Source of the DNA: Pelagovum pacificum
GTDB taxonomy: Bacteria; Pseudomonadota; Alphaproteobacteria; Rhodobacterales; Rhodobacteraceae
DNA length: 64,000 bases
Direction: 5' to 3'
Assembly (NCBI RefSeq): GCF_016134045.1
Contig: NZ_CP065915.1
Location: 3,905,001 to 3,969,000, forward strand
Shown: piece after piece, positions 1-64,000 of the stretch
Layout: each line of letters starts with the position of its first letter
Numbering within the stretch: position 1 is the first letter of the stretch
The notes under the pieces: model-generated
Told to the model about the DNA's origin: nothing
Database searches by the model: none
The model's input: the letters and a program-made list of their open reading frames with translations, nothing else
Program-made: the position numbers and the translations under genes

Positions 1-900
1 GCGCACCTCGTCGAACCCGTCCCAGTGCCGCGACTGAAGCAGCCGCTGGCCGGAGCCCGGCTCCTGGCTGTCGAGCAGGCGTTCGAGTTCATACAGGGAT
101 GCGACTTCGAGCAGCTGTCCGGTTGTGCCGTCCGGCCGGGTGACCGGGATCGTTGCAATGGCGCCGGCATTTCCTCTGAGCCCGTGATAGAGTCTGTTTC
201 CGATCACGATGCCCCCGCCGACAAAGGCCCCGACATAGGCATGAGCGAAGTCGGAGAAGCCGACGGCGTTTCCGAACATATGCTCACCGAGGCAGGAGAG
301 TGACCCGTCGTTACCGACGAATGTCGGCAGGCCGGTGACCGCCGCGATCTCGCCCATCGCATCGAAGTTGCGCCACGCGGCCATCTCGCTTTCGGGGGCG
401 CCGAGGTTGTCGAGCCAGTCCCAAAGGTCGAACGGCATCCCGACGCCGATCCCGGCGACCCGGCTTCGACGGTCCGGGGTCAGCCCCTCCATGAGCAGGC
501 GGGTGCCTTCCTTCAGGAAATGCAGCGTACCGTCGGGAGTGGGGTAGGCGTAGCGAACCTCCATATGGCCGCGCACCGTCCCGGCAAGGTCCAGCAGGAC
601 GAGGTCCGACCGCCGACGCCCGAGGCGCAGACCGATGGAAAAGGCCCCGTTCGGGTCGAGACGCAGCGGAGTCGACGGTTTGCCGACCTTCCCGCGCACC
701 GGCGTGTCGCGCACCACCAGCCCGTCCGATTCGAGGTTCCGCGTGATGACCGAGGCGGATTGCGCCGACAGGCCGGTCTGACGCGCGATCTCGGCAGATG
801 CGGTCGGACCCTCACGCCGCAGCAGGCTCAGAATCGCCCGTTCGTTCGCGGATCGACCCTCCACCGTGAACGGGCGAGGGTCGTACAATGCGGCTTCCAT
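1..900 (-). CDS. ROK-family transcriptional regulator (3' end beyond window)
   Basis: Reading the minus strand from ATG at 900 gives 300 open codons running off the window edge, so the C-terminus is missing. Residues 17-65 form a winged helix-turn-helix (TASAEIARQTGLS), followed by a ROK sugar-kinase-like domain with a GND segment near 197-199 and a glycine-rich loop (VGGGIVIGNRLYHG, 227-240). ROK proteins of this kind are sugar-responsive repressors. It is divergent from the frcBCA-type operon, with 179 bp between the two starts, which suggests it controls that operon. A GGGGA ribosome-binding site lies 5 nt before the ATG. The sensing sugar cannot be told from sequence. Confidence 0.85.
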   Translation of the reverse strand, partial: MEAALYDPRPFTVEGRSANERAILSLLRREGPTASAEIARQTGLSAQSASVITRNLESDGLVVRDTPVRGKVGKPSTPLRLDPNGAFSIGLRLGRRRSDLVLLDLAGTVRGHMEVRYAYPTPDGTLHFLKEGTRLLMEGLTPDRRSRVAGIGVGMPFDLWDWLDNLGAPESEMAAWRNFDAMGEIAAVTGLPTFVGNDGSLSCLGEHMFGNAVGFSDFAHAYVGAFVGGGIVIGNRLYHGLRGNAGAIATIPVTRPDGTTGQLLEVASLYELERLLDSQEPGSGQRLLQSRHWDGFDEVR

Positions 901-947
901 GACTTTCCCCGGTGTCTCTCGGCCCGAAGAGCGCCACAACGGAATTA

Positions 948-966
948 ATAAATCAAGATGATTTAT
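948..966. promoter_or_regulatory. Palindromic operator candidate, ROK regulator/frcB
   Basis: ATAAATCA at 948-955 and TGATTTAT at 959-966 form a perfect 8-bp inverted repeat with a 3-nt spacer. It sits in an AT-rich patch that stands out in this GC-rich DNA, between the divergent ROK regulator and frcB starts. AT-rich palindromes are the usual operators of ROK repressors. Binding is inferred. Confidence 0.5.
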
Positions 967-1079
967 ATATTGACGAACCTGTCCTTTCGACGCAATTGTC
1001 CGGTGTCCGTCGCGATGGCGGGCCGTGCCGGGCGGGTCAGCCTGCCGAGGAGACGGCGCGAGAGTATTGGGAGGATACA

Positions 1080-2099
1080 ATGACAAAGCTCATGGCGAGC
1101 ACCGCGCTCGCTTTCGCCTGCATGGCCGGTGCGGCCGCTGCACAGGATTCCGAGATCAGCGCCTGCCTGATCACCAAGACCGACACCAACCCGTTCTTCG
1201 TGAAGATGCGCGAAGGCGCCAGCGCGAAGGCCGAGGAGCTCGGCATCGAGCTGATGACCTTCGCCGGTCAGGTCGACGGCGACCACGAAACCCAGGTTCA
1301 GGCGATCGAGACCTGCATCGCGTCCGGTGCGTCGGGCATCCTGCTGACCGCGTCTGACACCTCGTCCATCGTGTCGTCGGTCGAGCTCGCCCGCGAGAAC
1401 GGTCTGCTGGTGATCGCGCTCGACACACCGCTCAGCCCGATCGACGCGGCGGATGCGACGTTCGCGACCGACAACTTCCTTGCCGGTGAGCTGATCGGCC
1501 AGTGGGCCGCCGCCACCATGGGCGACGAGGCGGAGAACGCGAAGATCGCCATGCTCGACCTCAACGTCAGCCAGCCGACCGTCGGCGTGCTGCGTGACCA
1601 GGGCTTCCTGACCGGCTTCGGCATCGACGTCGGCGACCCGAACCGCTGGGGCGACGAGGAAGACGAGCGCATCGTCGGCAACGACGTCACGCAGGGCAAC
1701 GAGGAAGGCGGGCGCACCGCGATGGAGAACCTGCTGGCGCAGGATCCGGAGATCAACGTCGTCTACACGATCAACGAACCCGCCGCCGCCGGTGCCTACG
1801 AGGCGCTCCGCGCCATCGGCCGCGAGAACGACGTGCTGATCGTGTCCGTCGACGGTGGCTGCCCCGGCGTCCAGAACGTCGCGGACGGCGTGATCGGTGC
1901 CACGTCGCAGCAGTACCCGCTCGACATGGCGTCGCTCGGCATCGAGGCGATCGCCCAGTACGCCGAGGACGGCACCCTGCCGGAGCCGACCGAAGGCAAG
2001 GACTTCTTCGACACGGGCGTGCAGCTCGTGACCGACGCGCCGGTGGACGGCGTCGAGTCGATTTCGGTCGAAGAGGGCATGGACCTCTGCTGGGGCTGA
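1080..2099 (+). CDS. frcB: Sugar ABC transporter periplasmic binding protein, FrcB-like
   Basis: 339 aa. Residues 1-21 are a signal peptide with an AAA-A cleavage site before QDSE, so the mature protein is periplasmic. The rest is a type-1 periplasmic sugar-binding fold ([20 protein letters not shown] near the N-terminus, a VDGGCPG segment late). It is expected to bind fructose and related sugars and deliver them to FrcC. The ATG at 1080 is chosen over upstream in-frame starts because it begins the signal peptide and has GGGAGG about 7 nt upstream. frcC and frcA follow in the order known from the Sinorhizobium fructose transporter. The kinase gene frcK of that operon is absent here. Confidence 0.85.
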
Positions 2100-2124
2100 T
2101 CCTGCCGGATCGGACCTGAACCCG

Positions 2125-2155
2125 GGGGCAAGGCGGAGGAGGACCGCCTTGCCCC
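2125..2155 (+). other. Intercistronic hairpin between frcB and frcC
   Basis: GGGGCAAGGCGG (2125-2136) pairs perfectly with CCGCCTTGCCCC (2144-2155) around an AGGAGGA loop. There is no T-tract, so it is not a typical terminator. It probably blocks 3' exonucleases or partly terminates, giving more binding protein than permease. This role is known from other binding-protein operons and is inferred here. Confidence 0.6.
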
Positions 2156-2180
2156 ACGCCAGTCTTAGGGAGGGACTGCG

Positions 2181-3245
2181 ATGAGCCAGTCAGACAGCTA
2201 CGACGACGTCGTGAAGACCCGCCGCGAAGAATCCTTCGCGGAGTTCGAGGATCATCGGAAAGGGTTCATCGGCAAATTTCACCACGCGCTGCACGTGACA
2301 CCGGCCCTCGTGCCGCTGATCGTGCTGGTCGCGTCGATCATCATCTTCGGGTTGCTGATCGGGGACCGGTTCTTTTCACCCTTCTCGCTGACCCTGATTC
2401 TGCAGCAGGTGCAGATCGTCGGCATCGTTGCCGCGGCGCAGTCGCTCATCATCCTGACGGCGGGCATCGACCTGTCGGTCGGGGCGATCACGGTGTTCTC
2501 TTCCGTCGTCATGGGGCAGTTCGTGTTCCGGTACGGCCTGCCGCCGACCTTCGCGGTCATGGGCGGGCTGGTATTCGGCACGCTCTGCGGCGCGCTGAAC
2601 GGTCTGCTGGTCAGCCGCATGAAGCTGCCGCCCTTCATCGTCACGCTGGGCACCTGGCAGATCATTCTGGCGTCGAACTACCTCTACAGCCGGAACGAGA
2701 CGATCCGCGCACAGGAGATTTCGTCCGAGGCGCCCTTGCTTCACCTGATGGGCGCAAAGTTCAACGTTGGTGGTGCCGTCTTCACTGTCGGGGTCTGCTT
2801 CATGATCCTGCTGGTTTTCGTGCTCGCCTGGGTGCTGCGCTACACGGCGTGGGGCCGGCACGTCTACGCGGTCGGCGACGATCCGGAGGCGGCGCAGCTG
2901 TCGGGCGTGAACGTCAAACGCACGCTGCTGTCGGTCTACATGCTGTCAGGCCTGATCTGCGCTTTTGCCGGCTGGGCCCTGATCGGGCGGATCGGCTCCG
3001 TTTCCCCGACCTCGGCCTACGAGGCCAACATCGAATCCATCACTGCCGTCGTGATCGGGGGCATCTCGCTGTTCGGCGGGCGGGGCTCGATCCTCGGCAC
3101 GCTGTTCGGGGCGCTGATCGTCGGGGTGTTCACCCTCGGGCTACGGCTGCTCGGCGCGGACGCGCAGTGGACCTACTTCTTCATCGGTGTGCTCATCATC
3201 GCCGCCGTCGCCGTGGACCAATGGATCAGAAAGGTCTCCGCATGA
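2181..3245 (+). CDS. frcC: Sugar ABC transporter permease, FrcC-like
   Basis: 354 aa integral membrane protein of the ribose/fructose (RbsC-type) permease family, with about 8-10 hydrophobic segments and an N-terminal cytoplasmic tail of about 40 residues. Family signatures visible are TAGIDLSVGAI near residue 95, the GRHVYAVGDDPEAAQLSGV loop that contacts the ATPase near 230, and VIGGISLFGGRGS near 290. The C-terminus AVDQWIRKVSA resembles Sinorhizobium FrcC as I remember it. An AGGGAGGGA ribosome-binding site precedes the ATG. The stop overlaps the frcA start by 4 nt (ATGA), so the two are translationally coupled. Confidence 0.85.
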   Translation: MSQSDSYDDVVKTRREESFAEFEDHRKGFIGKFHHALHVTPALVPLIVLVASIIIFGLLIGDRFFSPFSLTLILQQVQIVGIVAAAQSLIILTAGIDLSVGAITVFSSVVMGQFVFRYGLPPTFAVMGGLVFGTLCGALNGLLVSRMKLPPFIVTLGTWQIILASNYLYSRNETIRAQEISSEAPLLHLMGAKFNVGGAVFTVGVCFMILLVFVLAWVLRYTAWGRHVYAVGDDPEAAQLSGVNVKRTLLSVYMLSGLICAFAGWALIGRIGSVSPTSAYEANIESITAVVIGGISLFGGRGSILGTLFGALIVGVFTLGLRLLGADAQWTYFFIGVLIIAAVAVDQWIRKVSA

Positions 3246-4018
3246 CCCAGAAACCAATCCTGTCCGCCAAGAACCTGGTGAAGCGTTACGGGCGTGTCGT
3301 GGCCCTCGATCATTGCGACTTCGAGCTCTACCCGGGCGAGATCCTCGCGGTGATCGGCGACAACGGTGCCGGGAAATCGACCCTGATCAAGGCGCTTTCG
3401 GGGGCCGTGGTCCCCGAGGAGGGCGAAATCTTCCTCGACGGGGAGACGGTGAACTTCTCGGCGCCGACCGACGCCCGCGATGCCGGCATCGAAACGGTCT
3501 ACCAGACCCTCGCCATGTCGCCGGCGCTGTCGATCACCGACAACATGTTCATGGGGCGCGAGCTGCGGAAGCCGGGCTTTCGCGGCAAGTGGCTTCGGCA
3601 GCTCGACCACAAGGCGATGGAGACCTTCGCCAAGCAGAAGCTGTCGGACCTCGGGCTGCTGACGATCCAGAACATTAACCAGGCGGTCGAGACGCTATCG
3701 GGCGGGCAGCGGCAGGGCGTCGCCGTGGCCCGCGCCGCCGCGTTCGGGTCGAAAGTGATCATCCTCGACGAGCCGACCGCCGCGCTGGGCGTGAAGGAGA
3801 GCCGGCGGGTGCTTGAGCTGATCCAGGACGTGAAGAGCCGGGGCATTCCGATCATCCTGATCAGTCACAACATGCCTCACGTGTTCGAGGTCGCCGACCG
3901 GGTTCACGTGCACCGGCTGGGCAAGCGTCTGTGCGTCATCGACCCGAAACAGCACACCATGTCGGACGCCGTCGCCTACATGACCGGCGCCAAGGAACCC
4001 GAAGAGATCGCAGCCTGA
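3242..4018 (+). CDS. frcA: Sugar ABC transporter ATPase, FrcA-like
   Basis: 258 aa, a single ABC domain rather than the fused double ATPase of RbsA/XylG. Walker A GDNGAGKST is at 39-47, the signature LSGGQRQ at 152-158, Walker B KVIILDEPT at 171-179 and the H-loop histidine at 209. It powers uptake through FrcC. The single-domain size and the segment TIQNINQAVETLSGGQRQ are typical of FrcA. The ATG at 3242 overlaps the frcC stop. The gene ends the operon and is followed by strong hairpins. Confidence 0.85.
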   Translation: MTQKPILSAKNLVKRYGRVVALDHCDFELYPGEILAVIGDNGAGKSTLIKALSGAVVPEEGEIFLDGETVNFSAPTDARDAGIETVYQTLAMSPALSITDNMFMGRELRKPGFRGKWLRQLDHKAMETFAKQKLSDLGLLTIQNINQAVETLSGGQRQGVAVARAAAFGSKVIILDEPTAALGVKESRRVLELIQDVKSRGIPIILISHNMPHVFEVADRVHVHRLGKRLCVIDPKQHTMSDAVAYMTGAKEPEEIAA

Positions 4019-4072
4019 TCCAGCGGTGCGCGCGTTCGCGCGCGCAGGTCGAGCCGGCCATGCGGCCGGCGG

Positions 4073-4109
4073 AAGAGGGGGCTGTCTGCCCCCTCTTGGC
4101 CTTTCGGCC
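4073..4109. terminator. Bidirectional terminator between converging operons
   Basis: AAGAGGGGGC (4073-4082) pairs perfectly with GCCCCCTCTT (4088-4097). A second small hairpin, GGCC-TTTC-GGCC, lies at 4098-4109. More inverted repeats (GC alternation at 4027-4046, GCCGGCC/GGCCGGC near 4053-4071) precede it. The region separates frcA from the converging ATPase gene ending at 4146. No long T-run is present. Confidence 0.6.
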
Positions 4110-4145
4110 AATTCACCCCCGAGAATATTTGAAGCCCGAAGAAGC

Positions 4146-5051
4146 TCAGACCCGCACGAGGCGGCCGTCCGGCCCCTCTTCCATGTGGCTCTTGCTCATC
4201 GTCTCGAGCGCGCGGGTCGCCTCTGACCGGTCTGCGGGTTCGAGACGTCCGGCGCCCGCGTCCTCGACCCGAAGGACAGAGGATTTCAGCAGGCGCGAGT
4301 AGGGATGCTTCGGATCGTCCAGCACGGCGCGGGCCGGGCCGAACTCCACCACGTAACCCTTCTGCATGATGATGAGCCGGTCGGAGATGTAGTAGGCCGT
4401 GGCGAGGTCGTGAGTGATGTAGATGACCGAGACGCCGAATTCGTCTCGCAGGTTCTTCAGCAAGTTCACGATCGACATGCGCAGGCTGGCATCGACCATC
4501 GAGACGGGCTCGTCCGCGATCAGCAGCGCGGGGTTCGGGATCAGCGCCCGGGCGATCGCGACGCGCTGAAGCTGGCCGCCGGACAGTTCGTGTGCGTAGC
4601 GGCCCTTCACTTCCGACAGTGACAGGCCGACCTTCTGCAGGGCGTCGTCCATCGCGGCCTCGACCTCGTCCCGGCTCGTCAGCCCGAGCAGCGAGCGGGC
4701 GGTCGAGACGAGGTAGCGGTCGACCTGCTTGAGCGGGTTGAACGTCTCGAACGGGTTCTGGAACACCGGCTGGACGGAGCGCATGAACTTCAGCCGGGCG
4801 GCGCGGTTGCCGAGCGCGGCGGTATCGGTGCCCTTGAAGGTGATGTGACCCTCGGTCGGCTGTTCGAGGCCGAGGATCATCCGCGACAGGGTGGTCTTGC
4901 CGGAGCCGGACTCGCCGATGATCGTGAAGATCTCGGGCTTGTCCTCGTCCAGCGTGAAGGAGACGTTGCGCACGGCATCGACGTGATGACGCGAGAGCAG
5001 GCCGCCGAGGTGGAAGCGTTTCGAGACGTCGTTGATCTCCAGAAGGCTCAT
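4146..5051 (-). CDS. Peptide-type ABC transporter ATPase (DppF/OppF-like)
   Basis: 301 aa ABC ATPase of the oligopeptide/nickel importer group. Walker A GESGSGKTT is at 46-54, the signature LSGGQLQ at 156-162 and Walker B LLIADEPVS at 176-184, followed by the family phrase PKHPYSRLL near the C-terminus. It pairs with the ATPase encoded just upstream. The ATG at 5051 overlaps the stop of that gene (ATGA), which fixes the start against a longer in-frame ORF. Last gene of the five-gene operon. The substrate could be peptides or oligosaccharides, which this family also carries. Confidence 0.85.
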   Translation of the reverse strand: MSLLEINDVSKRFHLGGLLSRHHVDAVRNVSFTLDEDKPEIFTIIGESGSGKTTLSRMILGLEQPTEGHITFKGTDTAALGNRAARLKFMRSVQPVFQNPFETFNPLKQVDRYLVSTARSLLGLTSRDEVEAAMDDALQKVGLSLSEVKGRYAHELSGGQLQRVAIARALIPNPALLIADEPVSMVDASLRMSIVNLLKNLRDEFGVSVIYITHDLATAYYISDRLIIMQKGYVVEFGPARAVLDDPKHPYSRLLKSSVLRVEDAGAGRLEPADRSEATRALETMSKSHMEEGPDGRLVRV

Positions 5052-6076
5052 GCCGGGACCTCCGTTCCGAGCGCTTGCGGCGGCCGGACCTCGTCCGCGC
5101 GCCAGCAGGCGGAGCGGTGGTCGCTGCCGACGTTCACGAGCGGTGGCACTTCGGCGCGGCACTTGTCGATTGCGAGCGGGCAGCGAGGGTGGAAGCGGCA
5201 GCCCGGCGGCGGCTCCGCGAGGTTCGGCGGCTTGCCTTCCAGCGCGGCCTTCTGCGTCACGTCGCCGATCCGCGGCAGGGATCCGACGAGGTGCGACGTG
5301 TAGGGGTGCTTGGGCGCGGTGAAGATGGTGCGGGTCGGTGCCTCCTCCACGATGCGGCCGGCGTAGACGATGGCGATCCGGTCGGCGATGTTGGCGTGGA
5401 CGCTCATGTCGTGGGTCACGAAGACGACCGAGCTGCCCATCTCCTGCTGCACGTTGCGGATCATCGCCAGCACGTCCTTCTGCACCACGACGTCGAGCGC
5501 GGTGGTCGGCTCGTCGGCGATGATGAACTCGGGACGGCAGACAGTGGCGACCGCGATGGTCGCGCGCTGTCTCATGCCGCCCGAGAGCTGGTGAGGATAG
5601 GCGCTGAGCACTTCGGCGGGCAGGCCCAGCCGGTCGAGGTGCGCCTCGACGCGGCGATAGAACTCCTTCCTAGGGACGCCCATCGGCTTCATCGCGAAGT
5701 CCTCGAACGTCTTCCGCACCCGGCGGACCGGGTTCATCACGCTCATCGAGCCCTGCATGATGTAGCTGAGGTTCTTCCAGCGGATCGCGTCGACCTCGGC
5801 CTTCGAGGCGGCGTAGGGATCGATCACGAGATCGCCGAAGCGATAGGTGATCTTGCCGTCCACCACGCGGAGCGGCGGGCGGATCGCCGCGGCCAGTGTC
5901 TTGATGAGGGACGTCTTGCCCGAGGAACTTTCGCCCGCGATGCCGTAGATCTCGTTTCGGCGGATCTCGAGCGTCACGTCGTCGACGGCGCGGACCTCCC
6001 GATTGATGCCGAAGAGGCCAAGCTGGTAATAGGCCTTGAGGTTCTCGACGGTGAGGACCGGTTCATTGTCGGCCAT
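5048..6076 (-). CDS. Peptide-type ABC transporter ATPase (DppD/OppD-like)
   Basis: 342 aa. The Walker A motif is GESSSGKTS rather than the common GESGSGKS, followed by LSGGMRQR and IIADEPTTALD. The C-terminal tail contains PGCRFHPRCPLAIDKC and a further Cys, the cysteine-rich segment of the OppD/DppD C-terminal domain. It heterodimerises with the downstream ATPase. The ATG at 6076 is preferred over an upstream in-frame start because GGGAGG lies 8 nt before it and the permease stop lies between them. Confidence 0.85.
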   Translation of the reverse strand: MADNEPVLTVENLKAYYQLGLFGINREVRAVDDVTLEIRRNEIYGIAGESSSGKTSLIKTLAAAIRPPLRVVDGKITYRFGDLVIDPYAASKAEVDAIRWKNLSYIMQGSMSVMNPVRRVRKTFEDFAMKPMGVPRKEFYRRVEAHLDRLGLPAEVLSAYPHQLSGGMRQRATIAVATVCRPEFIIADEPTTALDVVVQKDVLAMIRNVQQEMGSSVVFVTHDMSVHANIADRIAIVYAGRIVEEAPTRTIFTAPKHPYTSHLVGSLPRIGDVTQKAALEGKPPNLAEPPPGCRFHPRCPLAIDKCRAEVPPLVNVGSDHRSACWRADEVRPPQALGTEVPA

Positions 6077-6080
6077 CGGT

Positions 6081-6938
6081 TCAGCCTCCCATCCGGCGCA
6101 GGCGCGAGCGCGGGTCGATATGTTCATTGAGCGAGACGGCGAGCAGGAACAGGCCGATGAAGGTGGTCACCACGAGGGTCACCGGCACCGCGATCCACCA
6201 CCAGATCCCGGCGACCAGGGCGGAGTGGTTGTTGGCCCAGTAGATCATCGTTCCGATCGTCGGCTGGTTGATATCGGTGAAGCCGAGGACGGCGAGCGTC
6301 ACCTCCAGGCCGATGGACCAGATCATGTTGGCCATGGCCGTCGAGAAGACGATCGGCATCACGTAGGGCAGGTGTTCCTCGAACATCACCTTCCGGGCGT
6401 TCATGCCGGCGAAGATAGCGTGACGCGTGAATTCGCGGTGCCGCAGGCCCAGCGCGACGGACCGGATCAGGCGCGCGTCGTATGGCCAGCCGAAGCAGGC
6501 CATGATGAGCGCGAGTGTCAGCGGCGTCAGGTCGCTGCGGAGCACGAAGTAGAACAGCACGAGGATCGGGAAGATCGGCAGCGCGACGAAGATGTCGTTC
6601 ACGAACATCAGCGCCCGGTCGACCCATCCCCCCATATAGCCCGACAAGAGGCCCACGGTGATCGAGATGATCCGGCTGAGCACCGCCACCAGCAGGCCGA
6701 AGGCGAGCGTGTTGCGGATCGCGACGGTCGCCTGCCAGAACAGGTCCTGTCCGCGCGAGTTGGTGCCGAACCAGTAGTCCGACGACGGCGGCATGTCGGG
6801 TGGCGCCATGTAGATCATGGAGGTGTCGATCGGCGCGAAGAAGCTGAGGCAGGCGAAGCCGGCCACCAGGAGGACCAGGAACAGGCCGAGGCCGAATTCC
6901 CGGTTCAGGCGAATGAGGTCTCTTACGACGGTCAGCAT
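6081..6938 (-). CDS. Peptide-type ABC transporter permease (DppC-like)
   Basis: 285 aa inner-membrane permease with about six hydrophobic helices. The N-terminal region contains the family phrase YWFGTNSRGQDLFWQ, and the EAA-like ATPase contact loop follows RLIRSVALGLRHREFTRHAIFAG. Together with the DppB-like subunit it forms the channel. It starts 4 nt after the stop of the preceding permease gene and ends 4 nt before the next gene, so it is inside the operon. Confidence 0.85.
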   Translation of the reverse strand: MLTVVRDLIRLNREFGLGLFLVLLVAGFACLSFFAPIDTSMIYMAPPDMPPSSDYWFGTNSRGQDLFWQATVAIRNTLAFGLLVAVLSRIISITVGLLSGYMGGWVDRALMFVNDIFVALPIFPILVLFYFVLRSDLTPLTLALIMACFGWPYDARLIRSVALGLRHREFTRHAIFAGMNARKVMFEEHLPYVMPIVFSTAMANMIWSIGLEVTLAVLGFTDINQPTIGTMIYWANNHSALVAGIWWWIAVPVTLVVTTFIGLFLLAVSLNEHIDPRSRLRRMGG

Positions 6939-6942
6939 GGGG

Positions 6943-7947
6943 TCACTCCGCCTTCACGCGCGGGTCGAGGATCGGGTGGATCAGATCGACGATGAAGATC
7001 GCCACGGCGACCGAGAAGATCGCCACCGTCGAGACGGCGAGCACGGTGGCGTTGTCGCCGCCGTTCACCGCGTCGACCAGCAGCGTGCCGATGCCGGGAT
7101 AGTTGAAGACCTGCTCCGTGATGATCGTGCCCGAGAAGATCGCGCCGAGCGTCATCGCCAGCGCGGTGAGCTGCGGCACCGCCGCGTTGCGCATCACGTA
7201 GGCGAAGACGATGCGGTTGCGCTTCACACCGGCGAGTTCGGCATAGGTCACGTAGTCCTCGGTCACGATGTTGGAGACGAGCGAGCGCATCCCGAGGAAC
7301 CATGTCCCGAACCCGACGAGGATAAGCGACATCGACGGCAGGATGGCGTGCTGCAGGACGGACAGGATGAAGGGCATGTTCCAGCCGGGCCGCACGTTCA
7401 TCGCGAAACCGCCGGAGATCGGCAGGATCGGCCAGATGAAGCCGAAGAGGATCAGCATCAGGAAGGCGACGATGTAGTAGGGGATCGGCTGGACGCCCAT
7501 CGCGACCACGCCGAAGGCCTTCAGCAGGCGGTTGTTCTGGAAGTAGCCGGCGAGGCCACCGAGCATGTTGCCCAGCAGCCAGGTCATCATGATGGAGAAG
7601 GCCAGCAGGCCGACCGTCCAGGGCAGCGCGCGCATCACGAGCGTCATCGCCGGGGTCGGGAAGGCGATCAGGGACGGGCCGAGGTCGCCGGTCGAAAGCC
7701 GTCGCCAGAAATTCAGGTACTGTTCGAACATGCTGCCGTCGACTCCGTAGAGTTCGGTCAGTGCGGTGCGCATCTGTTCCACTGCTTCCGGGCTGAAGCC
7801 CGAGCGTGACGTGATGCGGCTGAGGGTCTGCTGCACCGGATCGATCGGCGACAGGTTGGTGATGAAGAACGCGATCGAGACGCCGAAGAAGACGACGACG
7901 AGGAGCTGAATCGCTCGCTTCGCGGCAAACCAGAGGTACGCTTTCAC
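6943..7947 (-). CDS. Peptide-type ABC transporter permease (DppB-like)
   Basis: 334 aa inner-membrane permease with an N-terminal anchor (LLVVVFFGVSIAFFITNLSPIDP) and five further helices. The segment YAELAGVKRNRIVFAYVMRNA followed by FNYPGIGTLLVDAV is the conserved cytoplasmic loop and exit of the DppB/OppB family. The long periplasmic loop after helix 1 (residues about 40-105) is typical of the family. It follows the binding-protein gene after an 84-nt gap that contains a strong hairpin. Confidence 0.85.
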   Translation of the reverse strand: MKAYLWFAAKRAIQLLVVVFFGVSIAFFITNLSPIDPVQQTLSRITSRSGFSPEAVEQMRTALTELYGVDGSMFEQYLNFWRRLSTGDLGPSLIAFPTPAMTLVMRALPWTVGLLAFSIMMTWLLGNMLGGLAGYFQNNRLLKAFGVVAMGVQPIPYYIVAFLMLILFGFIWPILPISGGFAMNVRPGWNMPFILSVLQHAILPSMSLILVGFGTWFLGMRSLVSNIVTEDYVTYAELAGVKRNRIVFAYVMRNAAVPQLTALAMTLGAIFSGTIITEQVFNYPGIGTLLVDAVNGGDNATVLAVSTVAIFSVAVAIFIVDLIHPILDPRVKAE

Positions 7948-7991
7948 AGCGATGCCTTTCTGCTCGGACAGGGTCTGTGTGTCGTGGGGAC

Positions 7992-8019
7992 GCGGCGCCC
8001 GGACGATGCCGGGCGCCGC
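7992..8019 (-). other. Intercistronic hairpin after binding-protein gene
   Basis: GCGGCGCCCGG (7992-8002) and CCGGGCGCCGC (8009-8019) form a perfect 11-bp stem with a 6-nt loop, between the binding-protein gene and the first permease gene. There is no T-tract. The placement matches the frcB/frcC hairpin at 2125-2155 and probably serves differential expression. Confidence 0.6.
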
Positions 8020-8031
8020 AGGAACGTGCCG

Positions 8032-9936
8032 TTACTGGCTGACCGGCTCGAGCTGGGTCAGGATGTAGCGGCTGTTGGCCCAGTTGTTCACCGGGTTGGC
8101 GTAGGGGTTCTCCGCCGTCGGGTAACCGGTCCAGTAGCGCTCCGACATTGCGACGAAGACGTTGTAGGACATCACCGGGATGTTGGGCATGTCCTGCAGG
8201 TGCAGGCGCACGAATTCCCGGCCGAGTTCCACGTTCCGCTCGAGGTCGGAGAAGTCGGACTGGCGGACCTCTTCGATCAGAGCGTCGAGCTCGGGGTTGG
8301 TCCAGCGCATCCAGTTACGGGCAGGCTGAATCTCACCCGGTTCGGACACGTACTGCGAGTGGTAGCTGTCGAGGAAGAAGGACAGGTCGGGATGACCGCC
8401 CCAGGTCTCGACGGCCCAGCCGACTTCCATCTCGAAGTCGCCGGCCTCGGTCCGCGGCCAGATGTCGGGCGCGACTTCCGCCGTCACCTGCACGCCGTTC
8501 TGGGTCCAGGTCTGCGCGGCGATCGTGCCGAGCCGGTTGATGACACCCTCGGACGGGATGAGCACGGTGAAGCCGAAGGGTTCGCCGTTCGGCATCATCC
8601 ACTGGTTGCCTTCCTGGGTGAACCCGGCGGAACGCAGCAGCTCTCCGGCCGCCTCGATGTCCTGGCCCCACCAGCCGTAGCCGAAGGCGCGGCGGATCTC
8701 TTCTTCGTCCGTCGGAACTTCGTCGCCGAACTGGGGACGAACGAACTCCGCGATCTCGAGGCCGACATCGGGGTTGTAGGGCTTGATCGTGCTCTCACCC
8801 GTGTCGAGTTCGAAGTTGATCAGCTCGTCCTGCATCGGCCCGTGATAATCGTCCGGGTGCGTGCCCGTCGGCGGAATGGAGATCGCCGAAAGCGTCGCCG
8901 CGCCGCGATAGGACGCCATCGACAGTGTCCGTGCCTCGAGCATCAGCGCGAGAGCCCAGCGGACCTTGGCGTCCTCGAACTTCTCGTTCTGGTGGTTGAA
9001 GATGAACATCGGCAGCGTCGGATCCGGGTGGGCATAGGGGAAGCCCGGGAACCAGCCGCGCACGTCGTCTTCCTGCTCGACGATCGAGAACATGCCCTCG
9101 GGGGACAGGTCGTGGATCATGTCGAGGTTGCCGTTCCGCATCTCGATGAGGCGGTTATCGATCGGCATGTTGTTGCGGTAGATGACGTATTGCGGGGCCG
9201 GCTCGCCGTATTCGGCGACCGTCGTGCGATCCCAGTCGTCACGCTTTTGCCAGATGTACCACGTCCCGTTCGGGTCGTAGCTGTGCAGCGTGTAGGGGCC
9301 GAGGCCGACGGGCTCCGCGAAGTCGTAGGACATGATGTCGTCGACTTCGGAGAAGATATGCTCCGGCATGATCCACGCGGCGTTCCAGCGGACCGAGAAG
9401 ACCGAATGGAAGCGCGAGTTCGGGGCCTGGAGCGTGAACTTCACGGTGTAATCGTCGACCGCTTCGACGCTCTCGACCTGGGTCGAGAAGGCGCCGCTCC
9501 AGACCAGTCCGGGCGTGTCCATCTGGGTCTGAACGGTGAAGACGACGTCGTCGGCGGTAAATTCTTCGCCATCCGACCAGTAGATGCCCTCGCTCAGCGA
9601 GACCGTCATCTCGGTGAAGTCGTCGTTGTATTCCGGCGGAGCGGAGGCGAGCGAGTTGTAGTTCACGCCGTCGATCCCCTCGTTGGGGTCGATGTACCAC
9701 AGCGTATCCATCATCAGCTGGTGCAGGCCGGTCGAGGTCCCGCCGCCTGCGCTGACCCAGATGTTGAACCAGCCGGGGTTGTTGATCACACCTTCCGGGT
9801 TCTGCAGGATCAGCGTTTCTTCACGGGGCAGGTCCTGGATCGGCGGGGCTTCGCCGCCTTCCTCCTGCGCGAATGCGGCTCCAGTACTCATGCCGGACAT
9901 GAGCAGGGCCGACGCCAAAAGCGTCTTCCACTTCAT
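8032..9936 (-). CDS. ABC transporter solute-binding protein, family 5
   Basis: 634 aa, longer than the usual 500-550 for this family. Residues 1-23 are a signal peptide (MKWKTLLASALLMSG to AFA), so it is periplasmic. The family-5 signature is seen as LSEGIYWSDGEEFTADDVVFTV near residue 130. The start at 9936 is chosen because it begins the signal peptide and has GGAGGAG upstream; the open frame extends much further but through tRNA-Leu sequence. First gene of the operon. The ligand is not evident; members bind peptides, nickel, or plant oligosaccharides. Confidence 0.85.
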   Translation of the reverse strand: MKWKTLLASALLMSGMSTGAAFAQEEGGEAPPIQDLPREETLILQNPEGVINNPGWFNIWVSAGGGTSTGLHQLMMDTLWYIDPNEGIDGVNYNSLASAPPEYNDDFTEMTVSLSEGIYWSDGEEFTADDVVFTVQTQMDTPGLVWSGAFSTQVESVEAVDDYTVKFTLQAPNSRFHSVFSVRWNAAWIMPEHIFSEVDDIMSYDFAEPVGLGPYTLHSYDPNGTWYIWQKRDDWDRTTVAEYGEPAPQYVIYRNNMPIDNRLIEMRNGNLDMIHDLSPEGMFSIVEQEDDVRGWFPGFPYAHPDPTLPMFIFNHQNEKFEDAKVRWALALMLEARTLSMASYRGAATLSAISIPPTGTHPDDYHGPMQDELINFELDTGESTIKPYNPDVGLEIAEFVRPQFGDEVPTDEEEIRRAFGYGWWGQDIEAAGELLRSAGFTQEGNQWMMPNGEPFGFTVLIPSEGVINRLGTIAAQTWTQNGVQVTAEVAPDIWPRTEAGDFEMEVGWAVETWGGHPDLSFFLDSYHSQYVSEPGEIQPARNWMRWTNPELDALIEEVRQSDFSDLERNVELGREFVRLHLQDMPNIPVMSYNVFVAMSERYWTGYPTAENPYANPVNNWANSRYILTQLEPVSQ

Positions 9937-9956
9937 ATTGAATCTCCTCCCAAAGA

Positions 9957-9976
9957 AGACGCGGTGCGCCGCGTCT
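9957..9976 (-). promoter_or_regulatory. 5' UTR hairpin before binding-protein gene
   Basis: AGACGCGG (9957-9964) and CCGCGTCT (9969-9976) form a perfect 8-bp stem with a TGCG loop, about 20 nt before the start codon and just upstream of the ribosome-binding site. It may stabilise the 5' end of the transporter mRNA. Confidence 0.4.
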
Positions 9977-9982
9977 GACACA

Positions 9983-10010
9983 AGGCTACGAAAGTGCGCC
10001 CTCATGTCAA
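9983..10010 (-). promoter_or_regulatory. Promoter candidate for peptide-type ABC operon
   Basis: On the minus strand TTGACA (10010-10005) matches the -35 consensus perfectly. TAGCCT (9988-9983), about 16 nt downstream, is a weak -10. It lies in the only AT-rich part of the 238-bp gap between tRNA-Leu and the binding-protein gene. Confidence 0.45.
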
Positions 10011-10138
10011 CGAGTTTTACGATATTTATCAGTATTGCGGGTATGAATGCTGATCTGGCGCTGCGAGGAACAGGCAGATCGATGCTGAGATGGGTGAACG
10101 CGCAGGGTTTCCGAGGCCAAGCAAAAGCCCTGAAACGC

Positions 10139-10167
10139 AGAAGGCCCCCGACGTGCGGGGGCCTTCT
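10139..10167 (-). terminator. Terminator of tRNA-Leu
   Basis: AGAAGGCCCCC (10139-10149) and GGGGGCCTTCT (10157-10167) form a perfect 11-bp stem with a 7-nt loop, 8 nt beyond the tRNA 3' end in the direction of its transcription. On the minus strand it is followed by GCGTTTC and a later TTTT, a weak T-tract. Confidence 0.65.
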
Positions 10168-10174
10168 GGCGAAT

Positions 10175-10261
<87 letters not shown>

Positions 10262-10390
10262 AGGTGTGCGAAGCGCCGTTTAGGAGAGCGCGAAGCCGGT
10301 GTCAACGCGATTCATGCAGTTCGGCAAAAGCGCCTTGTCTGGCCCCCGGGCGGACGGTAGACCCACCTCAGTCCGAGCGGAGTCAGCACG

Positions 10391-11380
10391 ATGAGCAAGC
10401 TTGTCACCATTTTCGGCGGGTCCGGGTTCGTCGGCCGCTACATTGCCCGGCGCCTGGCCCAGGACGGCTGGCGTATCCGGGTCGCCGTGCGCAATCCGAA
10501 CGAGGCGCTTTTCCTGCGGCCCTACGGTGTCGTCGGGCAGGTCGTCCCCGTGTTCTGCAACATTCGCGACGACAACAGCGTGCGCGAAGCGACTCGCGGC
10601 GCGGACGCGGTGGTGAATTGCGTCGGGGTGCTGAGCGAGATCGGCGCCAACACGTTCTCTGCCGTTCAGACGGAAGGTGCCGAACGTATCGCGCGGATCG
10701 CCAAGGAAGAGAACGTGGGCACGCTCGTCCACCTGTCCGCCATCGGCGCGGACGCCGAATCCTCCTCGGAATACGCCCAGACGAAAGCCGCCGGCGAAGC
10801 CGGCATCCTCGAGCATTTCCCGGATGCCATGATCCTGCGCCCGTCCCTGATCTTCGGGCCGGAAGACCAGCTCTTCAACCGCTTCGCGTCGATGTCCCTG
10901 ATGGGGCCGGCACTGCCGCTCGTCGGGGCCGAGACGAAGTTCCAGCCGGTCTATGTCGACGACGTCGCCGCAGCGGCGGTGATGGGAGTCGAGGGCAAGG
11001 CGACCGGGACCTATGAACTCGGCGGGCCGGACGTGGACACGTTCCGCGAGCTGATGCAGCAGATGCTCGGGATGATTCACCGTCGGAAGATGATCGTTAA
11101 CCTGCCGTTCGGCATCGCCAAGATCATGGCGGCTGTGTTCGGTGCGATCACCTTCGCAACCGCCGGGTTGTTCCGTGGTCCGATCACCCGCGATCAGGTC
11201 GAGAACCTGCGCCATGACAACGTGGTGTCCGAGGATGCGAAGGGCTTCAAGGAGCTCGGCATCGTTCCGGAATCGCTCGAGGCGATCCTGCCGGAGTATC
11301 TCTGGCGCTTCCGTCCCTCCGGTCAGTACGACGCGATCAAGGAAAGCGCGCGGAACCTCCGGGGCGGCCGGTATTCCTGA
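10391..11380 (+). CDS. NAD(P)-binding epimerase-like protein, NDUFA9 family
   Basis: 329 aa extended short-chain dehydrogenase fold. GGSGFVGRYIARRLA at 9-23 is the N-terminal Rossmann nucleotide-binding loop. The catalytic Tyr-x3-Lys pattern appears altered (YAQTK near 127-131 is closest). The closest known relatives are alphaproteobacterial proteins related to the mitochondrial complex I accessory subunit NDUFA9. An NADH-quinone oxidoreductase role is therefore plausible but not shown. It is transcribed away from tRNA-Leu, and the next gene starts 4 nt after its stop. Confidence 0.75.
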   Translation: MSKLVTIFGGSGFVGRYIARRLAQDGWRIRVAVRNPNEALFLRPYGVVGQVVPVFCNIRDDNSVREATRGADAVVNCVGVLSEIGANTFSAVQTEGAERIARIAKEENVGTLVHLSAIGADAESSSEYAQTKAAGEAGILEHFPDAMILRPSLIFGPEDQLFNRFASMSLMGPALPLVGAETKFQPVYVDDVAAAAVMGVEGKATGTYELGGPDVDTFRELMQQMLGMIHRRKMIVNLPFGIAKIMAAVFGAITFATAGLFRGPITRDQVENLRHDNVVSEDAKGFKELGIVPESLEAILPEYLWRFRPSGQYDAIKESARNLRGGRYS

Positions 11381-11384
11381 CATC

Positions 11385-12044
11385 ATGCGACGCCTGCTGC
11401 TCTGGCTGGCGTTCATTCTTCCGACCGTTGCCGGTGCGCAGGAAAGCTTTGCGACATTTGCGCGGGCGGTGACAAACGACGCGGCCGTTCTGGCGCGGAT
11501 TGACGATATCCTTGCCGATCCGCCGGTCAGGACCGAAGACATCGGGTATTACGGTTTCGAGGACGCGCTGCCGTCCAAGCGTGCCCTCATGACGATGCTG
11601 TACCGGCTCTCCGAGGCCGGCGCGCTGATCTCCGTCGAGGACAAGTCTGTCAGCAACCTTCCCGCTGCGTTGACCGAGGCCGAGGTGATCGCCCCCGATC
11701 CGGAGAACCGGTTCCTGACGTTGCCGGGGTTTTCGGGGGAGGGAGCCAACAGCCCGCGCCGCGATCCGCTGATCGCGCTGCGGCGGGGCTTCGCGTCCCA
11801 TGTCGACGCTCTGAACGCGGCGGCCGCGGCGCGGGGGTTCACCTTGATCGAGGTCCGCAAGGAGGGGGATGAGCTGCTGCTCTGGCCCGCGCCCGTGGCG
11901 GCGGCGGAGGAGTGGAGCGGCGTTGTCCTCGCCCCCGGTGTGACGCTCGTCCCGTTCGACGGGGTCACCTACTGGTCACTGCTCACCTACGAGCTGATGC
12001 TGGATGAGCGGGACAGCGCCCTGCCTGACGGGCTTCAGGAGTAG
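11385..12044 (+). CDS. Secreted protein of unknown function
   Basis: 219 aa, not recognised. Residues 1-18 form a signal peptide (MRRLLLWLAFILPTVAGA), so it is probably periplasmic. The rest is soluble, acidic and without cysteines. It contains several DP/DPPV turns, a FASHVDALNAAAAARGFTLIEVRKEGDE-like alpha/beta stretch and a hydrophobic WSGVVLAPGVTLVPFDG segment. The start at 11385 is chosen for the signal peptide and because it directly follows the epimerase stop. Its last 10 bp overlap the end of converging uppP. Confidence 0.65.
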   Translation: MRRLLLWLAFILPTVAGAQESFATFARAVTNDAAVLARIDDILADPPVRTEDIGYYGFEDALPSKRALMTMLYRLSEAGALISVEDKSVSNLPAALTEAEVIAPDPENRFLTLPGFSGEGANSPRRDPLIALRRGFASHVDALNAAAAARGFTLIEVRKEGDELLLWPAPVAAAEEWSGVVLAPGVTLVPFDGVTYWSLLTYELMLDERDSALPDGLQE

Positions 12045-12838
12045 GCGATCCCAAGCAGGATCACCCCGAGAACGCAGCGGTAGATCACGTAGGGCGTGAA
12101 GCTGACGCTCTTCAGCAGTCGCATCATCAGGGTCAGCGCCAAAAGCGCGGCGATGAAGGCGAAGACCGCCGCGATCAGGCCGTCGCGGGCGACCTGCATG
12201 TTGCCCTCGGAGGCGACATCGGCGGCGAGAAGGACACCGGAGGCGAGAATCGTCGGGATCGACATGAGCATCGCCAGCTTCGCCCCATCGTGCCGGGTGT
12301 AGCCGAGCTGCCGGGCGCCGGTAATGGTGATGCCCGAGCGCGAGGTCCCTGGGATCAGGGCCACCGCCTGCCAGAGCCCCATTATGACCGCGTCCCGCAG
12401 GGACCAATCGTCCTGAGTCTTCACCTCGGGGCCCTTCTGGTCGGCCCAGTAGAGCACGATACCGAAGATCAGCATCGTCCAGCCGATCACCGCGATGGAG
12501 CGCATCGCCTCGTCGAGGCCGGTCACCTTCAACACGAGGCCGGCGATGATGACCGGGATCGTGGCGATGACGAGCAGGAAGGCCAGCTGCGCACCGGGCG
12601 TGTCCATCCGCCCGCGAAGCAGGCGAGGCAGGCCCAGAAGGCCCATCTTCACATCGCTCCAGAAGTAGATGACCACCGCGAACAGCGTTCCGACGTGCAC
12701 CGCGACGTCGATGGCGAGACCCTGATCCTCCATTCCGGTAAGCTGGGGCAGCAGAATCAGGTGGCCTGAGGACGATACCGGCAGGAACTCCGTGATGCCC
12801 TGGATGATCGCCACGAGGAGGAGCTGCAGCAGAGGCAT
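12035..12838 (-). CDS. uppP: Undecaprenyl-diphosphatase
   Basis: 267 aa polytopic membrane enzyme that dephosphorylates undecaprenyl pyrophosphate and recycles the lipid carrier for peptidoglycan and polysaccharide synthesis. The catalytic signature motifs are both present: ITEFLPVSSSGHLIL at about 15-29 and IPGTSRSGIT near 160. The length matches the BacA/UppP family (about 265-275 aa). Overexpression of this family gives bacitracin resistance. It converges with the secreted-protein gene with a 10-bp overlap of coding ends. Confidence 0.95.
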   Translation of the reverse strand: MPLLQLLLVAIIQGITEFLPVSSSGHLILLPQLTGMEDQGLAIDVAVHVGTLFAVVIYFWSDVKMGLLGLPRLLRGRMDTPGAQLAFLLVIATIPVIIAGLVLKVTGLDEAMRSIAVIGWTMLIFGIVLYWADQKGPEVKTQDDWSLRDAVIMGLWQAVALIPGTSRSGITITGARQLGYTRHDGAKLAMLMSIPTILASGVLLAADVASEGNMQVARDGLIAAVFAFIAALLALTLMMRLLKSVSFTPYVIYRCVLGVILLGIAYS

Positions 12839-13052
12839 GATGGATCACCGGTTGATTCGACGTTGCCAACCTAACCCACGGGACTCCAAGGGTAAGCCCC
12901 CAAAAGGGTAACGAAGCGGACCTAATATTTGGCGCTCAAACACGAAAAGTGGTTGGGTTGGGTAATCTATTCGACCAATAGGTCAGCATTTATGACTTTT
13001 CATTCTCGGGGAACCGCTGTAAATCGCGTGTGAGATAGGGAAGGAGCCTGCC
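12839..13052. promoter_or_regulatory. Divergent promoter region uppP / gltD
   Basis: A 214-bp gene-free region, AT-rich in its middle (12920-13020). It contains GACC-AATA-GGTC (12975-12986) as a short palindrome. A loose long inverted repeat is formed by CCAACCTAACCCA (about 12866) and TGGTTGGGTTGGG (about 12950). No clear sigma-70 consensus is recognised. Regulation of glutamate synthase by nitrogen or amino-acid status is expected to act here, but no known binding motif is identified. Confidence 0.35.
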
Positions 13053-14486
13053 TTGGCCGTACAGAAGATGCTCAAGTTCGTGACCGTCGACCGGGACATG
13101 CCGGAGAAGCGTCCGCCGAACCTACGCAAAGAAGACTTCCAGGAGATCTACGGTGAATTCGCGAAAGCGAAGGCCGAGGAGCAGTCAGGCCGTTGCAGCC
13201 AGTGCGGCGTGCCCTACTGCCAGAGCCATTGCCCGCTTCACAACAACATCCCCGACTGGCTCCGCCTGACGGCCGAGAACCGTCTGCAGGAAGCCTACGA
13301 GATCAGCCAGGCGACGAACACGTTTCCCGAGATCTGCGGTCGCATCTGCCCGCAGGATCGCCTCTGCGAGGGCAACTGCGTGATCGAGCAGTCGGGCCAC
13401 GGCACCGTCACGATCGGCGCCGTCGAGAAATACATCACCGACACCGCCTTCGACGAGGGGTGGGTCCAGCCGATCCGCCCCGCTCAGGAGCGTGCCGAAA
13501 GCGTCGCCATCATCGGTGCCGGGCCGGGTGGCCTCGCCGCTGCGGACCGCCTGCGCCGCGCCGGCCTGCAAGTGACGGTCTACGACCGCTACGACCGTGG
13601 CGGCGGGCTGATGACCTATGGCATTCCGGGCTTCAAGCTCGAGAAGGACATCGTCATGAAGCGGATGGCGCAGCTGGAGGATGGCGGCGTCGAGTTCGTG
13701 ATGAACTGCAACGTGGGCGAAGACATCTCCTTCGACGCGATCCGCGGCAAGCACGACGCCGTGCTGATCGCCACCGGTGTCTACAAGAGCCGTGACCTGC
13801 AGGCTCCGGGCTCCGGCGCGAGCGGGATCGTGCGCGCCATCGACTACCTCACCGCCTCGAACCGCATCGGGTTCGGCGACGAGGTGCCCGAGTACGACAG
13901 CGGCGAGCTGAACGCCTCCGGCAAGAAGGTGGTCGTGATCGGCGGCGGCGACACCGCGATGGACTGTGTCCGCACCGCGATCCGTCAGGGCGCCGAGAGC
14001 GTGAAGTGCCTCTATCGCCGCGACAAGGCCAACATGCCCGGCTCGCAGCGCGAAGTCGCGAACGCGGAAGAGGAAGGCGTCGAATTCGTCTGGCTGTCCG
14101 CGCCCAAGGGCTTCACCGGCGACATGATCGAAGGCGTGATGGTGCAGAAGATGCGCCTCGGCGCGCCCGACGTGTCTGGCCGCCAGATGCCCGAGCTGAT
14201 CGAAGGGTCGGATTACGTCGAGGACGCCGACCTCGTGATCAAGGCGCTCGGGTTCGAGCCGGAGGACCTGCCGGCGCTCTGGGGTGTCGAGGGGCTGGAA
14301 GTCACGCGGTGGGGCACGGTGAAGGCCGAGTTCACGACCGGCAAGACGTCGCTTCCCGGCGTCTATGCTGCGGGTGACATCGTCCGGGGTGCGTCGCTGG
14401 TGGTCTGGGCGATCCGCGATGGTCGCGACTCCGCCGACGCGATCCTCGAATACCTTGCAACCACGACGAGCGTCGCCGCCGAATAG
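13053..14486 (+). CDS. gltD: Glutamate synthase (NADPH) small subunit
   Basis: 477 aa flavoprotein that oxidises NADPH and passes electrons to GltB for converting glutamine plus 2-oxoglutarate to two glutamates. The N-terminus has two groups of four cysteines (48, 51, 56, 60 and 95, 99, 105, 109) for the two 4Fe-4S clusters. The FAD loop GAGPGG is at 155-160, and the NADPH loop GGGDTAMD near 295. The start codon is TTG at 13053, with AAGGAG ending 6 nt upstream; the first ATG is five codons further in. Unusually, gltB lies 3.1 kb downstream with five genes between. Confidence 0.95.
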   Translation: MAVQKMLKFVTVDRDMPEKRPPNLRKEDFQEIYGEFAKAKAEEQSGRCSQCGVPYCQSHCPLHNNIPDWLRLTAENRLQEAYEISQATNTFPEICGRICPQDRLCEGNCVIEQSGHGTVTIGAVEKYITDTAFDEGWVQPIRPAQERAESVAIIGAGPGGLAAADRLRRAGLQVTVYDRYDRGGGLMTYGIPGFKLEKDIVMKRMAQLEDGGVEFVMNCNVGEDISFDAIRGKHDAVLIATGVYKSRDLQAPGSGASGIVRAIDYLTASNRIGFGDEVPEYDSGELNASGKKVVVIGGGDTAMDCVRTAIRQGAESVKCLYRRDKANMPGSQREVANAEEEGVEFVWLSAPKGFTGDMIEGVMVQKMRLGAPDVSGRQMPELIEGSDYVEDADLVIKALGFEPEDLPALWGVEGLEVTRWGTVKAEFTTGKTSLPGVYAAGDIVRGASLVVWAIRDGRDSADAILEYLATTTSVAAE

Positions 14487-14541
14487 GCGCGACGCCACCC
14501 GGCCGCTGCCGGACCGACACCAAGGACGATCGCAGGAGAGA

Positions 14542-15225
14542 ATGGGACCGCGACTGCTGATACTGCTTGCCGCCATCACGGCCGCGCCTGCCGCGTTGCA
14601 GGCCCAGTCGGCTATGGGCGCGCCGGAAGGGTGCAAAGGCACCCTGACGGTTCAGCAGCGCGGGTGCCGTATCCTCAACGTGTGGACCTGCGAGGCCGAG
14701 CCGGGGATCACCTACAGCTCTCTCGGTGACGAAGACGGCCCGTTCCGCATCAAGAAGACGGATGCGGAGTTCCAGTGGCTCGCGACCTATTATCCCCGGG
14801 CGGGTGACGAGCAGACGCTTGCCCCGTCGAACCCTGATCCCGAGAGCATCACCGAGCTGATCGACACCGGCTACGACTCGTTCGACTTCAGCGTGCGCAC
14901 CGCGCTCGATGGAATCGAAACGCGGGTCGTTGGCCATGACCGGCTGACCGGCGAGACCGAGATCGACGGCGAGCCGCTGCTGACGACCGAGTACGAGATG
15001 ACCTACATCTCCGCCGACGGAGGCCGGTCCGGGCCATACCTCGGTCAGCAGTATCTGTCGGCGCGGCACCGGCTCTTCATCCTTGGCGAAAGCTGGGATG
15101 CGGCGGCTCCCGAAGACGTTACCGACAATTCCCCGGTGGAGTTCATCTACCCGGGCGAGGAGGGATTCTTTTCCGATACGCCGCGATACGGCTGTGACAT
15201 GCTCATGTCGTCGTTCCAGCCATAG
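14542..15225 (+). CDS. Secreted four-cysteine protein, tandem copy 1
   Basis: 227 aa, unknown function. Residues 1-21 are a signal peptide ending LQA-QS. Mature protein features shared with the next two genes are: Cys 31, 42 and 50 in the exact pattern C-x10-C-x7-C around LTVQQRGC; a central TGYDSFDF and DRLTGETEIDG; and the C-terminal PVEFIYPGEEGFFSDTPRYGC ending at Cys 218. Four conserved cysteines suggest two disulfides in the periplasm. It starts 55 nt after gltD with a GCAGGAGAG ribosome-binding site, so it is probably co-transcribed. This is the first of three tandem paralogues. Confidence 0.75.
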   Translation: MGPRLLILLAAITAAPAALQAQSAMGAPEGCKGTLTVQQRGCRILNVWTCEAEPGITYSSLGDEDGPFRIKKTDAEFQWLATYYPRAGDEQTLAPSNPDPESITELIDTGYDSFDFSVRTALDGIETRVVGHDRLTGETEIDGEPLLTTEYEMTYISADGGRSGPYLGQQYLSARHRLFILGESWDAAAPEDVTDNSPVEFIYPGEEGFFSDTPRYGCDMLMSSFQP

Positions 15226-15244
15226 TCCGGAGTAGGTTCAGAAG

Positions 15245-15943
15245 ATGCGTTTTCTCCTCGTCATAGTTCCCCTTGCGCTGCCGCTGGCCACACCGGCCGC
15301 GGCCCAGGACTCCGGTGGCTTCTCGCTGCCCGAAGGGTGCCGCGCCTATGTCACCGTGCAGGAGCGCGACTGCGTCGTCGCGCACCACTACCGGTGCGAT
15401 GCCGACCCGGCCGGCTACCAGCGCCGTGTCGACCTCGGCGAAGAGGGCCTGCTTTATGCCGGCGTGACCGATGAGCAGGGGCAGTGGATCGAAAGCTACC
15501 ACCCGTCCACGGATCACTCCGAAGCGCTCGAAGCGGCGCCGGCCGATCCCGCGAACCTGTCCGAACTGATCGAGCAGGGCGAGGACACCTACGACTTCAT
15601 CACGCTCTCCGACGAGATCGGCCCGACCCGTTATGTGGGCCGTGACGCGCTGACCGGCGTGACCGAAGAGATCGACGGCGTGACGCTGCAACAGACGGAA
15701 TACGACATCGTGGCCTATGGGCCGGATGGCGCCGAAGAGTGGCGGGCCTCAGGAAATGAATGGATTTCAAAGGATTGGCGGATTTTCCTGTCCGGTATCG
15801 GCTCGGTGACGACGCCGGCCGAGCAATGGGACACCGACGATTCTCCCGTTGAGTTCATTTTTCCGGGAGAGCCGGGTTTCTTATCCGCAAACCCGAAATA
15901 CGGTTGCGGGGCGTTGATGTCCAAATCCGGAGGAACCGAATGA
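15245..15943 (+). CDS. Secreted four-cysteine protein, tandem copy 2
   Basis: 232 aa, unknown function, paralogous to its neighbours. The signal peptide is residues 1-20 (ending PAAA-QD). Cys 32, 43 and 51 keep C-x10-C-x7-C, and the last Cys is at 221 in PKYGCG. Shared blocks are EDTYDFITL, GRDALTGVTEEIDG, TEYDI and PVEFIFPGEPGF. Extra WRASGNEWISKDWRIF residues show divergence from copy 1. It starts 19 nt after copy 1 and overlaps copy 3 by the ATGA at 15940-15943, so the three are one transcription unit. Confidence 0.75.
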   Translation: MRFLLVIVPLALPLATPAAAQDSGGFSLPEGCRAYVTVQERDCVVAHHYRCDADPAGYQRRVDLGEEGLLYAGVTDEQGQWIESYHPSTDHSEALEAAPADPANLSELIEQGEDTYDFITLSDEIGPTRYVGRDALTGVTEEIDGVTLQQTEYDIVAYGPDGAEEWRASGNEWISKDWRIFLSGIGSVTTPAEQWDTDDSPVEFIFPGEPGFLSANPKYGCGALMSKSGGTE

Positions 15944-16635
15944 GACGCCTCACCATCGCCCTTGCGCTTGCCGCAGCGGCCCCCGTTGCCCCAGTCGCGG
16001 CCCAATCCTGGGAGCCGCCTCCGGGTTGCGAAGGTTTCCTGACCGTGCAGCAGCGCGGCTGCATGCTGTCCAACCACTACACCTGCGAAGAAGATCCCGA
16101 TGGCGATCAGTGGCGTGTGGACTTCACCGAGCAGGGCCCCGTCTTCGCCAGCCGCATCAACTACGAGACGGAGTGGGTCGAAAGCCTCGGCCTCGTCACG
16201 CGCACCCGCACGGTGCTCGGCGACGATCCCGAAGATCCGGCGTCGCTGACGACGCTGCTCGAGGAGGGGATCGACACCTACGATTTCACGACCGTGACGA
16301 ACGAAGAGGAAGTGACGCACTACGCGGGCGCCGACGTTCTGACGGGCGAGACGGTGAATATCGACGGGCACGAGCTCGCCGTCATCACCTACCAGACCGA
16401 GGTCGAGGGGCCGGAGGGCGTGTCGCGCCAGGAAGGCACCAACTACGTCGATATCGAGAACCGCATGTTCCTGCCCGGTACGACCGCGATGCGGAACGAA
16501 GACGGGACGATGGGTCCCGAGCGGGACAACACGCCGATGAAGATCATCGAGCCGGGTGAACCGGGCTTCTTCGCGTCCTCGCCGATCTACGATTGCGGCG
16601 TTCAGGACATCTCCTGGGAGGACGCGGGCCAGTGA
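15940..16635 (+). CDS. Secreted four-cysteine protein, tandem copy 3
   Basis: 231 aa, unknown function. Signal peptide 1-21 (ending PVAA). Cys 30, 41 and 49 keep the C-x10-C-x7-C pattern, with the final Cys at 219. Shared blocks are FLTVQQRGCM, GIDTYDFTTV, GADVLTGETVNIDGHEL, EPGEPGFFASSPIYDC. The ATG at 15940 overlaps the copy 2 stop and has AGGAACC in front, which rules out the longer in-frame start at 15904. It is followed by 88 bp before the first GFA gene. Confidence 0.75.
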   Translation: MRRLTIALALAAAAPVAPVAAQSWEPPPGCEGFLTVQQRGCMLSNHYTCEEDPDGDQWRVDFTEQGPVFASRINYETEWVESLGLVTRTRTVLGDDPEDPASLTTLLEEGIDTYDFTTVTNEEEVTHYAGADVLTGETVNIDGHELAVITYQTEVEGPEGVSRQEGTNYVDIENRMFLPGTTAMRNEDGTMGPERDNTPMKIIEPGEPGFFASSPIYDCGVQDISWEDAGQ

Positions 16636-16723
16636 TCGCTGCCCGGATCATAACGGTCGACACGTTGGCGGGGAGTGTCCTTCCCGCCCGTGCCGATCGG
16701 ACGGCCACGAACGGAGGGCGCTG

Positions 16724-17140
16724 ATGGCGAGAACCGGACATTGCCTGTGTGGCGCGGTGAAATTTACCGCCAAAGAGCTCGGACCGTTCGGCATCTGCCA
16801 TTGCGGCATGTGCCAACGATGGCTCGGCTCCGCGATGTTCGGCGTCACGGTCCCTGAGAAGGCGATGGAGATCGAGGGTGCCGAACATGTCGGCAGCCGC
16901 CGGTCGTCCGACTGGGCCACGCGCTGCTGGTGCACCGAGTGCGGTAGCAGCCTGTGGTACCGCTACGACAAGGGTCGCGACGGGCAGGGCGATTACGAAG
17001 TGCCGCTCGGCCTGTTCGACGACCGTGACGGCCTCACGCTGCGGCGCGAGATATATTTCGACCGCAAGTCCGACAGCTGGTCTGTCGAAGGCTCGCATGA
17101 ACGGCTCACCGAAGCGCAGACCACTGCGATCTTCGGCTGA
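16724..17140 (+). CDS. GFA-family zinc protein 1
   Basis: 138 aa CENP-V/GFA fold (glutathione-dependent formaldehyde-activating family). The zinc ligands are visible as CLC at 7-9, CHCGMC at 25-30 and CWCTEC at 68-73. The family adds glutathione to formaldehyde or is simply a zinc-thiolate fold; most members are not biochemically proven. The start at 16724 has GGAGGGCG upstream, and longer in-frame ORFs run back into copy 3. A second, diverged GFA gene follows 16 nt later, and both lie immediately before gltB. Confidence 0.85.
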   Translation: MARTGHCLCGAVKFTAKELGPFGICHCGMCQRWLGSAMFGVTVPEKAMEIEGAEHVGSRRSSDWATRCWCTECGSSLWYRYDKGRDGQGDYEVPLGLFDDRDGLTLRREIYFDRKSDSWSVEGSHERLTEAQTTAIFG

Positions 17141-17156
17141 AAGTAGAGAGAGAACG

Positions 17157-17606
17157 ATGGCGATGGACCTGGTTGACGGAACGATGGACGGAGAGTGCCT
17201 GTGCGGCGCGGTGACCGTGCACGTGTCCGGCCGCCACGAGGGCCAGCCGGGGGCCTGCCATTGCTCGATCTGCCGGACCTGGACCGGCGGCCTGTTCGTC
17301 GGCTTCCACGCCGAGGACGACGCCGTGACGGTCGAGGGCGACGTGCGCACCTACCGGTCCTCCCCGTTCGCCGACCGGGCCTTCTGCCCGGTGTGCGGGA
17401 CGTCACTCTGGATCCGTGATCTCGAAACCGGCTCGGGCTACGACCTGATGCCCGGCCTGTTTCCCGCGCTGCACGGCGCGCCCCTGAAATCCGAAATCTA
17501 TTCCGACCAGGCCCCGGCCTACATCGCTCTGTCCGGCGACCATGTCCGGCAGACGCAGGCGGAATGGGAAGCCAATCATCCCTTTGTCGAAGGAGACGTT
17601 CGATGA
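17157..17606 (+). CDS. GFA-family zinc protein 2
   Basis: 149 aa, same fold as the preceding gene but diverged. CLCG is at 14-17, CHCSIC at 34-39 and CPVC at 77-80. The third cysteine group has only two cysteines against three in the first protein. The ATG at 17157 follows an AGAGAGAACG purine-rich ribosome-binding site. The TGA stop overlaps the gltB ATG (ATGA at 17603-17606), so translation is coupled to glutamate synthase. Function beyond the GFA fold is not known. Confidence 0.85.
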   Translation: MAMDLVDGTMDGECLCGAVTVHVSGRHEGQPGACHCSICRTWTGGLFVGFHAEDDAVTVEGDVRTYRSSPFADRAFCPVCGTSLWIRDLETGSGYDLMPGLFPALHGAPLKSEIYSDQAPAYIALSGDHVRQTQAEWEANHPFVEGDVR

Positions 17607-20600
17607 CCCGTTACGATGAGACCTGGGCCCAAAGGGAAGAGACCAAACGCAAATGGATGGCGGAGAACTCGCTGTTCCGGGAGGATGACGAGCACGCATC
17701 GTGCGGCGTCGGCCTCGTGGTCTCCATCGACGGGACGAAAAGCCGGCAAGTGGTCGAGAACGGCATCAAGGCGCTGAAGGCCATCTGGCACCGTGGCGCT
17801 GTCGATGCCGACGGCAAGACCGGCGACGGCGCCGGCATCCACGTCCAGATCCCGGTCGACTTCTTCTACGACCAGATCCGCCGCACCGGCCACGAGCCCC
17901 GGATGGATCAGCTCATGGCGGTCGGTCAGGTGTTCCTGCCCCGCACCGACTTCGGCGCGCAGGAGACCTGCCGCACGATCGTCGAGACCGAAGTCCTGCG
18001 GATGGGCTATTACATCTACGGCTGGCGTCACGTGCCGGTGGACATCTCCGTCCTCGGCGACAAGGCCAACGCGACCCGGCCCGAGATCGAGCAGATCCTC
18101 ATCTCAAACTCCAAGAATGTCGACGAAGAGACGTTCGAGCGCGAGCTCTACGTGATCCGCCGCCGGATCGAGAAGGCCGCCGCCGCGCAGCAGGTCGGCC
18201 AACTCTACCTCGCGTCGCTGTCCTGCCGGTCGATCATCTACAAGGGCATGATGCTGGCGCAGGACGTTGCCAACTTCTATCCCGATCTGCTGGACGAGCG
18301 GTTCGAGAGCGCCTTCGCGATCTACCACCAGCGCTACTCCACCAACACGTTCCCGCAATGGTGGCTGGCCCAGCCCTTCCGGATGCTCGCCCATAACGGC
18401 GAGATCAACACGCTGAAGGGCAACATGAACTGGATGAAGAGCCACGAGATCCGCATGGCCTCCTCCACGTTCGGCGACATGGCCGGTGACATCAAACCGA
18501 TCATCAGCCAGGGCTCGTCGGACTCCGCCGCGCTCGACGCCGTGTTCGAGGTTCTGGTTCGGTCGGGCCGCAATGCGCCGATGGCCAAGACGCTGCTGGT
18601 GCCGGAAAGCTGGTCCAAGCAGGCGGACGAGCTGCCGCAGGCGTGGCGCGACATGTATGCCTACTGCAACGCGGTGATCGAGCCGTGGGACGGCCCCGCC
18701 GCGCTCGCCATGACTGACGGTCGCTGGGTTTGCGGCGGTCTCGACCGGAACGGCCTGCGCCCGATGCGCTACGTCGTGACCGGCGACAACCTTCTGATCG
18801 CGGGCTCCGAAGCCGGCATGGTGCCGGTCGACGAGAAGACCGTGAAGGAGAAGGGCGCGCTCGGCCCGGGGCAGATGATCGCCGTCGACATGAAGGAGGG
18901 CGGCCTCTTCCACGACGTCGAGATCAAGGACAAGCTCGCTGCCTCGCAGCCGTTCGGCGACTGGGTCGGCAAGATCAGCGAACTCGACGAAGAGCTCGCC
19001 AAGGCGACCGAGCAGCCGATCTTCGAAGGTGCCGAACTGCGCCGCCGCCAGATCGCGGCCGGGTTCACGGTCGAGGAGCTGGAGCAGATCCTCGCGCCGA
19101 TGGCCGAGGACGGGAAAGAGGCGCTGGCCTCGATGGGGGACGACACGCCGCCCGCCGTTCTGTCCGAGCGGTATCGTCCGCTGTCGCACTATTTCCGGCA
19201 GAACTTCTCCCAGGTCACCAACCCGCCGATCGACAGTCTTCGCGAATACCGCGTCATGTCGCTCAAGACCCGGTTCGGGAACCTGAAGAACGTGCTGGAC
19301 GAGGACAGCTCCCAGACCGAGATCCTCGTGCTCGACTCGCCGTTCGTCGGCAACGCCCAGTGGGAGATGCTGAAGGCGTCCTTCAACGCCGAGTGCATCG
19401 AGATCGACTGCACCTTCCCTTCGGGAGGCGGGCGTGACGCGCTGCGTGACGGTCTGGCCCGCATCCGGGCCGAGGCGGAGGACGCCGTGCGCTCCGGCGC
19501 GGGGCACATCATCCTCACGGACCAGCATCAGGACGACAGCAAGGTTCCGATGCCGATGATCCTCGCGACGTCGGCGGTGCATTCGTGGCTGACCCGCAAG
19601 GGCCTGCGGACCTTCTGCTCGCTCAACGTCCGCTCGGCCGAATGTATCGACCCGCATTACTTCGCGGTGCTGATCGGCTGTGGGGCGACCGTGGTGAACC
19701 CCTACCTCGCCGAGGACAGCCTCGCCGACCGTATCCGGCGTAACCTGCTGGACATGACCCTGACCGAGGCCGTGGCCAAGTATCGCGCCGCGATCGACGC
19801 CGGCCTGCTGAAGATCATGTCGAAGATGGGGATCTCGGTGATCTCGTCCTATCGCGGTGGCCTGAACTTCGAGGCGGTGGGCCTCTCCCGCGCGATGGTG
19901 GCGGAGTACTTCCCCGGCATGCATTCCCGGATCTCCGGCATCGGCGTGTCCGGCGTGCAGAAGAAGATCGAGGACATCCACGGCAAGGGTTTCCGCGGCG
20001 GTCAGGATGTCCTGCCGATCGGCGGTTTCTACAAGTCGCGCAAGTCGGGCGAGACCCACGCCTGGGGCGCCACCTCGATGCACATGATGCAGGCCGCCTG
20101 TGACCGGGCGAGCTACGAGCTGTGGAAGAACTATTCCAAGGCGATGACATCGGCCCCGCCGATCCACCTGCGCGACCTCCTGGCGATCAAGCCGATGGGC
20201 GAGCCCGTTCCGATCGAGGAAGTCGAGTCGATCACCTCGATCCGCAAGCGGTTCGTCACCCCGGGCATGTCGCTCGGCGCGCTGTCGCCCGAGGCGCACA
20301 AGACGCTGAACGTCGCGATGAACCGGATCGGTGCGAAGTCTGACTCCGGCGAAGGCGGCGAGGACCCGGCGCACTTCGTGCCCGAACCGAACGGTGACAA
20401 CCCGTCCGCCAAGATCAAGCAGGTTGCGTCGGGCCGCTTCGGTGTCACCGCCGAGTACCTGAACCAGTGCGAAGAGCTGGAGATCAAGGTCGCGCAGGGT
20501 GCCAAGCCCGGCGAGGGCGGTCAGCTGCCCGGCATGAAGGTCACCAAGCTGATCGCGCGGTTGCGGCATTCGACCCCCGGCGTGATGCTGATCTCGCCGC

Positions 20601-22141
20601 CGCCGCACCACGACATCTACTCGATCGAGGATCTTGCGCAGCTGATCTATGACCTCAAGCAGATCAACCCACGCTGCAAGGTGACGGTGAAGCTGGTGGC
20701 GTCCTCGGGCGTCGGCACGATCGCGGCGGGTGTTGCGAAGGCGAAGGCCGACGTCATCCTGATCTCCGGCCATAACGGCGGCACCGGGGCCTCTCCGGCC
20801 ACCTCCATCAAGTACGCTGGTCTCCCGTGGGAGATGGGCCTGTCCGAGGCGCACCAGGTTCTGGCGATGAACAACCTGCGCGACCGGGTGACGCTGCGCA
20901 CCGACGGTGGCCTGCGGACCGGGCGTGACATCGTCATGGCCGCGATGATGGGGGCCGAGGAATACGGCATCGGCACCGCCGCGCTCATCGCCATGGGCTG
21001 CATCATGGTTCGCCAGTGCCAGTCGAACACCTGTCCGGTGGGCGTCTGCACGCAGGACGAGGCGCTGCGCGACAAGTTCACCGGCAACGCGGACAAGGTG
21101 GTGAACCTCATCACCTTCTACGCGACCGAAGTGCGCGAGATCCTCGCCGAGATCGGGGCCCGCAGCCTCGACGACGTCATCGGCCGGGCCGATCTGCTCA
21201 CGCAGGTGTCCCGCGGTGCGGCGCATCTCGACGACCTCGACCTGAACCCGCTGCTCATCACCGTCGATGGCGCGGAGCACATCGTCTACGACCGCAACAA
21301 GCCGCGGAACGCCGTGCTCGACACGCTCGACGCGGAGATCATCAAGGACGCCGCGCGCTTCCTCGAGGATGGCGAGAAGATGCAGCTGCAATACGCGGTG
21401 CAGAACACGCTGCGGACCATCGGCACGCGCACGTCGAGCCACATCGTCAAGAAGTTCGGGATGAACAACGATCTTCAGCCGGACCACCTGACGATCAAGC
21501 TGAACGGTTCTGCGGGTCAATCGCTGGGTGCCTTCGCGGCACCGGGCCTGAAGATCGAAGTCGCGGGCGATGCCAACGACTACGTCGGCAAGGGCCTGTC
21601 GGGCGGCACGATCGTCGTGCGACCGACGATGTCCTCACCGCTCGTCGCGGCGGACAACACGATCATCGGCAACACCGTGCTCTACGGCGCGACGGCGGGC
21701 TACCTGTTCGCCGCCGGTCGTGCGGGCGAGCGGTTCGCGGTCCGGAACTCTGGCGCGCATGTCGTGATCGAAGGCTGCGGCTCCAACGGGTGTGAGTACA
21801 TGACCGGCGGCATGGCGGTCATCCTCGGCTCCGTCGGTGCGAACTTCGGGGCGGGCATGACGGGTGGCATGGCCTTTCTTTACGACCCGACCGGTGAAAG
21901 CGCGACGATGCTGAACCATGAGACGCTGCTCACCTGCGCGGTGACCGAGGAGCACTGGCATGGTCAGCTGCACGGCCTCGTCAAACGGCACCTGGAAGAG
22001 ACCGGCTCCCACAAGGCGGCCGACCTGCTCCAGCATTGGGAGGAAGAGCGTCAGCACTTCCTGCAGATCGTCCCGAAAGAGATGATCGACAAGCTTTCGC
22101 ATCCCGTCGGGATCGAGGACGCGAAGATCCCGGCCGAGTGA
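17603..22141 (+). CDS. gltB: Glutamate synthase (NADPH) large subunit
   Basis: 1512 aa, the full length of the family. Cys 34 (HASCGVGLV) is the catalytic nucleophile of the N-terminal glutaminase domain after a 33-residue propeptide expected to be removed. The middle FMN synthase domain has GHNGGTGASP, the 3Fe-4S cysteines are in QCQSNTCPVGVC near residue 1140, and the C-terminal glycine-rich beta-helix (GxxGGxxV repeats such as GKGLSGGTIVVRP) is intact. The ATG at 17603 is chosen for its overlap with the GFA2 stop and GAAGGAGACG upstream. Works with GltD. Confidence 0.97.
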   Translation: MTRYDETWAQREETKRKWMAENSLFREDDEHASCGVGLVVSIDGTKSRQVVENGIKALKAIWHRGAVDADGKTGDGAGIHVQIPVDFFYDQIRRTGHEPRMDQLMAVGQVFLPRTDFGAQETCRTIVETEVLRMGYYIYGWRHVPVDISVLGDKANATRPEIEQILISNSKNVDEETFERELYVIRRRIEKAAAAQQVGQLYLASLSCRSIIYKGMMLAQDVANFYPDLLDERFESAFAIYHQRYSTNTFPQWWLAQPFRMLAHNGEINTLKGNMNWMKSHEIRMASSTFGDMAGDIKPIISQGSSDSAALDAVFEVLVRSGRNAPMAKTLLVPESWSKQADELPQAWRDMYAYCNAVIEPWDGPAALAMTDGRWVCGGLDRNGLRPMRYVVTGDNLLIAGSEAGMVPVDEKTVKEKGALGPGQMIAVDMKEGGLFHDVEIKDKLAASQPFGDWVGKISELDEELAKATEQPIFEGAELRRRQIAAGFTVEELEQILAPMAEDGKEALASMGDDTPPAVLSERYRPLSHYFRQNFSQVTNPPIDSLREYRVMSLKTRFGNLKNVLDEDSSQTEILVLDSPFVGNAQWEMLKASFNAECIEIDCTFPSGGGRDALRDGLARIRAEAEDAVRSGAGHIILTDQHQDDSKVPMPMILATSAVHSWLTRKGLRTFCSLNVRSAECIDPHYFAVLIGCGATVVNPYLAEDSLADRIRRNLLDMTLTEAVAKYRAAIDAGLLKIMSKMGISVISSYRGGLNFEAVGLSRAMVAEYFPGMHSRISGIGVSGVQKKIEDIHGKGFRGGQDVLPIGGFYKSRKSGETHAWGATSMHMMQAACDRASYELWKNYSKAMTSAPPIHLRDLLAIKPMGEPVPIEEVESITSIRKRFVTPGMSLGALSPEAHKTLNVAMNRIGAKSDSGEGGEDPAHFVPEPNGDNPSAKIKQVASGRFGVTAEYLNQCEELEIKVAQGAKPGEGGQLPGMKVTKLIARLRHSTPGVMLISPPPHHDIYSIEDLAQLIYDLKQINPRCKVTVKLVASSGVGTIAAGVAKAKADVILISGHNGGTGASPATSIKYAGLPWEMGLSEAHQVLAMNNLRDRVTLRTDGGLRTGRDIVMAAMMGAEEYGIGTAALIAMGCIMVRQCQSNTCPVGVCTQDEALRDKFTGNADKVVNLITFYATEVREILAEIGARSLDDVIGRADLLTQVSRGAAHLDDLDLNPLLITVDGAEHIVYDRNKPRNAVLDTLDAEIIKDAARFLEDGEKMQLQYAVQNTLRTIGTRTSSHIVKKFGMNNDLQPDHLTIKLNGSAGQSLGAFAAPGLKIEVAGDANDYVGKGLSGGTIVVRPTMSSPLVAADNTIIGNTVLYGATAGYLFAAGRAGERFAVRNSGAHVVIEGCGSNGCEYMTGGMAVILGSVGANFGAGMTGGMAFLYDPTGESATMLNHETLLTCAVTEEHWHGQLHGLVKRHLEETGSHKAADLLQHWEEERQHFLQIVPKEMIDKLSHPVGIEDAKIPAE

Positions 22142-22163
22142 TCGCAGGCAGTAAGATCGAGAT

Positions 22164-22195
22164 GGGCGCGACGGGAGACCGTCGCGCCCTTTCTC
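22164..22195 (+). terminator. gltB terminator
   Basis: GGGCGCGACGG (22164-22174), a GAGA tetraloop, and CCGTCGCGCCC (22179-22189) form a perfect 11-bp hairpin followed by TTTCTC. It lies 22 nt after the gltB stop and separates gltB from the converging flavoprotein gene. Confidence 0.85.
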
Positions 22196-22198
22196 ATT

Positions 22199-23080
22199 TC
22201 AGGAGATAAGAGAGCGGTGTACCGACGCGCCGGCCCAGGATCCGTCTCCGACGGCCAGCGCGACCGAATGCGGGACGCGCGCTGTGTCGCCGCAGGCGAA
22301 CGCGCCGGGAACGGAGGTCTCCTTCGACGCGTCGGTAGAGATCATGCGTCCCAACATCGTGTCTTCGATCTGACACCCGAGTCGTTCCGCCACATCGGAG
22401 GAGGGGGCGACCACCGAGGCCGTGAAGAGCCCGGCGAAGTCCAGTGACGTGCCGTCTGTCAACTCGACCGTGGCATCGCCGCTCAGGCGCGTGATCGGGG
22501 TATCCTCGATCGTCACACCACGACGAAGGAGGTCTGCCCGCACGTCATGGTCAAGAGGGACGACGCCGTTCGTCAGGAAGGTGGTGGGACCCCATTCCGG
22601 CAGGAGCAATGCCTGGTGCACGGAGTTCGGTCCGGTGCCGATGACACCGATGCGCCCTTCGTTCAGCTCGTAGCCGTGGCAATAGGGACAGTGAAACACG
22701 TGCTTGCCCCACCGTTCCGCCAGGCCCTCGATCTCCGGCAGGGCATCGGTCACGCCGGTCCCGAAGATCACGCGCCGGCCGTCGTGGCATTCTCCCGCGC
22801 AGGTCGTGACCGTGAAGGCGTCCGTCTCTCCTGAGACGTCTGCGACCGTATCGTCGATCCACGTCAGTGTTTTGTAGGCCTCCAGCTGTTCCCGTGCGAT
22901 GCGCACGATGTCGCCCGGTGCCATCCCGTCCATGCCGAGGAAGCCGTGCGACTGGCTGGCAAAGCGATTGCGTCGCGTGCCAAAGTCGATCACCAGCACG
23001 GATCTGCGGGCGCGCAGAAGCTGCAGGGCGGCTGCCATTCCGGCGTAGCTACCCCCGATGACGATCACGTCATGGGTCAT
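22199..23080 (-). CDS. Thioredoxin-reductase-like flavoprotein
   Basis: 293 aa FAD/NAD(P)-dependent oxidoreductase. The FAD loop GGSYAGMAAA starts at 9, the redox motif C131-P-Y-C134 sits in HCPYCHGYE, and the second nucleotide loop GVIGTGPNSV is near 144. It ends with the FAD motif GAFACGDTA. The HCPYCHGYE form belongs to thioredoxin-reductase relatives other than classical TrxB (CATC), so the electron acceptor is unknown. The gene starts 3 nt after the Rrf2 regulator gene, indicating an operon controlled by that regulator. Confidence 0.85.
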   Translation of the reverse strand: MTHDVIVIGGSYAGMAAALQLLRARRSVLVIDFGTRRNRFASQSHGFLGMDGMAPGDIVRIAREQLEAYKTLTWIDDTVADVSGETDAFTVTTCAGECHDGRRVIFGTGVTDALPEIEGLAERWGKHVFHCPYCHGYELNEGRIGVIGTGPNSVHQALLLPEWGPTTFLTNGVVPLDHDVRADLLRRGVTIEDTPITRLSGDATVELTDGTSLDFAGLFTASVVAPSSDVAERLGCQIEDTMLGRMISTDASKETSVPGAFACGDTARVPHSVALAVGDGSWAGASVHRSLIS

Positions 23081-23083
23081 GTC

Positions 23084-23527
23084 TCAGTCCTTTTGTTTAC
23101 GGTACTCCGCGTGCCGCCGGGTGAAGTCGGCGGCCAGATCGGCAAGTGTCACTTCGCCGAGCCTGTTCAGCAGCAGCGCCTCCGCTTCCGTCATCGCGTC
23201 GTCGAGCGCGGCGTTCACCGCTTGCTCGACAAGGCAGCTGGGCTGCTCGTGCCGGTTGCCGATGGCGAAGACCGCCGGTTCGCCGAGCGCTTCGTGCAGA
23301 TCGCGCAGGGTGACCTTGTTCAGGTCGGTCGCGATCTCCCACCCGCCGGTCGGGCCGCGGGTCGAGGTGACGAGGCCCTGCTTGCGCAGGTGACCCATGG
23401 TGCGCCGCACGACGACCGGGTTGGTGCTCATGCACTGGGCGAGCGTGTCGGACGTCATGGGGCGGTCCTGCTCTGCCATGTGAAGCAGGGCGTGAAGGAC
23501 GGAGGAAAGGCGGCTGTCTTTGTTCAT
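23084..23527 (-). CDS. Rrf2-family transcriptional regulator
   Basis: 147 aa. The winged helix-turn-helix spans 1-70, with the family phrase LRKQGLVTSTRGPTGGWEIA. Only Cys 32 and Cys 98 are present, so the three-cysteine Fe-S motif of IscR/NsrR is absent. It resembles YwnA/CymR-type Rrf2 proteins. Cys 98 (PSCLVEQAV) is at the usual position of a redox-sensing cysteine. It leads an operon with a thiol-disulfide flavoprotein, so thiol or electrophile sensing is a reasonable inference. A palindrome overlaps its own start codon. Confidence 0.85.
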   Translation of the reverse strand: MNKDSRLSSVLHALLHMAEQDRPMTSDTLAQCMSTNPVVVRRTMGHLRKQGLVTSTRGPTGGWEIATDLNKVTLRDLHEALGEPAVFAIGNRHEQPSCLVEQAVNAALDDAMTEAEALLLNRLGEVTLADLAADFTRRHAEYRKQKD

Positions 23528-23546
23528 GTAACTTTTGATATTACAT
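23526..23546. promoter_or_regulatory. Rrf2 operator candidate
   Basis: ATGTAA (23526-23531) and TTACAT (23541-23546) are inverted repeats separated by 9 nt in an AT-rich patch, overlapping the Rrf2 ATG (23525-23527 on the complement). TGTAA-N-TTACA symmetry is typical of Rrf2 operators. Its position implies autorepression, which is inferred. Confidence 0.5.
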
Positions 23547-23613
23547 TTAGCGGAGGATGTGCAAGGGGTCCAGTTAACGGCATTTCAACCGGATCGGTGG
23601 CAGGTTCCGGATC

Positions 23614-24363
23614 ATGGGTCGGTCCTTCTCAGATGCGCCGCAGCTCTTCACGACGGATGAGGTCGCGCCGGTCCCGGCGGCGCGGCAGCCGTCCTATATC
23701 CGCGATCATCGCAAGCGGCTGAGGGAGCGGTTCCTGAATGGTGGCCCGGACGCCCTGCCGGAATACGAACTGCTCGAACTGATCCTGTTCAGGGCCATCC
23801 CCCGGCAGGACGTGAAGCCGCTCGCCCGGTTGCTGCTCGACCGGTTCGGGGACTTCAACGGTGTCATCTCCGCCTCTGCGCGCCGACTTGGCGAGATGAG
23901 CGGCGTGGGGGAGGCGGTGATAACCGAACTCAAGGTGGTCGAGGCTGCGGCGCACCGGCTGTCGCGGTCGCGTATCCTGCGCCGGCAGGTCGTCTCTTCC
24001 TGGGACGCGTTGATCGACTATTGCCACACGGTCATGTCGCACCGGGAGGCGGAGCATTTCCGCATCCTCTTCCTCGACCGCAAGAACACCCTCATCGCGG
24101 ATGAGGAACAGGCCCGCGGCACCGTCGACCATGTCCCCGTCTATCCGAGGGAAGTCGTGAAGCGCGCGCTCGAACTCAACGCATCCGCGCTGATCCTCGT
24201 CCACAACCACCCTTCGGGGGATCCCACGCCAAGCGACGCGGATGTCGAGATGACCGGCATGATCGAACGCGCGGCCTCGACACTCGGCATCACGCTGCAC
24301 GACCATATCATCGTCGGCAAATCGCGGGAGCTGTCCTTCCGGTCGGAGGGTCTGTTGCTTTAG
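23614..24363 (+). CDS. radC: RadC-family JAB-domain protein
   Basis: 249 aa. An N-terminal helix-hairpin-helix-like region (RRLGEMSGVGEAVITELK, about 90-110) precedes a JAB/MPN metalloprotease-like domain. Its metal motif is seen as HNHPSGDPTPSDAD near residues 195-208. RadC was once linked to DNA repair but its role is unsettled. Length and both domains are complete. It has no obvious ribosome-binding site at the chosen ATG. It ends by overlapping the end of the converging OmpA-domain gene by 4 bp. Confidence 0.9.
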   Translation: MGRSFSDAPQLFTTDEVAPVPAARQPSYIRDHRKRLRERFLNGGPDALPEYELLELILFRAIPRQDVKPLARLLLDRFGDFNGVISASARRLGEMSGVGEAVITELKVVEAAAHRLSRSRILRRQVVSSWDALIDYCHTVMSHREAEHFRILFLDRKNTLIADEEQARGTVDHVPVYPREVVKRALELNASALILVHNHPSGDPTPSDADVEMTGMIERAASTLGITLHDHIIVGKSRELSFRSEGLLL

Positions 24364-25946
24364 TCGCCGATCCAGAGCTCGACGCGCCGGTTGATCTGCC
24401 GCCCCCAGCGGGAATCGTCGCACCCCATGGGCAGCGTCTCGCCGTAGGCGTCGGTCCGGACGCGCACGGTGCGGGGCAGGGCCCCGCCAAGCGCGGCGAT
24501 CAGCTGCTCGAGCACGGCCTGCGCGCGGGCGGAGGCAAGCGCCTTGTTCGCGGCAGCAGGACCGCGCCCGTCCGTGAAGCCGACCAGCAGCAGCGTCGCA
24601 CCGTCGTACTGACCGTCCCGGATCTCTCGGGCCAACTGGAAGATGTTGCTGCGGGACAGCGCATCGAGATCGGTCGATCCCTGTTCGAAGCGGAACGTCA
24701 GTGACAGCCGCTCCTTGTCGCCGAGGCCATCGACCAGTCGCTGCAGTTCGACAAGTCCGCTTTCCGGATCAGCGGCCGCGATGGCGTTGACGAAACGGTG
24801 CCCCTGCGCGTCGATCGGAATGCGCGACGCGCCTAAATCCACGAACCCGGCCCGGCGCACCACGAACTGGGCCGGCTGCGTGCGAAGCCAGTCTAGGAAA
24901 TCGGTCACCACGGGAGGCACGCGCCGCATGGGCATGTAGAGGAACAGCGGCATCGACAGCGGATAATCCTGCGTCTTCAGCGTTTCGAGCGTCGCATCGA
25001 TCCGCAGGCCGCAGCCACCGGAGACAGCCAGCGGATGCGCGTCGCCATAAGACTGATAGGAGGCGATGCCGATCGCCTTCGGGTCATGTCCGATCGAGGC
25101 GAGCAGGCCGGCCGGGCTCGCATGCCGCAGGATGTCGGGGCTCAGTTCGTCGCCGCTTTCGTTCATCACCGTGCCGGTGAAACCTTCCTCGTCCGCCGAT
25201 CCCGCCGTGCCGAGGTGGGGGACGAGTTGCTCATCCGGCCCGCCGAGCGCGCTCCAGTTCGTGATGTCGCCCGAGAAGGCGGCGATCAGGTCGGTGATCG
25301 TGATCTCATGCAGGTCCTGCGCCGCCGAGACGACCGGCACGACCGCGTCGATGGCGACGATCCGGCTTCGCTCCGGCGCGCCGAGGTCGCCCAAGCCGGC
25401 GTCGATGCCGCGATCGCGTTCCTCTCTCGTGATCGGGCGGACGGAGAAGGCCATGTCGGCTTCGTTGGTGACGAGCGCTTCGATCCCGCCGTCCGATGTT
25501 GAGAGGCTGAAGTCGATGCGAAGCGAGACTATCCCGGATTCGGGATCGCTCAGGACGTAGGAGAAGGTGTCACGATCCGTCTCGACCCGCTCCGCGCTCA
25601 GGTTGCGTGCGTTGGCGTAGCCGGCGACGAGGGCCGGCATCAGGACTTCCCCCATGCGTCGCGCCCCGGCGAGGCGAAGCTCCGGCGTGAAGCCTTGCGG
25701 ATCCGGGCAGGCGTCTCCGCTGCAACTGACCGTCTGATAATCCAGCGTGACCGGCCCGGCGGTGCTGTCCATGCGAAGATAACGACCATCGAAGCCAAGG
25801 TAGCGGCCCGTCAGTTCGACCCCGCCATCAAGGTGCGAGACGGTGATGTCCTGCGCCGCAGCCTGTTGGCCACAAAAGAAAAGTGCGGCGAAAATCGCCG
25901 CACGTTTCAATCGTCCAAATCGGGGTCGACAGGGATCGCGCGTCAT
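24360..25946 (-). CDS. PstS-like binding domain fused to OmpA domain
   Basis: 528 aa secreted protein. The signal peptide is around residues 12-32 (AAIFAALFFCGQQAAAQ). Residues about 95-370 resemble the phosphate-binding/type-2 periplasmic binding fold (LHEITITDLIAAFSGDITNWS). Residues about 400-528 are an OmpA-type peptidoglycan-binding domain (FEQGSTDLDALSRSN, LLVGFTDGRG, INRRVELWI). The fusion suggests a periplasmic sensor or scavenger tethered to the cell wall. The ATG overlaps the stop of the upstream gene (ATGA), so the two are coupled. Confidence 0.8.
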   Translation of the reverse strand: MTRDPCRPRFGRLKRAAIFAALFFCGQQAAAQDITVSHLDGGVELTGRYLGFDGRYLRMDSTAGPVTLDYQTVSCSGDACPDPQGFTPELRLAGARRMGEVLMPALVAGYANARNLSAERVETDRDTFSYVLSDPESGIVSLRIDFSLSTSDGGIEALVTNEADMAFSVRPITREERDRGIDAGLGDLGAPERSRIVAIDAVVPVVSAAQDLHEITITDLIAAFSGDITNWSALGGPDEQLVPHLGTAGSADEEGFTGTVMNESGDELSPDILRHASPAGLLASIGHDPKAIGIASYQSYGDAHPLAVSGGCGLRIDATLETLKTQDYPLSMPLFLYMPMRRVPPVVTDFLDWLRTQPAQFVVRRAGFVDLGASRIPIDAQGHRFVNAIAAADPESGLVELQRLVDGLGDKERLSLTFRFEQGSTDLDALSRSNIFQLAREIRDGQYDGATLLLVGFTDGRGPAAANKALASARAQAVLEQLIAALGGALPRTVRVRTDAYGETLPMGCDDSRWGRQINRRVELWIGD

Positions 25947-27376
25947 CTCGAGGCGAGTGTCAGATCCGTCAGCATGTTTTTCAACACCAGAAAATCACCG
26001 ACCGCATCACACTCCGGCATGGACATCGTGAGGTCCAGCGCATCGGGGTCGTGGTCCGGGCCGATCTGGATGGACTGGGCGGCAATCTCGCGGCCGCAAT
26101 TGTCGGGCGTGATCTCCGCCTCGACGGTCAGTTCTACGACCCCCTCGCGACGTACGGTAGCGGTCGGGAACGAGTAGACTTCCGCCATCAGCGGCTCATT
26201 TCCGCGCGGGTCGCCGAGCCGGACGAGGAAGCCGCCTTCGCCGGCGATACCGCTTTCGGCGTTGCGCGCCGCGGCCTGCCAGACGTGGCCGGGATCGTCG
26301 TAGCCGGCGCCGAATTCGAGCGCGTGGATCTGCAGGCCGGTGTCGCCCTGCCATTGGAGCACGGCGCGGTCGTAGTTCACAAGCGCGGGAACCTGTGCGG
26401 TCGCGACGGCGCCAGTGCCTTCGTCGAAGGCCGCGATGAAGACCGCGTTGTCGGAAAGCGCGGGCACGACGACTTCGGCCTGACCGGCCCCGTCGGTGAT
26501 GACGCTGAACAGCATACCCTGGTGGTGCATGGTCAGCTGCTCGTTCGGGTGACACGGCGCGTTGAGCGACAGGGTGACGAGCGCCGCAGTCCCGACAGAA
26601 GCGTCGAGCGTGCTGTCGCAGGTCATCGGCGCGGCGGCGGGGACGATGTTGTCCTCTTCACTCTGCTCCGGCATCTGGATCGCCACCGTACCGGAGGACG
26701 CGGGTTCGCTGTCGCTCTCGGTCTCACTGCTGGACGGCGGGGCACGATGGAAGACGGGCTGCGGCGCGATCGGAACGCCACCGGTTTCTTCTTCGGCGGC
26801 CTCCTCACCTTCGGCGGCGGCGACGTCTTCTTCGACGGGGCCGTCCTCTGTCATGTCTTCGACGGGGCGGTCCTCTGTCATGTCGGTGCTGTCTTCGGCG
26901 TCAGCCATGTCGGGCATCGGGGTCGGGACGCCGTCCACTGTCGGAGCGACGGGCATCGAGGGCGCCGCATCCATCGTGGCAACCGGCGGCTGGCTCTCGA
27001 ACGGCTGTCCGCCTTCGGACGGCTGGATCAGATCGGCGACCGCTTCGTTCGGATCGCTCTCGGTTTCCATGGCCTGCGCCATGTTCAGCTCGCCCGGCTC
27101 ACTGGGCGCGTCGGGAGCGATATTCTGCGTCGGAACCGTGGTGTCGGTCGCGACAACGGGCACCGGCGCGGTTTCCATGCGCGGCACGATCATCACGTCG
27201 TTGGCGTTCGCGGACACGGGGGAGACGCCATCGGAGAACGCGCTGTCGCTGTCCATCGTCGGCTCGTCCGAACCGAAGCGGGCAGCCATCGCGTCACCAT
27301 TCTGCATGACGAAGCCGATAGACAGTGCGACCCCGAACGTCCCTGCGGCGACCATCACCTTGCGAATCTGCGACAT
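25943..27376 (-). CDS. Envelope protein with long acidic low-complexity region
   Basis: 477 aa, unknown function. It has an N-terminal hydrophobic segment (KVMVAAGTFGVALSIGFVM) that is a signal or anchor. Residues about 35-240 are low-complexity and rich in Asp, Glu, Pro, Ser and Thr, with near-repeats (DMTEDRPVE, DMTEDGPVE). The C-terminal half is globular, with four cysteines and an LTMHHQGMLFSV segment. The ATG at 27376 is preferred to an adjacent upstream TTG at 27379. It is translationally coupled to the OmpA-domain gene and lies 116 bp downstream of secA. Confidence 0.6.
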   Translation of the reverse strand: MSQIRKVMVAAGTFGVALSIGFVMQNGDAMAARFGSDEPTMDSDSAFSDGVSPVSANANDVMIVPRMETAPVPVVATDTTVPTQNIAPDAPSEPGELNMAQAMETESDPNEAVADLIQPSEGGQPFESQPPVATMDAAPSMPVAPTVDGVPTPMPDMADAEDSTDMTEDRPVEDMTEDGPVEEDVAAAEGEEAAEEETGGVPIAPQPVFHRAPPSSSETESDSEPASSGTVAIQMPEQSEEDNIVPAAAPMTCDSTLDASVGTAALVTLSLNAPCHPNEQLTMHHQGMLFSVITDGAGQAEVVVPALSDNAVFIAAFDEGTGAVATAQVPALVNYDRAVLQWQGDTGLQIHALEFGAGYDDPGHVWQAAARNAESGIAGEGGFLVRLGDPRGNEPLMAEVYSFPTATVRREGVVELTVEAEITPDNCGREIAAQSIQIGPDHDPDALDLTMSMPECDAVGDFLVLKNMLTDLTLASR

Positions 27377-27492
27377 CAAGAGCCCCTTTCCCTATGAGGA
27401 ATTGGGACATGTCTTGCGATTCAGATGGGCCGCAGCACGACGGTGATGCGGAAATCTATGGACTCAAATGAGGCGGAAGTTTGCCGGCCCCG

Positions 27493-30246
<2,754 letters not shown>

Positions 30247-30366
30247 ACTCTCTCCATGCGCGCCGATGCGCCAAGGTGTCATTCTCGTGAGAGGAGGTTG
30301 GTTGCCGTTCCTTGGCACGGCCCGTAGATACGAGGCCAGAAACCGGCCCCCTCGGAGCCATAGGGC

Positions 30367-30395
30367 GATGTAAGGGCCGCGAAACTCACTGTCAA
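30367..30395 (-). promoter_or_regulatory. secA sigma-70 promoter
   Basis: On the minus strand TTGACA (30395-30390) and TACATC (30372-30367) are separated by exactly 17 nt. This is the best sigma-70-type promoter match in the window, 121 nt upstream of the secA ATG in the divergent secA/parvulin region. Confidence 0.65.
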
Positions 30396-30430
30396 CGCCA
30401 CGCCCCCTCGTGGCAGATCAAGGAAATAAG

Positions 30431-31273
30431 ATGGTTCGCACTGTCAAGCTGCTGGCTCCGGTTGCCTTCGCCGCCACCCTCGCGGCGCCGCTTCAAGCGC
30501 AGGACGCCTCCGACGTGGTCGCCACCGTCAACGGCACCGACATCACGCTCGGAGAGCTCATCATCGCCAAGGCGCAGCTTCCCCAGCAGTATCAACAGCT
30601 TCCGGACGAAGTTCTGTTCTCCGGCCTGGTCGATCAGCTTATCCAGCAGCAGCTTCTTTCGGACCGTCTCGAAGAGGTCCCGACCCGCGTCGAGACCGCG
30701 CTCCGCAACGAGGAACGCAGTCTGCGCGCCGGTGAGACCATCACCCAGATCACCGACGAAGCCGTGACCGACGAAGCGCTGGAAGCCGCCTACGAGGCGC
30801 GGTTCGCCGATGCCGAGCCGGTGATGGAATACAACGCGTCCCACATCCTGGTTGAGACGGAAGAGGAAGCCGCTGCCCTGGTCGAGGAAGCCCGTGCGGA
30901 AGACGCCGACTTCGCAGCTCTCGCCGAAGAGAACTCGACCGGTCCGACCGCGACGTCGGGCGGCAACCTCGGCTGGTTCGCCGAAGGCATGATGGTCGAG
31001 CCGTTCCAGGAGGCCGTCGAAGGCATGGAGCCGGGCGAAATCGCCGGCCCCGTCCAGACGCAGTTCGGCTGGCATGTCATCAAGCTGAACGAGACGCGCA
31101 TGCAGGAAGCTCCGCCGATGGAAGACCTGCGCGCCGAGCTGACGTCCGAGATCCAGCAGCAGGCGGTCGAGGACGCGCTTGCCGCCATGGAATCCGAGGC
31201 CGAGATCACGCGCCCCGAAGAGGGTGCCTTCGATCCCGCGATCCTCAGCGACATCAGCATTCTGGAGAACTGA
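30431..31273 (+). CDS. Secreted parvulin-type peptidyl-prolyl isomerase
   Basis: 280 aa. The signal peptide is residues 1-23 (ending PLQA-QD). An N-terminal SurA-like chaperone region is followed by a parvulin domain of about residues 130-225 (NASHILVETEEEAAAL, GGNLGWFAEGMMVEPF, GPVQTQFGWHVIKL). It assists folding of exported proteins in the periplasm. The ATG at 30431 has AAGGAA 6 nt upstream and is preferred over a GTG seven codons earlier. It is divergent from secA and starts a unit with argJ 5 nt downstream and mutT. Confidence 0.9.
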   Translation: MVRTVKLLAPVAFAATLAAPLQAQDASDVVATVNGTDITLGELIIAKAQLPQQYQQLPDEVLFSGLVDQLIQQQLLSDRLEEVPTRVETALRNEERSLRAGETITQITDEAVTDEALEAAYEARFADAEPVMEYNASHILVETEEEAAALVEEARAEDADFAALAEENSTGPTATSGGNLGWFAEGMMVEPFQEAVEGMEPGEIAGPVQTQFGWHVIKLNETRMQEAPPMEDLRAELTSEIQQQAVEDALAAMESEAEITRPEEGAFDPAILSDISILEN

Positions 31274-31278
31274 TCGAC

Positions 31279-32493
31279 ATGGCCGTATCGCCACTCGCCC
31301 CCGCGGGCTTTCCATCGCTGCCGGTGATCGGCGGTGTCCGCTTCGCATCCGCTCAGGCGGGTGTGCGATACAAGGGCCGGGTCGATGTGATGCTGGCCGA
31401 AATCGCCGAGGGTTCGACCATCGCGGGCGTGTTCACCACGTCCGCGACCCGGTCGGCCCCGGTGCTCGACTGCCAGGAAAAGATCGGCCGCGACGTCGCA
31501 GGGCGCGCGGCCTTTCTTGTGAACTCCGGCAATTCCAACGCCTTCACCGGCCGCGCCGGAGAAGAGAGCGTCTCCGCCGTCTGTGGCGCAGTGGCCGACG
31601 CGACCGGCATTCCGGTGGATCGGATCTTCACCTCCTCCACCGGTGTCATCGGCGAGCGACTGCCCCATGACCGCATCCTCGCGAAGGTTGAAGAGCTGAA
31701 CGACAGCCTGTCCGAGGACGGGATCGAGGGCGCGGCCCGCGCGATCATGACGACCGACACCTTCCCGAAGGGCGCGACCGCGACGGTCGACATCGACGGC
31801 AGGCCGGTCCGGATCGCCGGCATCGCCAAGGGCTCCGGCATGATCGCGCCGGACATGGCCACCATGCTGGTCTACATCTTCACCGACGCCGCGATCGGGC
31901 GAGACGCGCTGCAGGCGCTGCTGAAGGCGCAGACGGACAAGACCTTCAACTGCATCACGGTCGATAGCGACACATCGACCTCCGACACGCTGCTGATGGC
32001 GGCGACCGGGGCGAGCGGTGTCAACGTGACCGACTCGGTCGCCTTCACGGACGCGCTCGGCAACGTGATGCTCGACCTCGCGCACCAGGTGGTGCGGGAC
32101 GGTGAGGGTGCCACGAAGTTCGTCGAGGTCCGTGTGTCCGGTGCCGCATCCGACGACGACGCGCACAAGGTCGCGCTGGCAATCGCCAACTCGCCGCTGG
32201 TGAAGACCGCAGTGGCGGGAGAGGACCCGAACTGGGGCCGGATCGTCATGGCCGTCGGCAAGTCCGGCGCGCAGGCCGACCGGGACCTGCTGACGATCCG
32301 CTTCGGTGACATTCTCGTCGCGGAAAAGGGCTGGGTCTCGCCCGACTACACCGAAGAGGCGGGTGCCGGTTACATGAAGCAGCAGGAGCTGGTGATCGCC
32401 GTCGACCTCGGCCTCGCCGGGGGGATGTCCACGGTTTGGACCTGCGATCTGACCCACCGCTACATCGAGATCAACGCCGACTACAGGTCGTAG
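31279..32493 (+). CDS. argJ: Glutamate N-acetyltransferase / N-acetylglutamate synthase
   Basis: 404 aa. ArgJ transfers acetyl from N-acetylornithine to glutamate and so recycles the acetyl group in arginine synthesis. The self-cleavage site is seen at KGSGMIAPDMATMLV, with Thr 195 as the new N-terminal nucleophile of the beta chain. Length and other blocks (VNSGNSNAFTGRAG, SSTGVIGE, NCITVDSDTSTSDT) fit the family. Whether it also makes acetylglutamate from acetyl-CoA (bifunctional) cannot be told. Its TAG stop is the first part of a palindromic repeat. Confidence 0.95.
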   Translation: MAVSPLAPAGFPSLPVIGGVRFASAQAGVRYKGRVDVMLAEIAEGSTIAGVFTTSATRSAPVLDCQEKIGRDVAGRAAFLVNSGNSNAFTGRAGEESVSAVCGAVADATGIPVDRIFTSSTGVIGERLPHDRILAKVEELNDSLSEDGIEGAARAIMTTDTFPKGATATVDIDGRPVRIAGIAKGSGMIAPDMATMLVYIFTDAAIGRDALQALLKAQTDKTFNCITVDSDTSTSDTLLMAATGASGVNVTDSVAFTDALGNVMLDLAHQVVRDGEGATKFVEVRVSGAASDDDAHKVALAIANSPLVKTAVAGEDPNWGRIVMAVGKSGAQADRDLLTIRFGDILVAEKGWVSPDYTEEAGAGYMKQQELVIAVDLGLAGGMSTVWTCDLTHRYIEINADYRS

Positions 32494-32515
32494 GATGGGT
32501 TCCCAAACCCATCCT
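32490..32515. repeat. Palindromic repeat (GTAGGATGGG type) at argJ/mutT junction
   Basis: AGGATGGGTT (32492-32501) and AACCCATCCT (32506-32515) form a perfect 10-bp inverted repeat. It begins with GTAGG, contains the argJ TAG stop (32491-32493) and the mutT ATG (32495). Similar elements sit at 41579-41605 and 51176-51197. Confidence 0.7.
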
Positions 32516-32917
32516 GGCCGCAAGGTCGTGCTCGTCTCGGCAGTCGCGCTGATCGACACGGACGGTCGCGTGCTGCTTGCGCAGAGGCCGGAGGGCAAGT
32601 CGCTCGCAGGTCTCTGGGAATTTCCGGGGGGCAAGGTCGAGCCGGGTGAAACGCCGGAAGAGGCGCTGATCCGCGAGCTCGACGAAGAGCTCGGCATCGA
32701 CACGTGGGCCTCCTGCCTCGCCCCGCTGACCTTTGCCAGCCATGGGTACGACGATTTCCACCTTTTGATGCCCCTCTTCGCTTGTCGAAAATGGAAGGGG
32801 ACGCCGCAATCCCGTGAAGGGCAGGCGCTGAAATGGGCGCGAATCAGTGAGTTGCGCGACTATCCGATGCCGCCGGCCGATCTGCCGTTGATCCCGATCC
32901 TTCGCGATTGGCTGTGA
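32495..32917 (+). CDS. mutT: 8-oxo-dGTP diphosphatase (MutT, Nudix)
   Basis: 140 aa. The Nudix box GGKVEPGETPEEALIREL through EELG spans about 45-67 with the G-x5-E-x7-RELxEELG pattern. It removes oxidised dGTP from the nucleotide pool. It starts 1 nt after the argJ stop. The first eight residues (MGSQTHPG) are encoded by a palindromic repeat; a GTG at 32528 (VLVSAVALID) would give the usual family N-terminus and could be the original start. Last gene of the parvulin-argJ-mutT unit. Confidence 0.9.
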   Translation: MGSQTHPGRKVVLVSAVALIDTDGRVLLAQRPEGKSLAGLWEFPGGKVEPGETPEEALIRELDEELGIDTWASCLAPLTFASHGYDDFHLLMPLFACRKWKGTPQSREGQALKWARISELRDYPMPPADLPLIPILRDWL

Positions 32918-33061
32918 TTGCTGCACATCTTCAGGTAGAAAGCAGCGCAAGTTGTGAACAACTGTCGCGCATTCGTGCAATTCCGAGCGCATTTACTGAG
33001 TGAAAATTAACAATTTTGCGACTATATCATGACTTACGAGCGTTATCGGAGGAGTAGGTCA
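32918..33061 (+). promoter_or_regulatory. AT-rich promoter region of small gene at 33062
   Basis: 144 bp without a gene, much richer in A+T than its surroundings. It contains two perfect palindromes: AGTTGT-GA-ACAACT (about 32950-32963) and AAAATT-AAC-AATTTT (33003-33017). TATATC (33023-33028) is a possible -10. The palindromes are candidate operators for the 46-codon gene that follows. Confidence 0.45.
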
Positions 33062-33202
33062 ATGCTTCGCACCATCATCATCGGGACCTGCGTGTCGATT
33101 CAGGGCCACTTCGTACGCACTCTCGCCAACGGCCTCACGGTCGTTCAGGTCGGTGACCAGCTGTTTGCTGGCCGTCCTGTCGAGGGTCGTGTCGCCGCCT
33201 GA
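33062..33202 (+). CDS. Small protein of 46 aa, unknown function
   Basis: ATG at 33062 with GGAGGAG about 8 nt upstream opens a 46-codon frame ending at TGA 33200-33202. The product begins MLRTIIIGTCVSIQGHFVR and continues with LANGLTVVQVGDQLFAG, predicted as mostly beta-strand with one Cys at 10. It has its own AT-rich promoter region and a textbook terminator at 33340-33372, so it looks like an independently transcribed gene. I think similar short proteins occur in relatives near infB, but cannot verify this. It is too short for usual gene callers. Confidence 0.65.
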   Translation: MLRTIIIGTCVSIQGHFVRTLANGLTVVQVGDQLFAGRPVEGRVAA

Positions 33203-33224
33203 CCGCAGGTTCTGACCCGAAGAC

Positions 33225-33248
33225 CCGGTTCGCCCCAAACCGAACCGG
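33225..33248 (+). other. Hairpin in 3' region of small-gene transcript
   Basis: CCGGTTCG (33225-33232) and CGAACCGG (33241-33248) form a perfect 8-bp stem with an 8-nt loop. It lies between the small gene and its terminator. The 137-nt segment 33203-33339 holds no convincing ORF and could be a structured 3' UTR or a processed small RNA. Confidence 0.4.
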
Positions 33249-33339
33249 CACGTGAATACCACCGCATCCATGCCGGTTCCCACTTGGCCGCGCGCGATGC
33301 GACGAAGATCAAGTAAGCAGTTCAAGTCATCCAACGAAG

Positions 33340-33372
33340 AACGCCCCGGATTTCTCCGGGGCGTTTCTTTTT
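33340..33372 (+). terminator. Rho-independent terminator of small gene
   Basis: AACGCCCCGG (33340-33349) and CCGGGGCGTT (33356-33365) form a 10-bp stem with ATTTCT loop, followed by TCTTTTT. The T-tract is on the plus strand, so it serves the 46-codon gene rather than converging infB. Confidence 0.9.
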
Positions 33373-33393
33373 GTCTGGACGCCGGGGGCGAGG

Positions 33394-35895
33394 TCAGAGC
33401 GAACGCTCGACCTCTTCCCGCGTGAAGATCTCGATCACGTCCTGCGGACGGATGTCGTCGTAGTTCTCGAACGCCATCCCGCATTCCTGACCGGAGATCA
33501 CCTCGGACACTTCGTCCTTGAAGCGCTTGAGCGTCTTCAGCGTGCCTTCGTGGATCACCACGTTGTCCCGCAGGAGGCGCACACCGGCAGACCGGCGGGC
33601 GACGCCCTCGGTGACGAGGCAGCCGGCGACCTTGCCGACGTTCGACACCTTGAAGACCTCCTTGATCTCCGCGTAGCCGATGAAGGTCTCGCGAACTTCG
33701 GCGGAAAGCAGGCCGGAGGCGGCCGCTTTTACGTCGTCCACGAGGTCGTAGATGACCGAGTAGTAACGGACCTCCACACCCTTCTGATTGGCCGAGTTCC
33801 GGGCCGAAGCGTTGGCACGAACGTTGAAGCCCATGATCGGCGCACCGGAGGCTTCGGCAAGGCCGACGTCCGTCTCGGTGATTGCGCCCACACCGTAGTG
33901 CAGCACGCGCACGCGGACTTCGTCGTTGCCGATCTTCTCCATCGCCTGAACGATGGCCTCGGCAGAACCCTGCACGTCGGCCTTCACGAGGATCGGCAGC
34001 TCGGCGACGTTCTCGTCGGCCTTCGCTTTCGCCATCAGCTGTTCCAGCGTGGTGGCGGCACCGGCAGCGGCGCGCTTCTCCTTCGCGGCGTTGGCGCGGT
34101 ATTCGGCGATCTCGCGGGCCTGCGCTTCGGTCGCGACGACGTTCAGGACGTCGCCGGCCTCCGGCGTGCCGTTGAGGCCGAGCACCTCGACAGGAACCGA
34201 CGGACCGGCTTCCTTGACGCGCTTGCCCTGGTCGTTCTCCATCGCCCGGACCTTGCCCCACTGCTCGCCCACGACGAAGATATCGCCTTGGTTGAGCGTG
34301 CCGCGCTGAACCAGCACGGTCGCGACGGGGCCACGGCCCACGTCGAGCTGGGCCTCGATCACGGCGCCCTCTGCCTTGCGGCTCGGGTTGGCCTTCAGCT
34401 CGAGGATCTCGGACTGAAGCGCGATCGCTTCCAGAAGGTCGTCTAGGCCCTTGCCGGTGATGGCGGAGACTTCGACGTCCTGCACGTCACCCGACAGCTT
34501 CTCCACGATGACTTCGTGTTGCAGCAGGTCGGTGCGCACCTTGTCGGGGTTGGCGCCCGGCTTGTCGCACTTGTTGATCGCCACGATCATCGGGACCTTG
34601 GCGGCCTTCGCGTGATTGATGGCTTCGATCGTCTGCGGCATGACCGCGTCATCGGCCGCAACGACCAGCACGACGATGTCCGTCACCTGCGCGCCACGGG
34701 CCCGCATGGAGGTGAAGGCCGCGTGGCCGGGCGTGTCGAGGAACGTCAGCGTTTTGCCGCTGTCGCTCTGCACCTGGTAGGCGCCGATGTGCTGCGTGAT
34801 GCCGCCGGCTTCGCCCTGAACGACCCGCGCATTGCGGATCGCGTCGAGGATGGACGTCTTGCCGTGGTCGACGTGGCCCATGATCGTGATGACCGGCGGG
34901 CGGTCCGTCATGTCTGCCGGATTGTCTTCCTCGGTCTTCAGCACGTCCTCGACGTCAGCGTCGGAAACGCGGTGCACCTTGTGGCCGAATTCCTCGATGA
35001 TGAGTTCGGCGGTGTCGGCGTCGATCGTCTGGGTCTGCGTGGCCATGATGCCGTTCTGCATGAGCGACTTCACGACGTCAGCGACCCGCTCGGACATCCG
35101 GTTGGCAAGCTCGGAGACCATGATGGCCTCGGGCAGCTTAACTTCACGCACGACCTTTTCGCGCTCGACGGGACCGCCCATCGCCTTCTGGCGGGCACGT
35201 TCCTGCTTGCGCTTCATCGCGGCGAGCGACTTCTGCCGACCGCCTTCGCCGCCGGACAGTGCCTGGTTCAGCGTGAGCTTGCCGGCACGGCGGCCGCCAT
35301 CGTCGCGCTGACCCTTCGCGTTGCGGGGCCGGTCGTCGCGGGAATCACGTTCACGGTCCGGCTTGCGCGGGGCCGAGTTCGGACGCGTGCCGGGATCGGC
35401 AGGCGGTCCGGGCTGCACGGCAGGGTCCGCGGCCGGAGCGGCTTTCGCGCTTGCGGCGCGGGCCTTTTCGGCTTCAGCTTCCTGACGCTTGCGTTCTTCT
35501 TCCTCGGCCTTGGCCTTGGCACGCTCTTCGCGCTCGCGCTCTTCACGCTCCTTCGCCTCGGCCTCATCGCGGCGGCGCTGACGCTCTTCCTCGCGGGCTT
35601 TTTCTTCAGCGGCGCGCTTCTCGGCATCTTCGGACTCGCGGGCACGGGCGAGGGCGAGTGCCTTCATCCGGCGTTCGAGTTCGGCTTCCGAGATCCCGGC
35701 AGGGCGTTTCGAAGGATCGCCCCCGGCCGGTGCGCCGTTGCCACCCTTGGCCTGTCCCGGCTTCGGGACGACCACGCGCTTGCGCTTGGTTTCCACCACG
35801 ACGTTCTTGGTCCGCCCATGGCTGAAGCTCTGCTTCACGTTCCCCGGACGGGAGCCGCGCAGACCAAGTGTCTTCTTGCCGTCGGTATCGCTCAT
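33394..35895 (-). CDS. infB: Translation initiation factor IF-2
   Basis: 833 aa GTPase that places fMet-tRNA on the 30S subunit. The N-terminal part carries a highly charged Glu/Arg/Lys coiled-coil stretch (about 70-150) and a Pro/Ala linker. The G1 loop GHVDHGKT is at 340-347, followed by DTPGHAAFT and NKCDKPGA. The C-terminal domains are complete. ATG at 35895 ([14 protein letters not shown]) is chosen as the family start; an in-frame TTG at 35904 overlapping the ylxR stop is the alternative. Last gene of the rimP-nusA-ylxR-infB operon. Confidence 0.96.
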
Positions 35896-35900
35896 GTAGC

Positions 35901-36521
35901 TCAATTGTCCTTCCGTGCGGCCGGATCGCCGCCGTCTTTGGGCCGCAGGCCCCTAAGCTTTGCGGCTTCCTCTACAACACGGTCACTGAGTCCGCCAGTA
36001 GAGAGGGCGCCATGTATCACACTTTCCCGTCCGAAGGCCACACCGAGTTCCGACGACGTCAAGCAGTCGAAGTACCTCGCACCTTCGGGCGTCCAGAGCT
36101 TGGCCTTGCCGCGGACCGATCCGTCGCTTGCCTGCAGCAGAACGCGGACCGGTTTGTCGGCCAGCCAGTTCTTGACCTTCTCGAAGCCCGCCACGGCCAG
36201 CCCGGCCTTCCGGGCCAGCGCAATCAGTTCAGTGACACGCCGGGCGAGCTGACGCTCGACCTCGTCGGTCAGTCCTTCCGGAACGTCGACCTTGGCCTTG
36301 GCGGCGCGGGCGAACTGGCCTGCCTTCGCCTGGTCCAGAACGGACCGGTCGGCGGAAACCCAGATGCCCCGGCCCGGCAGCTTTTCAAGCACGTCGGGCA
36401 CGATGACATTATCTGGGGATGAAACGAAGCGGATCAACCCCTCTCGCGGCTGAACCTCGCCGGTGACGATGCACCGGCGCTCGGGATCGCCGCGTTCCTT
36501 GCTATGTCCGCCTCGTGCCAT
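35901..36521 (-). CDS. YlxR (DUF448) RNA-binding protein with C-terminal L7Ae-like part
   Basis: 206 aa. Residues about 12-90 match the YlxR fold ([35 protein letters not shown]). Residues about 90-160 look like a ribosomal L7Ae-type domain ([22 protein letters not shown]). Single-domain YlxR (about 90 aa, now RnpM in Firmicutes, an RNase P modulator) is the common form elsewhere; the two-domain form is usual in alphaproteobacteria. It lies between nusA (9 nt upstream) and infB. Confidence 0.85.
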
Positions 36522-36530
36522 GCTTGTGGA

Positions 36531-38150
36531 TCAGGCCTCCGCCTCTTCCTCGGACGCCTCGGCGTCCTCTTCCTCGACTTCGGGGTTCAGGTCGTCGGGA
36601 TCAACCCAGCCGAGCAGAACGCGGGCGGTCATCACCATGTCCTGCGCCTCTTCCAGCGAGACGTCGAACTTCTCGAGCACGCCGTCGTCCTTCACGCGCT
36701 CACCGTCGACCGTGGTCCAGCCGCCGGCCAGTTCCCAGTCGGCGCAGGTCGCGAAGTCCTCGAGCGTTTTCACGCCGTCCTCGGCAAGGGCCAGCACCAT
36801 CTGCGGCGACAGGCCCTCGAAGTTGACGAGGCTGTCCTCGACGCCAAGCTCGCGCGCTTTCTCGAGCGCGACGCGGTTCTGCTCGTCGAGGTAGTCGCGG
36901 GCACGGGCCTGGAGTTCGGCTGCCGTGCTCTCGTCCACGCCGTCGATGACGAGAAGCTCGTCCTGCTCGACGTAGGCGACTTCTTCGAGGTTGGTGAAGC
37001 CTTCGGAAACGAGGAGCTGGGCGAAGAATTCGTCGAGGTCCAGCGTGTCCATGAACAGCTTGGTGCGCTCCTCGAACTCGGCCTGGCGACGCTTCGATTC
37101 TTCCTCTTCGGTCATGATGTCGATGTCGAGACCGGTCAGCTGGGAGGCCAGCCGCACGTTCTGACCGCGACGGCCGATGGCGAGGGAGAGCTGCTCTTCC
37201 GGAACGACGACTTCGATCCGTTCGGCTTCCTCGTCGAGAACGACCTTCGTCACCTCGGCGGGCTGCAGCGCGTTGACGAGGAACGTCGGAACGTCCTCGT
37301 TCCACGGGATGATGTCGATCTTCTCGCCCTGGAGCTCGTTCACGACGGCCTGAACGCGGGAGCCGCGCATACCGACGCAGGCGCCGACCGGGTCGATCGA
37401 GTTGTCGTAGGAGATCACGGCGATCTTGGCGCGCGAGCCCGGATCACGGGCGACGGCCTTGATTTCGATGATGCCCTCGTAGATCTCGGGGACTTCCATC
37501 TTGAACAGCTCGGCCATGAACTCCGGCGCGGTACGGCTCAGGAAGATCTGCGGCCCGCGCTGCTCGCGGCGGACGTCCTTGATGTAGCAGCGGATACGAT
37601 CGTTCGGGCGATAGCTTTCACGGCCGATCTTCTCGTTCCGGCGCAGCACGGCTTCACCGGCGCCCACGTCGACGATGACGTTGCCGTATTCCTCGCGCTT
37701 GACCTGGGCGTTGATGATCGTGCCGGCGCGATCCTTGAACTCTTCGTACTGCTTGTCGCGCTCGGCTTCGCGGACCTTCTGCAGGATGACCTGCTTGGCG
37801 GACTGCGCGGCGATGCGGCCCAGTTCGACCGGCGGGATCTCTTCGACGAAGGTGTCGCCGATGACAGGATCGGTCAGATACTGCTTGGCCTGCTCGACGG
37901 TGAGCTCGGCCTGGTAGTTCTCCAGCTCCTCGTCCTCGACCACGGTGCGGACGCGCGTGAAGGTCGCACGGCCGGTGCGCCGGTCGATGGCGACACGGAT
38001 GTCCATCTCGGCGCCGTAGCGGCTCTTCGCGGCACGGGCGAGCGACTCTTCCATCGCCTCCACGACCAGCGACGGGTCGATCATCTTTTCGCGCGCGACT
38101 GCCTCGGCGGTCTGCAACAGTTCAAGCTGGTTGGCCGATGTGATTGCCAT
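36531..38150 (-). CDS. nusA: Transcription termination/antitermination factor NusA
   Basis: 539 aa. N-terminal RNA-polymerase-binding domain, then an S1 domain (about 135-200), two KH domains ([20 protein letters not shown] near 300-320) and two C-terminal helix-hairpin-helix acidic repeats, ending in a Glu-rich tail ([16 protein letters not shown]). It modulates pausing, termination and antitermination. Its start codon overlaps the rimP stop by 1 nt (TGATG). Confidence 0.96.
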
Positions 38151-38743
38151 CAGTCGTTCTCCTCATCCGAGCCGTCGAGGACGGTCTCAACCTCGTCGAA
38201 ATTCTTCTCGTCGATCTGGCCCGCATCCTTACGGCCCTTCAGCACTTCGCGGATCAGCTCGTCCGTCAGGACAAGCTTCGCATCGCTGAGCCAGTCGAAC
38301 TGGAGCCCGATCGTCAGAGGCTCCCCATGTTCCTCGATCTCGATCAGGACCTCGCTGCCTTCGGTCCCGTCCAGCACACCCTTAAAGCGGCGGCGGCCGT
38401 CGATCATCTCGGTCGTCTCGATCTTGGCGACGTAGCCTTCCCACTGGTCGAAATCCTTCAGCCGGGTCAGCGGCCGGTCGATCCCGGGGGAGGACACCTC
38501 GAGCGTGTAGGCGTCGAGAATCGGGTCCTCGACATCCATGACGGCGCTGATGGCGGTCGAAATCTCGGCGCAGTCGTAGACCTCGATCGTGCCGTCGGGC
38601 TTCTGCGCCATGACCTGCAGCGTCGGGTTGAGGCCGCCCTGAAGGCGGACACGCACGACCTCGTAGCCCATGTCCTCGACCGTGGGCGTGATGATCTCTG
38701 CGATTCTGCGGTCCATCGCCGTCTTGGCGATCAGGTCCGACAT
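38150..38743 (-). CDS. rimP: Ribosome maturation factor RimP
   Basis: 197 aa. The N-terminal alpha/beta domain ([45 protein letters not shown]) and C-terminal Sm-like domain are recognisable. It is required for 30S maturation. The ATG at 38743 is selected because the open frame beyond it runs through the upstream terminator hairpin. First gene of the operon with nusA, ylxR and infB. Confidence 0.93.
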
Positions 38744-38759
38744 GTCACTACTCCAGACA

Positions 38760-38784
38760 CAAAAAAACGGGCCAGCGGCCCGTT
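38760..38784 (-). terminator. Terminator or attenuator upstream of rimP
   Basis: On the minus strand AACGGGCC-GCT-GGCCCGTT is followed by seven T, a textbook intrinsic terminator, placed only 17 nt before the rimP ATG. A further hairpin CCGGTG-CTC-CACCGG lies just upstream (38791-38805). Since no gene sits between it and the preceding SBP gene end at 38889, the terminator probably acts as an attenuator in the operon leader. Confidence 0.6.
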
Positions 38785-38888
38785 GAATTTTCCGGTGGAG
38801 CACCGGGTTTGGACCCCAGCGCACCGCTGTTGATCAGGCAGATACTCCCGGCCCCCGAGGATTTCAAGCCCTCTTGGCCGGGGGCGGG

Positions 38889-39770
38889 TCATGCCGCCCA
38901 CCACCGCTCAATGAAACGGGCATCGTCCATCGGCCGCTTCGTGCCGATCCGGCCGGGCATTCCGACGCGGTGCGACACCGCCTGCACCCAGTCGCCGGCT
39001 TCGGATACGACGTGATCGCCCGACGCACGCAGCATGCCGACGGCGTGGAGGTCGACCCCGTCGATCGCATCCACCCGGCCCGAGCGCAGCGCGGCAAGCC
39101 GCACGGCGGAGGGATCGATGGCAAGGACGTCCACCTGCTCGAACCAGCCGGCGCGACCGTCTTTCCAATGCTCGTCCACCCGACGGCCGAGGAATCGGCG
39201 GCCCGGCTCGAACGCCCCAACGCGGTAAAGGCCTGTGCCGACCGGCGTGACCTCGCCGCGCGGCTGGACGAACAGGCGCGGGTCGGACAGCTCGAACGGC
39301 AGGTTGGCATTCGGCGCGGCGAGCGTCAGGCGCAGGCCAAGCGGCCCGGTCGCCTCGATCGACGTCACTTGCGCCAGCGGTCCGGCGGAGCCGAGCCGGT
39401 CGAAAGTCGCGACCACGTCCGCCGCGCTGAAAGGCGCGCCATCGTGGAAGCGGACCCCGTCGCGCAACGTGAAGTCCCAGGTGCGCGCGTCCGAGGACGG
39501 CTCCCATCCGGTCGCAAGCTCGCCCCGCAGGGCACCGTCGGCAGCGACTTCCGTCAGCGTGTCGAACACCGCACCAGCCGCCACGGCGGTCATGAAGAGC
39601 CCGTCGTGAGTTGCCCCGTCCCAGCTGTCCGTCGCGGACCCGCCGCCGAGCCCGGCGCGCAAGGTCCCGCCACGCACGCCACCGGCACGGACGGGCATAC
39701 CCGACGCGGCGAAGACGGCGGCGGCAAGACCGGCGGCCAGCAGGTGACGACGATTGGCGCTGCCGCTCAC
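38889..39770 (-). CDS. Short family-5 solute-binding protein
   Basis: 293 aa, little more than half the normal 500+ for family 5. The signal peptide is Tat-like (NRRHLLAAGLAAAVFA). The family signature LRDGVRFHDGAPFSAADVVATFDRL is present near 105-130. The protein ends around the first lobe with WWAA. GTG at 39770 overlaps the pip stop (GTGA), which fixes the start. No permease or ATPase is adjacent. It may be a truncated remnant or a one-lobed binding protein with another role. Confidence 0.7.
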   Translation of the reverse strand: MSGSANRRHLLAAGLAAAVFAASGMPVRAGGVRGGTLRAGLGGGSATDSWDGATHDGLFMTAVAAGAVFDTLTEVAADGALRGELATGWEPSSDARTWDFTLRDGVRFHDGAPFSAADVVATFDRLGSAGPLAQVTSIEATGPLGLRLTLAAPNANLPFELSDPRLFVQPRGEVTPVGTGLYRVGAFEPGRRFLGRRVDEHWKDGRAGWFEQVDVLAIDPSAVRLAALRSGRVDAIDGVDLHAVGMLRASGDHVVSEAGDWVQAVSHRVGMPGRIGTKRPMDDARFIERWWAA

Positions 39771-40762
39771 GACGCCCACTCCAGCTTGTCGCGGCGCACC
39801 GCGAGCATGTCCATGATCTTGACCAGTTCGCTGCTGATCCCCGGTTCGGACAGCGCATGTCCGGCGCGCGGAATCATCTTCAGCTGCGCCTTGCTCCACT
39901 TCTTCGAAAGCTCGTAGGCGGAGATCGGAGGGCAGATCATGTCGTGGCGACCCTGCACGATCCATCCGGGAATCTGGTCGATCCGATCAACCCGGTCGAG
40001 GATCTGTCGGTCAGGCCCGAGGAAGCCGCTGTTCGTGAAATAGTGGTTTTCGAGCCGGGCGAACGCGCGGGCGTAGTCCGCCGGCGACTCGCCGCCCTGT
40101 CCGTCGTTGTGGATCGAGGCCAGCGCGTTTTCCCATGTCGCCCAGACCCGGGCAAACCGGGTTTCGGTCATCACCTCGCCCGAGAACAGGCGGCGGTGAT
40201 AGGCGGCGATCAGGTCGTCGCGTTCATCTTCCGGGACCATAGATTCGAACTGGTCCCAGAGCTCCGGCCAGAACCGTCCGGCGCCCCCGCCGTAGAACCA
40301 GTCGAGTTCCTGCTGGCGCATCAGGAAGACGCCCCGCAGGACGAGTGCGGCCACGCGGTCCGCATGTTCCTGCGCGTAGATCAGCGCGAGAGTCGCGCCC
40401 CACGAGCCGCCGAACACGATCCAGCGATCGATGCCGAGCACGTCGCGGATCTTCTCGATGTCGGAGACGAGGTGCCACGTCGTGTTGTTCTCGACGCTGG
40501 CATGGGGCCGCGAGCGGCCGCAGCCCCGCTGGTCGAACAGGACGATGCGGTAGTGCTTCGGGTCGAAGTAGCGCCGCATGGCGGGCGAACAGCCGCCGCC
40601 GGGGCCGCCGTGCAGCACGACGACCGGCAGCCCGTCGGGGTTGCCGCATTGCTCCACGTAGACCCTGTGTCCGTCGCCGACCTCCAGCATCCGCTGATCG
40701 AACGGGTCGACCGGCGGGTAGAGGTGACTTTGCGTGCGCTTATGTCCCGAGACCTTGTCCAT
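39767..40762 (-). CDS. pip: Proline iminopeptidase
   Basis: 331 aa alpha/beta hydrolase, family S33, which removes N-terminal proline from peptides. The oxyanion motif HGGPGGG is at 51-57 and the nucleophile Ser 120 in GGSWG. The Asp (GRHDMICP, about 276) and His (AGHALSEPG, about 304) complete the triad. Expected to be cytoplasmic, as there is no signal peptide. It is divergent from ubiG (65-bp gap containing TATATA) and overlaps the start of the short binding-protein gene. Confidence 0.92.
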   Translation of the reverse strand: MDKVSGHKRTQSHLYPPVDPFDQRMLEVGDGHRVYVEQCGNPDGLPVVVLHGGPGGGCSPAMRRYFDPKHYRIVLFDQRGCGRSRPHASVENNTTWHLVSDIEKIRDVLGIDRWIVFGGSWGATLALIYAQEHADRVAALVLRGVFLMRQQELDWFYGGGAGRFWPELWDQFESMVPEDERDDLIAAYHRRLFSGEVMTETRFARVWATWENALASIHNDGQGGESPADYARAFARLENHYFTNSGFLGPDRQILDRVDRIDQIPGWIVQGRHDMICPPISAYELSKKWSKAQLKMIPRAGHALSEPGISSELVKIMDMLAVRRDKLEWAS

Positions 40763-40827
40763 CTGAACTCTATATAGGGAACCGAGCGGGGGATCACCCC
40801 GGTTGAAATGACATTTCGCAGGGATCG

Positions 40828-41577
40828 ATGCAAATGCCGACCAGCACCGTGGACGATGCCGAAGTCGCCAAGTTCCAGGCTATGGCCGAAGAATGGTGGG
40901 ATCCGGATGGCAAGTTCAAGCCGCTCCACATGCTCAACCCGTGCCGCTTGGACTACATCGTGGCGCAGATCGCCGCCGAGTTCGGACGCGACCCGAAAGC
41001 CGCGCGGCCGTTCGAGGGGTTGCGCCTGCTCGACATCGGCTGCGGTGGCGGCTTGCTGTGCGAACCGATGGCGCGGCTCGGCGCGACAGTCGTCGGTGCC
41101 GACGCGGCGGAGCGGAACATTCCCGTCGCGCGCATCCATGCGGAGCAGTCCGGCCTCGATATCGACTACCGGCACACAACGGCAGAGGCGATGGCGGAGG
41201 CGGGCGAGCAGTTCGATGTCGTGCTCAACATGGAAGTCGTCGAACACGTGTCCGACCCGCTCGCCTACCTGACCGCCTGCCGGCAGCTGCTGAAGGCGGG
41301 CGGGCTGCACATCTGCTCCACCATCAACCGCAATCCCAAGAGCTTCGCGATGGCCATTGTCGGTGCGGAGTGGGTGATGCGCTGGCTGCCGAAGGGCACG
41401 CACGAGTTCACCAAGTTCATCACGCCGGACGAACTGTTCGCGCTGCTGCGAGAAGCCGGGCTGGACCCGGTGGACCGCAAGGGATTCGTGTTCAATCCGC
41501 TGGGCTGGTCGTGGTCGATCTCGGACCGGGACCTCTCGGTGAACTACGTGACGGCGGCGGTGAAGCCGGGTCAGTGA
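40828..41577 (+). CDS. ubiG: Ubiquinone biosynthesis O-methyltransferase UbiG
   Basis: 249 aa SAM-dependent methyltransferase. Motif [21 protein letters not shown] is near 68-87 and the post-I acidic GADAAERN near 92. The family-specific [26 protein letters not shown] segment distinguishes UbiG/Coq3. It methylates hydroxyl groups in ubiquinone synthesis. The start is ATG 40828; an in-frame ATG two codons later is possible. Confidence 0.93.
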
Positions 41578-41578
41578 C

Positions 41579-41605
41579 GATGCGCCCCCGCGGGGCACAT
41601 CCTAC
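41579..41605. repeat. Palindromic repeat (GTAGGATG type) at marR 3' end
   Basis: GATGCGCCCC (41579-41588) and GGGGCACATC (41592-41601) form a 10-bp inverted repeat with one mismatch. Read on the minus strand it starts GTAGGATGTGCCCC and contains the MarR TAG stop (41602-41604). It lies between the converging ubiG and marR stops. Confidence 0.6.
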
Positions 41606-42045
41606 TCGCCGTTGGTCAGCTTTAGTCGGAGTTCCCGCAGGACCGGCAGGGCGGCTCGGACCTTTTCCGCCCCGACCTTGTCCACGACGTCGGCGATCAG
41701 AGGTGTGATCGCCGAAAGCGCGGCGTTGCGAGCGGCAAGGCCGGAGGGCGAGATCGACACCATCTTGCGCCGCGCATCGTCCCAGTCGGGCCGGATGTGA
41801 ACCCATCCGGCCCATTCGAGCTTGCCCAGCGTGTTGGTCATGGCACCGCGCGTCAGGTGGAAGCTCTTGGCGAGCTGCGCCGGCGTCCGCTCCAGCCCGG
41901 TATGGGCGAGATGATTGAGGACGGCGAACTGCGACAGCTCCATGCCCTTGGGCAGGACCTTGGCCACGTTGGTGCGGGCCAGCTGCTCGACCGTGATGAT
42001 CTCCGAGAACAGCGTGACGGCAAGGTGATCGGACGCCTTGCTCAT
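41602..42045 (-). CDS. MarR-family transcriptional regulator
   Basis: 147 aa winged helix protein. The DNA-binding part is LAHTGLERTPAQLAKSFHLTRGAMTNTLGKLEWAGWVHI (about 46-85), followed by the wing with DWDDARRKMVSISPSG. MarR proteins usually repress transport or catabolic genes in response to aromatic or stress ligands. It overlaps the end of the nitrilase gene upstream (ATGA at 42042-42045), so it is co-translated with nitrilase and glutaredoxin. The ligand is unknown. Confidence 0.85.
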   Translation of the reverse strand: MSKASDHLAVTLFSEIITVEQLARTNVAKVLPKGMELSQFAVLNHLAHTGLERTPAQLAKSFHLTRGAMTNTLGKLEWAGWVHIRPDWDDARRKMVSISPSGLAARNAALSAITPLIADVVDKVGAEKVRAALPVLRELRLKLTNGE

Positions 42046-42872
42046 GGTCCCGAGAAGTCCCGGTCATGCGTCAGCGACGGCACCTTGCGCCGCGCCTCCG
42101 CCACTGCCGCCGGGTCGAGCTCGACGTAGCCGATGCCCGGGACGTCGCCGAGGTCGCACAGCACTTCGCCCCAGGGCGAGACCGCCATCGCGTGTCCCCA
42201 GGTCTTGCGCTGCCGGCCCTCCGTCGCAGGATGCTCTCCCACCTGTGCGGAGGCGAGGACGTAGCAACCGGTCTCAATCGCGCGGGCGCGCAGCAGCGTC
42301 TCCCAGTGCGCGGCGCCGGTGACGGGCGAGAAGGCGGAGGGCACGAGGATGATTTCCGCCCCCGCCTTCGCCAGCGCCCGATAAAGATAGGCAAACCGCA
42401 CGTCGTAACAGACCGTCAGCCCGACGGTGCCGAACGGCGTTCGGGCCAGCACCGCTTCGGAACCGGGGCGGTAGCCCTTGCTTTCGTGGTAGGCTTCCGT
42501 CTCCGACACCGTGACGTCGAACATGTGCATCTTGTCGTAGCGCGCGACGATTGCGCCATCCGGCCCGATCAGAAGCGAACGGTTGGCGAACCGCCCGTCC
42601 GCATCGCCGGTCTTCACCGCGATGGAGCCCAGCGAGATCCAGATGCCGCGTGTCGCGGCCTCGTCCCGCAGACCGGCGAGAACCGGGTCGGAGGCTTCGT
42701 CCGTCAGCACCGCCTCTTGCCGGGTGCGGCTCTGACTGATGCAGTTCGAGACCTCGGGCGTCAGCACGAAGCCCGCGCCCTCGTCCGCCGCCTGGCCGAT
42801 GAGGGTGCGGAGCATGTCGAGGTTCCGCGCGGGCTCGTCCGTCCCGGTGATCTGGAGCAGCGCCGCCTTCAC
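42042..42872 (-). CDS. Carbon-nitrogen hydrolase (Nit1/Nit2-like)
   Basis: 276 aa nitrilase-superfamily amidase. The catalytic triad Glu 40, Lys 114 and Cys 155 (LTVCYDVRF) is intact, and the family closing block PWGEVL is present. The sequence resembles Nit2/omega-amidases and deaminated-glutathione amidases of branch 10. The neighbouring glutaredoxin gene, whose stop it overlaps, makes deaminated glutathione an attractive substrate. That is an inference. Confidence 0.85.
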   Translation of the reverse strand: MKAALLQITGTDEPARNLDMLRTLIGQAADEGAGFVLTPEVSNCISQSRTRQEAVLTDEASDPVLAGLRDEAATRGIWISLGSIAVKTGDADGRFANRSLLIGPDGAIVARYDKMHMFDVTVSETEAYHESKGYRPGSEAVLARTPFGTVGLTVCYDVRFAYLYRALAKAGAEIILVPSAFSPVTGAAHWETLLRARAIETGCYVLASAQVGEHPATEGRQRKTWGHAMAVSPWGEVLCDLGDVPGIGYVELDPAAVAEARRKVPSLTHDRDFSGP

Positions 42873-43126
42873 GCCGCCAGCAGCGCGTCCAGCTTGCCCG
42901 CGCGCTCCAGCGCATAAAGCTCGTCACAGCCGCCGACATGAATGTCGCCGACGAAGATCTGCGGGACGGTGCGGCCGCCTTGCGCGCGCTGCACCATCTC
43001 GGCCTTGCGATCAGGATCCTGCATCACGTCGATCTCGTTGAAGTTAACACCCTTCTCGTTGAGCAGGCGTTTGGCGGCGTGGCAGAAGCCGCAGATGGGT
43101 GTCGTGTAGATTTCTACTGGCTGCAT
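42869..43126 (-). CDS. grxC: Glutaredoxin 3 (dithiol)
   Basis: 85 aa, class I glutaredoxin. The active site is C12-G-F-C15 (family usual CPYC), the glutathione-binding TVPQIFVG with cis-Pro is near 56-63, and GGCDEL near 67. It reduces protein disulfides using glutathione. An ATG two codons upstream (43132) is possible, but GAGG is better spaced for 43126 and the length then matches E. coli GrxC. It heads the grxC-nitrilase-marR unit. Confidence 0.93.
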   Translation of the reverse strand: MQPVEIYTTPICGFCHAAKRLLNEKGVNFNEIDVMQDPDRKAEMVQRAQGGRTVPQIFVGDIHVGGCDELYALERAGKLDALLAA

Positions 43127-43158
43127 GGTCATATCCTCGGGAGGGTTCGACCCCAGAC

Positions 43159-43878
43159 TTAAGGGTCTTTTGCCACTCTAGCCAGTACCAGCACGCGAAC
43201 CTGCCCTGCGCCCTCCGCCATCAGTGCTTCGGTTGAGGCGGCGAGTGTCGCTCCGGTCGTCATCACGTCGTCGACCAGCAGGACAGCGCGCCCGGCCAGT
43301 CGCGCGAGGTGACGCGGATGTGTGCGTATCGCGCCGGAAAGGATCGCGAACCGCTCGTCCCGCCGATGAAAGTCGAGCGGTATCGTCCATCGGTGCCGTT
43401 GAAGCAGGTCCGGAACAACGGGCAGCGACAGCTCCCGCCCGATACGCTGCGCGAGCAGGGCGGACTGGTTGAACCGCCGCCGGGCGAGGCGGAGCCAGTG
43501 CAGAGGCACCGGAGCTATGATCGGGTTATCAGTGAGCAGCGGCGCGGCCGCGCGTGCCATCCAGCGGGCGGCGGGCCGGACGAGATCGGTCCGGTCGCCA
43601 TGCTTCAGCGCCAAGGGGATCGACCGGCCGAGCCCGGAATAGGCGAGCGCCGCGCGGCCCTGTGCCCAGGGCCGCGCGATACGCAGGCAATCGTCGCACA
43701 CCGTCTCCGGCCCCGGCGCCCCCGCGCCGGGAAGCGGCGTGCCGCAGAGGTCGCAGCACAGTCCCGTGATGAACGGCGTCTGCTTCCAGCAATCCGGACA
43801 AAGCCCGAACTCCGACCCGGTCAGCGTCTCGCACATCACGCAGGTGGCCGGGTAGATCGCCCGAAGAATCTTTTGCAT
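43159..43878 (-). CDS. comF: ComF-family amidophosphoribosyltransferase-like protein
   Basis: 239 aa. N-terminal zinc-ribbon-like region with pairs of cysteines (13/16, 27/30, 41/42/45 and a later CDDC), then a phosphoribosyltransferase domain with the PRPP-binding motif VLLVDDVMTTGAT near residue 200. ComF is linked to DNA uptake/competence and to recombination. ATG at 43878 has GGAGGGCGGGG immediately upstream, against a longer in-frame ORF. It is divergent from the methyltransferase gene with a 29-bp gap. Confidence 0.9.
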   Translation of the reverse strand: MQKILRAIYPATCVMCETLTGSEFGLCPDCWKQTPFITGLCCDLCGTPLPGAGAPGPETVCDDCLRIARPWAQGRAALAYSGLGRSIPLALKHGDRTDLVRPAARWMARAAAPLLTDNPIIAPVPLHWLRLARRRFNQSALLAQRIGRELSLPVVPDLLQRHRWTIPLDFHRRDERFAILSGAIRTHPRHLARLAGRAVLLVDDVMTTGATLAASTEALMAEGAGQVRVLVLARVAKDP

Positions 43879-43907
43879 CCCCGCCCTCCGCTGCCTACAT
43901 GCGCCCG

Positions 43908-44735
43908 ATGACCGACACGCCCCGCCTGACCGACCGCGACGCCCTGCTGCGCAACCGCCAGAAGGCGGCGCGCGCCCCGGCGACCTTCCTGCTCGACGCA
44001 CTCGCCGACGAGACGGAGGAAAGACTGGAAGAGGTTAACAGGACGTTTTCGGATCAGGTGGTCGTGACTGGCTGGCCGGAGTTCTGGAGCGCCCGTCGAC
44101 CCAGTGCCCGCATCGTGGCTGACACGCCCGTCCTCGATGTCGAGGAGAACAGCGCCGACCTCGTCATCCACGCTCTGTCCCTGCACTGGGCGGACGATCC
44201 GGTCGGGCAGCTCGTGCAGGCCCGCCATGCGCTGCGGCCCGACGGCCTTTTGCTGGCGTCGCTGTTCGGTGGCCAGACATTGCACGAATTGCGCGCTTCG
44301 CTGGCAGAGGCCGAGGCCCGCGTGACCGGCGGCCTCTCGCCCCGTGTCGCGCCGATGGGTGAAGTGCGCGATCTCGGCGCGCTGCTGCACCGGGCCGGCT
44401 TCGCCCTGCCGGTCGCCGACACGACGCCCTATACGGTGACGTACGAGACGCCGCTGCACCTGATGCGCGACCTTCGCGCGATGGGGGAGCAGAACGCGCT
44501 CTTCGGCCGGCTGCGCAAGCCGACGCGCCGCGCGGTGCTGATGGAGGCGATGGCGATATATGCCGACCGCTTCGCGCAACCGGACGGCCGGATCCCGGCA
44601 ACGTTCGAGATCGTGACGCTGACCGGCTGGGCCCCGGACGAAAGCCAGCCGAAGCCGCTGCGACCCGGATCGGCGAAGTCCCGGCTGGCCGACGCGCTCG
44701 AGACGGACGAAATGCCGCTGGACCGCGAAGATTGA
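43908..44735 (+). CDS. SAM methyltransferase-like protein, NDUFAF5 family
   Basis: 275 aa class I methyltransferase-like fold. The SAM-binding glycine motif is degenerate in this copy. VLDVEENSADLVIHALSLHWADDPVGQL and HALRPDGLLLASLFGG are the post-II and motif III regions. Bacterial relatives cluster with mitochondrial NDUFAF5, which hydroxylates an Arg of a complex I subunit. A complex I assembly role is a family-based guess. An in-frame ATG at 43899 is possible; no strong ribosome-binding site decides. Confidence 0.75.
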   Translation: MTDTPRLTDRDALLRNRQKAARAPATFLLDALADETEERLEEVNRTFSDQVVVTGWPEFWSARRPSARIVADTPVLDVEENSADLVIHALSLHWADDPVGQLVQARHALRPDGLLLASLFGGQTLHELRASLAEAEARVTGGLSPRVAPMGEVRDLGALLHRAGFALPVADTTPYTVTYETPLHLMRDLRAMGEQNALFGRLRKPTRRAVLMEAMAIYADRFAQPDGRIPATFEIVTLTGWAPDESQPKPLRPGSAKSRLADALETDEMPLDRED

Positions 44736-44793
44736 CCCCCCGGTCGAGGGCGTTATCTGCCTGATCGGGATGCAGTCGGAGGGAAACGGACAG

Positions 44794-45852
44794 ATGCTCG
44801 ACAATTCGGATGCCAGCCGGCCGGCGCACGCGCCCGCCGATCACCCGCCGGTCAAACGCGAGAAGGTGGGCATCCTGCTCGCCAACCTCGGAACGCCTGA
44901 CGCGACCGACTACTGGTCGATGCGGCGCTACCTGGGGGAGTTCCTCTCAGACAAGCGGGTGATCGACTACGCGAGCTGGAAGTGGCAGCCGATCCTGCAG
45001 CTGATCGTTCTGACCAAGCGGCCGTTCTCCTCCGGTGCCGCTTACCGGACGATCTGGAACAACGAGGCGGACGAGAGCCCGCTGATGACGATCACCAAGG
45101 ACCAGACCGCAAAGATCGGGGACGCGCTGAAGGAACGCTACGGCGACGACGTCGTGGTCGATTTCTGCATGCGCTACGGCAACCCCTCAACCGAGTCGAA
45201 GGTGAAGGAGCTGATCGCGCAGGGCTGTCACCGGATCCTGTTCTTCCCGCTCTACCCGCACTACGCCGGCGCGACCTCGGCCACCGCGAATGACCAGTTC
45301 TTTCGGGCGCTGATGGCGGAGAAGTGGCAGCCGGTCGCGCGGATCGTGCCGCCTTACTTCGAGGAACCGGCCTACATCGACGCGCTCGCCCAGTCGGTGC
45401 GGCGGGTCTACGATGGGATGGCGCAGGAGCCGGACATGCTGATCTGCTCCTACCACGGCCTGCCGGAGCGTTACCTCCACGAAGGCGACCCCTACCATTG
45501 CCAGTGCCAGAAGACGACGCGCCTGCTCAAGGAGCGGCTCGGCTGGGACAACAGCCGGATCAAGACGACCTTCCAGTCGAAGTTCGGCCCCGAGGAGTGG
45601 TTGCAACCCTACACGGTCGAGGAGGTCGCCCGGCTCGCGAAGGCAGGGACGAAGCGGATCGCGGTCTGTGCGCCGGCCTTCTCCGCCGACTGCATCGAGA
45701 CGCTCGAGGAGATCAACGAGGAGATCCGCGAGAGCTTCGAGCATGCGGGCGGCGAGAGCTTCACCTACATTCCCTGTCTCAATGACGACGCGGCGCATAT
45801 CGACGCGCTGACGGGTGTGATCGAGACGAACCTGAAGGGCTGGCTCGACTGA
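44794..45852 (+). CDS. hemH: Ferrochelatase
   Basis: 352 aa. It inserts Fe2+ into protoporphyrin IX, the last step of haem synthesis. Signature blocks are ILLANLGTPDATDYWSMRRYL (N-terminal), LICSYHGLPERYLHEGDPY (catalytic His, near 215-235) and the late TFQSKFGPEEWLQPYT. ATG at 44794 has GGAGGG about 10 nt upstream; an in-frame ATG at 44770 lacks one. Followed by a terminator hairpin at 45875-45893. Confidence 0.95.
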   Translation: MLDNSDASRPAHAPADHPPVKREKVGILLANLGTPDATDYWSMRRYLGEFLSDKRVIDYASWKWQPILQLIVLTKRPFSSGAAYRTIWNNEADESPLMTITKDQTAKIGDALKERYGDDVVVDFCMRYGNPSTESKVKELIAQGCHRILFFPLYPHYAGATSATANDQFFRALMAEKWQPVARIVPPYFEEPAYIDALAQSVRRVYDGMAQEPDMLICSYHGLPERYLHEGDPYHCQCQKTTRLLKERLGWDNSRIKTTFQSKFGPEEWLQPYTVEEVARLAKAGTKRIAVCAPAFSADCIETLEEINEEIRESFEHAGGESFTYIPCLNDDAAHIDALTGVIETNLKGWLD

Positions 45853-45874
45853 TCCGGGCCCGATGCCGCCGGTC

Positions 45875-45893
45875 CCCGCCCGCTTCGGGCGGG
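45875..45893 (+). terminator. hemH terminator hairpin
   Basis: CCCGCCCG-CTT-CGGGCGGG forms an 8-bp stem 22 nt after the hemH stop, followed by TGCTGTT (weak T-tract). Confidence 0.55.
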
Positions 45894-45959
45894 TGCTGTT
45901 GAAAAGCGGCGTCGTTCACGGCAAGACACGCGCATGTCCGACCATCCGAGCAATCCAAC

Positions 45960-46625
45960 ATGAACCGCCTGTACCACTACGCCCTCTCGCCCTTCTGCCG
46001 GAAGGTGCGCCTGACCCTCGCCGAAAAGAAGCTCGAGGTCGAACTGGTGGAGGAGCGGTACTGGGAGAAGGATCCGGAATTCCTGCGCCGCAGCCCCGCG
46101 GGCAAGGTCCCGGTGCTGCGCTACGGCAGCCGCATCCTCTCCGAGAGCACGGCGATCTGCGAATATCTCGACGAGACCGTGCCGACGCCGCCGCTGCTGC
46201 CGCGCGGGCCCGAGGCGCGCTACGAGGTGCGCCGGCTGGTCACGTGGTTCGACGACAAGTTCAACGAGGAAGTGACGACGAAGCTGATGGGCGAGCGGGT
46301 CTATCGCAAGGTGATGGGCACGGGCTATCCCGACAGCAGCAACGTGAAGGCCGGGGCGCGCGCCATTAAGGAGCACCTGTCCTACATGGAAAGCCTGCTA
46401 GACCAGCGGCGCTGGCTGGCCGGTAACGACCTGACATTGGCCGATTTTGCGGCCGCGGCGCATCTGTCGGTGCTCGACTATATCTCGGACGTCGACTGGA
46501 ACCGGTCGGAGGTGGTGAAGGACTGGTATGCCAAGATCAAGTCGCGCCCCGCATTCCGGTCGCTGCTCGCCGACCAGATCCCCGGCTTTCCACCGCCATC
46601 CCACTACGCCGACCTTGATTTCTAG
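45960..46625 (+). CDS. Glutathione S-transferase family protein
   Basis: 221 aa. The thioredoxin-like N-terminal domain begins LYHYALSPFCRKVRLTLAEK (active-site SPFC). The cis-Pro block KVPVLRYG and ESTAICEYLDE follow near 48-72, then the all-alpha C-terminal domain with DLTLADFAAAAHLSVLDY. The specific substrate is unknown. It is followed 75 bp later by queG in the same direction. Confidence 0.88.
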   Translation: MNRLYHYALSPFCRKVRLTLAEKKLEVELVEERYWEKDPEFLRRSPAGKVPVLRYGSRILSESTAICEYLDETVPTPPLLPRGPEARYEVRRLVTWFDDKFNEEVTTKLMGERVYRKVMGTGYPDSSNVKAGARAIKEHLSYMESLLDQRRWLAGNDLTLADFAAAAHLSVLDYISDVDWNRSEVVKDWYAKIKSRPAFRSLLADQIPGFPPPSHYADLDF

Positions 46626-46700
46626 GGCCGTCGAATCTTCTCCGAAAATGCGGGGGCGTTGCCAGCCGGTGTCGGCTGCCTCCGGAGCAGTTCCGACCCA

Positions 46701-47831
46701 ATGAGGGACGAGGGGCTCAAGGAGGCCCTGCGCCGCTACGCGCTGGAGGCCGGCTTCACCGAGATGGGTGTCTGTCGCCCCGATGCCGCGCCCGGCACCG
46801 CCGGGCGGCTGGCGGAGTTCGTCGCCGAGGGGCGGCATGGACAGATGCGCTGGATGGAAGAGCGGATGCACTGGCGTGGCGATCCGACGGCGCTCTGGCC
46901 CGAGGCGCGGTCGGTCGTGATGCTCGCCGAATCCTATACACCGGAGCATGACCCGCTTGAGGTGCTGGAGTACCGCGACCGTGGTGCGATCAGCGTCTAT
47001 GCGCAGGGGCGGGACTATCACGATGTCGTCAAGAAGCGACTGAAGAAGGTCGGGCGCTGGCTGCTCGAGGAGGCAGTGAAGCGTGACCAGAGCCCGTCGC
47101 GGCACCGGGTGCCGCTTTCGGCGGGTTCTTCGCAAACGCCTGTCGCTCACGCGGCGGGTGCTATGCAACCGCCGGAGATCAAGGTCTTCGTGGATACGGC
47201 ACCGGTGATGGAAAAGCCGCTCGCGGCAGCTGCCGGGCTTGGCTGGCAGGGCAAGCACACGAACCTGCTGGGGCGGGGGATCGGCAACTGGGTCTTCCTC
47301 GGCGCGATCTTCACAACCATCGATCTGGCGCCCGACGCACCGGGTGAGGAGCGCTGCGGCAGCTGCACCCGATGCCTCGACATCTGTCCGACCAACGCCT
47401 TCCCCGCGCCGTTCCAGCTCGATGCGCGGCGCTGTATTTCCTACCTCACGATCGAACATCACGGGCCGGTGGACGAGGCCCTGCGCCCGGGGCTCGGCAA
47501 CCGGATCTATGGCTGCGACGATTGCCTCGCCGTCTGCCCGTGGAACAAGTTTGCCCAGACCGCGACCGAGACCCGCTATGCCGGCGGAAGCGAGCCGCCG
47601 CGTCTTGCTGAACTCGCCGCGCTGGACGACGCGAGCTTCCGGCAGCGATTTTCCGGCAGTCCGATCAAGCGCATCGGTCGCAACCGTTTCGTCAGGAATG
47701 TCGCGTATGCCATCGGCAATTCCGACGATCCGGCGCTTCGCCCGGTGGCGCAGACCCTGACCGATGACGCGGATGAGACTGTTCGTGATGCGGCGCGCTG
47801 GGCGGCGCTCCAGCTCGACAAGCGGGGTTGA
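46701..47831 (+). CDS. queG: Epoxyqueuosine reductase with unusual insertion
   Basis: 376 aa. It reduces epoxyqueuosine to queuosine in tRNA, using cobalamin and two 4Fe-4S clusters. The catalytic Asp 165 ([14 protein letters not shown]), the ferredoxin motif [13 protein letters not shown] and the second cluster [10 protein letters not shown] are present. Residues about 127-157 form an extra Ser/Pro/Ala-rich segment not seen in typical QueG between RWLLEEA and the [10 protein letters not shown] block. Its DNA holds a perfect palindrome at 47099-47115. The start at 46701 follows an in-frame longer ORF without signals. Confidence 0.93.
47099..47115. repeat. Palindrome inside queG insertion
   Basis: GCGGCACC-G-GGTGCCGC is a 17-bp perfect inverted repeat lying within the in-frame extra segment of queG (codons about 127-157). 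It may mark an inserted palindromic element. Confidence 0.5.
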
Positions 47832-47878
47832 GTAGCGCCCATGACCTTTGTCAGGATGCGCCCAGATTGGAGACCCTC

Positions 47879-49063
47879 ATGCGTCTGACACTTGCCATTG
47901 CCTTCTGGCTGCCCGTCGCAGCTTGCGCCCAGCCCGTCCAGCAGGGAGAGCCGAACGCCGATTTCGAGCCTGCCTTCCCAGAACAGACCCGCGCCGAGGC
48001 GTTGCCCGAGACCGCCGTATCGGTCGAGGACTTTGTCACTGGCCTCGATGCCCCTTGGGGCATCGCGTTCCTGCCGGACGGCACCACGCTCGTGACCGAA
48101 CGGCCCGGCCGCCTGCGCCACGTCGCGGAGGACGGCACCCTGTCCGATCCCATCGCCGGCGTTCCCGAAGTGGACGCCCGGCGGCAGGGCGGCCTGCTCG
48201 ACGTCGCCGTGCGCGATGATTTCGCGGACACCCGTCGCGTCTGGCTGACCTATGCCAAGGCTGTCGACGGCGGCACCGTCACCGCCGCCGCGACCGGCCT
48301 GCTGTCGGAGGACGCGACGGAGCTGACCGAGGTCACGGACATCTTCGTGCAGGACCCGCCCTCGCAGAACCCGATGCACTACGGCAGCCGGATCGTCTTC
48401 GAGCCGGGCACCGACAACGCCTTCATCACCACGGGCGAGCATTCCGCCGAATCCGACCGCGTGCTGGCGCAGGATCTCGACACCACCTACGGCAAGGTGA
48501 TCCGCGTCGATGCGGTCACCGGCGAAGCGCCGGACGACAACCCTTTCGCCGACGGGAGCGGGGTGGACACGATCTGGAGCTACGGCCACCGCAACATGCA
48601 GGGCGCGGCGATCGACCCGGACGGGACGCTCTGGACGATCGAACATGGCCCCGCCGGCGGGGACGAGCTGAACATGCCCGAACCCGGCCTGAACTACGGC
48701 TGGCCCGAGATCAGCTACGGCATCAACTATCGCGGCACGCCGGTCGGCACCGGGGACGCCGTGATGGAGGGGATGGAACAGCCGGTCTATTACTGGGATC
48801 CGGTCATCGCACCCGGCGGAATGATGTTCTATGAAGGCGACATGTTCTCCGACTGGCAGGGCGACCTGCTGATCGGCGGACTGGTCGCCGGCGCCGTCGT
48901 GCGTCTGTCACTGGAGGATGGTCTCGTGACCGGGGAAGAGCGCATTGCAGAAGGTATCGGCCGCGTCCGCGACGTCGAAGTCGCGCCCGATGGCTCGGTT
49001 CTCGTGCTGATCGACGCGCCGGCCCCGAACGGCGGCATCAAGAGGATCGTGCCGGCGGAATGA
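47879..49063 (+). CDS. PQQ-dependent soluble aldose sugar dehydrogenase-like protein
   Basis: 394 aa beta-propeller of the glucose/sorbosone dehydrogenase family. Blocks are GLDAPWGIAFLPDGTTLVTERPGRLR, SQNPMHYGSRIVFEPG, YGHRNMQGAAIDPDG, NYGWPEISYG and VIAPGGMMFYEG. The N-terminus (MRLTLAIAFWLPVAAC) is an export signal with a possible lipobox VAAC, so it may be a periplasmic lipoprotein. It oxidises aldoses with PQQ; no PQQ synthesis genes are in the window. Its stop overlaps the next gene by 4 nt (ATGA). Confidence 0.88.
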   Translation: MRLTLAIAFWLPVAACAQPVQQGEPNADFEPAFPEQTRAEALPETAVSVEDFVTGLDAPWGIAFLPDGTTLVTERPGRLRHVAEDGTLSDPIAGVPEVDARRQGGLLDVAVRDDFADTRRVWLTYAKAVDGGTVTAAATGLLSEDATELTEVTDIFVQDPPSQNPMHYGSRIVFEPGTDNAFITTGEHSAESDRVLAQDLDTTYGKVIRVDAVTGEAPDDNPFADGSGVDTIWSYGHRNMQGAAIDPDGTLWTIEHGPAGGDELNMPEPGLNYGWPEISYGINYRGTPVGTGDAVMEGMEQPVYYWDPVIAPGGMMFYEGDMFSDWQGDLLIGGLVAGAVVRLSLEDGLVTGEERIAEGIGRVRDVEVAPDGSVLVLIDAPAPNGGIKRIVPAE

Positions 49064-50109
49064 AGATGGTGGGCTATCTCGCCCGGTTCGTGCATCGCAT
49101 CGAGGGGCTCTTCGACCGTCGCCAGCGACGGCGGCAAACCGGCGCGCAGCCAGTGATAGAGCCTTATATCGGCTACGCGACCCCGGAGGAGATCGTCCTT
49201 CGGGGGCGTGTGCTCACGGCGCTGCGCCGGTCCGAGCCGCGCCCCGACCAGCATTGGTTCACCAACTTTCGTCAGATGCTGCGGCTGTTCCTGACGGACG
49301 AGGTCTCCGGCGTCTCGATCCGGGCGCGGGGCTGCCGCGTGGCAAGTGACGAGGAAGGCTACTTCACCCTGTCTGTCCCGCGCGATGGCGTTTCGGGCTG
49401 GGTCGAGGTCAAGGTCGAACATCTCGACGAAGTGCCGGCGCCGGGCGGGCTGCCCTACGCTTGGGAAGACGGGGAAATGCCCGTGGCCGAGGCGGTGATG
49501 CCCGCCTTCGCTCCCGGTACGGACGCGGAGATTGGCGTGATTTCCGACGTCGACGACACCATGCTTCAGACCGGCGCTTGGTCGCGTATCCGGCTGGTGT
49601 GGACCTCGCTCATGGGCAACATCCACACCCGGCACATTTTCCCCGACGCGGTGGAGCTTATCAGCCGGCTCAGCGCCGGCGGGCGGAATCCGGTCTTCTA
49701 CGTCAGCTCGTCGCCGTGGAACCTGCACGATTTCCTCGAGCGGGTCTTTGCACGGCACAACTTGGTTCGTGGGCCCATGTTCCTGCGGGACTTCGGGCTC
49801 AACGACAAGCGGCCCCTGGCGTCGAGCCACAGCGACCACAAGTCCCACGCCATCGACACGATCCTTGCCGCCAATCCGGGTCTGCCTTTCGTGCTGATCG
49901 GTGACACCGGCCAGTTCGATTCCGAGATCTACGCCGCCGCCGCCCGCCGTCACAAGGGACGGATCCAGCGGGTGATCCTGCGTGCGCCGCGCCGGAAGCG
50001 CGACGCCGCGACCGAGGTCAACGTTCGCACACTCCGCCAGAAGGGCATCCCGGTTCACGTCGGCCCCGATTTCAGCGAAGCGATCGAGGTCCTCGGCGGC
50101 GGTCGATAG
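49060..50109 (+). CDS. App1-like phosphatase-domain protein (DUF2183)
   Basis: 349 aa. The HAD-type catalytic motif DVDDT is at 163-167 (ISDVDDTMLQTG), followed by the App1 blocks NPVFYVSSSPWNLHDFLERVF and FVLIGDTGQFDSEIY. In yeast App1 is a phosphatidate phosphatase; bacterial members are uncharacterised. The N-terminal 150 residues hold a beta-rich domain. Translationally coupled to the sugar dehydrogenase gene upstream, an association whose meaning is not obvious. Confidence 0.85.
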   Translation: MKMVGYLARFVHRIEGLFDRRQRRRQTGAQPVIEPYIGYATPEEIVLRGRVLTALRRSEPRPDQHWFTNFRQMLRLFLTDEVSGVSIRARGCRVASDEEGYFTLSVPRDGVSGWVEVKVEHLDEVPAPGGLPYAWEDGEMPVAEAVMPAFAPGTDAEIGVISDVDDTMLQTGAWSRIRLVWTSLMGNIHTRHIFPDAVELISRLSAGGRNPVFYVSSSPWNLHDFLERVFARHNLVRGPMFLRDFGLNDKRPLASSHSDHKSHAIDTILAANPGLPFVLIGDTGQFDSEIYAAAARRHKGRIQRVILRAPRRKRDAATEVNVRTLRQKGIPVHVGPDFSEAIEVLGGGR

Positions 50110-50255
50110 GACGTCGCCGTCTCGACCATCTGCCAAACGACCGGCGGCACCGCGCGCCTGCGTAGCCGCGGCGGCGTCAGGAGTCCGTCGCGCCTCCTCG
50201 CTGACCTGACGAGGGCCACTGGCGGCCCGACGTGAACGGGCGTAGGTGAGGCGAC

Positions 50256-51179
50256 ATGTCAACTCAGCAAAGACCGATGCTCGGCGCGGTCCTCATGTCC
50301 CTCGCCGTGACCGCCTTCACGGTCATGTCCGCCTTCGTCAAAGCCGCCGACACCATTCCTGCCGGCGAGATCATGTTCTTCCGCTCCTTCCTCGCTCTTC
50401 CGGTGGTGATCGCGTGGCTCGCCATGACCGGCGGGCTGCAGGGCGGCATCAAGACGAAGAACTACAAGGGCCATGCGCTGCGCGGGATCGTCGGGTCGAT
50501 GGCCATGGGGATCGGTTTTGCCTCGCTCCATTATCTCCCCCTGCCCGAGGTGACGGCCATACGCTTCGCAACGCCGGTCGTGATGGTCGTGCTGGCCGCG
50601 CTGATGCTGGGGGAGCGGCTCCGCGCAATCCGGATCACGGCGGTCCTCACCGGCCTGGCCGGGGTTCTCATCATCACCATGCCGCGCCTGAGCGCCGGAA
50701 CCGGCACGTCCGAAGCGGTCGGCGCCGCGCTGGCGCTGAGCTCCGCCTGCCTCGCCGCGCTCGCCCAGATCTTCGTGAAGTCGATGTCAGGGAAGGAGAC
50801 GACGGCGGCGATCGTCTTCTACTTCTCGCTGACCGCATCGCTGATGGCCCTGCTGACGATCCCGTTCGGCTGGGTCATGCCGCAGGGGACGGACTGGATC
50901 TGGCTCGTCGGCGCAGGCCTGATCGGCGGGGTGGGGCAGATCCTGCTGACCTCGGCCTACCGCTTCGCCGACGCCGGAGTTGTCGCGCCGTTCAACTACG
51001 TCTCGATGCTGTGGGCGATCATCATCGGCTACGTCTGGTTCGCCGAGATCCCGACCGTCGCGATGCTGGTCGGCTCCGCGCTCATCATCTTCGCCGGTGT
51101 CGTGATCGTCTACCGCGAGCGCCAGCTCGGCCTCGCCCGGACGGTCGAACGGCGGCAGGAGATGCGCGGCATGCAGTAG
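50256..51179 (+). CDS. EamA-type drug/metabolite transporter
   Basis: 307 aa, ten predicted membrane helices in two EamA repeats (LSLAVTAFTVMSAFVK and ALSSACLAALAQIFVK start the halves). RhaT/EamA carriers export amino acids, nucleotides or other metabolites; the substrate is unknown. The TAG stop is part of a palindromic repeat (51176-51197). The preceding 146-bp gap (50110-50255) holds no recognised element. Confidence 0.88.
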   Translation: MSTQQRPMLGAVLMSLAVTAFTVMSAFVKAADTIPAGEIMFFRSFLALPVVIAWLAMTGGLQGGIKTKNYKGHALRGIVGSMAMGIGFASLHYLPLPEVTAIRFATPVVMVVLAALMLGERLRAIRITAVLTGLAGVLIITMPRLSAGTGTSEAVGAALALSSACLAALAQIFVKSMSGKETTAAIVFYFSLTASLMALLTIPFGWVMPQGTDWIWLVGAGLIGGVGQILLTSAYRFADAGVVAPFNYVSMLWAIIIGYVWFAEIPTVAMLVGSALIIFAGVVIVYRERQLGLARTVERRQEMRGMQ

Positions 51180-51197
51180 GATGGGGTTTTACCCCAT
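51176..51197. repeat. Palindromic repeat (GTAGGATGGGG type) at eamA 3' end
   Basis: GTAGGATGGGG followed by TTTT and ACCCCAT; ATGGGGT (51181-51187) pairs with ACCCCAT (51191-51197). It includes the TAG stop of the EamA gene (51177-51179). Same layout as the argJ and marR elements. Confidence 0.6.
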
Positions 51198-51245
51198 GCG
51201 CTGCCGCAATAGGCTCGCGCCGACCCATCCAACCGGAGCCCGGAC

Positions 51246-51845
51246 ATGACCGACACCGCCCTCATCGTCATCGACGTCCAGAACGATTTCTGCCCCGGCG
51301 GCGCGCTCGCCGTCACCGGTGGGGACGAGATCGTTCCCGGCATCAACGCGTTGATGGACGAATTCGCCGCCGTCGTGCTGACGCAGGACTGGCACCCGGC
51401 CGGTCATTCGTCCTTTGCCTCGTCCCATCCGGGCAAGGCGCCGATGGAAATGACCGATATGCCCTACGGGCCGCAGGTGCTCTGGCCGGATCACTGCATC
51501 CAGGGCTCGAACGGTGCGGCGTTTCACGCCGACCTGCGCACCGACCCCGCCGACCTGATCATCCGAAAGGGCTACAACCCGGAGATCGACAGCTACTCCG
51601 CCTTTTTCGAGAACGATCACGAGACGCCGACCGGCCTCGAAGGATACCTGCGCACACGCGGTATCTCGAAGTTGGTGATGGTCGGTCTCGCGACCGACTT
51701 CTGCGTGAACTTCTCTGCCGTCGACGCCGCGAAGCTCGGCTTCTCGGTCGAGGTGCGCACGGATCTCTGCCGCGGGATCGACCTTGACGGGTCGCTTGCC
51801 GCGTCCCTCAATGGAATGGCGGCCGCCGGGGTTTCGGTGGCATGA
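51246..51845 (+). CDS. pncA: Nicotinamidase
   Basis: 199 aa. It deaminates nicotinamide to nicotinate. The triad Asp 10 (VIDVQNDFCPGG), Lys 108 (IIRKGYNPEIDSYSAF) and Cys 153 (ATDFCVNFSA) is intact, with metal ligands in QDWHPAGH (48-54). pncB for the next step is 5 kb downstream. Closely follows a palindromic repeat. Confidence 0.95.
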   Translation: MTDTALIVIDVQNDFCPGGALAVTGGDEIVPGINALMDEFAAVVLTQDWHPAGHSSFASSHPGKAPMEMTDMPYGPQVLWPDHCIQGSNGAAFHADLRTDPADLIIRKGYNPEIDSYSAFFENDHETPTGLEGYLRTRGISKLVMVGLATDFCVNFSAVDAAKLGFSVEVRTDLCRGIDLDGSLAASLNGMAAAGVSVA

Positions 51846-51869
51846 CTCGTTTCCGGGGGAAATATTTCA

Positions 51870-52454
51870 ATGATCCGATTTCTGTTCGCGGCGCTGTTCT
51901 GCGCCGGACCCGCGTTCGCGCAATGCCCTGATCCGTCCCAACTCGACGCGGAGGGGATCACCATCGCCTTCGACGACGGGGCCATCGTCACCTACCAGCG
52001 GCTCGGTCCCGACCTCGTGCTCGAGATGAACGACCTCGAGTTCGACACCGGGTTCGGTGGCGTCTACCGCTTCGGAATGCTTCCGGTGGAGGAGTTCGAT
52101 CTCGACGAGTCGGGCGGCATCATCGACGACTCGCGCTGGGTGACGAGCTACCCGCAGGGGGCACCCGGCGCGCTTCCACCGCCAAGCTCCAGCGTCGACG
52201 TCCCGTTCGAGCGCAACGCCCCGGGCGAAAGCATGTCGGGCACGATCACGTTTGAGGCTCTGGGTTACGGCAACCGCATCATCAGCGGCTGCCCGATCGC
52301 CACGCGGGGCTTCAAGGTGCGGGTGACCGAAGCCGACGGCTCATGGTACGAGCCGCGGTTCAACTACTTCACCGACTACGGCTTCTCGATCATGATCGGC
52401 TCGTCCAACAGCGCGGGCGAGGAATACAGCTACGATACGGAATGGATCGAGTAG
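51870..52454 (+). CDS. Secreted protein of unknown function
   Basis: 194 aa, not recognised. Signal peptide 1-18 (MIRFLFAALFCAGPAFA), cleaved before QCPDP. The mature part is acidic, rich in aromatic residues and beta-prone (GGVYRFGMLPVEEF, SGTITFEALGYG), with Cys near 20 and 143 that could form a disulfide. Starts 24 bp after pncA, so possibly co-transcribed. Converges on efp with a 12-bp gap. Confidence 0.65.
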   Translation: MIRFLFAALFCAGPAFAQCPDPSQLDAEGITIAFDDGAIVTYQRLGPDLVLEMNDLEFDTGFGGVYRFGMLPVEEFDLDESGGIIDDSRWVTSYPQGAPGALPPPSSSVDVPFERNAPGESMSGTITFEALGYGNRIISGCPIATRGFKVRVTEADGSWYEPRFNYFTDYGFSIMIGSSNSAGEEYSYDTEWIE

Positions 52455-52466
52455 GCGACTGCCACC

Positions 52467-53036
52467 TCAGTCCTTCGCACGCTCGACGTAGGAGGCATCC
52501 TCGGTGTTGACCACGACGCGGGTGCCGACGCCGATGTGCGGCGGGACCATGACGCGCACGCCGTTGTCCGCCTGCGCGGGCTTGTAGGACGACGACGCCG
52601 TCTGCCCCTTCACCACCGGTTCCGTCTCCACGATCTCGACCGTCACCTTCTGCGGCAGGTCCAGCGCGATGGCGATTTCGTTGTGGATCGACAGGAAGCA
52701 GATCATGCCTTCCTGCAGCCAGACCTTGCTGTCGCCCACCACGTCTTCCTGCGCCGCGACCTGTTCGAAGGTCTCGGGGTCCATGAAGTGGTAGCCTTCG
52801 CCGTCCTCGTAGAGGAACTGGAATTCTTTCTGTTCGACGTGGGCGCGCTCGACGCTGTCGGTCGTCTTCCAGCGGTCAGACACCTTCACGCCGTCGGAGA
52901 TGCGGCGCATCTCGATCTGAGTGACGGGGGTGCCTTTGCCGGGGTGGAAGTTCTCCGCCCGGAGGATCACGTAGAGCTTCTCGTCAATGTCGACGACGTT
53001 GCCCTTGCGCAGCTGTGATGCGATGACTTTCGCCAT
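52467..53036 (-). CDS. efp: Elongation factor P
   Basis: 189 aa, three beta-barrel domains. It relieves ribosome stalling at polyproline. The modified residue Lys 34 is present in the tip loop HPGKGTP, which makes it a substrate for lysylation by EpmA encoded divergently next door. The C-terminal OB block [31 protein letters not shown] is complete. Confidence 0.96.
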
Positions 53037-53110
53037 TGGGCGTCTCCTTGTGGGTGTCTCTGGTTCGCGTTACCGGGTCCGTTACCGCATCAGCGCACGG
53101 AGGGCCAGTC

Positions 53111-54121
53111 ATGTCGTGGTGGGACAGGGAGCATCACGCGGACCGTCGCCCTGTGTTGCTGGCCCGAAACCGGATTCAGCGGGCGATCCGTGACTGGTTC
53201 GAGGGCCGGGGCTTCGTCGAGGTCGATCCACTCTGCATGGTGACCTCTCCGGGGAACGAGACGCACCTCCACGCCTTCGAGACAGAAGAGATCGCGCCCA
53301 ATCTCTCGACGCGTCGCCGCTACCTTCACACGTCGCCCGAGTTCGCGATGAAGAAGCTGCTGGCGGCGGGGGAGGAGCGGATATTCACCTTCTCTCACGT
53401 ATGGCGCAACCGGGAGGGCGGTCCGCGCCACGGGTCTGAGTTCGTGATGCTGGAGTGGTATCGCGCGAACGCGCCCTACACCGTGCTGATGGAGGATTGC
53501 GCCGAGTTGCTGCGCGTCGCGGCCGAGGCGGCAGGGTCTTCCCTGCTGCGGCATGGTGAGGCCACCTGCGATCCATTGATCGCGCCGCGCCGGGTTTCGG
53601 TCGCCGACGCATTCGGCGAGGCCGGGATCGACCTGCTGTCGACACTGCCGGACGGCGTTCCGGATACCGGTCGCCTTGCGGCGGCGCTCGACCGGGTTGG
53701 CGTCAAACATATGGACGGGGAGACATGGTCCGATCTCTTCTCCCGCGTACTGGTCGGAGAGGTCGAGCCCGGGCTGGGCCACGCGGCGACCTTCCTCGAC
53801 CGCTATCCGGCGCCCGAAGCCGCGCTCGCCCGGCGCTGCCCGGACGACCCGCGCGTCGCCGAACGGTTCGAGCTGTTCGCCTGCGGTGTCGAGCTCGCCA
53901 ACGGCTTCGGAGAGCTGACCGACCCGGAGGAGCAGCGCGCCCGGTTCACCGCCGACATGGACGAGCGGGAGCGCATCTACGGCAGCCGCTATCCGCTGGA
54001 CGAGGAGTTTCTCGCCGCGCTGGCCCACATGCCGCCGTCGTCCGGGATCGCCCTTGGGTTCGACCGGCTGGTGATGCTCGCGACCGGCGCCCCCCGGATC
54101 AGCGACGTCATCTGGGCGTAG
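53111..54121 (+). CDS. epmA: EF-P lysine ligase EpmA (GenX/PoxA)
   Basis: 336 aa class II lysyl-tRNA-synthetase core without the tRNA anticodon-binding domain. Motif 2 is seen as FTFSHVWRNREGGPRHGSEFVMLEWYR and motif 3 as GIALGFDRLVMLATG. It adds beta-lysine to Lys 34 of EF-P. ATG 53111 has GGAGGG 6 nt upstream. It is divergent from efp with a 74-bp gap. EpmB (lysine 2,3-aminomutase) is not in the window. The TAG stop is the start of a palindromic repeat. Confidence 0.93.
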   Translation: MSWWDREHHADRRPVLLARNRIQRAIRDWFEGRGFVEVDPLCMVTSPGNETHLHAFETEEIAPNLSTRRRYLHTSPEFAMKKLLAAGEERIFTFSHVWRNREGGPRHGSEFVMLEWYRANAPYTVLMEDCAELLRVAAEAAGSSLLRHGEATCDPLIAPRRVSVADAFGEAGIDLLSTLPDGVPDTGRLAAALDRVGVKHMDGETWSDLFSRVLVGEVEPGLGHAATFLDRYPAPEAALARRCPDDPRVAERFELFACGVELANGFGELTDPEEQRARFTADMDERERIYGSRYPLDEEFLAALAHMPPSSGIALGFDRLVMLATGAPRISDVIWA

Positions 54122-54143
54122 GGTGCGCGCTCGATGCGCACCC
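54118..54143 (+). repeat. 26-bp palindromic repeat, copy 1
   Basis: GTA followed by GGGTGCGC (54121-54128), a 7-nt loop and GCGCACCC (54136-54143). It includes the epmA stop TAG. Copy 2 lies 16 bp further on in inverted orientation with one mismatch, so the pair could form a large cruciform. Confidence 0.8.
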
Positions 54144-54159
54144 CCGGTCGGACCCTTCG

Positions 54160-54185
54160 GGGTGCGCATCAAGCGCGCACCCTAC
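54160..54185 (-). repeat. 26-bp palindromic repeat, copy 2 (inverted)
   Basis: GGGTGCGC (54160-54167), ATCAAGC, GCGCACCC (54175-54182), TAC. It is the reverse complement of copy 1 with a single difference. Confidence 0.8.
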
Positions 54186-54249
54186 GGATTCTGTTCTGCT
54201 CAATCGCTCGGCATCGGGCGGGTGGCCGGGGGAAACATTCCCGCATTCG

Positions 54250-54350
54250 TTGCATCCGGGCCTCGAAATGTCGGTCAGGGGCGAACCGGTCCCCCGGTGG
54301 GATGCAAAGGTTGATCCACGACTCGCGATAGATCGGGACACGGGGGATCA
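54250..54350 (+). promoter_or_regulatory. Structured leader of NCS1 permease, riboswitch-like candidate
   Basis: TTGCATCC (54250-54257) pairs perfectly with GGATGCAA (54300-54307), enclosing 42 nt that can form further stems (ACCGG/CCGGT at 54285-54298). Downstream, TGATCC (54312-54317) can pair with GGATCA (54345-54350), which overlaps the GGGGGA ribosome-binding site. An aptamer-like domain followed by a site-sequestering stem is the layout of a translational riboswitch. No known class is recognised. Confidence 0.35.
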
Positions 54351-54354
54351 CATC

Positions 54355-55833
54355 ATGCCAGCCGACGATTTCGCCATTATCACTGCCGCCGAGACCGACG
54401 GCTCTCTCTACAACGAGGATCTCGCACCCCTGCCGCCGGAGAAGCGGAAGTGGGGCGCCTTCGAGATCTTCAACGTCTGGTCGAACGACATCCAGTCGCT
54501 GTTCGGCTACACGCTTGCCGCCTCTCTCTTCATCAGCTCGGGCATCAACGGCTGGTGGGTGTTCGCGGCCATCGTTCTAGCAGGGCTCATCGTCATGGGG
54601 CTGGTGAACCTCACCGGCCGGCCGAGCGTGAAATACGGCATCCCCTATCCGGTGATGGCCCGTGCGGCGATGGGCGTGCGGGGCGCCAACCTCCCGGCCA
54701 TGATCCGCGGCATCGTCGCAATCTTCTGGTACGGGGTGCAGACCTACTTCGCCTCGACCGCCGTCGCGATGCTGATCTACGCGCTGTTCGGCGGCGCGGA
54801 GGGCGCGACCTTCCTCGGCCTGACCACCGTCGACTGGATCGCGTATGTCTTCGTCTCGATCTTCCAGGTGGCGCTCTTCATGCGCGGCATCGACTGGATC
54901 ACGAAGTTCCTCAACTGGGCCGGCCCGCTCGTTTACGCGGTGATGATCCTGCTTGCGCTCTACATCTGGTTCCGTGCCGGGAACGGCCTGTTCTCGGAGC
55001 TCGGGGTCATCTTCTCCGGCGCGGCCGCGGAGGATGGCACGTCCGGCGGCGTCGGTGCCTTCATCGGTGTGGTCGGTACGATGATCGCCTACTTCGCGGC
55101 GGTCATCATCAACTACGGCGACTTCGCCCGCTTCGTGCAGACCGACGGCAAGATGCGTATGGGCAACTTCCTCGGACTGCCGGTCAGCCTCGCCGTCTTC
55201 TCGTTCCTCGCGATGTTCATCACGGCGGGCACGGCAGCGATCTTCGGCACGATCCTCACCAACCCGGCGGAGATCGTCGGCCAAGTGGACAGCGTGCTAC
55301 TGACGCTGATCGCGGCACTCACGTTCTTCGCAGCGACAGTGGGGATCAACCTCGTCGCGAACTTCATCCCGCCGGCCTACGACCTCGCCAATCTGGCGCC
55401 CGCGCGCATCTCGGCGAGGACGGGTGGCATGATCACGGCGGGCCTCGCCTTCTTCATCGGGGCGTTCTGGGTGGCGGCGATCTCAACCATCGGCATCGCG
55501 GTGTTCGTCGACACGCTTGGCGCGATCCTCGCCCCGCTCTACGGCGTGCTGGTTGCGGACTATTACATCGTGAAGAAGCGGCAGCTCGACGTGCCCGCGC
55601 TGTTCTCGCCCTCTCCGACCGGCCTCTACTGGTACGAGGGCGGCTGGAACCGCAAGGCGCTCTATGCCGTCGGGATCGCGGGGGTCTTCTCCGTCGCGAC
55701 GGTCTGGGTGCCGGTGCTCGGCGCGCTTTCGGGCTACGCCTGGTTGATCGGCGCGGCGCTGGCCGCGGCGTTGCATGTCTGGCTGATGGGCCGGGCGACG
55801 TACACGGCGCCGGCGCCTGCTCCCGCCGAATAA
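54355..55833 (+). CDS. NCS1-family nucleobase/hydantoin permease
   Basis: 492 aa, about 12 membrane helices. The cytoplasmic start PLPPEKRKWGAFEIFNVWSNDIQSLFGY and helix motifs such as GIPYPVMARAAMGVRGANLPAMIRGIVAIFWYGVQTYFAS are typical of NCS1 (CodB/FurE/Mhp1 relatives). It imports uracil, cytosine, allantoin, hydantoin or a similar compound with H+ or Na+. ATG 54355 has GGGGGA 7 nt upstream. No catabolic gene adjoins it to identify the substrate. Confidence 0.85.
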   Translation: MPADDFAIITAAETDGSLYNEDLAPLPPEKRKWGAFEIFNVWSNDIQSLFGYTLAASLFISSGINGWWVFAAIVLAGLIVMGLVNLTGRPSVKYGIPYPVMARAAMGVRGANLPAMIRGIVAIFWYGVQTYFASTAVAMLIYALFGGAEGATFLGLTTVDWIAYVFVSIFQVALFMRGIDWITKFLNWAGPLVYAVMILLALYIWFRAGNGLFSELGVIFSGAAAEDGTSGGVGAFIGVVGTMIAYFAAVIINYGDFARFVQTDGKMRMGNFLGLPVSLAVFSFLAMFITAGTAAIFGTILTNPAEIVGQVDSVLLTLIAALTFFAATVGINLVANFIPPAYDLANLAPARISARTGGMITAGLAFFIGAFWVAAISTIGIAVFVDTLGAILAPLYGVLVADYYIVKKRQLDVPALFSPSPTGLYWYEGGWNRKALYAVGIAGVFSVATVWVPVLGALSGYAWLIGAALAAALHVWLMGRATYTAPAPAPAE

Positions 55834-55838
55834 ACAGA

Positions 55839-55860
55839 GGGGGCCGGGTCACCGGCCCCC
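55839..55860. terminator. Bidirectional terminator between NCS1 gene and SBP gene
   Basis: GGGGGCCGG (55839-55847), GTCA loop, CCGGCCCCC (55852-55860): a perfect 9-bp stem in the 34-bp gap between converging genes. Confidence 0.65.
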
Positions 55861-55867
55861 GCATCGC

Positions 55868-56818
55868 CTAGTCGGCAGAGACCAGAGCCTCGATCTCTTC
55901 CAGGACGTAGTCCATCGCCGCGAAGGTCATCGGATAGACGTAGAACCGGTCCGAGGAGTGGAAGCGTCCGGCCGTCACCGCACCAAGCATATCCGTCGAT
56001 CCCGGGGCGATCTGCTCGAGCGCGGTCAGCGCGGTCGTGTCGTCCTCGCCCCGGTCGGCGATGTGGGAGGTGAAGACCCAGTCGGCGTCGAGCTCCCTGA
56101 TCAGTTCGGCCGAGATCGTCGTCTCCTGCGCCGCCTCGGGCACTTGGTCGACGACCGGCAGCGGCTCGAACCCGAGATCCTCCAGCACCTGCGACTGCGC
56201 GCCGTAGGTCCGGAACAGCCGGATCTGCACGTCGTCCGCATCCGGCAGGATGATGACGTAGGTCGGCGCTTCGCCCTGCGGCATGATCGCGGGTCGTAGC
56301 TCCTCGATCCGCGCGTCGTAGGCCGCCTGTAGCGCATCGAACGTTTCCGCCCGGTTCACCCAACCGGCGAATTCGGCATAGTTGGTCAGCGCGTCCTGCC
56401 CGTTCGCGGGATCGTAGATGATTGTCGGCGCGATAGCCGACAGCTGGTCGCGCAGGGACAGCGTATCGCCGAGGTTGCCGATGATGAGGTCGGGCTGCAG
56501 GGCGGCGATCTGCTCGACATCGATCTGCCCGTGCACGGAGGCAAGCGCGATGTCGTCGAACGTCAGCCCGTATAGCTCGCGGCCCGAGCGGACGAAGTAG
56601 CCGCCGTCGGACGTGACGCGGCCGGTGCTGCCGATCAGGTTCGCGCCCAGCTCCCACGCCATCACGGTCGCGGTCCAGTCGTGCAGGGACACGATCCGCT
56701 GTGGATCGGCGGGGAGCGTCACCTCGTGACCGGAATGGTCGGTGACCGTGCGCGTGTCCTGCGCGGCAGCGGGGACGGCGGACAAGAGGGCGAACGCGGC
56801 GAGGGCGATGTGTTTCAT
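55868..56818 (-). CDS. Iron/haem-chelate ABC binding protein, orphan
   Basis: 316 aa. Signal peptide 1-19 (MKHIALAAFALLSAVPAAA). Then a class III binding fold: TVTDHSGHEVTLPADPQRIVSLHDW, IAALQPDLIIGNLGD, and a long helix between lobes. The family carries siderophores, haem, cobalamin or metals. No permease or ATPase is adjacent, so it must use a transporter encoded elsewhere. The open frame extends 79 codons upstream, but the ATG at 56818 begins the signal peptide. Confidence 0.8.
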   Translation of the reverse strand: MKHIALAAFALLSAVPAAAQDTRTVTDHSGHEVTLPADPQRIVSLHDWTATVMAWELGANLIGSTGRVTSDGGYFVRSGRELYGLTFDDIALASVHGQIDVEQIAALQPDLIIGNLGDTLSLRDQLSAIAPTIIYDPANGQDALTNYAEFAGWVNRAETFDALQAAYDARIEELRPAIMPQGEAPTYVIILPDADDVQIRLFRTYGAQSQVLEDLGFEPLPVVDQVPEAAQETTISAELIRELDADWVFTSHIADRGEDDTTALTALEQIAPGSTDMLGAVTAGRFHSSDRFYVYPMTFAAMDYVLEEIEALVSAD

Positions 56819-56885
56819 GGTCTTCCGGCACTTGATTCCTGGGGATCGGTCTCCTCCTGACCCTAGCCACAAAATACCTGACCAC

Positions 56886-56899
56886 AATAGTAAACTATT
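56886..56899. promoter_or_regulatory. Palindrome in divergent SBP/pncB promoter region
   Basis: AATAGT-AA-ACTATT, perfect 6-bp arms with 2-nt spacer, in the AT-rich centre of the 163-bp gap between the binding-protein gene and pncB. It could be a repressor site (for example iron-responsive) for either gene; it does not match an operator I know. Confidence 0.4.
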
Positions 56900-56981
56900 A
56901 TCGCCTTCCGCCGAGCGGGGCGAGTGCAGCTTTACGCCCCGCCGGACGGTTGCAATAAGAGGCGCAACTGAAGGAGCCGAA

Positions 56982-58274
56982 ATGGTCGACATCGCGACAC
57001 GTGTCTGGAACCACAAGTGGAAGATCGACCCGATCGTCCGCTCCCTGATCGACACGGATTTCTACAAGCTGCTCATGTGCCAGTCGGTGTTCCGCAATCA
57101 CCCGGACACGAACGTCACGTTCTCGCTCATCAACCGCACGACCTCCGTGCGGCTCGCCGACCTGATCGACGAAGGAGAGCTGCGCGAACAGCTCGATCAC
57201 ATCCGCTCGCTCTCGCTCACGCGGGGGGAGAGCACATGGATGCGGGGCAACACCTTCTACGGCAAGCGGCAGATGTTCACGCCCGAGTTCATGGACTGGT
57301 TCGAGAACCTGCGCCTGCCGCCCTACGACCTGCAGAAGCGCGACGGCCAGTACGAGCTGACGTTCGAAGGCAAGTGGCCAGAGGTCATGTTGTGGGAGAT
57401 TCCCGCGCTCGCCGTGCTGATGGAGCTGCGGGGCCGCGCCGTGCTGCGCGACATGGGTCGGTTCGAGCTTCAGGTGCTCTATGCCCGCGCCATGACGAAG
57501 CTGTGGGAAAAGATCGAGATGCTGCGCAAGATCGACGGCCTGAAGGTCGCGGACTTCGGCACGCGGAGGCGGCACTCGTTCCTCTGGCAGGACTGGGCTG
57601 TGCGCGCGATGGTCGAGGGGCTCGGCGATGCCTTCACCGGCACTTCGAACTGCGCCATCGCCCGCAACCGCGATCTCGAGGCGATCGGCACCAATGCCCA
57701 CGAGCTTCCGATGGTCTATGCCGCGATGGCCGACGGGGACGAGGCGCTCGCCCGCGCGCCCTACGACGTGCTGTCCGACTGGCACGAGGAGCATGAAGGC
57801 AACCTGCGGATCATCCTGCCCGACACCTACGGAACGCAGGGCTTCCTCGACCGCGCGCCGGACTGGCTGACGGAATGGACCGGCATACGCATCGATTCCG
57901 GGGACCCCGCGGAAGGGGCGGAGACGGCGATCCGCTGGTGGAAGGAGCGTGGCGAGGACCCGCGCAACAAGCTGGTGATCTTCTCCGACGGGCTCGACGC
58001 CGACAAGATTGTGGAACTGCACGCCCGGTTCTCGGGCCGGGTGAAGGTATCTTTCGGCTGGGGCACGATGCTGACCAACGACTTCCGCGGCCTTGCGCCG
58101 GACGACGCGCTCGCGCCCTTCTCGCTGGTCTGCAAGGCCGTCGCCGCGGAGGGCCGGCCGACGGTCAAGCTGTCCGACAATCCCAACAAGGCGATGGGTC
58201 CGGAGAGCGAGATCGAGCGTTACAAGCGGGTATTCGGCGTCGGTGACCAGGTCGCGCGCGAGGTGGTGGTGTAG
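56982..58274 (+). CDS. pncB: Nicotinate phosphoribosyltransferase
   Basis: 430 aa. It converts nicotinate plus PRPP to nicotinate mononucleotide in NAD salvage. Blocks are SLIDTDFYKLLMCQSVF, KVADFGTRRRHSF, IGTNAHELPMVY (phosphorylatable His) and IRIDSGDP. The ATG has AAGGAG 5 nt upstream. It completes nicotinamide salvage with pncA. The protein ends in Val-Val-Val directly before a repeat-supplied TAG stop, so the repeat may have set the C-terminus. Confidence 0.95.
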   Translation: MVDIATRVWNHKWKIDPIVRSLIDTDFYKLLMCQSVFRNHPDTNVTFSLINRTTSVRLADLIDEGELREQLDHIRSLSLTRGESTWMRGNTFYGKRQMFTPEFMDWFENLRLPPYDLQKRDGQYELTFEGKWPEVMLWEIPALAVLMELRGRAVLRDMGRFELQVLYARAMTKLWEKIEMLRKIDGLKVADFGTRRRHSFLWQDWAVRAMVEGLGDAFTGTSNCAIARNRDLEAIGTNAHELPMVYAAMADGDEALARAPYDVLSDWHEEHEGNLRIILPDTYGTQGFLDRAPDWLTEWTGIRIDSGDPAEGAETAIRWWKERGEDPRNKLVIFSDGLDADKIVELHARFSGRVKVSFGWGTMLTNDFRGLAPDDALAPFSLVCKAVAAEGRPTVKLSDNPNKAMGPESEIERYKRVFGVGDQVAREVVV

Positions 58275-58299
58275 GGTGCGCATCGAGCGCGCACCCTAC
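58271..58299. repeat. Palindromic repeat, copy 3 (fully symmetrical)
   Basis: GTAGGGTGCGC (58271-58281), ATCGAGC loop, GCGCACCCTAC (58289-58299): a perfect 11-bp inverted repeat containing the pncB TAG stop (58272-58274). Confidence 0.85.
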
Positions 58300-58319
58300 G
58301 ACAGCGACAGGCCGTCCAC

Positions 58320-58345
58320 GTAGGGTGCGCGTTCAATGCGCGCCA
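58320..58345 (+). repeat. Palindromic repeat, copy 4 (degenerate)
   Basis: GTAGGGTGCGCGTTCAATG then CGCGCCA. It matches the other copies over the first half and loop; the right arm is altered, so the hairpin is weaker. Confidence 0.65.
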
Positions 58346-58373
58346 CGAACGGGTATCCACTCGCGACAAACCT

Positions 58374-58399
58374 GTAGGGTGCGCATTCACTGCGCACCC
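58374..58399 (+). repeat. Palindromic repeat, copy 5
   Basis: GTA, GGGTGCGC (58377-58384), ATTCACT, GCGCACCC (58392-58399). Third copy in the 216-bp gap between pncB and the serine hydrolase gene. Confidence 0.8.
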
Positions 58400-58490
58400 G
58401 ATCCCGCCCCCCACCAACCCCCACGCCCACGTGATTTCACCTTCGCCCGCGCCGCTCCTACCTTCCGGCCTGATATCACCCGGAGCGCCC

Positions 58491-59492
58491 ATGATCACTC
58501 GCCGCACGACCCTCGCCTTGCTCGCCGCCGCCCCCCTCTCCGCTCGCGCGCAGGCGATGCCGCAGGGATGGGCCGACCTTCCCAGCCTTGCTGCGGAGTT
58601 GGACCAGTTCCACGCCATCGCCGTCGCCCACAGGGGCGAGTTGGTGCTGGAAGAGGCCGTGCGCGGGCCCTCCGTCGACACGCCGGCCAACATCAAGTCG
58701 GTGTCGAAGACCATCGTTGCAGGACTCCTCGGCTCCGTCCTCCAAAGCGGTGAGATCGCCGACATCTCCGCCACGCTGGAAGATGTCGCGCCGAACCTGA
58801 TCCCAGGTGACGCCGATCCACGGGTCGGCTCCATCTCGATGGAGGATCTCGTGACGCTGCGCGCCGGGCTGGAGCGGACGAGCGGGCCGAACTACGGCAA
58901 CTGGGTCGCGAGCGGCAACTGGGTGGCCAACGCGCTGGGCCGGGAGTTCGTGGACGAGCCGGGCGGTCGGATGCTCTATTCCACGGGCACGACCCACGTG
59001 CTCGGCGCGGCGCTGTCCGAGGCGACGGGCGACAGCCTCCTGACGCTGGCCCGGGACCGGCTGGGCGATGTGCTCGGCACCTACATCGTGCCGTGGACGC
59101 AGGATCCCCAGGGCCGCTACATGGGCGGCAACCAGATGGCCCTGACGCCCGCCGCGATGGTGCGGTTCGGTGAACTCTACCGCCTCGGCGGCAGCTACGA
59201 CGGCACCCGTGTTCTGCCCGAAGACTACGTGACCGCCAGTTTCGAGCAGCGCACGCGGTCGCCCTATTCGGGGCTGTCCTACGGGTACGGCTGGTTCCTC
59301 GGCGAGGTGCAGGGGCATCCTTACGCGATGGCACGCGGTTACGGCGGGCAGATCATCTTCGTTGTGCCCGAGGCCGAGCTGACCGTCGCGATCACCTCCG
59401 ATCCCAACCAGCCCGCGCGCAGCGACGGCTACTTCGGTGTGCTGCGCGACTTCCTCGAGCAGACCGTCGCGCCGCTGGCCTTGTCTGCCTGA
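58491..59492 (+). CDS. Secreted serine hydrolase, beta-lactamase/class C fold
   Basis: 333 aa. A Tat-like signal (ITRRTTLALLAAAPLSARAQ) indicates export. The active-site S70-V-S-K73 (IKSVSKTIVAG) and the Tyr motif YSTGTTH are those of class C beta-lactamases and DD-peptidase-like esterases. The usual third motif HxG is seen as YGG near residue 285. Could be an esterase or peptidase; true beta-lactamase activity is not implied. ATG 58491 has GGAG just upstream. Confidence 0.85.
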   Translation: MITRRTTLALLAAAPLSARAQAMPQGWADLPSLAAELDQFHAIAVAHRGELVLEEAVRGPSVDTPANIKSVSKTIVAGLLGSVLQSGEIADISATLEDVAPNLIPGDADPRVGSISMEDLVTLRAGLERTSGPNYGNWVASGNWVANALGREFVDEPGGRMLYSTGTTHVLGAALSEATGDSLLTLARDRLGDVLGTYIVPWTQDPQGRYMGGNQMALTPAAMVRFGELYRLGGSYDGTRVLPEDYVTASFEQRTRSPYSGLSYGYGWFLGEVQGHPYAMARGYGGQIIFVVPEAELTVAITSDPNQPARSDGYFGVLRDFLEQTVAPLALSA

Positions 59493-60855
<1,363 letters not shown>

Positions 60856-60887
60856 GACGTCGTCCTTTCTCGTCCCTCCATATAACG

Positions 60888-60919
60888 AAAAGGGCCGCTC
60901 CGGCGACGGAGCGACCCTT
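60888..60919 (-). terminator. Terminator upstream of arfB
   Basis: On the minus strand AAGGGTCGCTCC and GGAGCGGCCCTT form a 12-bp stem (one G-U pair) with a 6-nt loop, followed by TTTTCGTT. It ends the RNA described at 60888-61075, 33 nt before arfB. Confidence 0.8.
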
Positions 60920-60984
60920 CGAAAGTTCAGGAGGTGGGGTCGGTTAGGATCCCCAACTCAGGGGTTCAGTTCCCAAGGGCTGCC

Positions 60985-61041
60985 TCAGGAGCGGTCCTCC
61001 CAAGCTGTCCCGACACCTCTCTCCACCATCTTTCTAGACAC
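60985..61041 (-). CDS. 18-codon ORF with full-length Shine-Dalgarno
   Basis: GTG at 61041 follows AGGAGG by 7 nt inside a 15-17-nt match to the anti-Shine-Dalgarno tail. The peptide is MSRKMVERGVGTAWEDRS, ending TGA at 60985. An in-frame ATG at 61059 would add six residues (MKGGDP) encoded by the SD itself. The peptide may be a stalling leader peptide or merely incidental to an RNA function. Confidence 0.4.
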   Translation of the reverse strand: MSRKMVERGVGTAWEDRS

Positions 61042-61081
61042 TGGATCACCTCCTTTCATTGGTTTCGCCTGACTAGGAGGG

Positions 61082-61105
61082 TTACACAGAATTTGTGTAA
61101 GTCAA
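61082..61105 (-). promoter_or_regulatory. Promoter/operator candidate for the arfB-upstream RNA
   Basis: TTACACA (61082-61088) and TGTGTAA (61094-61100) are perfect 7-bp inverted repeats with a 5-nt spacer. On the minus strand TTGACT (61105-61100) overlaps one edge and resembles a -35 box; the -10 (TAACCC at 61084-61079) is poor. Confidence 0.45.
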
Positions 61106-61122
61106 ATAAATTTCCGCTATCC

Positions 61123-61755
61123 CTAGGCGGGCCCGGCCAGCAAACGCCCAACGATGAGGCGAAACGGAACGAGCGCAATCAGCGCAACCGCCAGTTTCAC
61201 GGCCCAGTCCGCCACGCCGAGCGAGATCCACAGCGGAACCACCGGACCGACGGTCAGGAACGGCACGGCCTCGAGCGCCCAGCCGACTTGTTCGTCCGCC
61301 ACTGCGCCGAAGCTCAGGAAGCCGGCGAAGGCGATGGTGAAGAACAGAACGCTGTCGACGGTCGAGCCGACGAGGGTCGATGCCAGCGGCGCGCGCCACC
61401 ACGCGCCGTCGCGGAAGCGCGAGAACACGGCGACGTCCATCAGCTGCGCGACGAGGAACGCGGTGCCCGAAGCGACGGCGACGCGAAGCGGCACAGCCGG
61501 GCCGAATTCCAGCATGATCTGAGAGCCGATCAGCGAACAGATGATTCCGACGACAAAGCCGGCGAAGACCACGCGACGGGCCGGACCGGCGCCGTAGACC
61601 CGGTTCATCACGTCGGTGACGAGGAAGGCGAACGGGTAGGTGAAGGCGCCCCACGTGAGCAGGCCGTCGAGGATCAGGAATTGAACGAGGATATTGGAGG
61701 CCACCACGATGGCGGCCATGGCAAGGATGCCGGGCAGGGTGCGGGTCATGGACAT
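61123..61755 (-). CDS. yhhQ: Queuosine precursor transporter YhhQ (VUT family)
   Basis: 210 aa, about six hydrophobic helices. Family blocks are ASNILVQF, FTYPFAFLVTDVMNRVYG near the N-terminus and LVGSTVDSVLFFTIAF in the middle. YhhQ imports 7-cyano-7-deazaguanine/7-aminomethyl-7-deazaguanine. It fits with queG at 46701. ATG 61755 and an in-frame ATG at 61749 are both possible. The 75-bp leader contains GTTCCCC-GCG-(T)GGGGAAC, but no clear preQ1 riboswitch. Confidence 0.88.
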   Translation of the reverse strand: MSMTRTLPGILAMAAIVVASNILVQFLILDGLLTWGAFTYPFAFLVTDVMNRVYGAGPARRVVFAGFVVGIICSLIGSQIMLEFGPAVPLRVAVASGTAFLVAQLMDVAVFSRFRDGAWWRAPLASTLVGSTVDSVLFFTIAFAGFLSFGAVADEQVGWALEAVPFLTVGPVVPLWISLGVADWAVKLAVALIALVPFRLIVGRLLAGPA

Positions 61756-61803
61756 GTTTCCGTTTTGGCAAGGTGCGGCACTTGGTTCCCCACCGCGGGG
61801 AAC

Positions 61804-61825
61804 GGGCGGCCTTTAGGGGCCGCCC
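61804..61825 (-). terminator. Terminator hairpin of esterase-like gene
   Basis: GGGCGGCC (61804-61811) and GGCCGCCC (61818-61825) form a perfect 8-bp stem with a 6-nt loop, 6 nt beyond the esterase-like stop on the minus strand. The T-tract is poor. Confidence 0.55.
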
Positions 61826-61830
61826 TGCTG

Positions 61831-62688
61831 TCAGTCAAGCCGGTATTCGACGATCTCGGTCTGCTGGATCGGATAGAAATTGTCGTCCGCGATCATCGTC
61901 AGGCGGATCGCGCCGCTCTCGTCCTGCCAGACGGCAAGCCCTTCGAGGTTGTCGTGCTGGTTGTACGGCGTGGTCAGCAGCACGGTCTCGTCCATTGTGC
62001 CGGGGACGATCCGCCGGACCTGGCTGCGGAAGCCGAAAGGACCCAGCTTGCGCCCCAGGAGGTAGAGTGCGCCATCCGGCCCGAAATCCGCACCGACGGC
62101 CATGAACCCCTCTCGCGGGCGGAGGCGAAAGGCGATGGACCATGTGCCCCCGGCATAGCGGTAGACCGGGAACAGGCCGTCGTCTCCGGGCACTTCGGGC
62201 AGCGTGTAGAGCGACCCGTCCGGTGCGAGGGCGAGCGCTTCTAACGCGCGGTTGTCGCGCATGCCCGCGAAGTCGGGATGCGCGGGAAGCTCTGTCGGGA
62301 CCCCGTCGAGTTGAGAGTAGCGCAGGACGCGGGCCTCCCCTTCGAGCGAAATCCAGGCCGTGCCGTCCGGCGCGACGGCGAGGCCCTCCGTATCGTCCCG
62401 CATCTCCCCGCCGTCCGGCCGTCGAAGTCCCAGCTTCTCCGCCGTCACGCCTGTGATCCGGTCGCCATCCCGCGTGATCGTGCCGCGATAGAGGATCGAC
62501 CGGTCGCTGATCGCGACGAAGCTGCTCCCGTCGTCCGAAAGCTCCAGTCCCGAGACGCCGCCGACGTGCCGCTCGTTCCAGATGTAAGTGCCGAGGTACG
62601 TCACCTCCGCAGACCCGACGAGGGGACAGGCGGCCAGAACGGCCGCCGTGAAAAAGGTTCGGAAGCTCAACTCAGTTCGACCGGGCAA
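61831..62688 (-). CDS. Esterase-like activity of phytase family protein
   Basis: 285 aa. An exported beta-propeller-like protein: signal region FRTFFTAAVLAACPLVGSA with a possible lipobox LAAC, then VGGVSGLELSDDGSSFVAISDRS, DTEGLAVAPDGTAWISLEGE, and EALALAPDGSLYTLPE. It belongs to the phytase-like/esterase-like domain group of unknown substrate. There is no ATG; TTG at 62688 (AGGA 4 nt upstream, overlapping mepA by 17 nt) or TTG at 62670 just after the mepA stop are the candidates. Confidence 0.75.
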   Translation of the reverse strand: MPGRTELSFRTFFTAAVLAACPLVGSAEVTYLGTYIWNERHVGGVSGLELSDDGSSFVAISDRSILYRGTITRDGDRITGVTAEKLGLRRPDGGEMRDDTEGLAVAPDGTAWISLEGEARVLRYSQLDGVPTELPAHPDFAGMRDNRALEALALAPDGSLYTLPEVPGDDGLFPVYRYAGGTWSIAFRLRPREGFMAVGADFGPDGALYLLGRKLGPFGFRSQVRRIVPGTMDETVLLTTPYNQHDNLEGLAVWQDESGAIRLTMIADDNFYPIQQTEIVEYRLD

Positions 62689-63616
62689 CGTCCTGACAGG
62701 CGCCGGGAAGCTGCGCCATCGTCACCGGACCGCGCGCCGGGGCGGGGTCCGCGTTCGGATCCGGCGGCGGCGGGTTGAGGATATTGTCGACCCACTCCTG
62801 CGCCTCCGCGCAGCCGTCGCCGGGGGGCGGTGGCGCCTGATCCTCACAGCCGGCAGCACCGGGCGGGCAGTTCAGGCGGACGTGGAAATGGTAGTGATGA
62901 CCCCACCACGGGCGGATCTTGCTCAGCCATTCGCGGTCGCCGGTCTCGGCGTTGCACATGGCCACCTTGGCGCCGGCGAAGACGAAGATCCGCGCCACGC
63001 GCGGGTCCGACGCGGCCTGCCGGAGCAGCGCCATGTGCTGCGCGGTCCAGCGGTCGTTCGTGTAGGCGCCTTCCGCGCGCTGCATGGAGATCGAGGAAAT
63101 CTGTTCCCGCTGATCGGTGGACAGGTCGAGCCGCTGCGGCGGCAGCATCCAGATGTCGGCGTCGAGCCCGATCTGGTGGCTGGCGTGGCCCGACAGCATC
63201 GGGCCGCCGCGCGGCTGGCTCATGTCCCCGATGTAGAGTCCTTCCCACCCCGGCAAGCTCGCCGCGAAGCGCGACAGGTCCTGCACGAAGTCGACGGTGA
63301 TCGGCTGCGCCCAGTTGCGATTGCGGGACAGCCGCATCGCCTGCCAGGTCGGTCCGGTCTCGGGCAGCTGCACTGCGCCGGCCTGGCAGCCGCGCGAATA
63401 ACCGCCGATCGGTTCGGATGTCTGGACGGACGCGGTCGACAGGTAACCGAAAACGTCCTTCGCGACGCGGCTGTCGGAGGGGTCGGCGGCTGCCGCGCTC
63501 GCCTCCGGCGCGCCGGGATTCGCGTTCTGGGTCGATGCGGTGGAGGTGCCGGAACTGCGCTGGCATGAGGCCAGCGCCAGAAGACAGGCACTGATGAGGA
63601 CTAGGGTGCGGACCAT
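62672..63616 (-). CDS. mepA: Penicillin-insensitive murein endopeptidase
   Basis: 314 aa LAS-type zinc metallopeptidase that cuts peptidoglycan cross-links. The lipobox LALASC18 indicates a lipoprotein, unlike soluble periplasmic E. coli MepA. Zinc motifs are GHASHQIGLDADIW near 143-156 and WWGHHYHFHVRL near 238-249. The C-terminal tail is Pro-rich with paired cysteines. Its start overlaps the end of the MFS gene by 16 nt. Confidence 0.92.
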   Translation of the reverse strand: MVRTLVLISACLLALASCQRSSGTSTASTQNANPGAPEASAAAADPSDSRVAKDVFGYLSTASVQTSEPIGGYSRGCQAGAVQLPETGPTWQAMRLSRNRNWAQPITVDFVQDLSRFAASLPGWEGLYIGDMSQPRGGPMLSGHASHQIGLDADIWMLPPQRLDLSTDQREQISSISMQRAEGAYTNDRWTAQHMALLRQAASDPRVARIFVFAGAKVAMCNAETGDREWLSKIRPWWGHHYHFHVRLNCPPGAAGCEDQAPPPPGDGCAEAQEWVDNILNPPPPDPNADPAPARGPVTMAQLPGACQDVARSN

Positions 63617-63999
63617 GCTGCTCGATCTCCGTCTTTATTGACGAAGACTAGCAGAATGAGGCCGACCATGAAAAGAAGGATGACCGGCGAGATGCCCAGC
63701 CTCGGGTCCCCTGTGATGCTGGTGAAGACGAAGATCATCGCCGGGGCGAGGAACGCCGTCGCCTTGCCCGACAGCGCGAACAGTCCGAAGGCCTCCGTCG
63801 GGCGATCGGGATGGGTATGGCGCACCATCATCGTCCGCGAGGCTGCGTAGATCGCCCCGCCCGCGCCGCCGATCGCCGCGCCGCAGATGTAGAACAGCGT
63901 GTCCGGCAGGGTGGACCCTTCCGCGAGCGGGAAGCCGAAGACCATCTCCCGCGTCATGCCGACGATCACGGTGCAGACCACGATCAGGATCAGGATGCA
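63601..63999 (-). CDS. MFS transporter, UMF1-like (5' end beyond window)
   Basis: The C-terminal 132 residues only; the frame is open to the window edge on the minus strand (reads CILILIVVCTVIVGM). About four membrane helices. The block FYICGAAIGGAGGAIYAASRTMMVRHTHPDRPTEAFGLFALSGKATAFLAP matches the UMF1/Atg22-like major facilitator family. Substrate unknown. It overlaps mepA by 16 nt, so the two are co-transcribed. Confidence 0.8.
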   Translation of the reverse strand, partial: CILILIVVCTVIVGMTREMVFGFPLAEGSTLPDTLFYICGAAIGGAGGAIYAASRTMMVRHTHPDRPTEAFGLFALSGKATAFLAPAMIFVFTSITGDPRLGISPVILLFMVGLILLVFVNKDGDRAAWSAP

Positions 64000-64000
64000 G

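Follow-up and report, generated by a model that had tools for sequence, protein, structure and literature searches.

A conserved alphaproteobacterial small RNA with an extended 16S rRNA complement and an 18-codon reading frame as a candidate ribosome-gated mRNA

The small RNA CC2171, which reportedly originates from Landt et al. 2008, is the nearest catalogued relative of the RNA considered here, whose gene lies on the minus strand of the window, that is, of the whole 64-kb stretch of Pelagovum pacificum DNA that was analysed. No function of CC2171 is described in the literature searched, to which the original discovery paper did not belong, and the passages of PMC5596092 and PMC11701678 that name its Rfam family, RF01867, mention neither an open reading frame (ORF) nor an rRNA complement. 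Likewise, the same literature holds no report recognisable as the present RNA (an ORF or rRNA pairing set out in the CC2171 discovery paper could have escaped it), and the available text of PMC4117421, PMC5988900, PMC12559287, and PMC5082802 does not name it. The nearest proven analogue found, as far as the available portion of PMC12218461 describes it, is the duf1127-1 leader of S. meliloti, whose upstream ORF (uORF) was shown to sense translation. It resembles the window RNA in being alphaproteobacterial, in the internal pairing of a short ORF's ribosome-binding site, and in a state that reports translation, features that in the window RNA are partly predicted. However, in that leader the start of the uORF serves as the pairing partner, whereas in the window RNA the partner would be a 3′ mimic of 16S rRNA beside the terminator, and that portion of PMC12218461 relates that no intrinsic terminator was found, that Rho is suspected, and that control falls on a DUF1127 gene. 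Translated short ORFs also occur in two other small RNAs, Pos19 of R. sphaeroides and rnTrpL of S. meliloti, the former 219 nt long, RpoE-driven, and according to PMC5036791 restricted to R. sphaeroides strains, the latter leaderless (PMC10117765); the sections of both papers at hand describe no complement of the 16S tail. Long pairing between a Shine-Dalgarno sequence (SD) and 16S rRNA is likewise found in the extended SD motifs of S. aureus, which the accessible part of PMC13009471 presents as a general feature of initiation, whereas here it marks nearly always one RNA per genome.

In a 401-base search the window RNA matched the CC2171 model over 60891-61065 with 49.6 bits (E 1.6e-9), less than the gathering score of 75 bits, and judging by sequence we call it a distant relative of CC2171 and not a member. 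Three of the first 20 other loci pass the 75-bit cut-off, 18 of another 20 give sub-threshold matches with E no higher than 0.01, and L054 and L100 give no match at that E, all loci scored having been picked by a shared 5′ motif that itself adds to the score. Common to both RNAs are the 5′ block GAAAGGAGGUGAUCCAGUGUCU, a similar length, and a long-range helix in the same position, after GUGUCU and closing just before the terminator, and the window family too has a 3′ intrinsic terminator; the middles do not align, and Rfam, where CC2171 is entered as ‘caulobacter sRNA CC2171’, types it as an sRNA. The RNA, its ORF, and its terminator are widely conserved and not confined to close strains. A DNA search with the element matched 35 of 61 genomes, some of the distant ones by the SD block only. 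At up to two mismatches the motif occurs in 117 of 149 Rhodobacteraceae genomes (reversed-pattern control, two), once per genome save for one genome with a second, weaker match. At up to one mismatch it occurs in 73 of 385 Alphaproteobacteria genomes (control, none) and, across the phylum, in 71 of 398 genomes (control, one), all 71 among the 135 Alphaproteobacteria and none among the 263 genomes of other classes. Related RNAs in other Alphaproteobacteria have different neighbour genes. The comparisons that follow use 119 Rhodobacteraceae loci, which cover part of the family's motif matches and remained from 127 after removal of L029, L030, and L038 (motif absent at two mismatches) and of duplicates; a 118-locus set that omits L221, where no terminator was found; and 86 loci of other families, after removal of L054, L106, L130, and L131 (no terminator found), of loci with fewer than 250 nt remaining, and of duplicates.

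The small RNA gene can be placed at 61071-60887 of the minus strand, its 5′ end from a promoter-like block and its 3′ end from a terminator, between a Vut_1 (PF02592) transporter gene recognised by domain match (61755-61123, minus strand), which lies upstream on the same strand at 112 of the 119 Rhodobacteraceae loci, and arfB, which encodes an RF-1 domain protein (PF00472; 60855-60436, minus strand). The putative own promoter comprises a −35-like TTGACT at 61105-61100, a 16-nt spacer, and a −10-like AACCCT at 61083-61078, found from the logo and by direct reading and preceded by TGT at 61086-61084; from this block transcription would start at about 61071. TTGACA with at most one mismatch is present upstream at 87 of 117 loci and absent at 30, and 79 of the 87 boxes sit 46-62 nt 5′ of the SD; alignment on those 79 brings out a conserved xAxxxT hexamer after TGn, an extended −10. 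A generic promoter scan returned no site in the window region around TTGACT and AACCCT. The intrinsic terminator, 60919-60888, ends 33 nt ahead of the arfB ATG at 60855. Given that a generic scan found one terminator-like site in 2 kb and 1.3 in shuffled sequence, the single site is not significant; its conservation is, a terminator being found in 118 of 119 Rhodobacteraceae loci and in 16 of 119 shuffled stretches. Read at the level of sequence, the locus is more than a leader of arfB: a conserved RNA gene that has promoter-like and terminator sequences of its own.

The plus strand at 61041-61057 reads CTGGATCACCTCCTTTC, the sole match in the window at up to three mismatches, and the minus strand, 61057-61041, reads GAAAGGAGGTGATCCAG, an extended SD complementary to the 16S tail of three relatives; the perfect 17-nt complement claimed in the original prediction is thus borne out. 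The reference tail comes from a search of 13 genomes, three of which (two from the window's genus) yielded a 16S gene, each ending ...GCGGCTGGATCACCTCCTTTCTAAGGATG; a search of the source genome's assembly did not recover its 16S gene. Shuffled sequence gives a mean of 0.20 matches to the 17-mer at up to three mismatches, so that an exact match is much rarer, and the source genome holds one exact copy and one with two mismatches. The predicted duplex of SD and 16S tail reaches −34.6 kcal/mol, as against −12.5 for a generic SD. At L009, L010, L178, and L199 the SD region reads GGTGCTTCAG in place of GGTGATCCAG, which shortens the rRNA complement; these loci retain the SD core, the 18-codon ORF, and the terminator all the same.

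An ORF of 18 codons, GTG to TGA (61041-60985, with the TGA at 60987-60985), follows and would encode VSRKMVERGVGTAWEDRS; direct reading of the sequence agrees with the original prediction on this frame, on the 3′ mimic, and on the distance from terminator to arfB. The ORF has exactly 18 codons at 109 of the 119 distinct Rhodobacteraceae loci, which were picked without regard to ORF length, and the stop codon over all 119 is TGA in 59, TAG in 44, and TAA in 16. Because a fixed length with interchanging stops is hard to explain otherwise, the ORF is likely translated. An in-frame ATG at 61059 precedes the SD in the window, and since this triplet is ATG in just 13 of 119 loci the NTG 3′ of the SD is the likelier start. 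Four Rhodobacteraceae loci (L179, L181, L185, and L225) have divergent, ATG-started ORFs of 25-31 codons like those of other families; at three of these loci a Vut_1 match is absent as well.

The helix termed P1 pairs codons 3-5 with the segment just 5′ of the terminator, in the window GAAAG of codons 3-4 (61034-61030) with CUUUC directly before the terminator (60925-60921), and its support comes from covariation. Among the 86 loci of other families a locus's own segments pair at −8.11 kcal/mol and swapped ones at −4.98, with none of 2000 permutations as good. Wide segments failed the same comparison in Rhodobacteraceae (self −5.75, swapped −5.85), presumably owing to the readiness of the C-rich mimic to pair with almost any partner; segments narrowed after that failure gave 11.25 versus 10.70, with 0 of 5000 permutations. 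In this family AGAAAG goes with CTTTC in 33 of 38 cases and AGAGAA with TTCTC in 12 of 15. The permutation tests, for P1 as for the GUCGG and ACAG pairings below, take no account of relatedness among loci. In a tree-aware covariation test on 108 loci (18-codon and shorter than 230 nt only) the P1 column pair ranked first (E 0.02), paired in 108 of 108; the second-ranked pair (E 0.05) shares one P1 column and is no base pair (paired in 20 of 108), and the third (E 0.27) lies in the terminator.

Nested folding predicts P1, with at least three pairs, in 4 of 118 Rhodobacteraceae loci and 43 of 86 elsewhere, the crossing helix of SD and mimic winning in the former; in the window CUUUC then goes partly to the SD's own AAAGG. 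That competing helix would join the SD core to CACCUCC at 60936-60930 (60936-60929 reads CACCTCCT), a predicted mask of the SD. The pairing has a predicted probability above 0.5 in 106 of 118 Rhodobacteraceae loci, 0.99 in the window, which upholds, as a prediction within this family, the pairing of SD and 3′ anti-SD first proposed; it exceeds 0.5 in none of the 86 loci of other families and is a Rhodobacteraceae trait. The commonest mimics, CACCTCC (39), CATCTCC (31), and CGCCTCC (24), can each pair with GGAGGUG. A partner for all seven bases of GGAGGTG stands within the 30 nt directly 5′ of the terminator at 103 of 118 loci (88 of 96 with arfB, 15 of 22 without), and four rearranged control heptamers find one at 6, 27, 59, and 100 of 118, the last, GAGGTGG, being near the SD register and overlapping the mimic. 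Two-sided covariation between SD and mimic is not demonstrable, since the SD is nearly invariant and served as the search motif. Given that P1 and the SD:mimic helix cross, they would form either a pseudoknot or two alternative states. The mimic as a trait of the whole class was tried and rejected (other families, 14.0 for the core SD and 13.0 in shuffles).

Further pairings were weighed on 108 18-codon loci. GUCGG inside the ORF (61014-61010) and the segment before the mimic, CCGAC at 60943-60939 in the window, pair better than swapped partners, as do ACAG and a middle segment (0 of 3000 permutations each). A hairpin with a CAGC tetraloop (60990-60971) carries the stop codon in its 5′ arm. 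Hairpins with a CA[AG]C loop occur in 63 of 118 Rhodobacteraceae loci against 2.0 expected, with the stop codon inside, and in 19 of 86 loci of other families against 1.7 expected, there mostly within the ORF. Of two control loops, AC[AG]N is also raised in Rhodobacteraceae (33, 8.2 expected) and GA[AG]N is not (7, 13.3 expected); both are at expectation in other families (5 versus 5.6 and 8 versus 7.6). A start-codon hairpin was rejected for its tiny effect (self −7.38, swapped −7.29, 2 of 3000), and CUGGAUC inside Rhizobiales-type ORFs is a weak trend at most.

The reading preferred here, to which we give about an even chance, is a small mRNA gated by ribosomes, its single SD being contested by 16S rRNA and a built-in mimic of it. 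Transcribed from its own promoter and closed by its own terminator, a structured RNA of some 180 nt would double as a tiny mRNA, and its 17-nt 16S complement near the 5′ end would drive translation of the 18-codon ORF. Once the 3′ part has been made, the CACCUCC mimic is predicted to be able to close the SD, and codons 3-4 could base-pair with the stretch preceding the terminator. The fold would open when a 30S subunit captures the SD, a competition that the unusual length of the rRNA complement may allow it to win, and ribosome supply or initiation would so gate the RNA. The output would most likely be the RNA or the peptide, independent of arfB, with read-through into arfB as a possible extra in Rhodobacteraceae. 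A bolder form, which we hold only tentatively and consider doubtful as a whole, is a riboswitch-like RNA, old in Alphaproteobacteria, with the ribosome as ligand: the 16S tail would vie with the RNA's internal copy of it for the SD in Rhodobacteraceae, and the entering ribosome would have to terminate at a fixed codon within a conserved CARC-loop hairpin, the RNA thereby reporting both free 30S subunits and termination. The present comparison gives the catalogued sRNA family CC2171 a far wider range and a probable reading frame, adds a covarying helix, and points to the ribosome as a plausible ligand. If the gating is real, many Alphaproteobacteria possess an RNA, nearly single-copy, that gauges their translation capacity.

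That the RNA is instead the 5′ part of the arfB transcript, with translation or ribosome supply setting read-through of the terminator, is unlikely, although much in Rhodobacteraceae invites it. ArfB lies close downstream on the same strand at 96 of 119 loci, and in 94 of those 96 it starts 12-242 nt past the terminator, often too near for a promoter of its own, which makes read-through expression plausible; from the arrangement, read-through into arfB is possible. In six more genomes (G002, G781, G802, G807, G809, and G856) arfB follows on that strand at a distance of about 1.5-3.5 kb, and the S. meliloti uORF, as the available portion of PMC12218461 presents it, is a precedent for a translation sensor. 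However, 23 of the 119 loci show no arfB in the stretch examined (22 of these 23 genomes carry it farther off), and the 22 such loci with a terminator keep the 18-codon ORF in 18 cases and the full mimic in 15. At the 86 loci of other families the stretch examined, roughly 0.3-1.5 kb long, shows no arfB downstream on the strand of the RNA, and at two, L118 and L119, the gene stands upstream on the opposite strand; the RNA is therefore not linked to arfB wherever it is present. An antiterminator in which GCCCUU after the stop would pair with AAGGGC of the terminator looks conserved and was rejected for want of covariation, 4706 of 5000 permutations being at least as good. Of the ribosome-sensing leader or rRNA-binding RNA first proposed, then, the conserved RNA with its very long SD, predicted mask, ORF, and terminator stands, whereas the purpose of tuning arfB fits poorly with an RNA that is mostly intact where arfB does not adjoin.

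Rather more improbable is an ordinary tiny mRNA whose product is the peptide and whose strong SD serves just for high expression. The fixed ORF length with interchanging stops would suit it, as would L048, L111, and L112, outside Rhodobacteraceae, whose ORFs of 55-56 codons follow a 16S-complementary SD and begin like signal peptides; a leader of this kind may serve there to express a small exported protein. Against it, codons 13-18 are highly variable though the length is constant, and several conserved codons are near-invariant even at free positions: among the 109 18-codon ORFs, codon 6 is TTG in 92 of 96 Leu, codon 7 GAG in 106 of 106 Glu, and codon 12 ACA in 101 of 103 Thr. Given this variability and the conservation at the nucleotide level, the position of the ribosome seems more important than the peptide. 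The encoded peptides are moreover unlike between families, whereas long-range RNA pairing is conserved.

An RNA acting in trans, whether by holding 30S subunits or by blocking other mRNAs with a freed 3′ anti-SD, is very unlikely: the long 16S complement and its duplex energy would favour capture, and CACCUCC could become free once the SD is occupied, but conservation of the ORF length suggests a role for elongation and termination in addition to capture, and the predictions for other families show no such 3′ mimic. A chance match or a relic of a 16S gene, which the 17 identical nucleotides might suggest, is next to impossible, as the flanks are unlike the 16S ends of the three genomes and the element is conserved across genera with its ORF, helices, and terminator.

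Two smaller features of the loci may be recorded. In the window an inverted repeat, TTACACA-AATTC-TGTGTAA (61100-61082), overlaps the promoter spacer and the start of the −10 and might serve as an operator; its TGTG half alone is well conserved in the family logo. Genome G048 has two copies of the motif, L098 and L099, and the two differ in their ORFs and P1 segments.
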